Origin: Candidatus Brocadia sp.
GTDB taxonomy: Bacteria; Planctomycetota; Brocadiia; Brocadiales; Brocadiaceae
DNA length: 37,031 nucleotides
Direction: 5' to 3'
Assembly (NCBI GenBank): GCA_013360945.1
Contig: JABWAQ010000027.1
Location: forward strand, 1-37,031
Part shown: piece by piece, positions 1-37,031 of the stretch
How positions within the stretch are numbered: position 1 is the stretch's first letter
Layout: each line of letters starts with the position of its first letter
Program-made: the position numbers and the translations under genes
Notes under the pieces: model-generated
Database searches by the model: none
What the model was told of the DNA's origin: nothing
What the model saw: the letters and a program-made list of their open reading frames with translations, nothing else

Positions 1-147
1 CCACATTGTAATGGCAAGACAACGTGCGCGTGTGGCTCTTGTGGTGTACAAAAACCATATTTTGACCGACATGGCAATCAAAAAGACATTACTATCGTGT
101 AAGGTATTTGTAAAGTCTGTAACGGCACTGGACAAGTTCTAAAATGA
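1..147 (+). pseudogene. Tail of a Cys-rich zinc-ribbon (DnaJ-type CxxCxGxG-like) protein, interrupted by a stop
   Basis: Reading frame 1 enters from outside the window and shows cysteines in zinc-ribbon spacing, including CACGSCG. It meets a TAA at 100-102 and continues in the same frame with ICKVCNGTGQVLK up to a TGA at 145-147. The CxVCNGTG piece is the kind of motif found in DnaJ-type zinc fingers, so the part after the TAA looks like it once belonged to the same protein. Either the gene normally ends at 102 and the similarity is chance, or a nonsense mutation removed the last zinc knuckle. The upstream part is outside the window, so function cannot be assigned. Confidence 0.4.
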
Positions 148-190
148 ATCATTAATCACGCTGCGCCAGCAAATGGATTTAAGCAAATAG

Positions 191-352
191 TATGTCCAAT
201 TAATTGAAATTATAAGGGTGAAAAATCCTGTGTATTTCGGGATAATAGGCGAAATTAAGGATGTCGAAACTATTGCCATAGGGGGAAGAATACGAGATAT
301 AATGCGGATTCAGAAACAATTTGGTCACGGTCGTTGGCGCAAACTTAAAGGG
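191..352 (+). pseudogene. Truncated small conserved protein, cut by the MITE-like element
   Basis: An open frame begins after a TAG at 188-190, with a possible GTG start at 218. It encodes about 50 residues containing TIAIGGRIRD and ending GRWRKLKG exactly where the element at 351 begins. From memory, GxIRxxxRLxxxxGxGRWRKxKG resembles small hypothetical proteins of anammox and cyanobacterial genomes that continue for about 30 more residues; that family match is uncertain. The frame runs into the element and stops near 393. I see no good ribosome binding site at 218. The call as a broken gene rests on the sudden end at the element boundary. Confidence 0.4.
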
Positions 353-465
353 GAGCATTCCCGATTTTTTGCAACTTTGACACATTTTTGGTAAGAGTGT
401 TAACCCTGACGTGGTTGTTTTGAAGCATAATAAATGTTGATTTACAAGAAATCGGGAATGCTCCC
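351..465. mobile_element. 115-bp MITE-like element with 24-bp terminal inverted repeats
   Basis: Positions 351-374 and the reverse complement of 442-465 agree at 22 of 24 bases; the outer 15 (GGGAGCATTCCCGAT) are perfect. The interior is about 67 bp with no coding potential. A short non-coding segment with long terminal inverted repeats is typical of a MITE or a remnant of an insertion sequence. I see no clear target-site duplication (flanks AAAG and TACC). Both flanking genes are truncated at its ends, which suggests insertion followed by deletion, or recombination between copies. Confidence 0.6.
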
Positions 466-791
466 TACCGGCTTGCCATTCTCCCATGTCTCCGCAACCG
501 CAAATTTTTCGAGGCTTGCCTCCATACAGTTTGCAATTTTGAGAAGGATATTACTTCGCCCGGCAGCGGATGTTTGTCCCCATTGCATCTTTGCCTCGTG
601 CGCCTTATCCAGGGCAGGTTCAATATCCTTTTTTTTGACCGTGCGACCTTCGTAAAGGGTTTTCCGCTCACAGGAGAAATATCTTCAAAATACTCTCCGC
701 CTGCGGGAGCAACCCATTTTCCTCCGATATAGTTGTCATATGATGGTTTGAAGGTGACGAGACTTCCCTGTGCATTCGGTTCCTTATAGAT
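466..791 (-). pseudogene. Aldehyde dehydrogenase N-terminal fragment, frameshifted
   Basis: The minus strand reads SYDNYIGGKWVAPAGGEYFE and then FEDISPVSGKPFTKVARS, a typical NAD(P)-dependent aldehyde dehydrogenase N-terminus. The frame is lost at a run of eight A (629-636 on the plus strand as T). In another frame it continues as KDIEPALDKAHEAK through LLKIANCMEASLEKFAVAETW and ENGKPV, also standard for this family. Homology stops at 466, where the MITE-like element begins, so about 100 of an expected 480-510 residues remain and the catalytic Cys and Glu are missing. No ATG fits the expected start; the codon before ATC TAT AAG is TAG. This is clearly a dead gene. Confidence 0.82.
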
Positions 792-826
792 CTATAGATA
801 CCCCTCCACAGACATTTAATCAGGAT

Positions 827-899
827 TTCGGCGACTTACCCCCCTGTTTCCCCCCGTAAACGGGGGGATTATGGGGTGGTGTTTGAAATTCCTATACAT
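827..899 (+). repeat. Dispersed intergenic palindromic repeat, copy 1
   Basis: A sequence of about 73 bp beginning TTCGGCGACTTACCCCCC, with a C-run / GTAAA / G-run hairpin core (CCCCCCGTAAACGGGGGG) and ending GTGTTTGAAATTC then TATACAT. Closely related copies occur at 6747-6819 (same strand) and 20007-20077 (opposite strand), all between genes. The stretch from the aldehyde dehydrogenase remnant to the tatC stop (792-1027) holds nothing else that I recognise. Confidence 0.7.
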
Positions 900-1027
900 C
901 GAATCAGGCGCGGACAAACTAAGTTTGTCCATGCCACCCTAAAATACGCTTAAATAACATGAAAATTCCTGTACCATTAAATTTGATGTTGTGCGCCTGC
1001 AGAGCGGGCGTGTAAGCTTCTTTGGAA

Positions 1028-2380
1028 TCATTTAATACTTTTCGCATCGGGTTTTGTCAATACGCCCTCAGACCAGTTGATGATTGATCCGATGTCTACG
1101 GGTTCGCCGCCAATGGACATCTTGTGTTGCCGCCCTTCCAGCAACTTTTTCTCCTCACCCTCTGCAAGTAAGGTAGCGTCACCTTTTACCGCCGTCACGA
1201 TGGTAATAAAATCCCTTGCCTGGATATTCAAAACACCCCGATTCGCCCTGATCCGCCCGTTCGGGGTATCGATTTCTAAAGGTTCTTCCGATTCCTCCAC
1301 AGAGATGAGGGCCTGACCGGATTTCAGACGCATCTTTAATGGATCGGCAAAATGTACCTCCGTATTTGCATCCATACTGACATGGATACCTTTTTTCGTG
1401 GATAAGGCGATCTTCCCTTCGCTGCCGGTTTTCAGGGTGATGCCGTTCCGGAAACTTGTATGGTTTGCCAACTCCTTCCAATCCTTGCTTTCCGGGTACA
1501 AAAATTGAATTTCTCCCTGCGTTTGTGCCAGGGTGATTTCTCCGCCCTTATGCGTTACATAAAAATATACGGCGATCAATAGCAACGCGCCACCTCCGAT
1601 TATGACGCCCAAGAAGGTAAATCCCTTCCGTGTTGGTCTTGCAATGAGTACTCCCAATTCATAGAGGACAATCATGGGGGCGGCGGTCATGGTTTGTGTA
1701 AAAGGATCCGGCGGTGTGACAATGGCAGCAATAATAAATATTACCAGAATGGCATACTTTCTCCACGCGATAAATTTATCAGGTGTTACGAATCCAATCT
1801 TCGAAAGGAGCAGCATAACGAGGGGTAGCTGAAATACCAGTCCCAATGCCACGGTCAGCATGAAAACAAACGAGACGTAATCCTTCATGGTAATGATGGG
1901 TTGAATGCCAGGGCCAAGTATGCCGATCAGGAATTGTAGCCCAAATGGGATGAGTAAAAAATACCCGAAAAGCCCTCCAACCACAAAAGCAGCATACGAG
2001 ACGGGAAGAAATAAGAGCACATACCTTTGCTCTTTTTTATAGAGGCCTACGCTCACAAATCTCCATATCTGATAAATGACAAAGGGATAGGCAAGGAATA
2101 CAGATGTTATAAAACACAACTTCATGTAGGCGTAGAAACCCTCCTGATAACTCAGCACCTGTAACTCTGTTGGAAGTCCAACCTTTTCCATGGCGAACTT
2201 ATGGGGTCTTTTCGCCGTGTCCAGTATCTGTATTTTAAAAAACCAGCATATGATAAAGCAGAAAATAATGGCGATAACGGAATAAATAACCCTCCGCCGT
2301 AACTCTTCCAGATGTGTGCCTAAAGGCATCCTTATACTTTCAATTTCATTCGTTTGTTCTTCTGTCACTGTCTTTTCCAC
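1028..2380 (-). CDS. tatC: Twin-arginine translocase TatC fused to a C-terminal FecR-like domain
   Basis: Residues 1-245 are TatC, the six-helix membrane receptor for twin-arginine signal peptides. The hallmark HLEELRRRV is at 23-31, YQIWRFVSVGLYKKEQR at 103-119 and the conserved TPPDPFTQ...P...LYE stretch at 222-241. Usual TatC length is about 240-260 residues; this protein has 450. A seventh hydrophobic helix (about 254-275) is followed by about 170 residues with FecR-domain features: KTGSEGKIAL near 317, LKSGQALISV at 352-361, IDTPNGRIRANRG at 370-382 and a later VKGDATLL near 398. With the TatC C-terminus normally cytoplasmic, helix seven would place this domain outside the membrane. No tatA or tatB lies nearby. 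The TatC call is firm; the FecR-like call is good; its role is unknown. Confidence 0.93.
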   Translation of the reverse strand: MEKTVTEEQTNEIESIRMPLGTHLEELRRRVIYSVIAIIFCFIICWFFKIQILDTAKRPHKFAMEKVGLPTELQVLSYQEGFYAYMKLCFITSVFLAYPFVIYQIWRFVSVGLYKKEQRYVLLFLPVSYAAFVVGGLFGYFLLIPFGLQFLIGILGPGIQPIITMKDYVSFVFMLTVALGLVFQLPLVMLLLSKIGFVTPDKFIAWRKYAILVIFIIAAIVTPPDPFTQTMTAAPMIVLYELGVLIARPTRKGFTFLGVIIGGGALLLIAVYFYVTHKGGEITLAQTQGEIQFLYPESKDWKELANHTSFRNGITLKTGSEGKIALSTKKGIHVSMDANTEVHFADPLKMRLKSGQALISVEESEEPLEIDTPNGRIRANRGVLNIQARDFITIVTAVKGDATLLAEGEEKKLLEGRQHKMSIGGEPVDIGSIINWSEGVLTKPDAKSIK

Positions 2381-2716
2381 ACCAGATCCTCATTGTCTAT
2401 TATCAATCTTTACCAACTATCTTTATTTTTAAAACTGTCATACAAAATAAGAAATTTATAATACAGCCCTCCCCGTGAAATTACAAGGAACAATTCGATG
2501 GATTCTATTCCCGGAATCTTCATCCCCCGGTAGCGTCAATCACAGAGAAAAATCTTGAAAGATTTATGGGTATATGCTACTATCATTTCTATTCATGAAA
2601 ACGATTTCCCATGTATAATTCGAGTGAATTAAAGCTAAATTGGACGATTTTTGCTTGATTTAGGTTAAGAAATAACTGCATACGGTTCGGTAAATCTGGG
2701 AAAGGGACTTATTGTT
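2381..2716. other. Divergent intergenic region between tatC and ribH
   Basis: 336 bp, AT-rich, without a credible reading frame. It must hold the promoters of both divergent genes. A reasonable plus-strand promoter is listed separately at 2555-2583. I see no riboswitch with the conserved elements of an FMN (RFN) element before ribH. Confidence 0.5.
2555..2583 (+). promoter_or_regulatory. Candidate sigma-70-type promoter for ribH-nusB
   Basis: TTGAAA at 2555-2560 and TACTAT at 2578-2583 are separated by 17 bp and lie about 130 bp before the ribH start. This is a pattern match only; AT-rich DNA gives such matches by chance. Confidence 0.3.
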
Positions 2717-3214
2717 ATGGGCGTTGAATTCCAGGGAAATTTAATTGGTACCGGGAAGGTTTTTGGCATTATTATTAGCCGGTACAACAATTTTATAACA
2801 AAGCGTTTGTTGGATGGCGCAATCGATGGACTTATGAGGCACGGGGTAAAAGAAGAAGATATTGACGTTTTTTGGGTACCAGGCGCTTGTGAGATACCAG
2901 TTGCAACCCTTAAGGCTGCGCAAACCGGCAAATACCATGCAGTAATTTGTTTGGGCGCAGTTATTCGTGGAGAAACACCTCATTTTGACTATGTAGCAAG
3001 CGAATCGGCCAAGGGCATTGCCCACGTTGGATTATCTACAGGCATTCCAGCCATCTATGGTGTTATTACCACCGAGACCCTGGAACAGGCTATTGACCGT
3101 GCAGGTGCAAAGACCGGGAATAAAGGATCTGAGGCTGCATTGTCGGCCATAGAAATGGTAAACCTTTTTGATCAAATACAAGCCGGCGTAAAAACAGTCA
3201 AAATCGGACGTTAA
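2717..3214 (+). CDS. ribH: 6,7-dimethyl-8-ribityllumazine synthase
   Basis: Lumazine synthase condenses 5-amino-6-ribitylaminouracil with 3,4-dihydroxy-2-butanone 4-phosphate in riboflavin synthesis. The 165-residue length is normal for the family. Visible motifs are SRYNNFIT (substrate-binding loop), VPGACEIP, the [14 protein letters not shown] active-site stretch with the catalytic His, and [16 protein letters not shown] followed by KTGNKG. A purine-rich GGGAAAGGGA lies roughly 10-20 bases before the ATG. The NusB-PHP gene follows about 90 bp downstream; ribH next to nusB is a common bacterial arrangement. No other riboflavin gene is in the window. Confidence 0.96.
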
Positions 3215-3307
3215 CCTAGTATTTGTATTTCGACCCCTCTCCCATGCAGATCCTTATCTCATGCGATCGATTTATTTTAGTTGCTCTTATTAAAAACCAA
3301 ATATTCC

Positions 3308-4588
3308 ATGCGTAACAGAACAATTGCCCGAGAACTCGCTCTTCAAGCCCTTTATCAGCTTGATCTCCGCGGCGATGAGATTATTGACGAGATCAACACC
3401 TTTTGCAAAAAAAGCGCGGAAAAGGATGATGTATACCAATTTGCCATGTCGCTCATTAACGGATGCCGGTCACATATTAGAGAAATCGACGAAAATATAT
3501 CGGGTGTTACGGAACATTGGGAATTACGACGCATGGCCGTTATTGACAAAAATATTCTGCGTTTGGGTGTCTACGAATTACTGTACAGAAGCGATATTCC
3601 ACCTAAGGTATCAATTAACGAGGCTATAGAGCTTGCCAAAAAATTTAGCACGAAAAATTCCGGAACGTTTGTGAACGGAATCTTAGACAAGATTTATACC
3701 CAGGGTGGCAATGGAAAATTAAAAGGCAACCCACATGCCTCCATTCTCCGGGATGTTTTAGAAATTGATTACGGAGACTCAGACCTGCACGTACACACAA
3801 CCTATTCCGATGGCACCATGACGCCGGAAGAGGTTGTTGATGAAACAATTCGACTCGGCGTTTCAACCATTGCGATAACCGATCACGACACCATTGATGG
3901 TATTGCAATCGCCTATCGTTACGGTAAGGGGAAAAAAATCAATATCATCCCCGGCATAGAATTTTCTTCTTATCTCAGCCCTTCGGAAATCCATATTCTG
4001 GGATATTTTATTGATGTAGAGAACCATTTTTTACAAAGGGTGATAAAACAATCTCGTGAGGATCGTGTAAATCGTATTTACGCCATGGTAGAAAAATTAC
4101 GTAAGCTCCAGGTTGATATCGATCCACAGGACATTTTCACACTTGCAGGAAAAGGCTCCCCGGGGCGTATGCATGTGGCAGAAATACTATGGAAGCATGG
4201 TCATTGCGACACCATCATAGAATCTTTTTTTAAGTATATTGGAGACAACAAGCCGGCGTATGTCCCTAAAAAAACGCTGACCCCGCAACAGGCTATTGAA
4301 TTAATCATAGATACCGGGGGGGTGCCTGTTTTAGCCCATCCAGGTCTAACCAAGAGAGATAATGTTATTGAAGACTTGGTCAGGTACGGGTTACAGGGGA
4401 TTGAGGTATACTATCCATCGCATACCCCTCAGGCTGTTGAGAAATATCTCAGGATAGCAAAGAAGCACAATCTGGCAATAACCGGTGGCTCAGATTTCCA
4501 TGGCGAAAGGAAGATGAATAATCCCATTGCCAAAGTAACGATACCGGGCGACCTCGTTTGCACACTGAGAGAGAAACGCCCTTCTTAA
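3308..4588 (+). CDS. nusB: NusB antitermination factor fused to a PHP-domain phosphoesterase
   Basis: Residues 1-133 from ATG 3308 form a complete NusB: RELALQALYQLD near the start, then DKNILRLGVYELLY, KVSINEAIELAKKF and GTFVNGILDKI. NusB binds boxA RNA in rRNA antitermination. After a short linker (134-156), residues 157-426 are a PHP domain of the YciV/RNase AM type: DLHVHTTYSDG at 159-169, TDHDT at 191-195, PGIEFS at 215-220, LAHPG at 342-346 and GSDFHGE at 394-400, which together supply the His/Asp/Glu metal ligands. The two parts are in one frame with no stop. NusB is usually about 130-160 residues alone, so the fusion is unusual. The upstream TTG at 3281 would add nine residues not seen in NusB, so ATG 3308 is preferred. 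Confidence 0.9.
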   Translation: MRNRTIARELALQALYQLDLRGDEIIDEINTFCKKSAEKDDVYQFAMSLINGCRSHIREIDENISGVTEHWELRRMAVIDKNILRLGVYELLYRSDIPPKVSINEAIELAKKFSTKNSGTFVNGILDKIYTQGGNGKLKGNPHASILRDVLEIDYGDSDLHVHTTYSDGTMTPEEVVDETIRLGVSTIAITDHDTIDGIAIAYRYGKGKKINIIPGIEFSSYLSPSEIHILGYFIDVENHFLQRVIKQSREDRVNRIYAMVEKLRKLQVDIDPQDIFTLAGKGSPGRMHVAEILWKHGHCDTIIESFFKYIGDNKPAYVPKKTLTPQQAIELIIDTGGVPVLAHPGLTKRDNVIEDLVRYGLQGIEVYYPSHTPQAVEKYLRIAKKHNLAITGGSDFHGERKMNNPIAKVTIPGDLVCTLREKRPS

Positions 4589-4635
4589 CCAAAGCGGTCT
4601 ATTTGTGAAAATCTACGACAGGAGATATTAACTCA

Positions 4636-5976
4636 ATGGAACAGCTCCCGAAAAAAGATAAAAATACTTTTGCCGGAAAAAAAAGAGAAACACCGGAGAC
4701 TACTCATGCACAAGACGAAAGGGGAAAACAATCAGTGAATTCGTCCGGAAAACGGGAAAACAATGCAGGAAAAACCCGTGTCAGTTTTTGGTCGCGGATA
4801 AAAAACTTTACTGTTGAAAAACCAAAAACCGTTATTATTGTAGGTGACGAAATAAGACTGGTTCCCATTTCACCGGAAACGGCAGTTGTTGAAAAACCTT
4901 CTGAAAAGCAAATCCCCGTTTCTCCCGAGAAGCCGGTTTCAACCCCGCCGGAAACACTTGCCGGTAAAAATGAGACTGCAAGCCAAACATTGACTTTGCC
5001 GGAAAAGCCCGTTTCTGTCTTACCGGAAACTCCGGTTGTTGTAAAACACATTGAAGAGGAAATTCCTGTCTCGTCAGAAAAGCTCAAGAAAGGTTTGGAA
5101 AAGACCCGGAATCGTTTCTGGTCCCGTTTGAAAAACCTCTTTTCTTTCAGGAGAAAGATCGATGAATCGGTGCTTGAGGAACTGGAAGATATCCTGATCG
5201 GCGCAGATATAGGGGTAAGGTCCGTCCAAAAATTAATGCACGAATTACACGAGGCATGGAAATCCAAAACAATAACTGAAACCTCACAGATACACGATTT
5301 TATAAAAGACAAACTTAAAGGAAGTCTGCGGACTTTTCAAATCGATGTTCCATATGCCCCTACCCCTCCTACCGTCATTATGGTTGTCGGAGTAAATGGT
5401 GTGGGTAAGACTACGGCCATTGCAAAACTCGCAAACACTTTTATTAAGGATGGCAAAAAGGTCATGGTTGCGGCAGGTGATACCTTCCGGGCAGCTGCCG
5501 CCGATCAGCTGGATATTTGGAGTAAACGCATCGGGGCAGAAATTGTCAAGCATCAAACCGGGTCCGACCCCGCAGCGGTAGCCTACGATGCACTGGAAGC
5601 AAGCATTGCACGGGGTATCGATGTGGTAATTGTGGATACCGCCGGGCGACTTCATACCCATGAAAACCTTATGAATGAACTGAGCAAGATCAAACGGGTT
5701 ATTTCCAAAAGAATTCCTGGTGCCCCCCATGAAATTCTGATGGTGCTTGACGCCACAACCGGGCAAAATGCCATCTCTCAGGCAAAGATGTTTAAACAGG
5801 CAGTAGACGTCACGGGAATATTTCTGGCAAAGCTAGACGGAACGGCAAAAGGCGGTTTCGTGCTCGGTATGCGCAATGAAATAAACATTCCGGTAAAATA
5901 TATTGGGCTGGGGGAAAAGGCCGATGATATAGAAAAATTTAATCCGGATGCCTTTGTGGACGCCTTGTTCGAATAG
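4636..5976 (+). CDS. ftsY: Signal recognition particle receptor FtsY
   Basis: FtsY is the SRP receptor GTPase that docks ribosome-nascent chain complexes at the membrane. The NG domain spans about 170-446: P-loop GVNGVGKTT at 252-260, DTFRAAAADQL at 282-292, DTAGR at 334-338, AKLDGTAKGG at 398-407 and a C-terminal GLGEKADDIEKF. The first 150 residues are a charged, Pro-rich extension with two PEKPVSxxPET units (98-106 and 122-131). The amphipathic membrane-targeting motif appears twice: KTRVSFWSRIKN at 46-57 and KTRNRFWSRLKN at 157-168, the second in the normal place before the N domain. GGAGATATTAACTCA precedes the ATG. It lies about 45 bp after the NusB-PHP gene, probably in one transcription unit. 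Confidence 0.96.
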   Translation: MEQLPKKDKNTFAGKKRETPETTHAQDERGKQSVNSSGKRENNAGKTRVSFWSRIKNFTVEKPKTVIIVGDEIRLVPISPETAVVEKPSEKQIPVSPEKPVSTPPETLAGKNETASQTLTLPEKPVSVLPETPVVVKHIEEEIPVSSEKLKKGLEKTRNRFWSRLKNLFSFRRKIDESVLEELEDILIGADIGVRSVQKLMHELHEAWKSKTITETSQIHDFIKDKLKGSLRTFQIDVPYAPTPPTVIMVVGVNGVGKTTAIAKLANTFIKDGKKVMVAAGDTFRAAAADQLDIWSKRIGAEIVKHQTGSDPAAVAYDALEASIARGIDVVIVDTAGRLHTHENLMNELSKIKRVISKRIPGAPHEILMVLDATTGQNAISQAKMFKQAVDVTGIFLAKLDGTAKGGFVLGMRNEINIPVKYIGLGEKADDIEKFNPDAFVDALFE

Positions 5977-6023
5977 GATAATTTTTCCCGCAGGGGGCGC
6001 GGAAAACGCAGAGAAAACACATA

Positions 6024-6743
6024 ATGATGAGAAAAGATACGGTCTGTTTCAATGTCTTTCGATTTCATCCGGACAATGATAAAAAGCCTTATTTTCAGAA
6101 ATTTGAAATGCCTTTTACCCGGAAAGACCTTACCGTGCTTGAGGGGCTTTATTATATTCAGAATCGATTGGATAACTCCTTGGCTTTTCGGTCTTCCTGC
6201 AGGGCGGGTATTTGCGGTTCCTGCGCTATGCATATTAACGGGAAGTATCGTTTGGCCTGTAATACCCTTGTTTCAAAACTCAAATCGAATACCGTTACCA
6301 TTCGTCCCCTTGCCCACATGCCCATTCTCAAAGACCTCTTTGTTGATATGAAGCCATTCTGGGAAAAGTATGAGCATATCAAACCCTATTTGATGCCCGG
6401 CAAGTCATTGCCAACGACAGGAGAGCGGATACAGAGTCCGGGGGAACGGGCGAAGGTCGATATCCTGATCGATTGTATCCTTTGCGCCTGTTGTCATTCT
6501 TCGTGTCCGGTCACGGCATCGCATGAAAAGTATCTGGGTCCTATGGCTTTTCTCAATATAGACCGGTTTGTATCTGATACCCGGGATGGCGCAAAGGCGG
6601 AACGTCTGGCAATAGTGAATGATGAACATGGCGTATGGCGTTGTCATACCGTTTTCAACTGTCAGGAGGTATGTCCCAAGGACTTGGATCCGAGTGGTTC
6701 TATCGCTCATTTGAAGATGGAAATTGTTAAAAACATTAATTAG
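6024..6743 (+). CDS. sdhB: Succinate dehydrogenase/fumarate reductase iron-sulfur subunit (SdhB/FrdB type), standing alone
   Basis: This electron-transfer subunit carries three Fe-S clusters between the flavoprotein and the quinone site. Seen here: the plant-type [2Fe-2S] motif SSCRAGICGSCAMHING with Cys59, 64, 67 and 79; the [4Fe-4S] motif CILCACCHSSCP at 151-162; and CHTVFNCQEVCPK at 207-219 for the remaining cluster. The 239-residue length is normal. The flavoprotein (SdhA) and membrane anchor are absent on both sides, which is unusual because these genes normally form an operon. Subunits may be encoded elsewhere, or this may serve another quinone-linked enzyme. ATG codons at 6024 and 6027 are both possible; no strong ribosome binding site is seen. 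Confidence 0.9.
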   Translation: MMRKDTVCFNVFRFHPDNDKKPYFQKFEMPFTRKDLTVLEGLYYIQNRLDNSLAFRSSCRAGICGSCAMHINGKYRLACNTLVSKLKSNTVTIRPLAHMPILKDLFVDMKPFWEKYEHIKPYLMPGKSLPTTGERIQSPGERAKVDILIDCILCACCHSSCPVTASHEKYLGPMAFLNIDRFVSDTRDGAKAERLAIVNDEHGVWRCHTVFNCQEVCPKDLDPSGSIAHLKMEIVKNIN

Positions 6744-6746
6744 GTC

Positions 6747-6819
6747 TTCGGCGACTTACCCCCCCTGTTTCCCCCAGTAAACGTGGGGATTATGGGGGGT
6801 GTTTGAAATTCATACACAT
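6747..6819 (+). repeat. Dispersed intergenic palindromic repeat, copy 2
   Basis: Begins TTCGGCGACTTACCCCCC four bases after the sdhB-type stop and ends GTGTTTGAAATTC then ATACACAT. It is nearly identical to 827-899 and related to 20007-20077. The palindromic core here carries changes (CCCCCAGTAAACGTGGGG) that keep it self-complementary, suggesting that the hairpin itself is maintained. It could act as a transcription end or mRNA-stabilising hairpin after the sdhB-type gene. Confidence 0.7.
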
Positions 6820-6860
6820 TAAATTCAGAGACAGGCATTTATTTAAGAAGGATAACAAAC

Positions 6861-7031
6861 ATGGAAGAAAAGAAAAAAATCGTTGTTGTTGCAAGGACTG
6901 AGGGTATCGAGATCGTTGTGGAAGGCGAAAAAAATAGTGATGACTATGAATTGCTCCTGTCAAAATCCCAGGCAGTGGAACTTGCCATGAATATCCTGAA
7001 TACCTTATACAAGACGGGCGCAAAGATATAA
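6861..7031 (+). CDS. Small conserved-looking protein of 56 residues
   Basis: The ATG at 6861 follows AAGAAGGATAACAA, an acceptable ribosome binding site. The product (MEEKKKIVVVARTEGIEIVV...) is acidic, has alternating hydrophobic residues suggesting two beta strands, then a helix-like QAVELAMNILNTLY segment near the end. It stops seven bases before the LOG-family start, so the two are very likely co-transcribed and perhaps translationally coupled. I do not recognise the family. The ribosome binding site and tight spacing support a real gene. Confidence 0.65.
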   Translation: MEEKKKIVVVARTEGIEIVVEGEKNSDDYELLLSKSQAVELAMNILNTLYKTGAKI

Positions 7032-7038
7032 ATACTGC

Positions 7039-7644
7039 ATGGCTGATACTAATTCCATACAACGCATCTGTGTGTTTTGTGGTTCTAATCCCGGTACGCG
7101 TTCAGTGTATACAGCCGTTGCACAACAACTTGGCAAGGCCATCGTATCTCATGGAATGGGGTTGGTCTATGGCGGAGGGAGCATCGGCCTGATGGGGATC
7201 ATTGCGGACGCCGTTTTAAAAGAAAAGGGGAATGTCATTGGTGTAATCCCACATGCCCTGTCTTCCAGGGAATTTGCCCATCCTGGCCTGACAGAACTCC
7301 GGATGGTGTCAAGTATGCACGAACGAAAGGCCATGATGGCGGAATTATCCGATGCCTTCATTGCGATGCCGGGTGGCTTCGGCACCTTTGATGAACTCTT
7401 CGAAATTCTTACATGGGCACAATTGGGAATCCATACGAAGCCAATTGGGTTACTCAATGTGGAAGGATATTTTGATTTATTGCTGGCGTTTATCAGCCAT
7501 GTTTTGCAAGAACGTTTTATACAAACAAAACACCGCCAGCTCATTACAACAACGTCCAACGATCCCGAAAAATTATTACAGTCGCTTATCCACCATAAAC
7601 CTCCCAAGAATATCCCACAATTGATCGATTGGAAAGAGGCATAA
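7039..7644 (+). CDS. LOG-family protein (TIGR00730; Rossmann-fold nucleotide phosphoribohydrolase)
   Basis: LOG proteins hydrolyse the N-glycosidic bond of nucleoside 5'-monophosphates; plant members activate cytokinins, and bacterial members are often annotated as lysine decarboxylase by mistake. This 201-residue protein has the early CVFCGSNPGTR stretch, GGGSIGLMG and the defining PGGFGTFDELFEILTWAQLG. It follows the 56-residue gene by seven bases. Bacterial substrates are poorly defined, so the physiological role here is open. Confidence 0.92.
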   Translation: MADTNSIQRICVFCGSNPGTRSVYTAVAQQLGKAIVSHGMGLVYGGGSIGLMGIIADAVLKEKGNVIGVIPHALSSREFAHPGLTELRMVSSMHERKAMMAELSDAFIAMPGGFGTFDELFEILTWAQLGIHTKPIGLLNVEGYFDLLLAFISHVLQERFIQTKHRQLITTTSNDPEKLLQSLIHHKPPKNIPQLIDWKEA

Positions 7645-7681
7645 AATAATCGTCGGTTTTTTACCCTGCTGAATCAAACAA

Positions 7682-8329
7682 TCAATCTTTTACAAACGAT
7701 ACCTTTTTAGCCCAAATGCTCTTAGGATAATCTTTTTTGATCTTCTTCCATGCTTTTAATAAAGCGTCCACGTTACGGGTAACCTTATATTCCGAAACGC
7801 CAAACCAATATTGCGCCTCCGGGGCGATATCGCTCTTGGGATATTTATCCACCACCAACTTTAATTGTACGCTGGCGCTCTTGTAATCCTGCTTTTCCAA
7901 CGACATAAAGCCTAATCCGAATTGCAATTGTGGAATAAATTCATCAGGGGGTAAGAACCCGCAGAAGCGATAATATTCGGTGCCCAGAGAATCCAAAATA
8001 ACGATGGTCGGCGTCCAAAACGCCCGGTATTTGCTCAGAAGGTCAGAACCACTTTGAACATTGATTTGTAAGGGAATGAAATTTTTATTGATGTAATCTG
8101 CTACTGCGGCATCAGGGTACGTCACGGCACCCAAGGTTTTGCAGCCTGTTCAGGTAGGTGCAAAGAAGTCCAGTAAGATAGACTTTCCCGCTGCTTTTGC
8201 CTTTACAATTACATCTTCAAGGTTTTTTTCCCACACAATGGATGACGGTACGTCTTTGGCGTTTGCGGCAAGTGTTACTGCGATGGACGCAAGTCCCAGA
8301 ATAAGACAGGATAAAATAGTTTTCACCAT
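7682..8329 (-). CDS. Exported thioredoxin-like protein with a predicted selenocysteine (UxxC) and a TPR-like tail
   Basis: From ATG 8329, preceded by GGAGG at 8336-8340, the frame encodes an N-terminal signal peptide (residues 1-24), the strand ILLDFFAPT and then an in-frame TGA at 8150-8152, followed by TGCKTL. The TGA falls at residue 60, exactly where the first Cys of the thioredoxin CxxC should be, giving UTGC with the partner Cys63. Downstream features continue the fold: AVTYPDAAVADYINKNFIPL, the cis-Pro loop WTPTIVILD, and a helical repeat (about 150-210; YPKSDIAPEAQYWFG). Total 215 residues. A hairpin 17 nt after the UGA is described separately. Reading the TGA as a nonsense mutation is the main alternative, but the position and intact flanks favour selenocysteine. 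It probably acts as a thiol oxidoreductase outside the cytoplasm. Confidence 0.75.
8115..8152 (-). promoter_or_regulatory. Candidate bacterial SECIS element after the UGA codon
   Basis: In the mRNA, 17 nt after the UGA, GGGUGC (8132-8127) pairs with GUACCC (8120-8115) as a six-base-pair stem with one G-U pair, closing the loop CGUGAC. Bacterial SECIS hairpins read by SelB lie within the coding sequence, with the apical loop about 16-37 nt after UGA and a G-U step in the loop. Both apply here. An alternative weaker fold pairs ACC with GGU. No folding program was run. Confidence 0.5.
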
Positions 8330-8624
8330 GACAATCCTCCTTTTTCAAAATGTGTCAGATAGATGAAAATACCTGGCGCGGCTATGCCGCAACCAAAACG
8401 ACCTTCCCTCTTCCCTCTTTCCTCTTCTCCGCAGGAAGGGGAAAGAAAGAAGGTATAATAAGTGTACCTTCATATTTCTCCTTCGCAAGGCGCCTGTTTC
8501 CCAACAGTTGAAGACAATCACCTCATTGGTAAAACTACCCATCAACTATCCGGCAGTCATCTGCGAACGTTGCCCAAAGATACGGGAAGCGACTCTTTTA
8601 CGTTATTCGCCATGCACGGCGTAG
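8330..8624. other. Intergenic region upstream of the Sec-thioredoxin gene
   Basis: About 295 bp between two minus-strand genes. It contains a small GCGGC..GCCGC hairpin and a pyrimidine-rich stretch followed by a purine-rich stretch (about 8400-8455) that could pair imperfectly. No convincing reading frame is seen, and no riboswitch that I can match to a consensus. Confidence 0.35.
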
Positions 8625-9314
8625 TCAGATCTTTATCCTTACTGCCCGGACATAGTGCCTGATGTTGTCGTCTGTATATGTGTAGTCGCAAAATCCGGGG
8701 CAGAACCAAACAACCCAGACCATGCCGTCCTTCCTGAAATCAGACGTCCATATCCTTTTCTGGCATGGGTCGAATACCGGATCTATGTGCAGATCAAAGG
8801 CTTTTTTCCCCGGTTCCATTAAAGAAATGACCTCCTCCAGGGTTGGCAGACGCCAGTCATTATAGCCTGCAAACTGTTCTTTATTCAGTGAGGAAATATA
8901 GTTCTTCACATCACGGTAGTTCATATCATTCCATGAACCCGCCTGCTGCCACATCAAACCGCTGACATGGTCATACACTATCTTTCCGTTTTTTTGCATT
9001 TCGTACTTATGAGAAACGCCATATCCGTCAGCATTCCTGCGTGAGTCAAACAACCTCTTTTCCCTCAGCATGCTTTGCACCACTTCAGGCGACAATACCT
9101 CTTCCGGTACAGCGCGCAATGCTGTTCCGGCAACCAATGCATATACCGAAGGGACGGTGCTCTCAGGTCCGGAAACAGCAGATCGATTATGGACTGTAAA
9201 TATTATCCCCCAACCGATTACTATGGAAAAAAGAATGCCGGGTGCGGAGAAAAATAGGCCTTTCTCAGACAGTTGCATGGTGTTAAAATAATTTATGTGC
9301 GGAATATTTTGCAT
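8625..9314 (-). CDS. Membrane-anchored DUF1566 (Lcl C-terminal-type) protein
   Basis: The protein has one hydrophobic helix (about 24-42 of the 229-residue frame), a linker, and a C-terminal DUF1566 domain. Typical features are VYDHVSGLMWQQAG, the repeated aromatic spacing, GYNDWRLPTLEEVISLME and IWTSDFRKDGMVWVVWF before RHYVRAVR. DUF1566/Lcl domains occur on surface or exported proteins, some implicated in adhesion; the biochemical role is unknown. Two starts are possible: ATG 9314 and ATG 9278 (MQLSEKG). Neither has a clear ribosome binding site; 9278 puts the hydrophobic helix nearer the N-terminus. Confidence 0.8.
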   Translation of the reverse strand: MQNIPHINYFNTMQLSEKGLFFSAPGILFSIVIGWGIIFTVHNRSAVSGPESTVPSVYALVAGTALRAVPEEVLSPEVVQSMLREKRLFDSRRNADGYGVSHKYEMQKNGKIVYDHVSGLMWQQAGSWNDMNYRDVKNYISSLNKEQFAGYNDWRLPTLEEVISLMEPGKKAFDLHIDPVFDPCQKRIWTSDFRKDGMVWVVWFCPGFCDYTYTDDNIRHYVRAVRIKI

Positions 9315-9424
9315 ATTTTTTTTGAAGGCATTATACCAAACGATTGGTTATTAGCCTATCACAAAATATTACACATTTCACGTGGAATTATGAATAGCTG
9401 CAAGAGGAGCATCAGGAAATGCAG

Positions 9425-9453
9425 TTGACAATTCTATCTACGGTACATATCAT
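9425..9453 (+). promoter_or_regulatory. Strong-looking sigma-70-type promoter before the peroxidase gene
   Basis: TTGACA at 9425-9430 and TATCAT at 9448-9453 with a 17-bp spacer: a perfect -35 box and a good -10 box. It points toward the peroxidase gene, with an untranslated leader of about 175 nt that would include the palindrome at 9490. Confidence 0.5.
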
Positions 9454-9489
9454 TTTAATAATTAGAAATTTCAAAGCAGCGATTGTAGC

Positions 9490-9506
9490 GCGACGAGGCT
9501 CGTCGC
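9490..9506. repeat. Perfect GCGACGAG-G-CTCGTCGC palindrome
   Basis: Eight-base arms around one base, inside a longer intergenic motif (GTAGCGCGACGAGGCTCGTC). Similar GCGACGAGG..CTCGTCGC motifs occur as dispersed intergenic repeats in many bacterial genomes. If transcribed it would form a stable hairpin in the peroxidase leader. Confidence 0.6.
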
Positions 9507-9635
9507 CCTGCAAATAAAAAGTCGCTGAAGGTCTATTTGATTTCATACAAGAGATACGTTAATAAACAATAGCAAGGTTTTTGTAAAAAAGTAAATAAAA
9601 AGCATACCTCAATCACGAACGAATAAAGAAGACAA

Positions 9636-10703
9636 ATGAAGACAGGGGAATTTATTGCGATAAGCTGTTTTATGGCCTTTATTGTTATCAATGGCGTGCT
9701 GCCAGCGCATACTCATGCCGGGGGTTTGATTGATATGGGCTATGGCAGCAGGGGTGGGAGTATGGGTGCCGGAGTGGCACGTTCACAAGAACTTATCCAG
9801 CCAATTCCCATCAGCTTTGATTACGACATCGCAAAGATAGAATTAGGAAAGAAATTGTTTTTTGAACCCAGATTGTCCAAATCCGGTTGGATCAGTTGTA
9901 ATTCCTGCCACAACCTCTCAGCGGGCGGAGCGGACAACTTGCCGAGTTCTATCGGTCATAAATGGCAGTTTGGTCCGATAAACGCACCTACCGTCCTCAA
10001 TGCAAAATTCAATCTGGCACAATTCTGGGATGGGCGTGCCAAGGACTTAAAAGAGCAGGCAAAAGGTCCCATAGCAAATCCCATGGAAATGGCTTCAAAC
10101 CATGAACTTGCCGTGAGTGTGTTGCAATCAATACCAGAATACGTGCAGTGGTTCAAAGAAGCGTACAGAGTCGAAAAAATTACCCTTGATAACGTTGCCG
10201 ACGCCATTGCAGCATTTGAAGAGACCTTAACGACACCAAACTCACGATTTGATTTATGGCTCAAAGGTTATAATAGGATTTCCCAAATAGAGCAGGAGGG
10301 ATATGATCTGTTCAAGAATAAAGGTTGTATAATCTGCCATAACGGTTTTGGTGCAGGAGGGACTTCCTTTCAGAAATTTGGAATTGCAAAACCGTATGAC
10401 AAAGACACACAGACCATCGGCAGGTACAACGTAACAAAAAACGAGAAAGATAAATACGTATTTAAAGTGCCGCTTCTCAGAAATATTGCTTTGACGGCTC
10501 CCTATTTCCACGACGGAAGCACATGGAGTTTGAGTGAGGCAGTAAAAATCATGTCGGAACATCAGCCAGGAGTAACACTTCCTGATACTGAAACGAACAA
10601 AATTGTTGCTTTTCTCCAAACATTGACCGGAGACCAACCTTCGATCATTGTTCCGACTCTGCCACCCTCAACTGCATTTACTCCAAAACCAAACCGGAAT
10701 TGA
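9636..10703 (+). CDS. Di-haem cytochrome c peroxidase (CcpA/MauG family)
   Basis: Bacterial di-haem peroxidases reduce hydrogen peroxide to water outside the cytoplasm using electrons from small cytochromes. The protein has a signal peptide (1-28), haem site one CNSCH at 88-92 and haem site two CIICH at 231-235. It also has the family stretches ELGKKLFFEPRLS, NAPTVLNAKFN, FWDGRAKDLKEQA and FKVPLLRNIALTAPYFHDG. The 355-residue length is normal. The translation start is preceded by AAAGAAGAC. It could protect against peroxide; MauG-type protein oxidation cannot be excluded from sequence alone. Its stop is only about 30 bp from the end of the convergent esterase gene. Confidence 0.94.
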   Translation: MKTGEFIAISCFMAFIVINGVLPAHTHAGGLIDMGYGSRGGSMGAGVARSQELIQPIPISFDYDIAKIELGKKLFFEPRLSKSGWISCNSCHNLSAGGADNLPSSIGHKWQFGPINAPTVLNAKFNLAQFWDGRAKDLKEQAKGPIANPMEMASNHELAVSVLQSIPEYVQWFKEAYRVEKITLDNVADAIAAFEETLTTPNSRFDLWLKGYNRISQIEQEGYDLFKNKGCIICHNGFGAGGTSFQKFGIAKPYDKDTQTIGRYNVTKNEKDKYVFKVPLLRNIALTAPYFHDGSTWSLSEAVKIMSEHQPGVTLPDTETNKIVAFLQTLTGDQPSIIVPTLPPSTAFTPKPNRN

Positions 10704-10735
10704 AGTTTTTATTGGTAATCGGAGACGACTTACTG

Positions 10736-11497
10736 CTAAAGCAAGAATTCTTTTATAGCATTGAAAACCACCTCTTTTTCAACATCGAACATTATGAGGT
10801 GGTGACTTCTCTCAAGCCATACCAATCGTTTGTTATGAGAACCAAGATGCTTCATCACATATCTCGCGCTAGCCGGTGCAGCAATCAGGTCTTTTTTTGA
10901 ATGGATAACGAGCGCTGCCGATTTTATTTCTTTCAATGGGGGTTTGATAACTTTGATTAGCTGTTTGATTTCGTGAAGGGTCTGTAATGGATAATGGCTG
11001 TTTATCGGCTGATACAAATATTCCGTATGCATCTCAGATTCAATATAACACCTCCTTTTCCGTGTCCTGACGCTTTTTAGAAAAATTTTGCAGACCCCGA
11101 TCAACGTATTTATCGGCAGGTATTCCCGAATCAAAAAGAGAGGCGTTCCCATAAGGATAATTTTCTCTATGGGATGATCCAAGGCCATCTGGAGTGTCAG
11201 TAATGCGCCCAATGAAAACCCAATGACTACCACCTCTTTGTGTCTCTTTTTTAACTGGTCATACTCGATTTCTACTTTTTTCTTCCAATCGTGAAGCGTG
11301 CTGAGTGCAAGGCCTTCGGTATCTCCACAATGACCTGGCAAAAGGATTCCCCTTGATGTAAAGCCCCACTTACATAAATCTTCTGCAAGTTCCCGCATCT
11401 GGATGGGGCCGCAGCCAAGTCCATGTACAAGCAGGCATGCCTCATTGCCATGGCCAAGCGTAAATTCTTCTCTGTATAAAGACAAATCGTCGATCAT
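10736..11497 (-). CDS. Alpha/beta-hydrolase, carboxylesterase or monoacylglycerol lipase type
   Basis: The 253-residue protein has the oxyanion-hole motif LVHGLGCGP near residue 23, the nucleophile elbow GFSLGA near 97, an acidic-residue loop HSKKDLIAAP and a final His in RSHHLIMFDVEKE. This is the Ser-Asp-His triad order of bacterial carboxylesterases such as Est30. No signal peptide is visible, so it probably acts in the cytoplasm. It lies about 40 bp downstream of the PlsC-type acyltransferase gene on the same strand, which suggests a shared lipid-related unit. The exact substrate cannot be told. Confidence 0.88.
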   Translation of the reverse strand: MIDDLSLYREEFTLGHGNEACLLVHGLGCGPIQMRELAEDLCKWGFTSRGILLPGHCGDTEGLALSTLHDWKKKVEIEYDQLKKRHKEVVVIGFSLGALLTLQMALDHPIEKIILMGTPLFLIREYLPINTLIGVCKIFLKSVRTRKRRCYIESEMHTEYLYQPINSHYPLQTLHEIKQLIKVIKPPLKEIKSAALVIHSKKDLIAAPASARYVMKHLGSHNKRLVWLERSHHLIMFDVEKEVVFNAIKEFLL

Positions 11498-11534
11498 TGA
11501 ATTGCCTATCGTAATCGCGCAAAATTCCTAAAAA

Positions 11535-12275
11535 TTATTTCGTTTGTTTGACAGAAAAAGATAATTCTTTAATTTGTTCCATAATTTGCCTTGTAATCTC
11601 CCCAACCCCTTCCTTTTTGGTATTCCTAAAATTTTCAAATCTCATAGGGTTACCGAGGATTATCTTTATTTTGGAAATTCCTGGTATTATTTTGCCCTTT
11701 GGCAATGCCTCGTAAGTGCCGGAAATAAATGCAGGAATGACGGGTGCGCCGCTTTTTATAACAAGAAAACCGATGCCTGGATTTCCTTCCTGAATACGGC
11801 CCTCACTGCTTACGCCTCCTTCAGGGAAGATGCCCAAAACGGAGTTCTTTTTTAATACTTCGAGACCTTCTCTCAATGCGGTTATGTTAGAACCTTTCTC
11901 TTTGACACAGATACAGCGCAAGAATTGGAATAACCGCTTTCCGCGACCCTCATAGTAGAGTTCCGTCATCATATAAAAAATGCGTCTTGGGAACATCGAC
12001 TGTAGAACGACGGGATCCATGTAACTGAAATGGTTTGCAGCCACAATAAGAGGCCCTTGATGCGGTATTCGACTCCTGTTTTCAACCTCGATAGAATAAA
12101 ATGCCTTTAATAAGAGAACACCTGTTGCCTTGAGCAAAAAGAAGAAACAGTTGTTCAGAAAATCACAGACGCGGGGATACATGCCATAAATAAATACCCA
12201 TATCAGATGATGAATCCCCTTAAATTCCCCTTTTCCAAAGGGGGATTTCGTGGGATTGGTTTGTTGATTATGCAT
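11535..12275 (-). CDS. plsC: 1-acyl-sn-glycerol-3-phosphate acyltransferase family protein (PlsC)
   Basis: PlsC-type enzymes add an acyl chain to lysophosphatidic acid or similar acceptors at the membrane. Key motifs are NHFSYMDP (HX4D catalytic box), FPEGGVSSEG (acceptor phosphate site) and PVIPAFISGTYE. The open frame starts at ATG 12275, but its first 30 codons contain a widespread intergenic repeat (12217-12256), so the true start may be ATG 12182 (MYPRVCDF), giving about 215 residues. Neither start has a clear ribosome binding site. Upstream is the UMF1-type transporter gene and downstream the esterase, all on the minus strand. Confidence 0.88.
   Translation of the reverse strand: MHNQQTNPTKSPFGKGEFKGIHHLIWVFIYGMYPRVCDFLNNCFFFLLKATGVLLLKAFYSIEVENRSRIPHQGPLIVAANHFSYMDPVVLQSMFPRRIFYMMTELYYEGRGKRLFQFLRCICVKEKGSNITALREGLEVLKKNSVLGIFPEGGVSSEGRIQEGNPGIGFLVIKSGAPVIPAFISGTYEALPKGKIIPGISKIKIILGNPMRFENFRNTKKEGVGEITRQIMEQIKELSFSVKQTK
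12217..12256. repeat. Dispersed inverted repeat (AAATTCCCC...GGGGGATTT type)
   Basis: AAATTCCCC at 12222-12230 faces GGGGGATTT at 12240-12248, with the loop TTTTCCAAA. This motif is a very common intergenic element in many bacterial genomes. Its presence inside the first codons of the PlsC frame argues that those codons are not translated, or are a late addition to the protein. Confidence 0.55.
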
Positions 12276-12373
12276 CTTTCGCTGCCAGTTCTATGGTATT
12301 CAACCTGATACTCCACCATGCCGCGAGAATGACGGCCGGAAAAATTTCCGTGCCCCGATTAATCAGCGGCTAT

Positions 12374-13678
12374 TTAAGACAAATATTTAGCCTCATCTCT
12401 TCCCTTATCCTCATGTACGAAATAGAATAGAGTTCCGCCTGCTATGAAGAAGAACGAAATCGATATGATGCCGGCCCGTGATGCAATATTACTACTGTAA
12501 CCCATAGATTTTACCAGTAGACCGACCCCTCCAATGAGAATTGGGCCGATAATAACTGAGAATTTGCCGAGCATATTATAAAAGCCAAAGTACTCAGCTG
12601 ATTTGCCGACAGGGATTATTTTTGCATAGTATGAGCGACTTAGCGCCTGAATGCCTCCCTGAACCAAACCAACGATAACGGCGAGGGCAAGAAACTCTTT
12701 TTTGCTTTGAATAAAGGCGCCCCAGACGGAAACAAACAGATAAACCGCAATGGCGATAAAAATGGCACGCCTGGCGCCTATCTTAGCCCCAAGATAACCA
12801 AATACTATAACGGCTGGAAAACCAACGAACTGGGTGACAAGCAATGCAATGATTAAGTCACCGTATTCGAAGCCAATGGAGATGCCATAATCCATCGCCA
12901 TGCGTATAATGGTACCCACACCATCAATATAGAGCCAGTAGGCGACAAGGAACAAGAAAATGGTTTTCAAGTGTTGTATCTTGTGAAAAGTCTCTTTTAT
13001 TTGAGCAAAACCCGCCTTCACCATGCTTATACCGGTAACCGAATCAGCTTTTTCATTTCTTGGCTCTTTCACAAAGAGGAATAACGGAACCGAAAAGACT
13101 GCCCACCAGATACCTACAGAGAGGAATGAGAATTTTACCGTTTCTCCGGCATCTGCAAATCCGAATGTTTCAGGACTGCGGGTCATCCATACATTTAGAG
13201 TGAAAAGTATACCGCCACCCAGATAACCCATAGAAAAACCCAAAGCGGAAACAAAATCTATCTTCTTCTCAGACGCAACACCAGTAATCAATGCGTCATA
13301 GAAAATGTTGCCTCCGGAGAACCCAATGGTTGCCAGGACATACAGCATGACAGCCATAGGCCAATTGCCCTTTGAAACCATGTATAGGCAAGAAGTCATC
13401 GCCACACCCATGTAAGCGAAAAAAAGAAGAAACTTCTTTTTTGATGTTCCTTTGTCGGCAATAGCACCCAATACAGGAGCTGACAGACCCACAGTAATGC
13501 CAGCAATAGAATTTGCAAGTCCCAATCTTGCGGTACTTACGACGGTGTCGGCGCCGGCGCTCCAGAATTGTTTAAAAAAAATCGGAAAAAATCCAGCCAT
13601 GATCGTTGTGGCAAAGGCCGAATTAGCCCAATCATACATGCCCCATCCGAAGATCGCTTTCCTGTCATCGCGTTGCAT
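12374..13678 (-). CDS. Major facilitator superfamily transporter, UMF1 (Atg22-like) type
   Basis: The 434-residue protein is strongly hydrophobic with about twelve membrane helices. Its N-terminus, KAIFGWGMYDWANSAFATT, is the hallmark of the UMF1 family related to yeast Atg22, a vacuolar amino-acid effluxer. Further support is LGAIADKGTSKKKFLLFFAY (MFS loop 2-3 motif), LGYLGGGILF and a late QALSRSYYAKIIP stretch typical of the family. The ORF ends about 100 bp before the PlsC frame opens. Substrate is unknown; amino acids or related metabolites are only a family-level guess. Confidence 0.9.
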   Translation of the reverse strand: MQRDDRKAIFGWGMYDWANSAFATTIMAGFFPIFFKQFWSAGADTVVSTARLGLANSIAGITVGLSAPVLGAIADKGTSKKKFLLFFAYMGVAMTSCLYMVSKGNWPMAVMLYVLATIGFSGGNIFYDALITGVASEKKIDFVSALGFSMGYLGGGILFTLNVWMTRSPETFGFADAGETVKFSFLSVGIWWAVFSVPLFLFVKEPRNEKADSVTGISMVKAGFAQIKETFHKIQHLKTIFLFLVAYWLYIDGVGTIIRMAMDYGISIGFEYGDLIIALLVTQFVGFPAVIVFGYLGAKIGARRAIFIAIAVYLFVSVWGAFIQSKKEFLALAVIVGLVQGGIQALSRSYYAKIIPVGKSAEYFGFYNMLGKFSVIIGPILIGGVGLLVKSMGYSSNIASRAGIISISFFFIAGGTLFYFVHEDKGRDEAKYLS

Positions 13679-13952
13679 TGGCTATTTCCACTGCGTTCTC
13701 ATAAAAAGTTCTGCCTTGTAATTACAAACAGTAAACACGATTTAACGAGAGATCAAAGGTGTTCGGGTGACCATTCTGAGGGCAATATGATTCATTTAAA
13801 AAAGGGAAACTTTATGATATGTAAAATATCACCCGGCGGATGGCTAAAGCAAGAAATTTTTTAATCCTTAATTCAGCGATAAAACAACATTCCTTTTTAA
13901 ACTAAAAGAACAGTGAGTGATTTAAAATTGATTTTTAACGATGATAAATTAT

Positions 13953-14000
13953 AACCTAAATCACGCATGACAAGGTGAAACCTTGTTGCGGGATTAGGTT
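13953..14000. repeat. Long imperfect hairpin with GGTGAAACC-type tip
   Basis: AACCTAAATC..CGCA..ACAAGG at 13953-13975 pairs with CCTTGT..TGCG..GATTAGGTT at 13981-14000, with only small bulges. The ends are AACCTAA/TTAGGTT. This is a REP- or MITE-end-like structure and it borders the IS1380-like relic, so it may be the element's end or an unrelated dispersed hairpin. Confidence 0.55.
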
Positions 14001-14015
14001 AGAAATGGTAGAATC

Positions 14016-14175
14016 CCCAAGAACACATTGAGAACTGCGCAGAGCGATATGTGGATGGACGTTGATTCAACAGTGTACGGGAGGCTATGGGAATCAGCAG
14101 GACGAGAAGGTGGGTTATAACCCCGAAAAGAAGGGACAGCATGCGTATCATCCCGTGATGGTATTTGTGCAGTGA
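14016..14175 (+). pseudogene. IS1380-type transposase remnant, frameshifted
   Basis: One frame reads MWMDVDSTVYGRLWESAGRE, then a shift of frame gives VGYNPEKKGQHAYHPVMVFVQ and a TGA at 14173-14175. The pattern LDxDST(V)...GYNPKKxGRxxYHPL is the core DDE region around the first catalytic Asp in IS1380/IS4-type transposases. About 50 of some 450 residues survive, so it is a dead fragment. The hairpin at 13953-14000 lies directly upstream. Confidence 0.6.
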
Positions 14176-14375
14176 GGAAGCTGATCAAAAAAAGAGCGGG
14201 GGTTGTTTTCTGTGTCGGTGTAAGGGCATTTCTGCACGGGTAATTTTTTGCCTTTGACTCCGGGTATTTTGGATGCTGAGGGCATGGCACAGGGGAATGG
14301 TATATCTCCTTCCCGGCTTCATATAATGTTACACTTTAGTTTTTTGAAAACGTTACATCTGCGGCTGAAATTGTC

Positions 14376-14404
14376 TTGCCAGTTAAAATTGTTTTTGCTA
14401 ACAT
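14376..14404 (+). promoter_or_regulatory. Candidate promoter for ppdK
   Basis: TTGCCA at 14376-14381 and TAACAT at 14399-14404 with a 17-bp spacer, about 80 bp before the ppdK start. Pattern match only. Confidence 0.3.
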
Positions 14405-14485
14405 AAGAAACCATTTTAACCACGTTTCAAATCGTATGTTGTTATCGGTGTTATAAAATTATTGTTGTGGAAAGGAGTAGTTTGA

Positions 14486-17257
14486 ATGTCACCTAAGCCT
14501 AAGTATGTCTATTTCTTTGGCAACGGATCTGCCGACGGGAAAGCCGATATGAAACATCTGCTGGGTGGTAAGGGAGCTAATCTTGCAGAAATGACCAATC
14601 TGGGCATCCCGGTCCCCCCGGGATTTACCATAACAACGGAGGTTTGCGATGCGTATTACAAGAATAATCAACAATATCCCGACGGTCTTGCCGAAGAAAT
14701 AGAACAGAATCTTGCCCGTTTAGAAAAACTTATGGGGGCAAAATTGGGTGACCCAAACAATCCTTTGCTCGTTTCTGTCCGTAGCGGTGCAGCGGCGTCG
14801 ATGCCAGGCATGATGGATACCGTTTTAAACCTGGGATTAAATCCCGATGCCATCAAAGGGCTTATTAAAAAAACAGGCAACGAGCGCTTTGCATGGGATG
14901 CATACCGGCGGTTCATCACCATGTTTGGTGATGTCGTTATGGGTGTAGAACGACATAATTTCGAAGAAATTCTTGACAAATATAAAAAAAAGGCGCGGAC
15001 AATAAGTGATGCAGAACTAACAACCGATCAATTAAAAAAGATCGCTGAAGAATTTAAGACCGTTTATAAAAGAAAGACCCGCGAAAACTTTCCCAACGAT
15101 CCAAAAGTACAACTCCGGAAGGCAATCGATGCCGTATTTGCCTCCTGGAATAATCCACGTGCCATAAAATATCGGCAACTCTATGAAATCAGGGGGCTTC
15201 TTGGAACTGCTGTAAATGTTCAGGCCATGGTCTTTGGAAATATGGGGGCTCACTCTGCCACAGGAGTTTGCTTCACCAGAAATCCCTCCACAGGCGAAAA
15301 TACATTCTACGGAGAATTCCTCATTAATGCCCAGGGCGAAGACGTTGTTGCCGGTATCCGCACCCCAGAGCAAATTGACAATCTTGAGAAAGAGATGCCT
15401 GAAGTATATGAACAACTTGTCAAATACAAAAATATTCTGGAAAAACACTTTAAAGATGTCCAGGATATCGAATTTACGATACAGGAAAACCATTTGTTTA
15501 TACTGCAGACGAGAACCGGTAAACGGACTACCCAGGCAGCCGTGAAATTTGCGGTAGATATGGTTAAAGAGGGGCTCATTGATAAAAGGACAGCTATCTC
15601 CCGCATCGATCCCAATCAACTCGATCAATTGTTACATCCTACCTTCGACCCCAAGGCAAAAAAAGAGGTCATTGCGGTGGGACTTCCCGCCTCGCCTGGC
15701 GCCGCTACGGGAAAGGTAGTTTTTAGCGCAGAAGATGCAGAAAAATTAGCCGCCGTAAAAAAAGAAAAGATTATCCTGGTGAGAAAAGAAACTTCACCCG
15801 AGGACATTGGAGGGATGCACGCCGCTAAAGGCATCCTGACAACACGGGGAGGCATGACCTCCCACGCCGCCGTGGTAGCAAGGGGAATGGGTAAATGTTG
15901 TGTGGCAGGTTGTGGCTCGTTAAACGTGGATTATAAAAAACAGGTCTTTAGCGTGAATGGGAAGATAGTAAAAAAGGGGGATTATATCTCCCTTGATGGC
16001 AGTAGCGGAGAGGTGATGTTAGGCCAGGTTGCCACCGTGGAACCCAGTCTCAGCGGTGATTTTGCCACACTCATGGAGTGGGCTGATGAGATCCGCAAAC
16101 TCAAGGTCCGTACCAATGCCGACACCCCAATGGACGCAAAAAAGGCGCGGGAATTTGGTGCAGAGGGTATTGGCCTTTGCAGGACGGAGCACATGTTCTT
16201 TGGTGAAAACAGGATTGGTTCTGTCCGTCAGATGATCCTCTTTGCGCCAGATGTTAAAAACTTAAGGGACAAGATCGCCGTCCTGGAAAATGAATTGGCA
16301 AAGACAAATAGAACGAGCGTTATCAAGAAGGAATTAATGCAAACCAGGAAAGAACTCAAGGCATCGTTAAGTTTATACACGTCTGCCCTCAAGAAATTGC
16401 TCCCCATGCAACGCAGCGACTTTGAACAGTTATTCAAATCAATGGACGGCCTTCCGGTAACGATAAGGCTCCTTGATCCACCTCTTCATGAATTTTTACC
16501 ACAGGAAGAATATAATCAAAAAGAAATTGCAAAGAAGATGAAGATTAGCCTTAAAGAGGTTCAGGACAAGGTGTCAGCGCTTCACGAATTAAATCCCATG
16601 TTAGGTCACCGCGGTTGCCGGCTGGGCATTACGTACTCAGAAATCTATGACATGCAGGTACGGGCCATCATTGAGGCTGCATGCATTATGAAAAAGAAAG
16701 GCATTACCGTCTATCCCGAAATTATGTTGCCCATCATCAGCGCCGAACAGGAATTTATTATCTTAAAAGATAGTGTCCACAAAACCGCCAGGGATGTCAT
16801 GCAGAAAAAGGGTGTCCAGATTGAGTATATGGTAGGTACGATGATTGAACTGCCAAGGGCTGCCCTGATTGCCGATAAGATTGCAAAACACGCCGAATTC
16901 TTTTCCTTCGGCACGAATGATCTTACCCAGATGACCTTTGGTTTTAGCCGTGATGACGTGGGTTCCTTTGTACCTGATTACATTGAAAAAGGCATCCTTG
17001 AAAAGGATCCTTTCCAGGTTTTAGACGAGGAAGGCACAGGCCAACTGGTGGAAATGGGAATTCAAAGGGGACGAAGCGCCCGGCCGGACTTAAAGGTCGG
17101 TATCTGCGGTGAGCACGGAGGAAATCCGAAAACCATCTCCTTCTGTCATAAGGTAGGCATGAACTATGTGAGTTGTTCACCGTTCAGGGTGCCCATCGCC
17201 CGTCTTGCGGCGGCACAGGCGTCATTACAACAACCTGTATCACGGGCAACGGTATAA
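14486..17257 (+). CDS. ppdK: Pyruvate, phosphate dikinase
   Basis: PPDK interconverts pyruvate + ATP + phosphate and PEP + AMP + diphosphate. The 923-residue length fits the bacterial enzyme. The N-terminal ATP-grasp part contains [23 protein letters not shown] and [21 protein letters not shown]. The central swivelling domain has the phospho-His site [19 protein letters not shown]. The C-terminal PEP-binding barrel has ICGEHGGNP and [25 protein letters not shown] lies ten bases before the ATG. With NifJ in the same window, PPDK could pull pyruvate made from acetyl-CoA toward PEP for gluconeogenesis, the expected direction in a carbon-fixing anammox cell; that is inference. The first 18 Arg codons are 13 CGN and 5 AGR. 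Confidence 0.97.
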
Positions 17258-17277
17258 ACCAAAACAGAAAATCTAAT

Positions 17278-17955
17278 CTACTTATCCGAATGAAGGCTTT
17301 TCGCTAATTCTTTTTCTCGTACTAAGTTATCGACCCTTTCTGTCATTTCGTTCATGATTTTCTCTATCAAAAGCCGATAGTGTTCTATTTCGTCCTCAGT
17401 AAGATTGGGTGGGATAGGGATGGGGTCACCGTACATAATTAATGCCCGTGAAAATGGTTTCGGGATACGAAATCCGTCCCAGCTTGGGAGCTTCCAATAA
17501 TGAGACAATCCAATGGAAGTAGGGATAACCTGGAGTCCGGTTTTTTGACTGAGATAGACACATCCAGGCTGAACAACGAATCGGGGTCCCCGAGGCCCGT
17601 CGGGGGTAATTGCCACAGAATAACCTTCCCGAACCTTATCAACCATGGTCCTTATTGCCCTTGCACCACCTCTCGTTGTTGATCCTCGTATAACACCGAA
17701 TCCAAGTCTCTTTATTACCTGTGCGATATATTCGCCATCAGAGTGTTGACTGATAAGCACCTGTATATTTTTGTTGCGGCCAACATATGCAGGGATTAGT
17801 ATCAGGCAATGCCAGAAGGTATAGATAGCGTGAGTTGTTTGTACCTTCTCATTAAATCCTTTGGGATAATCATAAATACGGATGGTAAAGGCCAATAATT
17901 TTATGAACCAGGAACCAAGAATTCCCACCATAAAGAATTTTAGTTTTTTTTTCAT
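17278..17955 (-). CDS. DUF374 lysophospholipid acyltransferase-like protein
   Basis: The 225-residue protein has an N-terminal hydrophobic segment and the DUF374 hallmarks: TFWHCLILIPAYVGR, SQHSDGEYIAQVIKRLGF, VIRGSTTRGGARAIRTMV and AITPDGPRGPRFVVQPG. DUF374 proteins belong to the LPLAT superfamily and are often found near lipid A or envelope-lipid genes, with uncertain substrates. It ends about 20 bp after the convergent ppdK stop. The gene upstream on this strand is DUF2851, about 155 bp away. Confidence 0.88.
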   Translation of the reverse strand: MKKKLKFFMVGILGSWFIKLLAFTIRIYDYPKGFNEKVQTTHAIYTFWHCLILIPAYVGRNKNIQVLISQHSDGEYIAQVIKRLGFGVIRGSTTRGGARAIRTMVDKVREGYSVAITPDGPRGPRFVVQPGCVYLSQKTGLQVIPTSIGLSHYWKLPSWDGFRIPKPFSRALIMYGDPIPIPPNLTEDEIEHYRLLIEKIMNEMTERVDNLVREKELAKSLHSDK

Positions 17956-17969
17956 TATTTATGGAATAT

Positions 17970-18111
17970 CTAAACTCACCACAAAGGCACAAAGAACTCA
18001 AAGAAAAAGAAGTTAGCAGATTGGGAATACGAGAAGTTGTGTTTTTCCCGGATCTCATCTTCTAAGCTTCTTAGCCTCTGCCTTTTGTCTTTGCGTCTCA
18101 GCGGTGAGGTA
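17970..18111. repeat. Degenerate inverted repeat of the CTCACCACAAAGGCACAAAGA type
   Basis: ACTCACCACAAAGGCACAAA near 17974 resembles the reverse complement of CTTTGCGTCTCAGCGGTGAG near 18090-18108. Similar CACAAAGG..CACAAAG elements are scattered between genes in many environmental bacteria. It fills the gap between the DUF374 and DUF2851 genes. Confidence 0.35.
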
Positions 18112-19731
18112 TTACTTTTCAATCATAGACAGATATAAGGCACATTTGTTGCAACTTATATTGTCATTCTCACAAAAATCCTTATAGATTTGATACAATC
18201 CCTGTTGTCTCCTGACTGAGTTAATGATTTTTTTTGACACCTGTGGTTGTCCAAAGATACGGTTACCCATAAAATTTGTCACACTGGTGCCGGGAAGAGG
18301 GGAATAATTTCTATACGTGAGATGTAGTATCTTTTCTATTTTTGTGTTGTTATGCTTTCTGGCATAGAGCAGCAAGATGGGAATAATAACATTGATGAAA
18401 ATATTGGAAGCCCGCTCCTTTCCCAGTAATTTAACAGGTTTTGTCAGTTTTTTCCCATGCCACGTATAATGGTATGACCAATAGGGGTCATAACTGCTAA
18501 GAAAGAGGGATTGTATATCGTCTCTGAACGTCTTGATGATTTTGTGCTCTTCCTTGTAGCCTTCCACCTTTTCAAGTACTGATAAGAGGTATCGGAAGAT
18601 GCTCAGGGATGAACATTCTGAAAGGATGTTGGCAATGGCCGCAATCCTTCTTTCCGGGAAATTTGCAGGTCTTATCCCTGCATAATTCCAGTCATCTTTT
18701 GTCAAAGCAGCCCGGCACATCTTTTTTTGTATCTCATTCCATGCGTGTTCAATATCACTTATATACTCAGCAGTTTCTCTGTCATACGCTGTTTTTTCAT
18801 TTCTTTGTTGAGGTAACAAACCCGCTGTACCCAGGAGTAACGCCTGCATATCTTTTTCCTTTTTTCGGGCAGAGGCATCTCCCGGGATTGTGTGCCGGAT
18901 GTCTTCAAGCGGCACGCGGGAGGCTAACGCCAAAAACGGTTCCTTATTGTTTTTATATCCCAGCGATTCCATAATTGCTTCGTAAAGCACTTGCTCAAAG
19001 GGTCCTTTTTCTAACCATCTTTCATACCTTTTTGCTTTTTGAAGGATGCGTTCGTCGCCGGCGCAATCAAGGAAACGGCCTATCCATTGATCATCTATAT
19101 CCTGATTTTCCCTTTCGGCCTGGCATTGTCCGGGATTCACCTTTTCCCCTTTTAGATATGATTCAACGTCGATCAACTCTACCAATTCATCCAATTCGGC
19201 ATCTAAATATCTGGACAGGGTTAATTGAGGAATGGCCTGTCCGCAATGATTCGTCATAGATTCTCCGTGACTGTTATTCCACAGAGCAACATGCAGGCAC
19301 ACGGTGTCGTAGGCGCTTTGTTTGTCATGCTGATGCCGTATCCAATCGGATGAAAATACATGAACCTCAACATTACCCTTTATGAGGCCTTTGCCTTCAA
19401 GGAGAATTTCAGCATGTTTGAAATCGGGCCCTCCCTCCGAATTCCACCAGCCGGGGGAAAGGACTTCCAGGCGTAAGCCATCATCGGTAAAGAGTCCGTT
19501 CTTTTTAATGTGCTGTCCAAACCAGATGCACCGGACGAGCTCTTCCTTGATCAGCCTCTCCGTGCCTTCCAGTACCTGTAAAGGCATACTGCCGTTTACC
19601 CCTGCATTGGCACAAAAGGAGTTTGTAATCTGCTGATAAACAGGCGAAAAACAATTTGTGGGATATTTATCGAGGTTACGCGCTGGATGTTTTAAATTCA
19701 TTGTATAAATAGTTCTGTTTTTTCTTGTCAT
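18112..19731 (-). CDS. DUF2851 family protein
   Basis: The 539-residue protein carries the DUF2851 signature: CIWFGQHIKKNGLFTDDGL, LEVLSPGWWNSEGGPDFKHA, IKGNVEVHVFSSDW, then HDKQSAYDTVCLHVALWNN. The C-terminus has a conserved-looking SLFLSSYDPYWSYHYTWHGK and ends in a Cys pair region (CENDNISCNKCAL). DUF2851 proteins are common in Bacteroidetes and planctomycetes and have no established function. Starts at ATG 19731 or ATG 19701 are possible; AGGA directly precedes the former. Confidence 0.85.
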   Translation of the reverse strand: MTRKNRTIYTMNLKHPARNLDKYPTNCFSPVYQQITNSFCANAGVNGSMPLQVLEGTERLIKEELVRCIWFGQHIKKNGLFTDDGLRLEVLSPGWWNSEGGPDFKHAEILLEGKGLIKGNVEVHVFSSDWIRHQHDKQSAYDTVCLHVALWNNSHGESMTNHCGQAIPQLTLSRYLDAELDELVELIDVESYLKGEKVNPGQCQAERENQDIDDQWIGRFLDCAGDERILQKAKRYERWLEKGPFEQVLYEAIMESLGYKNNKEPFLALASRVPLEDIRHTIPGDASARKKEKDMQALLLGTAGLLPQQRNEKTAYDRETAEYISDIEHAWNEIQKKMCRAALTKDDWNYAGIRPANFPERRIAAIANILSECSSLSIFRYLLSVLEKVEGYKEEHKIIKTFRDDIQSLFLSSYDPYWSYHYTWHGKKLTKPVKLLGKERASNIFINVIIPILLLYARKHNNTKIEKILHLTYRNYSPLPGTSVTNFMGNRIFGQPQVSKKIINSVRRQQGLYQIYKDFCENDNISCNKCALYLSMIEK

Positions 19732-20006
19732 TCCTGTATTTTACTTGTTACTCTCACGCAAGTGGGAATCCAGTTTCCTTCGCCTTTTCCATGAAGAATA
19801 TAGCACAAAAAGAGGAAAGAAAACAACCGAAAATCAAGGTGGAGATGAATGGGAAGTGATTAACAGTACAGCGCCAATCGGTTTAATCAGGACGCACTTC
19901 CGGTTCTTTTTGCCTAAAATGAAACTGCGAAGCTTAGAAATATGACCTACAAACCATACCTTGCACTGAAACTCCTTTACTTATAACGCTTCTTTGTTTT
20001 CGCTTG

Positions 20007-20077
20007 ATGTATAAGGATTTCAAACACCCCCCATAATCCCCCCGTTTACGGGGGGGATTATGGGTAAGTCGCCGAAG
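20007..20077 (-). repeat. Dispersed intergenic palindromic repeat, copy 3 (inverted)
   Basis: The reverse complement reads CTTCGGCGACTTACCCATAA, then a C-run / GTAAA / G-run core, then GGGTGTTTGAAAT and TATACAT, matching copies at 827 and 6747. The first arm differs (CATAATCCCCCCC instead of CCCCCTGTTTCCCCCC), which extends the self-complementarity of this copy. Confidence 0.7.
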
Positions 20078-20410
20078 GCCTAATGAATTTCTTGCCGTGT
20101 TTCTTGCCTTGACTTTGACGTTACCCAGACATCTGCGCAAAGCCAGGTAATTTTCATTTTTTTTAAAATTGTTCCATATGTGCATAGTGCATTTCAAAAA
20201 GAAATACTGTTTTGTAAGCCATATTATAAGGGTTGTATATCACAATATTCGTAATGTCAAGGAGATGGAAGTTATTGATATATGCTTTTGAAAAAAGGAA
20301 TAGAATTTGTTTATTGTCATAAGCACTTTCTCAGCTCATAAATAAAAGCTTGCAAAGACACATCATATAAAAAGTATTTGGTAGCATTAGTTAGGTTTCC
20401 TTAAAATTCC

Positions 20411-20439
20411 TTGCAAAAAAACTGATACATAATTATACG
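20411..20439 (+). promoter_or_regulatory. Candidate promoter for the nir operon
   Basis: TTGCAA at 20411-20416 and TATACG at 20434-20439 with a 17-bp spacer, about 95 bp before the nirS ATG. Pattern match only. Confidence 0.35.
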
Positions 20440-20532
20440 AGGGATGTTTCTACAAAAACAGAGCCTGAATAAGGCTGTCCGTAAGGCGTTTGTGCCTTGC
20501 AAAACACTTCAGTAAACGAAAGGGGGATATTT

Positions 20533-22278
20533 ATGAAGAAGTTTGGGATCGTATTTTTGGTATCCGTTTTCCCGCTTGTGATTATGGGTGCCGGCATTGT
20601 TCAGAAGGCAGAGGCACAGCTTTCACAAAAGGCAGAGGAACAACTTTCAGAAATTACAGAGTCATTCAGGCGTTACCTGCAGTCCGTGCTGGAAACTATT
20701 GAGGCAGAAGTAAAGCCGGAGGCACAGCCTTCAGAAAAGCCGGTGGCTCTGCTTGCAGGAAAGGAATACGAAAATGCAAACTGGGAGTATTTTAACAGAT
20801 GCGGTGGATGTCATGGAATGTTACGGAAAGGCGCAACAGGGCCTGCCCTTACGCCTGACAAGACGAAGCCAATTGGCACTGAGAAGCTTGCAAAGATAAT
20901 CTTTAACGGAACAGAGGGCGGTATGCCTGGATGGGGTGCCGGTGTTAATGTTTACACAAAGGATGATGCCGAGCTCCTTGCGAAGTATATTCAGATGGAG
21001 CCTGTTGCCCCGCCTGAGTTTAACATGAAAGAAATCAGGGCAACGTGGAAGGTCCACGTGCCGGTTGACAAAAGGCCCACAAAGCCAATGCATAATAGGA
21101 ACTGGGAGAATTTCTTTGCCGTAATTTTGAGGGACGCCGGTAAGATTGCCATAATTGACGGCGACACCAAAGAGATTGTGTCTGTTCAGGATTCCGGTTT
21201 TGCCGTTCACACCCTCAGATACTCCAAGTCCGGAAGATGGCTTTATACAATTGGCAGGGATGCCAAGGCCACAATCGTTGATCTTTGGATGGACCCTATC
21301 CAGACCGTTGCAGAGGTCAAGACCGGACTTGATGCGAGGTCAATTGAGAGCAGTAAGTATGAAAGTAAAAAAGTGAACTACGTTGACAAGCTTGCTGTGG
21401 TAGGAAACTACTGGCCCCCGAGTTACGTTATTCTTGATGGTCTTACACTTGAGCCGCTTAAGATTGTCAGCACAAGGAGTTACACGTATGACACCCAGGA
21501 GTACCATCCTGAGCCGAGGATCGCCTCTATCGTTGCATCACATTATTATCCTGAATGGGTAATAAACGTTAAAGAAACCGGCCATATCCTTCTTGTTGAT
21601 TACTCTGACATAAAAAACCTCAAGGTCTCTGCAATCGAATCGGAAAGATTCCTTCATGATGGCGGATGGGATAAATCAAAGAGATACTTCATTGTTGCGG
21701 CTAATATGAGGGATAAGCTCGTTGCCGTTGATACAAAGACAAAAAAGCTTAAGGCTATTGTAGAAACGGGCGTTAAACCTCACCCTGGAAGAGGCGCAAA
21801 TTTCAAAGATCCTGAATTTGGATGGGTTTTTGCAACACCGCATCTTGGAGAGGCAACAGTGGCCCTTATTGGCACAGATCCCAAACACAACCCTGAAAAT
21901 GCGTGGAAGGTTGTCAGAAGACTTAAGGTGGGCGGCGACGGCGGATTATTTATTAAGACTCATCCGGAAAGCAATCACCTGTGGGTAGATCACACACTTT
22001 CAAAAGATATAGATGCACAAAGAAGTGTGACGGTATATGACATCAGGTACCTTAATGCAGCGCCAACGATAATAAAACTCACTGACAAGGGCAGGATTGT
22101 TCATATGGAATACAATAAGGAGGGCAACGAGGTGTGGATATCCGTGTGGGACAGGCAGGGTGAGATTATTGTATACGACGATAAAACACTTACTGAGAAG
22201 ACAAGGATAAAAGATCCAAGTCTTGTAACTCCGACTGGTAAATTTAATGTCTATAACACAAGGCTTGATGTTTACTAA
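20533..22278 (+). CDS. nirS: Cytochrome cd1 nitrite reductase (NO-forming)
   Basis: NirS reduces nitrite to NO in the periplasm-like compartment. ATG 20533 follows AAAGGGGGA and begins a signal peptide (1-28, ending AEA). Residues 29-75 form an unusual Gln/Glu/Lys-rich segment with repeated AQLSQKAEEQLSE and PEAQPSEKP. The cytochrome c domain has CGGCH at 90-94. The eight-bladed d1 domain shows SGFAVHTLRYSKSGRWLYTI with the proximal d1-haem ligand His226, NYWPPSYVILDG, ASHYYPEWVINVKETG with catalytic His337, FLHDGGWDKSKRYF with catalytic His375, HPGRGANF and FATPHLGEATVALIGTD. All residues expected of an active enzyme are present, so this is NirS rather than NirN. Total 581 residues. Of 26 Arg codons, 24 are AGA/AGG. 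It heads the nir cluster. Confidence 0.96.
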   Translation: MKKFGIVFLVSVFPLVIMGAGIVQKAEAQLSQKAEEQLSEITESFRRYLQSVLETIEAEVKPEAQPSEKPVALLAGKEYENANWEYFNRCGGCHGMLRKGATGPALTPDKTKPIGTEKLAKIIFNGTEGGMPGWGAGVNVYTKDDAELLAKYIQMEPVAPPEFNMKEIRATWKVHVPVDKRPTKPMHNRNWENFFAVILRDAGKIAIIDGDTKEIVSVQDSGFAVHTLRYSKSGRWLYTIGRDAKATIVDLWMDPIQTVAEVKTGLDARSIESSKYESKKVNYVDKLAVVGNYWPPSYVILDGLTLEPLKIVSTRSYTYDTQEYHPEPRIASIVASHYYPEWVINVKETGHILLVDYSDIKNLKVSAIESERFLHDGGWDKSKRYFIVAANMRDKLVAVDTKTKKLKAIVETGVKPHPGRGANFKDPEFGWVFATPHLGEATVALIGTDPKHNPENAWKVVRRLKVGGDGGLFIKTHPESNHLWVDHTLSKDIDAQRSVTVYDIRYLNAAPTIIKLTDKGRIVHMEYNKEGNEVWISVWDRQGEIIVYDDKTLTEKTRIKDPSLVTPTGKFNVYNTRLDVY

Positions 22279-22379
22279 AAGATTTTTAAAGTATTACGTT
22301 CGATGTGTGAAACTTAAACCACAAGTTGCTGGAAGAATTGACTTTCAGCCTCCTTAATTTAACGCTAAAAGGTAAAAAG

Positions 22380-23456
22380 ATGCGATTAAGGGCAATTGTT
22401 GTTATTACGTTTACATTGATAGCGACGATATCTGACCTTGCTGGAAAAGGGCAGACAGATAAAAAAGTTCAAAATGAACACCTCACAAAAAAGAATCCGT
22501 TTGCCAGAGGCGATAAATCGGCGTTTGAGAGAGGCGAATATATTTATTCAAGGAAGTGCGTGAAATGTCACGGGGAGAAAGGCGATGGTACCGGCTCTAT
22601 ATTAGAAGGCGTCAAAGTGCCGGTTTTTAATAACGGGTATTTTTCAGAAAAAGAGGATGGGCATGTTTTCAGAATTGTAGAGCAGGGATTGCCTGACACC
22701 CTGATGCCCTCCTTTGGACCAGGCAGCGATGATATTCTCTCTGCAGGCGATATATGGAAACTGATAGTTTTTATGCGCAGGAGGTTTGGCGAAAAAATTC
22801 CGTATGAATACCTTGCAAAGAAGAGTCCGTTTGCCAGAGGTGATAAATCAGCGCTTGAGAGGGGCGAATATATTTATTCAAGGAAGTGCGTGAAATGTCA
22901 CGGGGAGAAAGGCGATGGCGCCGGCTCTATATTAAAAGGCGTCAAAATGCCGGTTTTTAATAATGGGTATTTTTCAGAAAAAGAGGATGGACAGGTATTC
23001 TGGATTGTAGAGCATGGATTGTCTGGCACCCTGATGCCTTCCTACGGACCAGGCAGCGATGATATTCTCTCTGCAGATGATGTATGGAAAGTAATAGTTT
23101 TTATGCGCACGAGGTTTGGCGAAAAAATTCCGTACGAATACCTTGCAAAGAAGAATCCGTTTGCCAGAAGCGATAAATCAGCGCTTGGGAGGGGCGAATA
23201 TATTTATTCAAGGAAGTGTGTAAAATGTCATGGGGAGAAAGGGGATGGTACCGGCTCCATATTAAAAGGTATCAAAATGCCGGTTTTTAACAAAGAGTAT
23301 TTTTCGAAAAAAGAGGATGGATATATCTTCTGGATAATAGAACAGGGATTGCCTGATACCCTGATGTCATCTTTTGGACCAGGTAGTGCTGAGGTTCTAT
23401 CTTCAGATGATATATGGAAAACGATAGCCTTTACACACGATAAGTTTGGTAAATAA
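22380..23456 (+). CDS. Tri-haem cytochrome c built from three tandem repeats
   Basis: From ATG 22380 (preceded by AAAAGG) the 358-residue product has a signal-like segment (1-20) and three near-identical class I cytochrome c modules of 110 residues. Haem motifs CVKCH lie at 60-64, 170-174 and 280-284. Each module reads KNPFARGDKSA..RGEYIYSRKC, GEKGDG, GSIL.GVK.PVFNNGYFSEKEDG and ends ..PSFGPGSDDIL..DIWK.IVF. The LMP Met before the FGPG segment is a likely sixth haem ligand in modules one and two (LMS in three). It sits about 100 bp after nirS and five bases before the NirN-like gene, so it is a plausible electron donor to NirS or NirN. A single-module relative is at 27498-28013. Confidence 0.92.
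   Translation: MRLRAIVVITFTLIATISDLAGKGQTDKKVQNEHLTKKNPFARGDKSAFERGEYIYSRKCVKCHGEKGDGTGSILEGVKVPVFNNGYFSEKEDGHVFRIVEQGLPDTLMPSFGPGSDDILSAGDIWKLIVFMRRRFGEKIPYEYLAKKSPFARGDKSALERGEYIYSRKCVKCHGEKGDGAGSILKGVKMPVFNNGYFSEKEDGQVFWIVEHGLSGTLMPSYGPGSDDILSADDVWKVIVFMRTRFGEKIPYEYLAKKNPFARSDKSALGRGEYIYSRKCVKCHGEKGDGTGSILKGIKMPVFNKEYFSKKEDGYIFWIIEQGLPDTLMSSFGPGSAEVLSSDDIWKTIAFTHDKFGK
22491..23456 (+). repeat. Three direct repeats with a 330-bp period inside the tri-haem gene
   Basis: Units begin at about 22491, 22821 and 23151 (AAGAATCCGT, AAGAGTCCGT, AAGAATCCGT), and the haem codons at 22557, 22887 and 23217 are exactly 330 bp apart. Long stretches are identical at the DNA level, for example around the TATATTTATTCAAGGAAGTG haem approach, so the duplication is recent or kept uniform by gene conversion. 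Confidence 0.9.
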
Positions 23457-23461
23457 GGTTT

Positions 23462-25165
23462 ATGCAAAAAAGATTGACAGCAGCCGTGGGAAGCACACTG
23501 TTATTTGTTGTTTTCTGCGCGGTCATTTCTGCAGCGCCCGACCTAAACACAACCGCTAAAGACGAAGAACTCTATCAGACAAACTGCGCCCTGTGTCATC
23601 ATCCACAAAGAATAGGAACAACGGCCTCGGCGCTTTTGCCGGTACTTTTAAAAAATTTCTCCGACAATGACCTTGCAGGTATTATCAGGAATGGACTTCC
23701 GGCAACACAAATGCCGCCATTTAGCCACCTGAGTGATGAAGAAATAAATATGATTGTGGCATTTCTTAGAAAGCCCGCGTCCGTTACATGGAAAGAAGAT
23801 GATATAAAGAGAAGCATTACAATTACAGATGGGGATGCAATGCCTGTAAAGATAAAAGACACAAAAAACCTCACTGCAGTTGTCGAAAAGGGTAATAGCA
23901 AGGTATGGGTCATGGAAGGAGACAGCATACTTGATAAGTTTGATTACAGCAACATCCACGGCGGCCTGAAGTTTACGCCTGACGCCGGGAAGTTCTTTAT
24001 ACCGGCAAGAGACGGTTGGGTTGGGATTTATGATACCAGCAGGGGGTTTTACGGAAAGATAAGGGTATGCGTAAATTTAAGAAATATAGCGCTTTCAAGA
24101 GACGGAAGCCGGTTGTTTGCAGCTTGTCTTCTTCCTGAGTCTATCGTTGTTGTTGATGTTGAAAGCATAAAGAAGGATAGCGCCCCTGTAGTAAAGGTTA
24201 TCCCTATTAAAGGAAAGATTAACGCCATATACGAGCTTCATTCAAGGGATGAGGCAATATTTACATTCAGAGACAAGCCGCTTCTTGGTATAATGAATAC
24301 GAAAAGCCTTTCAATTGATTATATGAAACTCAGGAAGCCTTTCGATGATTTCTTCATAGACCCGCTTGATTCCTACGTAATAGGAAGCTCAAGAAACGGC
24401 AAACTCCTTCAGGTATACAGGATTAAAGACAGAAAAAAGATCTTTGACTATCCAATAGAGAGTATGCCTCATCTGTTTTCTGCTTCCTGCTGGTATAATA
24501 AGGGATCCTTCTATTTTGCCACTGCGCATATCGGAAAGACATACTTGAGCATATGGAAGATGTATGACTGGGCATTTCTGGGAAAGGTTGACGTAGGCGG
24601 AAGCGGTTTTTTTGTAAGAACAAACTCCAATAACCCGTATCTCTGGATTGACAATGGCAGTGACGAGCTTGTCTTGATAGACAAAAGGGATCTTTCACAG
24701 AAAAAGATAGTTCCGGTAAAAGGCAAAAGGATGATACATACCGAAATTAGCGGAGACGGCAACATCGCATATTTAAGCATCTATGAAAATGATGGAAACC
24801 TCATAGTGTATGATGCGCTTACATTAAAAGAGCAAAAGAGATTTCCGGCGAACCTGCCTGTAGGGAAATATAATTTTGTAAATAAAAGCAGGCGTTATGA
24901 CCCTGTTCAGCTTGGCGGAGAGGTCTTCAGACAGAAGTGCTGGGGATGCCACCACCCCACACATGAGGCGTTTGGCCCTTCTTTCAAGTGGATTTACGAA
25001 AACAGGAATGAAAATACAATAAGGGCTTACATATCACACCCTCACGCCACATACAGCGCCCTCGGCTATGCTAGGACTTCCATGCCGGAAATAAAGACAG
25101 GTGCAGAGGAGATGGAGTTTCTCCTTAGTTTTATAAAGGAATCAGCACATGCTAAGGATAACTGA
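23462..25165 (+). CDS. nirN: NirN-like d1-type protein with cytochrome c domains at both ends
   Basis: NirN is a periplasmic c/d1 protein that oxidises dihydro-d1-haem to d1-haem in the last step of cofactor synthesis. This 567-residue protein has a signal peptide (1-25), an N-terminal cytochrome c domain (CALCH at 42-46; MPPFSHLSDEEINMIVAFL) and a central d1-type propeller (about 110-475). Blade segments include NIHGGLKFTPDAGKFFIPAR, FATAHIGKTYLSIW, NPYLWIDNGSDELVLID and IHTEISGDGNIAYLSIYEND. A second cytochrome c domain is at the end (CWGCH at 493-497; SMPEIKTGAEEMEFLLSFI). NirN normally has one c domain, so the c-d1-c order is unusual. The two His of the NirS active site are not matched in context, arguing against a second nitrite reductase. 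It overlaps the nirJ start by 17 bp. Confidence 0.82.
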   Translation: MQKRLTAAVGSTLLFVVFCAVISAAPDLNTTAKDEELYQTNCALCHHPQRIGTTASALLPVLLKNFSDNDLAGIIRNGLPATQMPPFSHLSDEEINMIVAFLRKPASVTWKEDDIKRSITITDGDAMPVKIKDTKNLTAVVEKGNSKVWVMEGDSILDKFDYSNIHGGLKFTPDAGKFFIPARDGWVGIYDTSRGFYGKIRVCVNLRNIALSRDGSRLFAACLLPESIVVVDVESIKKDSAPVVKVIPIKGKINAIYELHSRDEAIFTFRDKPLLGIMNTKSLSIDYMKLRKPFDDFFIDPLDSYVIGSSRNGKLLQVYRIKDRKKIFDYPIESMPHLFSASCWYNKGSFYFATAHIGKTYLSIWKMYDWAFLGKVDVGGSGFFVRTNSNNPYLWIDNGSDELVLIDKRDLSQKKIVPVKGKRMIHTEISGDGNIAYLSIYENDGNLIVYDALTLKEQKRFPANLPVGKYNFVNKSRRYDPVQLGGEVFRQKCWGCHHPTHEAFGPSFKWIYENRNENTIRAYISHPHATYSALGYARTSMPEIKTGAEEMEFLLSFIKESAHAKDN

Positions 25166-26237
25166 ATATATAAGAGACGCTCTTTCCCGAAAAGACTGCA
25201 GGCCCTTTGGCGGCACCATCATTATATGGAATCTTACAAACAACTGCAACCTTTCATGCAAACACTGTTACGCAAATGCAAATCAGATAAAAGGCAAAGA
25301 CCTTGACGGTGAAGAGATGATGAGGCTTATACACCAACTAAAACAGTCGGGGGTAAAATTTGCGATTCTTTCAGGCGGAGAACCGCTTATGCGGGAGGAC
25401 GTATTTGATATAGCGTGTGAACTAAAAAGCGCCGGGATAAAGACGTATCTCTCAACAAACGGCATTCTTGTAAGAGAAGATACTGTAGACAGAATAAAAG
25501 AGCATTTTGACTATATTGGCATAAGCATAGACGGAGAGGCGGAGGTACACGACTCGTTCAGGGGTAGAAAAGGTGCATTTGAGGATTCACTGAGGGCTAT
25601 AAGATTATGCCTGAAAACCGGCTTAAAGGTCGGCGTAAGGTTTACGCTTACAAAAAACACGCAGAAGAGTCTCCCGTTTATCTTTGAGCTTGCACGGAAG
25701 GAAGGTATCCCGAAGATATACATATCACACCTTGTGCATTCAGGCAGGGCTGGAGATTTGCGCGATCCTGGCAGGGATGACTATCGCCGGGCTGTAGAAT
25801 TTATACTTAAAAAGTCTTTTGAATTTGTAGAGAAAAATGTTCCAGTAGATGTCGTAACAGGCAACAATGACGCAGATGCCGTGATGCTTCTTAATGCGTT
25901 TAAAGAAAGATACCCCGATGCATATAACAGGCTTTATGAGAGATTAAAGACATGGGGCGGCAATCAGGCCGGAAAGCGGCTTATAAACATTGACGCCGAA
26001 GGTAATGTAAAGCCCGACCCGTTTTTCCCTGACGTCGTTGGAAATGTGAGGACAAGGAGTTTCTGCGAGATATGGAATTCAAACGGCATCCTCTCAAGGC
26101 TCAGAGAGAATCCGCGGAGGCTTAAGGGCAAGTGCAGAGAATGCGCCTATATTGAGATATGCAATGGAAACTCAAGGGCAAGGGCGTTTATCCGGCACGG
26201 AGATTATTTTGACGAGGATCCGGCATGCTATATATAA
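25149..26237 (+). CDS. nirJ: Radical SAM protein NirJ, d1-haem biosynthesis
   Basis: NirJ is the radical SAM enzyme that removes propionate side chains from 12,18-didecarboxysirohaem to introduce the keto groups of d1-haem. Seen here: the radical SAM Cys motif CNLSCKHC (Cys33, 37, 40), ILSGGEPLMREDVF, YLSTNGILV and YIGISIDGEAEVHDSFRG. The C-terminal auxiliary cluster region has CRECAYIEICNGNSRARA (Cys329, 332, 338) and DEDPAC (Cys360), the NirJ/AhbD pattern. The 362-residue length is slightly short for NirJ. AhbD (haem synthesis) is the nearest alternative, but the position between the NirN-like gene and nirF settles it. The start overlaps the NirN-like gene and the stop overlaps nirF, implying translational coupling. 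Confidence 0.92.
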   Translation: MLRITEYIRDALSRKDCRPFGGTIIIWNLTNNCNLSCKHCYANANQIKGKDLDGEEMMRLIHQLKQSGVKFAILSGGEPLMREDVFDIACELKSAGIKTYLSTNGILVREDTVDRIKEHFDYIGISIDGEAEVHDSFRGRKGAFEDSLRAIRLCLKTGLKVGVRFTLTKNTQKSLPFIFELARKEGIPKIYISHLVHSGRAGDLRDPGRDDYRRAVEFILKKSFEFVEKNVPVDVVTGNNDADAVMLLNAFKERYPDAYNRLYERLKTWGGNQAGKRLINIDAEGNVKPDPFFPDVVGNVRTRSFCEIWNSNGILSRLRENPRRLKGKCRECAYIEICNGNSRARAFIRHGDYFDEDPACYI

Positions 26238-27400
26238 TAAAATATAAATCCGACAAGATTTATCATTGCTGGCGAAACAAAGCAATTACGCTTTCTTATG
26301 TAAAATTGTTTCACACCATCTGCATAGTCATTACGACAGCGTTATTGATACTCTCTGCTTTTGCACCTGCTTTTGCAGAGAAGATCTATGTTGTTGAAAG
26401 AGAGCGGGGGCGGCTTGCTGTAATAGAGGACGGAGCTCTTTCCGGGGAGATAGAAAATCTTGGGAATCTCAATCATGCCACGGTAAAGTTTAATAAAAAC
26501 TTTATGTACGTAATAAGCAGGGACGGCTGTCTCTCGCAAATAGATATACGTTCCGACCGACTTCTGCGGCAGGTCAATGCCGGCAAAAGCGGAATAGGTT
26601 TTATATTTATTGACGGCATGGTGGCAGTTGCAAACTATGACCCTTATGATGTGGTTATACTTGACGAAGACCTGAACACACTGAAAAAGATTGAGACAAC
26701 ATCGAGAAATGTTGGCATAAAATCATGGAAGAGATTTCTGATATTTGCCCTCATGGATAAAGACGAGATATGGGTACTCGATTCAAAAAAGAACTTTGAA
26801 ATGCATAAGACGATAAAGAATGCAGGAAGTATGCCTTTTGATGCCCTCATGTCAAAGAATAAATATATCGTCGGATTTTTTAATGAGGGAAGCGTGGGCA
26901 TGCTTGACGCAAAAACCATGAAATATTCTAAAAGAGAACTGAGGATGGGCGAGGGAGAGGCGGTATTTAAGATACCCCATTTTGGCACATGGGGAGTATA
27001 TAAGGACAGCGCCTTTATCCCCGCAGTTGGGGAGAGGAGGCTTCATATTGTGGATATCAATAGTTTTAAGCACATCGGCTATATAGATTTGATAGGACTT
27101 CCTGTGTTTGTCGCAATCTCTCCTGATGGCAGATATATTGCAGTAAACTACAGCGGAGACAAGGAAGATTTCCTGACAGTCGTTGACGTTAAAAACAGAA
27201 AGGTCTTAAACGACATAAAAGCGGGGAAGAGGATAATGCATATAAGATTCTCTGATGACAGCAGGAGACTGTATCTCTCATCTTATTTTGATAACACGGT
27301 AAGAGTCCTTGATACAGATGAATGGAAAGTCTTAAGCGGGATAACAGTTCCGACCCCATCAGGGATATTTATATTGCCGTCAGTGAATAAGGGTAAGTAA
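26225..27400 (+). CDS. nirF: NirF, d1-haem biosynthesis propeller protein
   Basis: NirF is a d1-domain-like protein without a cytochrome domain, needed for a late step of d1-haem synthesis outside the cytoplasm. After a hydrophobic signal segment (HTICIVITTALLILSAFAP, ending near AFA) it reads EKIYVVERERGRLAVIEDG, ISRDGCLSQIDIRSDRLLRQ, VAVANYDPYDVVILD, EGEAVFKIPHFGTWG (with the His expected at the tetrapyrrole-binding face), FIPAVGERRLHIVD, GLPVFVAISPDGRYIAVN and RIMHIRFSDDSRRLYLSS. No CxxCH is present, as expected. The 391-residue frame from ATG 26225 overlaps nirJ by 13 bp and has a long n-region of about 27 residues before the signal, so a later non-ATG start is possible. Confidence 0.88.
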   Translation: MLYIIKYKSDKIYHCWRNKAITLSYVKLFHTICIVITTALLILSAFAPAFAEKIYVVERERGRLAVIEDGALSGEIENLGNLNHATVKFNKNFMYVISRDGCLSQIDIRSDRLLRQVNAGKSGIGFIFIDGMVAVANYDPYDVVILDEDLNTLKKIETTSRNVGIKSWKRFLIFALMDKDEIWVLDSKKNFEMHKTIKNAGSMPFDALMSKNKYIVGFFNEGSVGMLDAKTMKYSKRELRMGEGEAVFKIPHFGTWGVYKDSAFIPAVGERRLHIVDINSFKHIGYIDLIGLPVFVAISPDGRYIAVNYSGDKEDFLTVVDVKNRKVLNDIKAGKRIMHIRFSDDSRRLYLSSYFDNTVRVLDTDEWKVLSGITVPTPSGIFILPSVNKGK

Positions 27401-27497
27401 GTAAGCAGGGAACTACGAATATAGCAGAAGTATTCCTTTCAATCATTTGTACTAATAATCAAATGCCAGAAGCCACTACAAAAATATTTTTATGGTG

Positions 27498-28013
27498 CTA
27501 TTTGCCAAACTTCTCGCGCTCGTAAGCGATCACCTTCCATATATCGGCCTCTGATAGATTATAATCGCTGCCAGGCCCAAAAGGACGCATCGGGGTGTTG
27601 GGCAATCCATGCTCTACTATCCAGAAGATATATCCATCCTCTCTTTTTGAATAATACTCTTTGTTAAAAACCGGCATTTGGTACCCTTCTAATATAGAAC
27701 CGACTCCATCGCCATTTTTCCCATGGCACCTTGCGCACTTCTTTGAAAAAATATATTCACCCCTCTCAAACACCGATTTGTCACTTCCGGTAAATGGATT
27801 TTTCTTTGCGAGGTATTCATCCGGAATTTTTCTGTCCTTGCGTTCGCCCCCTGCAAGGACAGACATCGGCACGATTAATATCATCGCAAAGATCGTCGTT
27901 TTTAAGCTATTAAATGTATCAGATCTTTTTTGTCTGCACTGAGAATCAATTGGTCCCAACAAACCTGATGCTGTTTTTTGCATCGTTTTGAAATTCTTTA
28001 TGGTTGCCCCCAT
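27498..28013 (-). CDS. Mono-haem cytochrome c, paralogue of the tri-haem repeat unit
   Basis: The 171-residue protein starts at ATG 28013, preceded by GGAGG at an ideal distance. A hydrophobic segment (about 39-55, LKTTIFAMILIVPMSVLAGG) acts as signal or anchor after a long n-region. The single haem motif is CARCH, and the domain (EYLAKKNPFTGSDKS, FERGEYIFSKKC, GKNGDGVGSILEG, PFGPGSDYNLSEADIWKVIAYE) matches the 110-residue module of the tri-haem gene closely. It faces the nir genes and is transcribed toward nirF, separated by about 100 bp without a clear terminator. A likely role is electron carriage to the nir enzymes; direct evidence is lacking. Confidence 0.9.
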   Translation of the reverse strand: MGATIKNFKTMQKTASGLLGPIDSQCRQKRSDTFNSLKTTIFAMILIVPMSVLAGGERKDRKIPDEYLAKKNPFTGSDKSVFERGEYIFSKKCARCHGKNGDGVGSILEGYQMPVFNKEYYSKREDGYIFWIVEHGLPNTPMRPFGPGSDYNLSEADIWKVIAYEREKFGK

Positions 28014-28116
28014 ATATTATTCCTCCATTTAATTAATTATACAAAGTTTACGTTAGATTTTCAAAATCTTTCCTTGTATCAAATACTTAGTGTCTGAACG
28101 AAAACACACTTTTTTA

Positions 28117-28390
28117 AAAATGCGACAAGGGTTTTTCCGCGTCTTTCGGCTGTATTTCTCAATCTTTCTTGCCTCTTTCGCGCCTTCCCTTTTCCTCCAA
28201 AAGCCCTTCACGTATCGAATCCTCTGTCACATCCAGACTTTTACGTGCCGCCGCATCCCACAACAAATTCACATCTGTTGGAAAGTTTACATCGTTCTCT
28301 AATGCATACGTATCTGCCTTAATGCGGAGTCCTTATTGACGAACTTATGGGATACCACTTGTTTTCTTCCTCCTTGCCTGTCCTGTACGA
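28117..28390 (-). pseudogene. ISNCY-type transposase remnant, frameshifted
   Basis: The minus strand reads VVSHKFVNKDSAL in one frame, then KADTYALENDVNFPTDVNLL and WDAAARKSLDVTEDSIREGL in another, before a TGA. The pattern D(S/T)..VE.DV(H/N)FPTD(I/V)NLLWDAxRK is the first catalytic Asp region of ISNCY-type transposases, and the preceding H..V.K...ALR fits too. Only about 70 residues remain. The relic lies just outside the nir island, upstream of the mono-haem cytochrome gene. Confidence 0.55.
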
Positions 28391-28684
28391 AGCCGAATGA
28401 ATGGAAGGTTATGTTGGGTGAGCTGTTACGAAATAGATAATATTGAAACAATACATTTACTCGACAAAATGAGAAAAATAGTGTAAGCTAATTGAATATC
28501 ATTTGTATTTAACGCGATGATACAGAGATGCAGAAAAAATATATAATAAATTTATGATTTGCGATTTAAGAATTACGATTTACGAATAGAAAATCATATA
28601 TCTGAAATCGTAATTCTAAAATTACGAAATCTGTAAACTCTGTGGTTATGTTTTTTCCAACATCAAAACCAGCAAGGAGAATGT
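28391..28684. other. AT-rich intergenic region before nifJ
   Basis: Contains a perfect 13-bp inverted repeat, AGAATTACGATTT at 28569-28581 and AAATCGTAATTCT at 28605-28617, with a 23-nt spacer. No coding sequence is seen. The AAGGAG ribosome binding site of nifJ lies at its end. Confidence 0.45.
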
Positions 28685-31600
28685 ATGAGCCGGAAGATGG
28701 TAACCGTCGATGGTTGCACGGCATGTGCACATGTGGTGCATGCCACCAATGAGATTATTACAATTTATCCCATAACGCCTTCTTCGCCTATCGCAGAGAT
28801 ATGCGATGCAAAGTCGGCTGCAGATCAGGTGAATATCTGGGGATCGGTGCCGAAGGTAAGCCAGATGCAGTCAGAGGGAGGGGTTGCAGGGGCTGTGCAT
28901 GGATCGCTGACAACGGGCGCACTGGCAACCACAATTTCATGTTCTCAGGGGCTTTTATTACTTATTCCGAACATGTACAAGATTGCCGGAGAACTCGCCC
29001 CAACGGTCTTTCACATAACCGCCCGTTCCCTGGCGTGTCAGGGGTTATCCATCTTTGGCGACCATTCTGACGTTATGGCCGCTCGTTCTACGGGTTTTGC
29101 CATGCTGTGCTCGAAAAACGTGCAGGAGGCCATGGACTTTGCCTTGATTGCCCAGGCAGCTGCCCTTGAGTCGAGGATACCGTTTATGCATTTCTTTGAT
29201 GGGTTCAGAACGTCCCATGAGGTGCAAAAGATAGAGGAGGTTTCTTTTGATCAGATGCGGGCAATGATCGATGATGATCTGGTAATAGCCCACCGCAAGC
29301 GGGGCCTTACCCCCGACCGGCCCAATATACGCGGTACAGCGCAGAACCCCGATGTATATTTCCAGGGAAGGGAAACCGTGAATAAATATTATGCTGCAAC
29401 CCCTGCCCTCGTGCAGAAGGCAATGGATAAATTTGCAAAGGTTGCCGGTCGTCAGTATAGCATATTCGAGTACCTCGGATCACCCGATGCCGAACGCATC
29501 ATTATTATTATGGGTTCAGCCGGAGAAACGGTGCTTAATACGATCCAGGCGCTCAACGCAAAGGGTGAAAAACTGGGGCTTATTCAGGTAAGGCTCTTCA
29601 GGCCATTTGATATCGATGCCTTTGTTAACAGTTTACCCAAGAGTGTCAAATCGATTGCCGTCCTGGACCGTACCAAGGAACCCGGTGCGATCGGTGAGCC
29701 ATTATACCTTGATGTCAGGACTGCCATTGGTGAGGCAATGGATAAGGGAACGGCTAAGTTCAAGGACTATCCAATAATTGTTGGGGGCCGTTACGGCCTT
29801 GGTTCAAAGGATTTTACCCCGGCAATGGTAAAGGCGGTCTTTGATAATATTTCACTGAACAAGCCAAAGAACCATTTTACCATCGGCATTCATGACGACG
29901 TTACTAATACCAGTCTTGACTATGACGAATCCTTTAATATAGACGGAAGCGGAGATTTTCGCGCCCTGTTTTACGGCCTGGGCGCTGATGGTACCGTTGG
30001 CGCCAATAAGAATACCATTAAAATTATAGGGTCGGAAACAGACAATTACGCACAGGGTTACTTCGTTTATGACTCCAAAAAATCAGGCTCAACTACGGTA
30101 TCCCACGTGCGTTTTGGGAAGGAGAAAATATTTAAACCGTATCTCGTTTCAAAGGGAAATTTCATTGCCTGCCATAATCCCGCTTTCCTTGAAAAGATTG
30201 ACATGTTGTCCCATGCCGAGGAAGGAGCAACATTTCTGCTCACCACCTCACACAAGAAGGACGAGATATGGGATACTTTACCGGTTGAGGTACAGGAGCA
30301 TCTTATCTCCAAAAAGATGAAGTTTTACATCATTGACGCCATTTCCCTCGCCGATGATCTTGGACTCGGTTCAAGGATCAATATGATCATGCAGACGGCC
30401 TTCTTTGTCATTTCTGGCATTATTCCGAGGGAAGACGCAATCCAGGCGATCAAGACCGAGATTAAGAAGACCTATATAAAAAAGGGCGAAGAAGTAGTTA
30501 ACATGAACTATGCTGCGGTGGACAAGGCTCTTCAAAATATTGTCGAGGTAAATGTACCTGGCAAGGTTACCAGCAAGACCAGGATGCTGCCGCCGGTACC
30601 GGAAGATGCGCCTGAATTTGTTAAAAAGGTAACGGCCAGGATGATTGCCGACAAGGGAGACACCCTGCCTGTTTCGGCCATACCTGCCGATGGCACCTGG
30701 CCTACCGGGACAACCCAGTATGAGAAGAGAAATATCGGGGTGCATATCCCCGAGTGGGAACCTGATGCTTGTATTCAGTGCGGCCAGTGTTCATTTGTCT
30801 GTCCCCACGCAACGATCCGGATAAAGGCGTATGACCCTGCATTATTAAAGGATGCACCCGGAAATTTCAAATCGATTGACGCAACGGGAAAAGAGCTGAA
30901 AGGACTGAAGTTTACCGTCCAGGTAGCGCCGGAAGATTGTACGGGGTGCGGTTCATGTGTATTCAACTGCCCTGGTCAAAAGAAGGATGCTCAGGGGAAT
31001 AAGATACCCGGTGTCAAGGCCATCAACATGAAGCTCCAGGAGCCGCTTCGCCGGATAGAGGCAGAGAATTATCGCTTCTTTCTCGATCTTCACGAAACTG
31101 ATTCTTCGAGGTTTAACGTCAATTCGGTGAAAGGGAGCCAGTTTGTAAAGCCGCTTTTTGAGTATCACAGCGCCTGTCCAGGTTGCGGAGAGACCCCCTA
31201 TATAAAGCTGCTTACCCAGTTGTTTGGCGACCGTTTGATTATTGCCAATGCCACGGGGTGTTCATCCATTTACGGTGGAAATTTGCCAACCACACCGTAT
31301 ACCAAACGGGCTGATGGACGCGGGCCTGCGTGGTCAAATTCCCTCTTTGAGGATACGGCTGAATTTGGCCTTGGCATGCGGCAGACCGTGGATAAATTTC
31401 ACTCACAGGCAGTAGAGTTACTGGATAAGCTGGCCAGGACACCTGCGTATGCAGACGCAAAAGAACTTTTTGAGTCATTGAAAAATGCCGATCAGTCTAC
31501 CCAGGAAGTGATTGACAAACAGAGGGGGCGTGTAGAAGAACTGAAGAAGAGATTGTCAAAGGATGCCTCATCCGACGCAAAAAGTCTCCTCTCTCTTGCT

Positions 31601-32266
31601 GATTACCTGGTGAAGAAATCGGTATGGTCGATTGGTGGTGACGGATGGGGTTATGATATCGGATACGGCGGGGTAGACCACGTGCTGGCTTCCGGCGAAA
31701 ACATGAAACTGCTCATTTTAGACACGGAGGTGTATTCCAACACTGGCGGCCAGATGTCCAAGGCAACGCCCTTGGGGGCAGTCGCCCAGTTTGCCGCCGG
31801 GGGAAAGAGGACATTCAAAAAGAACATTGCCTTGATGATGGCTACCTATGGCAAGGTATACGTTGCCCAGGTGGCGTTCGGGGCGAATCTTGCACAAACC
31901 GTCAGGGCGATTACGGAGGCAGAGGCATACAACGGGCCGGCGCTTATTGTTGCCTACTCCGTATGTATTGCCCATGGTTTTGACATGAGCAGGGGCATAG
32001 AGCAGCAGAAAAAAGCGGTTGCCAGCGGTTATTGGCCGCTTTACCGCTATAATCCTCAGCTTGAGGCGCAAGGGAAGAATCCGCTGGTGCTTGACAGCAA
32101 GGATCCGTCTGTTTCTTTTGAAGAATATGCCTACAAAGAAAACCGCTATCGTGCACTGAAGGCAAGCAATCCGGAAGTGGCAGCAGCACTCATGAAGCAG
32201 GCGGAGGCGGAAATTCAGAGGAGATGGAAACTGCTCAAACACCAGGCAGCATGGTCGCCGGTGTAG
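28685..32266 (+). CDS. nifJ: Pyruvate:ferredoxin (flavodoxin) oxidoreductase, single chain
   Basis: This enzyme interconverts pyruvate + CoA and acetyl-CoA + CO2 with ferredoxin. All domains are fused in 1193 residues, the usual NifJ length. Visible: the N-terminal domain (DGCTACAHVVHATNEIITIY, ITPSSPIAE), the ferredoxin-like domain with two [4Fe-4S] motifs (CIQCGQCSFVCPHA and CTGCGSCVFNCPG), an additional cluster motif starting CPGCGETPY, the thiamine diphosphate site GGDGWGYDIGYGG and NTGGQMSKATPLGA. AAGGAG lies just before ATG 28685. In an autotrophic anammox cell it may run in the carboxylating direction, feeding PPDK; this is inferred from context. Confidence 0.97.
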   Translation: MSRKMVTVDGCTACAHVVHATNEIITIYPITPSSPIAEICDAKSAADQVNIWGSVPKVSQMQSEGGVAGAVHGSLTTGALATTISCSQGLLLLIPNMYKIAGELAPTVFHITARSLACQGLSIFGDHSDVMAARSTGFAMLCSKNVQEAMDFALIAQAAALESRIPFMHFFDGFRTSHEVQKIEEVSFDQMRAMIDDDLVIAHRKRGLTPDRPNIRGTAQNPDVYFQGRETVNKYYAATPALVQKAMDKFAKVAGRQYSIFEYLGSPDAERIIIIMGSAGETVLNTIQALNAKGEKLGLIQVRLFRPFDIDAFVNSLPKSVKSIAVLDRTKEPGAIGEPLYLDVRTAIGEAMDKGTAKFKDYPIIVGGRYGLGSKDFTPAMVKAVFDNISLNKPKNHFTIGIHDDVTNTSLDYDESFNIDGSGDFRALFYGLGADGTVGANKNTIKIIGSETDNYAQGYFVYDSKKSGSTTVSHVRFGKEKIFKPYLVSKGNFIACHNPAFLEKIDMLSHAEEGATFLLTTSHKKDEIWDTLPVEVQEHLISKKMKFYIIDAISLADDLGLGSRINMIMQTAFFVISGIIPREDAIQAIKTEIKKTYIKKGEEVVNMNYAAVDKALQNIVEVNVPGKVTSKTRMLPPVPEDAPEFVKKVTARMIADKGDTLPVSAIPADGTWPTGTTQYEKRNIGVHIPEWEPDACIQCGQCSFVCPHATIRIKAYDPALLKDAPGNFKSIDATGKELKGLKFTVQVAPEDCTGCGSCVFNCPGQKKDAQGNKIPGVKAINMKLQEPLRRIEAENYRFFLDLHETDSSRFNVNSVKGSQFVKPLFEYHSACPGCGETPYIKLLTQLFGDRLIIANATGCSSIYGGNLPTTPYTKRADGRGPAWSNSLFEDTAEFGLGMRQTVDKFHSQAVELLDKLARTPAYADAKELFESLKNADQSTQEVIDKQRGRVEELKKRLSKDASSDAKSLLSLADYLVKKSVWSIGGDGWGYDIGYGGVDHVLASGENMKLLILDTEVYSNTGGQMSKATPLGAVAQFAAGGKRTFKKNIALMMATYGKVYVAQVAFGANLAQTVRAITEAEAYNGPALIVAYSVCIAHGFDMSRGIEQQKKAVASGYWPLYRYNPQLEAQGKNPLVLDSKDPSVSFEEYAYKENRYRALKASNPEVAAALMKQAEAEIQRRWKLLKHQAAWSPV

Positions 32267-32280
32267 ATTTTTTATTTGTT

Positions 32281-32371
32281 GGGTAGGGTGGATTAAGCGA
32301 AGCGAATCCACCATTTAGAAAATGTGGAAGGTGGATTTGGCGCAAAAAACAGCGCCTTAATCCACCCTACC
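32281..32371. repeat. Nested palindromic repeat (GGTAGGGTGGATTAAG type)
   Basis: GGTAGGGTGGATTAAG at 32282-32297 is perfectly inverted at 32356-32371, and an inner pair AATCCACC (32305-32312) / GGTGGATT (32330-32337) sits inside. This GGTGGATTAAGCG..CGAATCCACC element is a widespread dispersed repeat in many bacterial genomes. Lying 15 bp after nifJ, it could also act as its 3' hairpin. Confidence 0.7.
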
Positions 32372-32513
32372 TATGCCGAGACAGGAGAAATGGTTTTGGG
32401 GAAGGCTATAGTACCGTGAGCCAGGGGAGAAAACGATTGCGGGAAAAACTGAAAAGCAACAGGCATCTTTCTCATATTATTAAAAGAGTTGAGGCAGATT
32501 TGTCATTTTAAAA

Positions 32514-32632
32514 CAGGTTGTCCGAGAATTCAATGTCAAACTTAAATGTATACTATATATTGTTTAATATTAATACTATAGATCAATATATAGTATAGTC
32601 TCTGGTGCTCAAGGCAATTCTCGGACAACCTG
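32514..32632. mobile_element. 119-bp MITE-like element with 17-bp perfect terminal inverted repeats
   Basis: CAGGTTGTCCGAGAATT at 32514-32530 is perfectly inverted at 32616-32632. Inside is an AT-rich region with a second perfect inverted pair, TACTATATATTG (32551-32562) and CAATATATAGTA (32584-32595). Both ends are flanked by AAAA (32510-32513 and 32633-32636), a possible four-base target duplication, though low in complexity. There is no coding content. It differs from the element at 351-465. Confidence 0.6.
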
Positions 32633-32665
32633 AAAAGATTTGACCCTCTTTCTTTCTCCTTTTGA

Positions 32666-32866
32666 ATTTTTGAAGCAGGGCAGGCATTCACCGAAGGGGA
32701 AACGTGGCGTGTTGATAAGAAACGGCTGGATGGACTTCTGGAAAAAGGCTCAATAACTGAGGCACGGCATGAGGTGTTTCACAGAAATGACGCAATAGGC
32801 ATTCTCCTGGAAAATATCCAGAGAACTCAGGGATTCAAGGGATTCAACCAGCATTTTGAAATTTAA
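32666..32866 (+). pseudogene. Unidentified C-terminal gene fragment
   Basis: An open frame without its own good start encodes about 66 residues, including GETWRVDKKRLDGLLEKGSI, then TEARHEVFHRNDAIGILLEN and a TAA at 32864-32866. The charged, helix-rich sequence looks like true protein rather than noise. It begins about 35 bp after the MITE-like element, so the gene may have been truncated by it. I do not recognise the family. Confidence 0.3.
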
Positions 32867-32937
32867 TATTGTTTAATATTTAGGTATATTTTGTGTTTAG
32901 CTTCTATAATCCATTGCTTAAAAATTTCAAACCCAAT

Positions 32938-33162
32938 ATGAAATATCAGGAAATAATAACAATTGAACCTGGTAAACGCTGCGGTAAACCATGTATTCGT
33001 GGTATGCGCATCACGGTATACGACGTATTGTCATACTTGGCAGCCGGCATGACCACACAAGAAATACTAAAAGATTTTCCCTACTTGACGAAGGAAGACA
33101 TTCAGGCATGTTTGAGCTACGCTGCGGACCGTGAGCGTCAGTTGTTGATAACGAAGTCATGA
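32938..33162 (+). CDS. DUF433 protein, likely antitoxin
   Basis: Start chosen at ATG 32938 (MKYQEIITIEPGKRCGKPCI), the usual DUF433 beginning; an upstream start would add 15 atypical residues. The 74-residue protein has the defining GKPCIRGMRITVYDVLSYLAAG and a C-terminal helix-turn-helix-like part (TQEILKDFPYLTKEDIQACLSYA). DUF433 proteins are small predicted DNA-binding antitoxins paired with DUF5615 proteins. The stop overlaps the next start as ATGA, so the pair is translated together. The AT-rich sequence before it includes ATATTGTTTAATATT, also found inside the nearby MITE-like element. Confidence 0.9.
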   Translation: MKYQEIITIEPGKRCGKPCIRGMRITVYDVLSYLAAGMTTQEILKDFPYLTKEDIQACLSYAADRERQLLITKS

Positions 33163-33491
33163 AGCTCCTTTTCGATCAGAATCTATCACCGAGATTAATC
33201 GAGAAGCTCACGGATATCTTCCCGAATTCAACGCATGTACATTTAAAAGGACTTGATCGTGCTACGGATGACGAGGTCTGGAAATGGGCTCAGGAACATG
33301 GGTTTACCATTGTGACTAAAGATGCAGATTTCAATGAATTAAGTATACTGCGTGGCTTTCCTCCTAAAATAATCTGGATTAGAGCGGATAATTGTACTAC
33401 TGCCAAAATTGAGGTATTAATACGAACACATTACGAAACCATACAACAAATACAAGAAGACCCCCATGCCGGGATTCTTTTACTGCAATAG
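33159..33491 (+). CDS. DUF5615 PIN-like protein, likely toxin of the pair
   Basis: The 110-residue protein begins MKLLFDQNLSPRLIEKLTDI, with the conserved Asp of the PIN-like fold at position 6, followed by STHVHLKGLDRATDDEVWKW, FTIVTKDADFNELSILRGFPPKIIWIR and a C-terminal helix. The D..N pattern and the TKDADF motif are characteristic of DUF5615 (Mut7-C-related) proteins, predicted nucleases. It overlaps the DUF433 antitoxin gene by four bases. Activity is predicted from family knowledge only. Confidence 0.9.
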   Translation: MKLLFDQNLSPRLIEKLTDIFPNSTHVHLKGLDRATDDEVWKWAQEHGFTIVTKDADFNELSILRGFPPKIIWIRADNCTTAKIEVLIRTHYETIQQIQEDPHAGILLLQ

Positions 33492-33550
33492 ATTTATAAA
33501 GGTTGGGTTTCGTCCGTCTGTCCAACTTACAAAACTGGCGCAATAGGCAG

Positions 33551-33592
33551 CTAAGGTGTACCCCATTGTCTAGACAATGGGGTACACCTTAG
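33551..33592. repeat. Perfect 42-bp palindrome
   Basis: CTAAGGTGTACCCCATTGT is followed by CTAG and then the exact reverse complement, so all 42 bases are self-complementary. There is no following T-run, so it is not a standard intrinsic terminator, though it lies about 60 bp after the toxin-type gene. It directly abuts the ABC-F gene fragment at 33593. Confidence 0.85.
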
Positions 33593-33760
33593 AACCAACA
33601 ACACCTGTATCAAACCATGAGTGATCCCCTGTTTTTTCAAAAGGGAAATGAGGATATCGAGAATATCAAGGCCAGGGTGTCGTCTCTTGAATGTGAATTG
33701 GCCGAGGCCTATCAACAATGGGAGGCTTTGGAAAAGTTACGGGATATCGTAACTTTTTGA
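33593..33760 (+). pseudogene. C-terminal fragment of an ABC-F (Uup-type) ATPase
   Basis: From 33593 the frame reads NQQHLYQTMSDPLFFQKGNE, then DIENIKARVSSLECELAEAY and QQWEALEKL before ending at TGA 33758-33760. SDPxFY..(x)..KARLxxLExxLxxAYxRWExLE is the coiled-coil tail of Uup/ABC-F ribosome-associated ATPases. The rest of the gene is missing; homology begins right after the 42-bp palindrome. Internal ATG 33617 would give 47 residues, unlikely to be functional. Confidence 0.6.
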
Positions 33761-34177
33761 TATTGCAAAATACCGCCCCATCTGTATAATTTATACAATT
33801 TGTTATCAAAACACTTAATGCCTGGCGACAAAAAGAAGTAACCGATGGGTTATTTTTTATTATCATCTTTTTTGGGGTCTAACCTATGATCTGGAAAAAC
33901 TGCACGTCATTTACATACGGGTGAGTGCACTTACTGAAGTGGCGGCGGCATTTCCAGGTTAAGTGGACAAGGTATAGACTCTTAAAGGATTACCTGTAGT
34001 ACATTCCCGAAAAATGCAAGGGACATACCTGCCTTGCTCTGTACTCATATCATCCAGCAAGAAATCTCAAACTCCATCCATCTCAGCTTCACCTTACCAG
34101 GAAAAGACACCGCCTCTTCGTCCAATAGTTAATTGGATAATTTGTTTATTTAAGGTTTTTTAATGGGGGATGTAATC
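33761..34177. other. Intergenic region before the formate dehydrogenase-type gene
   Basis: About 400 bp. One stretch (about 33930-34130) can be read as a frame broken by a TAG but shows no recognisable family. No repeat or RNA is identified. Ribosome binding candidates AAGG (34150) and GGGGGA (34165) precede the two possible starts of the next gene. Confidence 0.4.
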
Positions 34178-36868
34178 ATGGTATCTTTAGTGATAGATGG
34201 GAAAAAAGTGGAGGCAGAACCTTCTCAAACCATTTTACAAGCAGCACAAAAACTGGGGATTCGCATCCCTACGTTGTGCCACGATCCGCGCCTGGCTCCT
34301 TCCGGGGCATGCCGGATGTGTGTGGTAGAGGTAGAAGGTGCGCGATCCCTGGTCGCTTCCTGCGCAACCCCTGTTTCTGCAGGTATGAAGGTCTCTACCC
34401 AAAGCGAATCAGTAACGCGTGCACGAAAACTCAATCTTGAACTTATCTGGTCTCACCATCCCAATGATTGTCTTACATGCGATAAGGCAGGAGAATGCCA
34501 GCTTCAAAAACTCATGTATGACTATGATGTAAAGACATCACGGTTTGCAGAACAAAATCCACCCCCCAAACCTGACACTTCTAATCCCGGTATCTATCGG
34601 GATATGAACAAATGTATTCTTTGTGGAAAATGCGTCAGGATCTGTGACGAGGTTCAAAATCAACACATATGGGCATTTTCAAACCGCGGGATGCAAACCT
34701 CAATCGCAACGGCCTTTGAAAAACCCTTAAATGATGCTGGGTGTGTATTTTGCGGACACTGTGTTTCTGTGTGTCCGGTAGGCGCCCTCATGGACAAACC
34801 TGCCGCAAAAAAGGGACGGTCATGGGAAACCAGGAAGGTAAGGACTGTCTGTTGTTACTGCGGTGTGGGATGTAGCCTTATGCTTCATGTAAAAGGGAGT
34901 GAAATTCTGAAGGTAACAGCCGATACCCATGACGCCCCAAATTATGGCAGTCTCTGTGTAAAGGGGCGATATGGGTTTGAGTTTTACAAAAGCCCGGACC
35001 GTTTAAAGTCCCCGCTGATCCGGGATCGTATTGACCAGCCCTTTCGGGAGGCAAGCTGGGATGAGGCCATTGGCCTGGTCGCCGGAAAGCTGCTGGAGAT
35101 CAAAAAGAAATATGGTTCAGACGCAGTTGGATGCCTTAGTTCCTCGAGGGGTACGAACGAAGAAAATTATCTGGCTCAAAAATTTGCCCGCGCTGTGATA
35201 GGAACCAACAATATGGATAACTGTGCACGGGTATGCCACGCCCCGTCAGTAACGGGCCTCCGCGCCTCTTTAGGAAGCGGAGCAGCTACCAATTCATTGG
35301 CTGATATTGAAGGTGCTGAGGTGCTCATTGTCAGCGGTTCCAATACCACCGAAGCTCATCCGGTAGCTGCCTTAAAAATCAAAAAAGCGGTACGGCAGAG
35401 TGGGGCGAAACTCATCGTAATCGACCCGCGTGAGATAGAACTCGTCCAGTACGCAACCGTGTGGTTGCGTTTAAAACCAGGAACCAACGTAGCCCTTATC
35501 AATGGCCTGCTGCATGTCATTTTAAAAGAAGGCCTGGAAAACAGGGAATTTATCAAGCAACGGACAGAGAACATAGACATGTTACAGCAGGTAGCAGCCC
35601 AGTACACACCTGAAAAGACGGAGGAGATTACCGGGGTGCCACAAGAGGAAATCATCAAGGCTGCCAGAATTTACGCCGGTACGCGGAAGGGCATGATTGT
35701 CTACGGATTGGGAATGACCGAACATAAGGCCGGCTCTCATGGCGTCATGTCCCTGGCCAATCTGGCTTTGATTACGGGCAACGTAGGCCGTCCAAATACC
35801 GGGATCAATCCGCTTCGCGGACAGAATAACGTCCAGGGTTCATGTGACATGGGGGCATTACCAGACGTCTACACCTGTTATCAAAAGGTCGATGATCCAA
35901 TTGTCAATAAAAAGTTCTCTGAGGCATGGGGTTGCCAACTTCCCGCAAAACCGGGTCTAAAAGAACCGCAAATGTACCGGGAAGCCCTGGCAGGAAAACT
36001 AAAAGCGATGTATATCATTGGGTATGACCCGGCTGTAACGCAGGCCAATATCCATCATGTGCGGTCAGCCATGAAAAAACTTGACCTCCTTGTAGTACAG
36101 GAGCTTTTTATGACGGAGACGGCAAAACTGGCCCATGTAGTACTCCCCGCTGGCTGTTTCTTTGAGAAGGACGGTACCTTTACCAACGCAGAAAGAAGGG
36201 TCAGACGGCTCAATCAGGCCATTCCCTTGCCTAAGGGAACAAAACACGATTGGGAGATTATATGCCTGATTGCCAGTGCTATGGGATATCCCATGCATTA
36301 TAATCATCCAAATGAAATTATGGATGAACTTGCCAGCCTTACCCCGGAGTTTGCAGGGATCGATTTTAAGCGACTTGAGGGAGATGGCCTGGTATGGCCC
36401 GTGTGGGATAAGAAACATCCCGGCACACCCATTTTACACAAAGATACATTCACCAGGGGAAAGGGAAGGTTTAACGATCTTCTCTATACTCCTTCGGAGG
36501 AATTGCCCGATAGTAACTATCCTTTATATTTAACCACAGGCCGTCGTCTTTACCATTATAACAACGGCTCCATGTCATTACGAAACCCGGAGATTTATGC
36601 GATCAGTTCAGAGGAATTCGCAGAAATTCATCCCAGCGATGCCGAAACACTCAGTGTAAAAACCGGTAATAAAATAAGGGTGACATCCAGGCGTGGTTCT
36701 TTGGAAGTAAAGGCACATGTCACAACAAAGTCCCGGCCAGGAAGTGTATTCCTGTCCTTCCATTTCCCGGAAACTCCAACGAACGTCTTGACAGGTCCCG
36801 GAGAAGATTTGTTGGCACTTACACCGGAATATAAGGTGTGTGCAGTAAAGGTGGAAAAGATTTGGTAG
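34178..36868 (+). CDS. Formate dehydrogenase-type molybdopterin oxidoreductase with NuoG-like Fe-S N-terminus
   Basis: Start chosen at ATG 34178 (MVSLVIDGKKVEAEPSQTIL), which has GGGGGA seven bases upstream and matches the usual start of the family; ATG 34163 would add five residues. Of 896 residues, the first 80 are a [2Fe-2S] ferredoxin domain (CHDPRLAPSGACRMCVVEVEG, CATP). Next comes the NuoG-type His/Cys motif HHPNDCLTCDKAGECQLQ and two [4Fe-4S] motifs (CILCGKCVRIC, CVFCGHCVSVCPVGAL). The catalytic domain has CCYCGVGC...GSLCVKGRYG and the Mo/W ligand region NCARVCHAPSVTGL with Cys353 where selenoprotein relatives have Sec. GLGMTEHKAGSHGVMSLANL and NPLRGQNNVQGSCDMG follow. The architecture fits the catalytic subunit of cytosolic NAD(P)- or ferredoxin-linked formate dehydrogenases. 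No partner subunit is upstream. Confidence 0.93.
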   Translation: MVSLVIDGKKVEAEPSQTILQAAQKLGIRIPTLCHDPRLAPSGACRMCVVEVEGARSLVASCATPVSAGMKVSTQSESVTRARKLNLELIWSHHPNDCLTCDKAGECQLQKLMYDYDVKTSRFAEQNPPPKPDTSNPGIYRDMNKCILCGKCVRICDEVQNQHIWAFSNRGMQTSIATAFEKPLNDAGCVFCGHCVSVCPVGALMDKPAAKKGRSWETRKVRTVCCYCGVGCSLMLHVKGSEILKVTADTHDAPNYGSLCVKGRYGFEFYKSPDRLKSPLIRDRIDQPFREASWDEAIGLVAGKLLEIKKKYGSDAVGCLSSSRGTNEENYLAQKFARAVIGTNNMDNCARVCHAPSVTGLRASLGSGAATNSLADIEGAEVLIVSGSNTTEAHPVAALKIKKAVRQSGAKLIVIDPREIELVQYATVWLRLKPGTNVALINGLLHVILKEGLENREFIKQRTENIDMLQQVAAQYTPEKTEEITGVPQEEIIKAARIYAGTRKGMIVYGLGMTEHKAGSHGVMSLANLALITGNVGRPNTGINPLRGQNNVQGSCDMGALPDVYTCYQKVDDPIVNKKFSEAWGCQLPAKPGLKEPQMYREALAGKLKAMYIIGYDPAVTQANIHHVRSAMKKLDLLVVQELFMTETAKLAHVVLPAGCFFEKDGTFTNAERRVRRLNQAIPLPKGTKHDWEIICLIASAMGYPMHYNHPNEIMDELASLTPEFAGIDFKRLEGDGLVWPVWDKKHPGTPILHKDTFTRGKGRFNDLLYTPSEELPDSNYPLYLTTGRRLYHYNNGSMSLRNPEIYAISSEEFAEIHPSDAETLSVKTGNKIRVTSRRGSLEVKAHVTTKSRPGSVFLSFHFPETPTNVLTGPGEDLLALTPEYKVCAVKVEKIW

Positions 36869-36887
36869 AGTAGAAAAGGAGGGCGAT

Positions 36888-37031
36888 ATGGGAGCTACCC
36901 CATGCACAAATAGTATCACAATGGAATTTGGCTGTCAATTTCGAGTTGAATTAACGGACAGCAGTTTAGGGGCGATTCTCAAGGCATTTTGCAAGTTACT
37001 GCCAGAGATATTGAGGGATTTTATCCAGAAG
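36888..37031 (+). CDS. Start of an unidentified protein, cut by the window end
   Basis: AAAAGGAGGGCGAT is an excellent ribosome binding site before ATG 36888, and the frame stays open for 48 codons to the window end. The product starts MGATPCTNSITMEFGCQFRV and later has ILKAFCKLLPEILRDFIQK. I do not recognise it firmly; the style resembles the N-terminus of some transposases, but formate dehydrogenase operon membership is equally possible, since only 19 bp separate the genes. Confidence 0.55.
   Translation, partial: MGATPCTNSITMEFGCQFRVELTDSSLGAILKAFCKLLPEILRDFIQK

Follow-up and report, generated by a model that had tools for sequence, protein, structure and literature searches.

The stretch of Candidatus Brocadia sp. 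DNA analysed here (37,031 nucleotides; contig JABWAQ010000027.1 of assembly GCA_013360945.1), referred to as the window, carries a gene that almost certainly encodes a genuine selenoprotein. Its predicted product is an exported, DsbD-gamma-like thioredoxin of 215 residues with a TPR-like tail, in which selenocysteine (Sec, U) would be inserted at residue 60 under the direction of SelB and an RNA hairpin. The gene and its parts are as follows.

7682..8329, minus strand: predicted gene for an exported thioredoxin-like selenoprotein, complete, 215 aa, with Sec codon 60 and a TGA terminator at 7682-7684
8150..8152, minus strand: in-frame TGA predicted to be read as Sec (U60), the first redox residue of U-T-G-C
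8141..8143, minus strand: TGC codon for Cys63, the resolving residue, with no variation among 52 aligned rows
8115..8132, minus strand: predicted bacterial SECIS hairpin GGGUGC-CGUGAC-GUACCC, apical loop 23 nt past the UGA
8258..8329, minus strand: predicted signal peptide, about codons 1-24, hydrophobic and of low pLDDT, called by eye and hydropathy
7925..8245, minus strand: thioredoxin-fold domain, about residues 29-135, DsbD-gamma-like (PF13098, 47.2 bits against a gathering cut-off of 27)
7700..7918, minus strand: helical TPR-like C-terminal tail, about residues 138-210 (TPR_6, 23.4 bits, below the cut-off of 26.3)
8336..8340, minus strand: Shine-Dalgarno-like GGAGG, six bases 5' of the ATG
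7682..8134, minus strand: table 11 ORF-list fragment of 150 aa with a TTG start, without the N-terminus and the Sec site

Translation of the minus strand from 8329 to 7682 gave M...DFFAPT-U-TGCKTLGAVTYPD...KD-stop, with a single internal TGA at codon 60 (8152-8150). The earlier note on this DNA had described a frame unbroken save for one TGA and preceded by GGAGG at the ATG of 8329, and both features were recovered. It had also placed the TGA at the first redox position of the thioredoxin motif APT-U-TGC-K, which agrees with the translation and with two homologues that have Cys in the same column. Its claim that standard annotation truncates the gene was borne out by the table 11 ORF list (at least 80 aa), which gives only 7682-8134 in this frame. 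Reading UGA as a stop loses the Sec site of such genes.

Homologues were searched in 62 genomes of the order at an E-value of 1e-8, and 36 genomes gave a match. After the frames were read, 32 of these had a TGA copy, two had a Cys copy, and two (G022 and G024) had only weak matches to other, longer proteins and were rejected as carriers. TGA was retained in 50 homologous rows from 32 of the 62 genomes. At this column, where the earlier note had proposed comparing homologues, TGA is kept down to 30% identity, and Cys is found there in two genomes (G059 and G060, motif CSGC) with no match for any Sec gene. The 50 rows fall into four subfamilies that we named ourselves. Subfamily A (21 rows, UTGC or UAGC) is predicted to be exported and includes the window gene, and subfamily A2 (seven rows, UASC or UTSC) forms a tandem pair with A in three genomes, G032, G038, and G041. 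Subfamily B (13 rows, UIGC) has no hydrophobic N-terminus and includes one copy on contig C86 of the window's own assembly, G000. Subfamily C (nine rows, UGGC) belongs to family f3. Across the 52 aligned rows, no column is invariant except the U/C column (residue 60), C63, and V76. Before the order counts were made, we dropped what is left of subfamily A in G015 and G023, the degenerate second copy of G034, a fragment on C156 of G036, and the piece of the G010 copy after its TAA. Weak matches to longer proteins in G022, G024, G025, G038 (C149), G013, G033, and G036 (C127) were also dropped.

A profile search across the phylum covered 392 genomes, 356 of them outside the order. Among the matches listed outside the order, full-length TGA members were present in 30 of the 356 genomes, with TGA in the motif in 31 of 31 rows. 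These counts exclude shorter or differently built TGA matches (L141-L144, whose sequences were read, and others such as those in G203, G379, G359, and G245) and the Cys thioredoxins L147 and L148. L141-L144 are planctomycete thioredoxin-like matches whose motif holds an in-frame TGA in a different setting (e.g., WUGWC and WUGPC), and they may represent further selenoprotein families. A midpoint-rooted tree was built from 71 rows, namely the order rows minus the two shortest (L049 and L081) plus 21 of the 31 outside rows. It has many long branches, grouped the two Cys rows together, and does not prove the Sec-to-Cys direction.

This distribution bears on the explanation that the TGA is a sequencing error, or a nonsense mutation that struck a thioredoxin gene by chance. 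Decayed relatives are real. At the syntenic LOG-sdhB-ftsY site, the 5' part is missing from G015 (L077) and G023 (L084) and the C-terminal part alone was found; the G010 copy carries an extra TAA, and the second copy in G034 is degenerate. The earlier note had counted decay in relatives against its own reading; such copies do exist, but decay is not the general state of the family. L077 and L084 apparently record loss within a genus in which the B copy keeps its TGA. Against an error or pseudogene, the identical TGA recurs in 50 order rows and 31 listed outside the order, Cys stands in the column in the two order genomes, and no others, that combine a family member with no Sec-gene match, and the gene has a covarying hairpin and frozen synonymous sites. 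We therefore rejected this explanation on the conservation of the TGA, and its probability is negligible. The independent genomes that carry the same TGA also take the place of resequencing the codon.

The hairpin itself is a 6-bp stem closed by a 6-nt loop, found at 8132-8115. It starts 17 nt past the UGA, as the earlier note had stated together with the CGUGAC loop. The available text of a review of bacterial selenoproteins (PMC13188914) gives a SECIS model with a loop of 3-9 nt, a stem of 4-16 bp, a spacing of 16-37 nt, and an MFE at or below -7.5 kcal/mol. The model also has a G within the first two loop positions, followed by U. With a loop of 6, a stem of 6, a spacing of 23 nt, G then U, and an MFE of -9.2 kcal/mol, the window hairpin lies within every constraint, and the earlier placement in the bacterial SECIS range holds. 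Folding past the UGA, another check that had been proposed, gave this energy for the hairpin plus 3 nt (z -3.08), and 2 of 200 shuffles were as good. A 29-nt segment had a z of -2.09 (8 of 200 shuffles as good), and the full 60 nt past the UGA were not unusually stable (z -0.38, 57 of 200 shuffles). No Rfam match was found for the hairpin.

All six stem pairs were kept in 75 of 81 rows, compared with 3.7% of random synonymous recodings, the rows being related to one another. The rows that did not keep all six were L050, L052, and L053 (family f3), L105, L110, and L123. In 67 distinct rows without gaps, comprising 402 cells, 96.3% of the cells were paired, versus 16-55% when the partner was slid by 1-3 columns. 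RNAalifold, unaided, returned the same six pairs. Covariation was seen in 21 cells altered on both sides, versus 4.4 (sd 1.6) in shuffles, and none of 500 shuffles was as high. A less extreme measure, the number of pairs with a two-sided change (3), was equalled in 8 of 500 shuffles. Columns 23-36 form an A-U pair in 46 rows, a G-C pair in 15, a G-U pair in two, and a C-G pair in one. Whether the protein has Gly or Asp at this pair is, in most rows, coupled to whether Tyr is encoded by TAC or by TAT (Fisher 1.3e-11 over related rows), and the two copies in G062 (L112 and L116) differ in just that pairing. In L121, a stem change from U-A to C-G came together with replacement of Tyr by Cys, and in L122 the stem was rebuilt as GGCCAA/UUGGCC by compensating changes.

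Synonymous sites over the hairpin are likewise constrained. In subfamily A, codons +7 to +10 showed no synonymous change among rows with the same residue. The five-codon segment over the hairpin scored 0.964, the highest in the gene, where the 134 other positions had a mean of 0.559 (sd 0.189). When A2 and C were added to A, the segments with the highest synonymous conservation were +6 and +7 (0.866 and 0.863). No such hairpin was present at the equivalent place in the Cys forms of G059 and G060. These comparisons show that the UGA has been retained as a decoded codon and is not a product of decay, and that selection acts on the hairpin as RNA. Being unusually well conserved and covarying, this SECIS offers a natural system for how SelB reads RNA, in an apparently unnamed thioredoxin-TPR selenoprotein family.

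The earlier note had proposed looking for the Sec genes elsewhere in the genome, and selA, selB, selD, and tRNA-Sec were all found in the window's own assembly (3.85 Mb, 196 contigs, 99.27% complete, 5.29% contaminated). The tRNA-Sec scored 67.2 bits against RF01852, with anticodon tca according to ARAGORN, and the next seven RF01852 matches fetched from the assembly were Ser, Leu, and Gly tRNAs. These weaker matches lie on contigs C19, C72, C85, C154, and C188, and one of them, a tRNA-Ser, scores just above the family cut-off. The selB match scored 386.5 bits in a 677-codon frame, selA 549.2 bits, and selD 357.9 bits. The selD gene contains one in-frame TGA in the context CGG-U-AGK, which makes it a second Sec gene of this genome. 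One TGA lies inside 34 of the 35 selD matches of the order, the exception being a partial match in G012 that starts at model position 58. SelD is known as a Sec-containing protein in other bacteria, according to the available text of PMC13188914.

A scan of the assembly with the hairpin model, in which 150 of 804 first-look candidates were scored, found the window gene (53.6 bits) and the C86 paralogue (50.2 bits); the SelD element was missed by the model, and the genome may hold other Sec genes. A third match (16.8 bits, E 0.08) sits in a thioredoxin gene without a stop and was rejected as a selenoprotein. The paralogue (L070, G000:C86:13343-13921) is a subfamily B TGA gene with UIGC, no hydrophobic N-terminus, and the loop AGUUUC. 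Its neighbours are Pirin, HtrA-like protease, and FMN reductase genes.

A UGA that served as a sense codon for Trp, Gly, or Cys, or that was read through without Sec, would also leave the frame open, and TGG and TGC/TGT are one step from TGA. Such a reading is very improbable and was rejected, since TGA terminates five of the 24 window genes taken (this gene and four of the 23 others), a tRNA-Sec-type tRNA with anticodon tca is present, and homologues in Sec-less genomes have Cys, not Trp, at the column. A reassigned UGA code would not need a SECIS.

Decoding as Sec is also consistent with the co-occurrence of the gene and the Sec components. All 32 TGA carriers of the order had at least two of selA, selB, selD, and tRNA-Sec, and 24 had all four. 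No TGA copy was found in any of the 23 order genomes without Sec components. The 30 non-carriers comprised these 23, five genomes with all four components (G001, G002, G007, G024, and G042), G022 with selB only, and G037 with selA only. For any component across the 62 genomes, the association gave a Fisher value of 3.4e-11, uncorrected for genome kinship. In the five genomes with a full set and no copy, the thioredoxin-like protein is not what holds the trait. Eight of the 32 carriers were without one or two components in their assemblies, and in G041 a selA piece scored below the curated cut-off. Whether a genome counts as a carrier depends on its draft assembly, and Sec-gene calls depend on the E-value limits used. 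Among the matches listed outside the order, selB was found in 27 of 30 TGA genomes, versus 214 of 356 genomes overall (p 2.0e-4); the TGA genomes without a selB match were G201, G204, and G374.

From the comparisons of sequence above, we infer that the amino acid at residue 60 is Sec. SelB carrying Sec-tRNA(Sec) would bind the hairpin at 8115-8132, and Sec would be inserted at UGA codon 60 to yield the 215-residue exported protein with the active site U60-T-G-C63. In E. coli-type systems, UGA recoding depends on selenium supply, according to the available text of PMC4513850. The UGA could by the same token act as a selenium-dependent switch, with translation ending at residue 59 when selenium is scarce and with the resulting stub, or a 150-aa piece made by re-initiation, as the product that counts; a TTG-started ORF does exist at 8134. 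We regard a switch as improbable, because the thioredoxin and tail sequences flanking the UGA are both under protein-level constraint and both Cys forms are one continuous protein.

The protein was modelled with AlphaFold2 (pLDDT 89.2, pTM 0.82), which gave a thioredoxin fold and a helical tail, with low confidence for residues 1-26. PF13098 was the best Pfam match. Sequence-profile relatives with structures were the putative disulphide isomerase 2kuc and DsbD gamma and, for the tail, CpoB/YbgF. The fold matched DsbD gamma (e.g., 1uc7 and 2fwf) at 27% identity and a TM of 0.75 by target length. The earlier note had described the loop and helical tail as intact, which agrees with a W-T-P loop in which W105 and P107 are nearly invariant and with a tail that is helical in the model. 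Of the signal peptide it had read, the hydrophobic N-terminus stands in 21 of 21 subfamily A rows, and the designation as a signal peptide has hydropathy as its basis. The invariant resolving Cys, the hydrophobic N-terminus in all subfamily A rows, and the nearly invariant W-x-P loop point to a dithiol-type oxidoreductase outside the cytoplasm, a location suggested by the N-terminus and the fold. U60-C63 would cycle through a selenenylsulfide in thiol:disulfide exchange, and the TPR-like tail would bind partners or clients. We give about an even chance to this extracytoplasmic thiol:disulfide reductase or isomerase.

YbbN/CnoX is a cytosolic protein built of a thioredoxin domain followed by TPR-like helices, and the selenoprotein could instead be a chaperedoxin-like thioredoxin-TPR protein of this kind, serving as a stress chaperone or peroxidase and not as a disulfide reductase. 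E. coli YbbN (3qou) was the top structural match by E-value (2.4e-7, 198 columns), and several paralogues adjoin stress-type genes. Among the other subfamily B loci, 9 of 11 lie beside Pirin, 4 of 11 beside an HtrA-like protease, and 3 of 11 beside FMN reductase; hemerythrin and OsmC each occur at two of three A2 loci, and hemerythrin at five of six C loci. However, the YbbN superposition was poor overall (TM 0.39/0.30, rmsd 12 A, 16% identity), and Cys63 does not vary, as expected of the resolving residue in a dithiol-type reductase. The window protein differs from YbbN/CnoX in its hydrophobic, signal-peptide-like N-terminus. A stress chaperone or peroxidase is possible and is the less favoured of the two functions. 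For the thiol:disulfide oxidoreductase, no redox-partner neighbour or operon clue was found at the window locus, where neighbours are convergent or unrelated. The conserved neighbours in genera g1, g5, and g7 are LOG-sdhB-ftsY, convergent to the gene, and several other genera are without them.

Compared with known systems, the gene combines the ordinary SelB/SECIS mode of insertion with a motif that is already known, in a thioredoxin-TPR family that is apparently unnamed. In the table of 119 families in the 2026 review (PMC13188914), the nearest entry is a "thiol:disulfide interchange protein" with PF13098 and UxxC (WP_011366075.1). The window protein has the Pfam domain and UxxC (U60-T-G-C63) in common with that entry, a comparison made with the table description only. 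The entry gives no tail or distribution. A term search of the available review text returned no mention of planctomycetes, anammox, or Brocadia. With DsbD gamma the protein shares the thioredoxin fold, and the CxxC position of DsbD corresponds to its UxxC. Unlike DsbD, it has no membrane and alpha domains within its 215 aa, has Sec in place of the first Cys, and carries the TPR-like tail.

No NCBIfam model matched the window protein or L104 at its cut-off. Against the DsbD model NF001419, the window protein scored 50.3 (cut-off 330). It matched the thioredoxin-type model TsoB (NF045694) weakly, at 55 versus 805, and the thioredoxin-type VPGUxxT models NF041382 and NF041383 at 22 versus 350 and 27 versus 275; all three have another motif and architecture. 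The Trx7/PDZ model NF041199, also of another motif and architecture, matched 25 of the 52 members (best E 9.4e-8), the window protein not among them. Sec use is known in Planctomycetes from P1, P2, G. obscuriglobus, and I. pallida, according to the available text of PMC4807772. In the available text of open PMC papers, to which the search was limited, no anammox selenoprotein was found in print. The lone mention in the available text of a Scalindua paper is a reference title, and the available text of a Challenger Deep paper reports sel genes in about half of its MAGs and names no anammox selenoprotein.

The earlier note had taken the host for an anammox-type cell that makes Sec. The Sec genes in the same assembly sustain the second part of this claim. 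Hydrazine synthase alpha was found in 40 of the 62 order genomes and had no match in the window's own assembly, which is perhaps an assembly gap, so the anammox nature of this genome rests on kinship. It belongs to the same genus as G019, whose match agrees in contig coordinates and identity with that of Candidatus Brocadia sp. AMX1. In genus g6 (G029-G031), selA, selB, selD, and tRNA-Sec had no match, and the thioredoxin-like protein was not found at E 1e-8. Each of these genomes gave one weak match to the phylum profile (E 6e-17 to 2e-16), which may be a distant Cys relative. The hydrazine synthase alpha of G031, a complete genome on a single contig, is identical to 5C2V chain A over 782 of 782 residues, and that of G029 is 91% identical. 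The available text of PMC12607021 identifies 5C2V chain A as hydrazine synthase of Kuenenia stuttgartiensis. Family f4 includes 17 genomes without a Sec match, 15 of which had no match for the thioredoxin-like protein and two of which keep the Cys form.

Because the Kuenenia-type genomes gave no match for Sec genes, the published finding that selenium is not required, which came from a reactor dominated by Kuenenia, need not be true of Brocadia. Judging from the gene content, the same reservation applies to Loosdrechtia (L020) and the remaining carriers. The gene's distribution suggests that some anammox bacteria use selenium and that others are without genes for it. A broader and rather doubtful scenario is that thioredoxin-TPR selenoproteins are old and phylum-wide in planctomycetes, mostly with about one SECIS sequence, and were overlooked because annotation cuts them at the UGA. 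In it, the anammox exported form would carry out selenium-dependent redox repair or maturation of proteins such as cytochrome c outside the cytoplasm. Brocadia and several sister genera would depend on selenium, and Kuenenia and the anammox genomes of family f4 would have dropped the whole Sec system.

Other features of the window were recorded as well. A formate dehydrogenase-like molybdopterin enzyme (34163-36868) was considered as a second selenoprotein in the window and rejected, as it has Cys in ARVCHAPS. The region 20497-28013 holds three cytochrome d1-domain genes, c-type cytochromes, and a radical SAM gene, an arrangement that we take to resemble a nirS/nir cluster. At 1028-2380, a TatC and a FecR domain are joined in a single frame of 450 aa.
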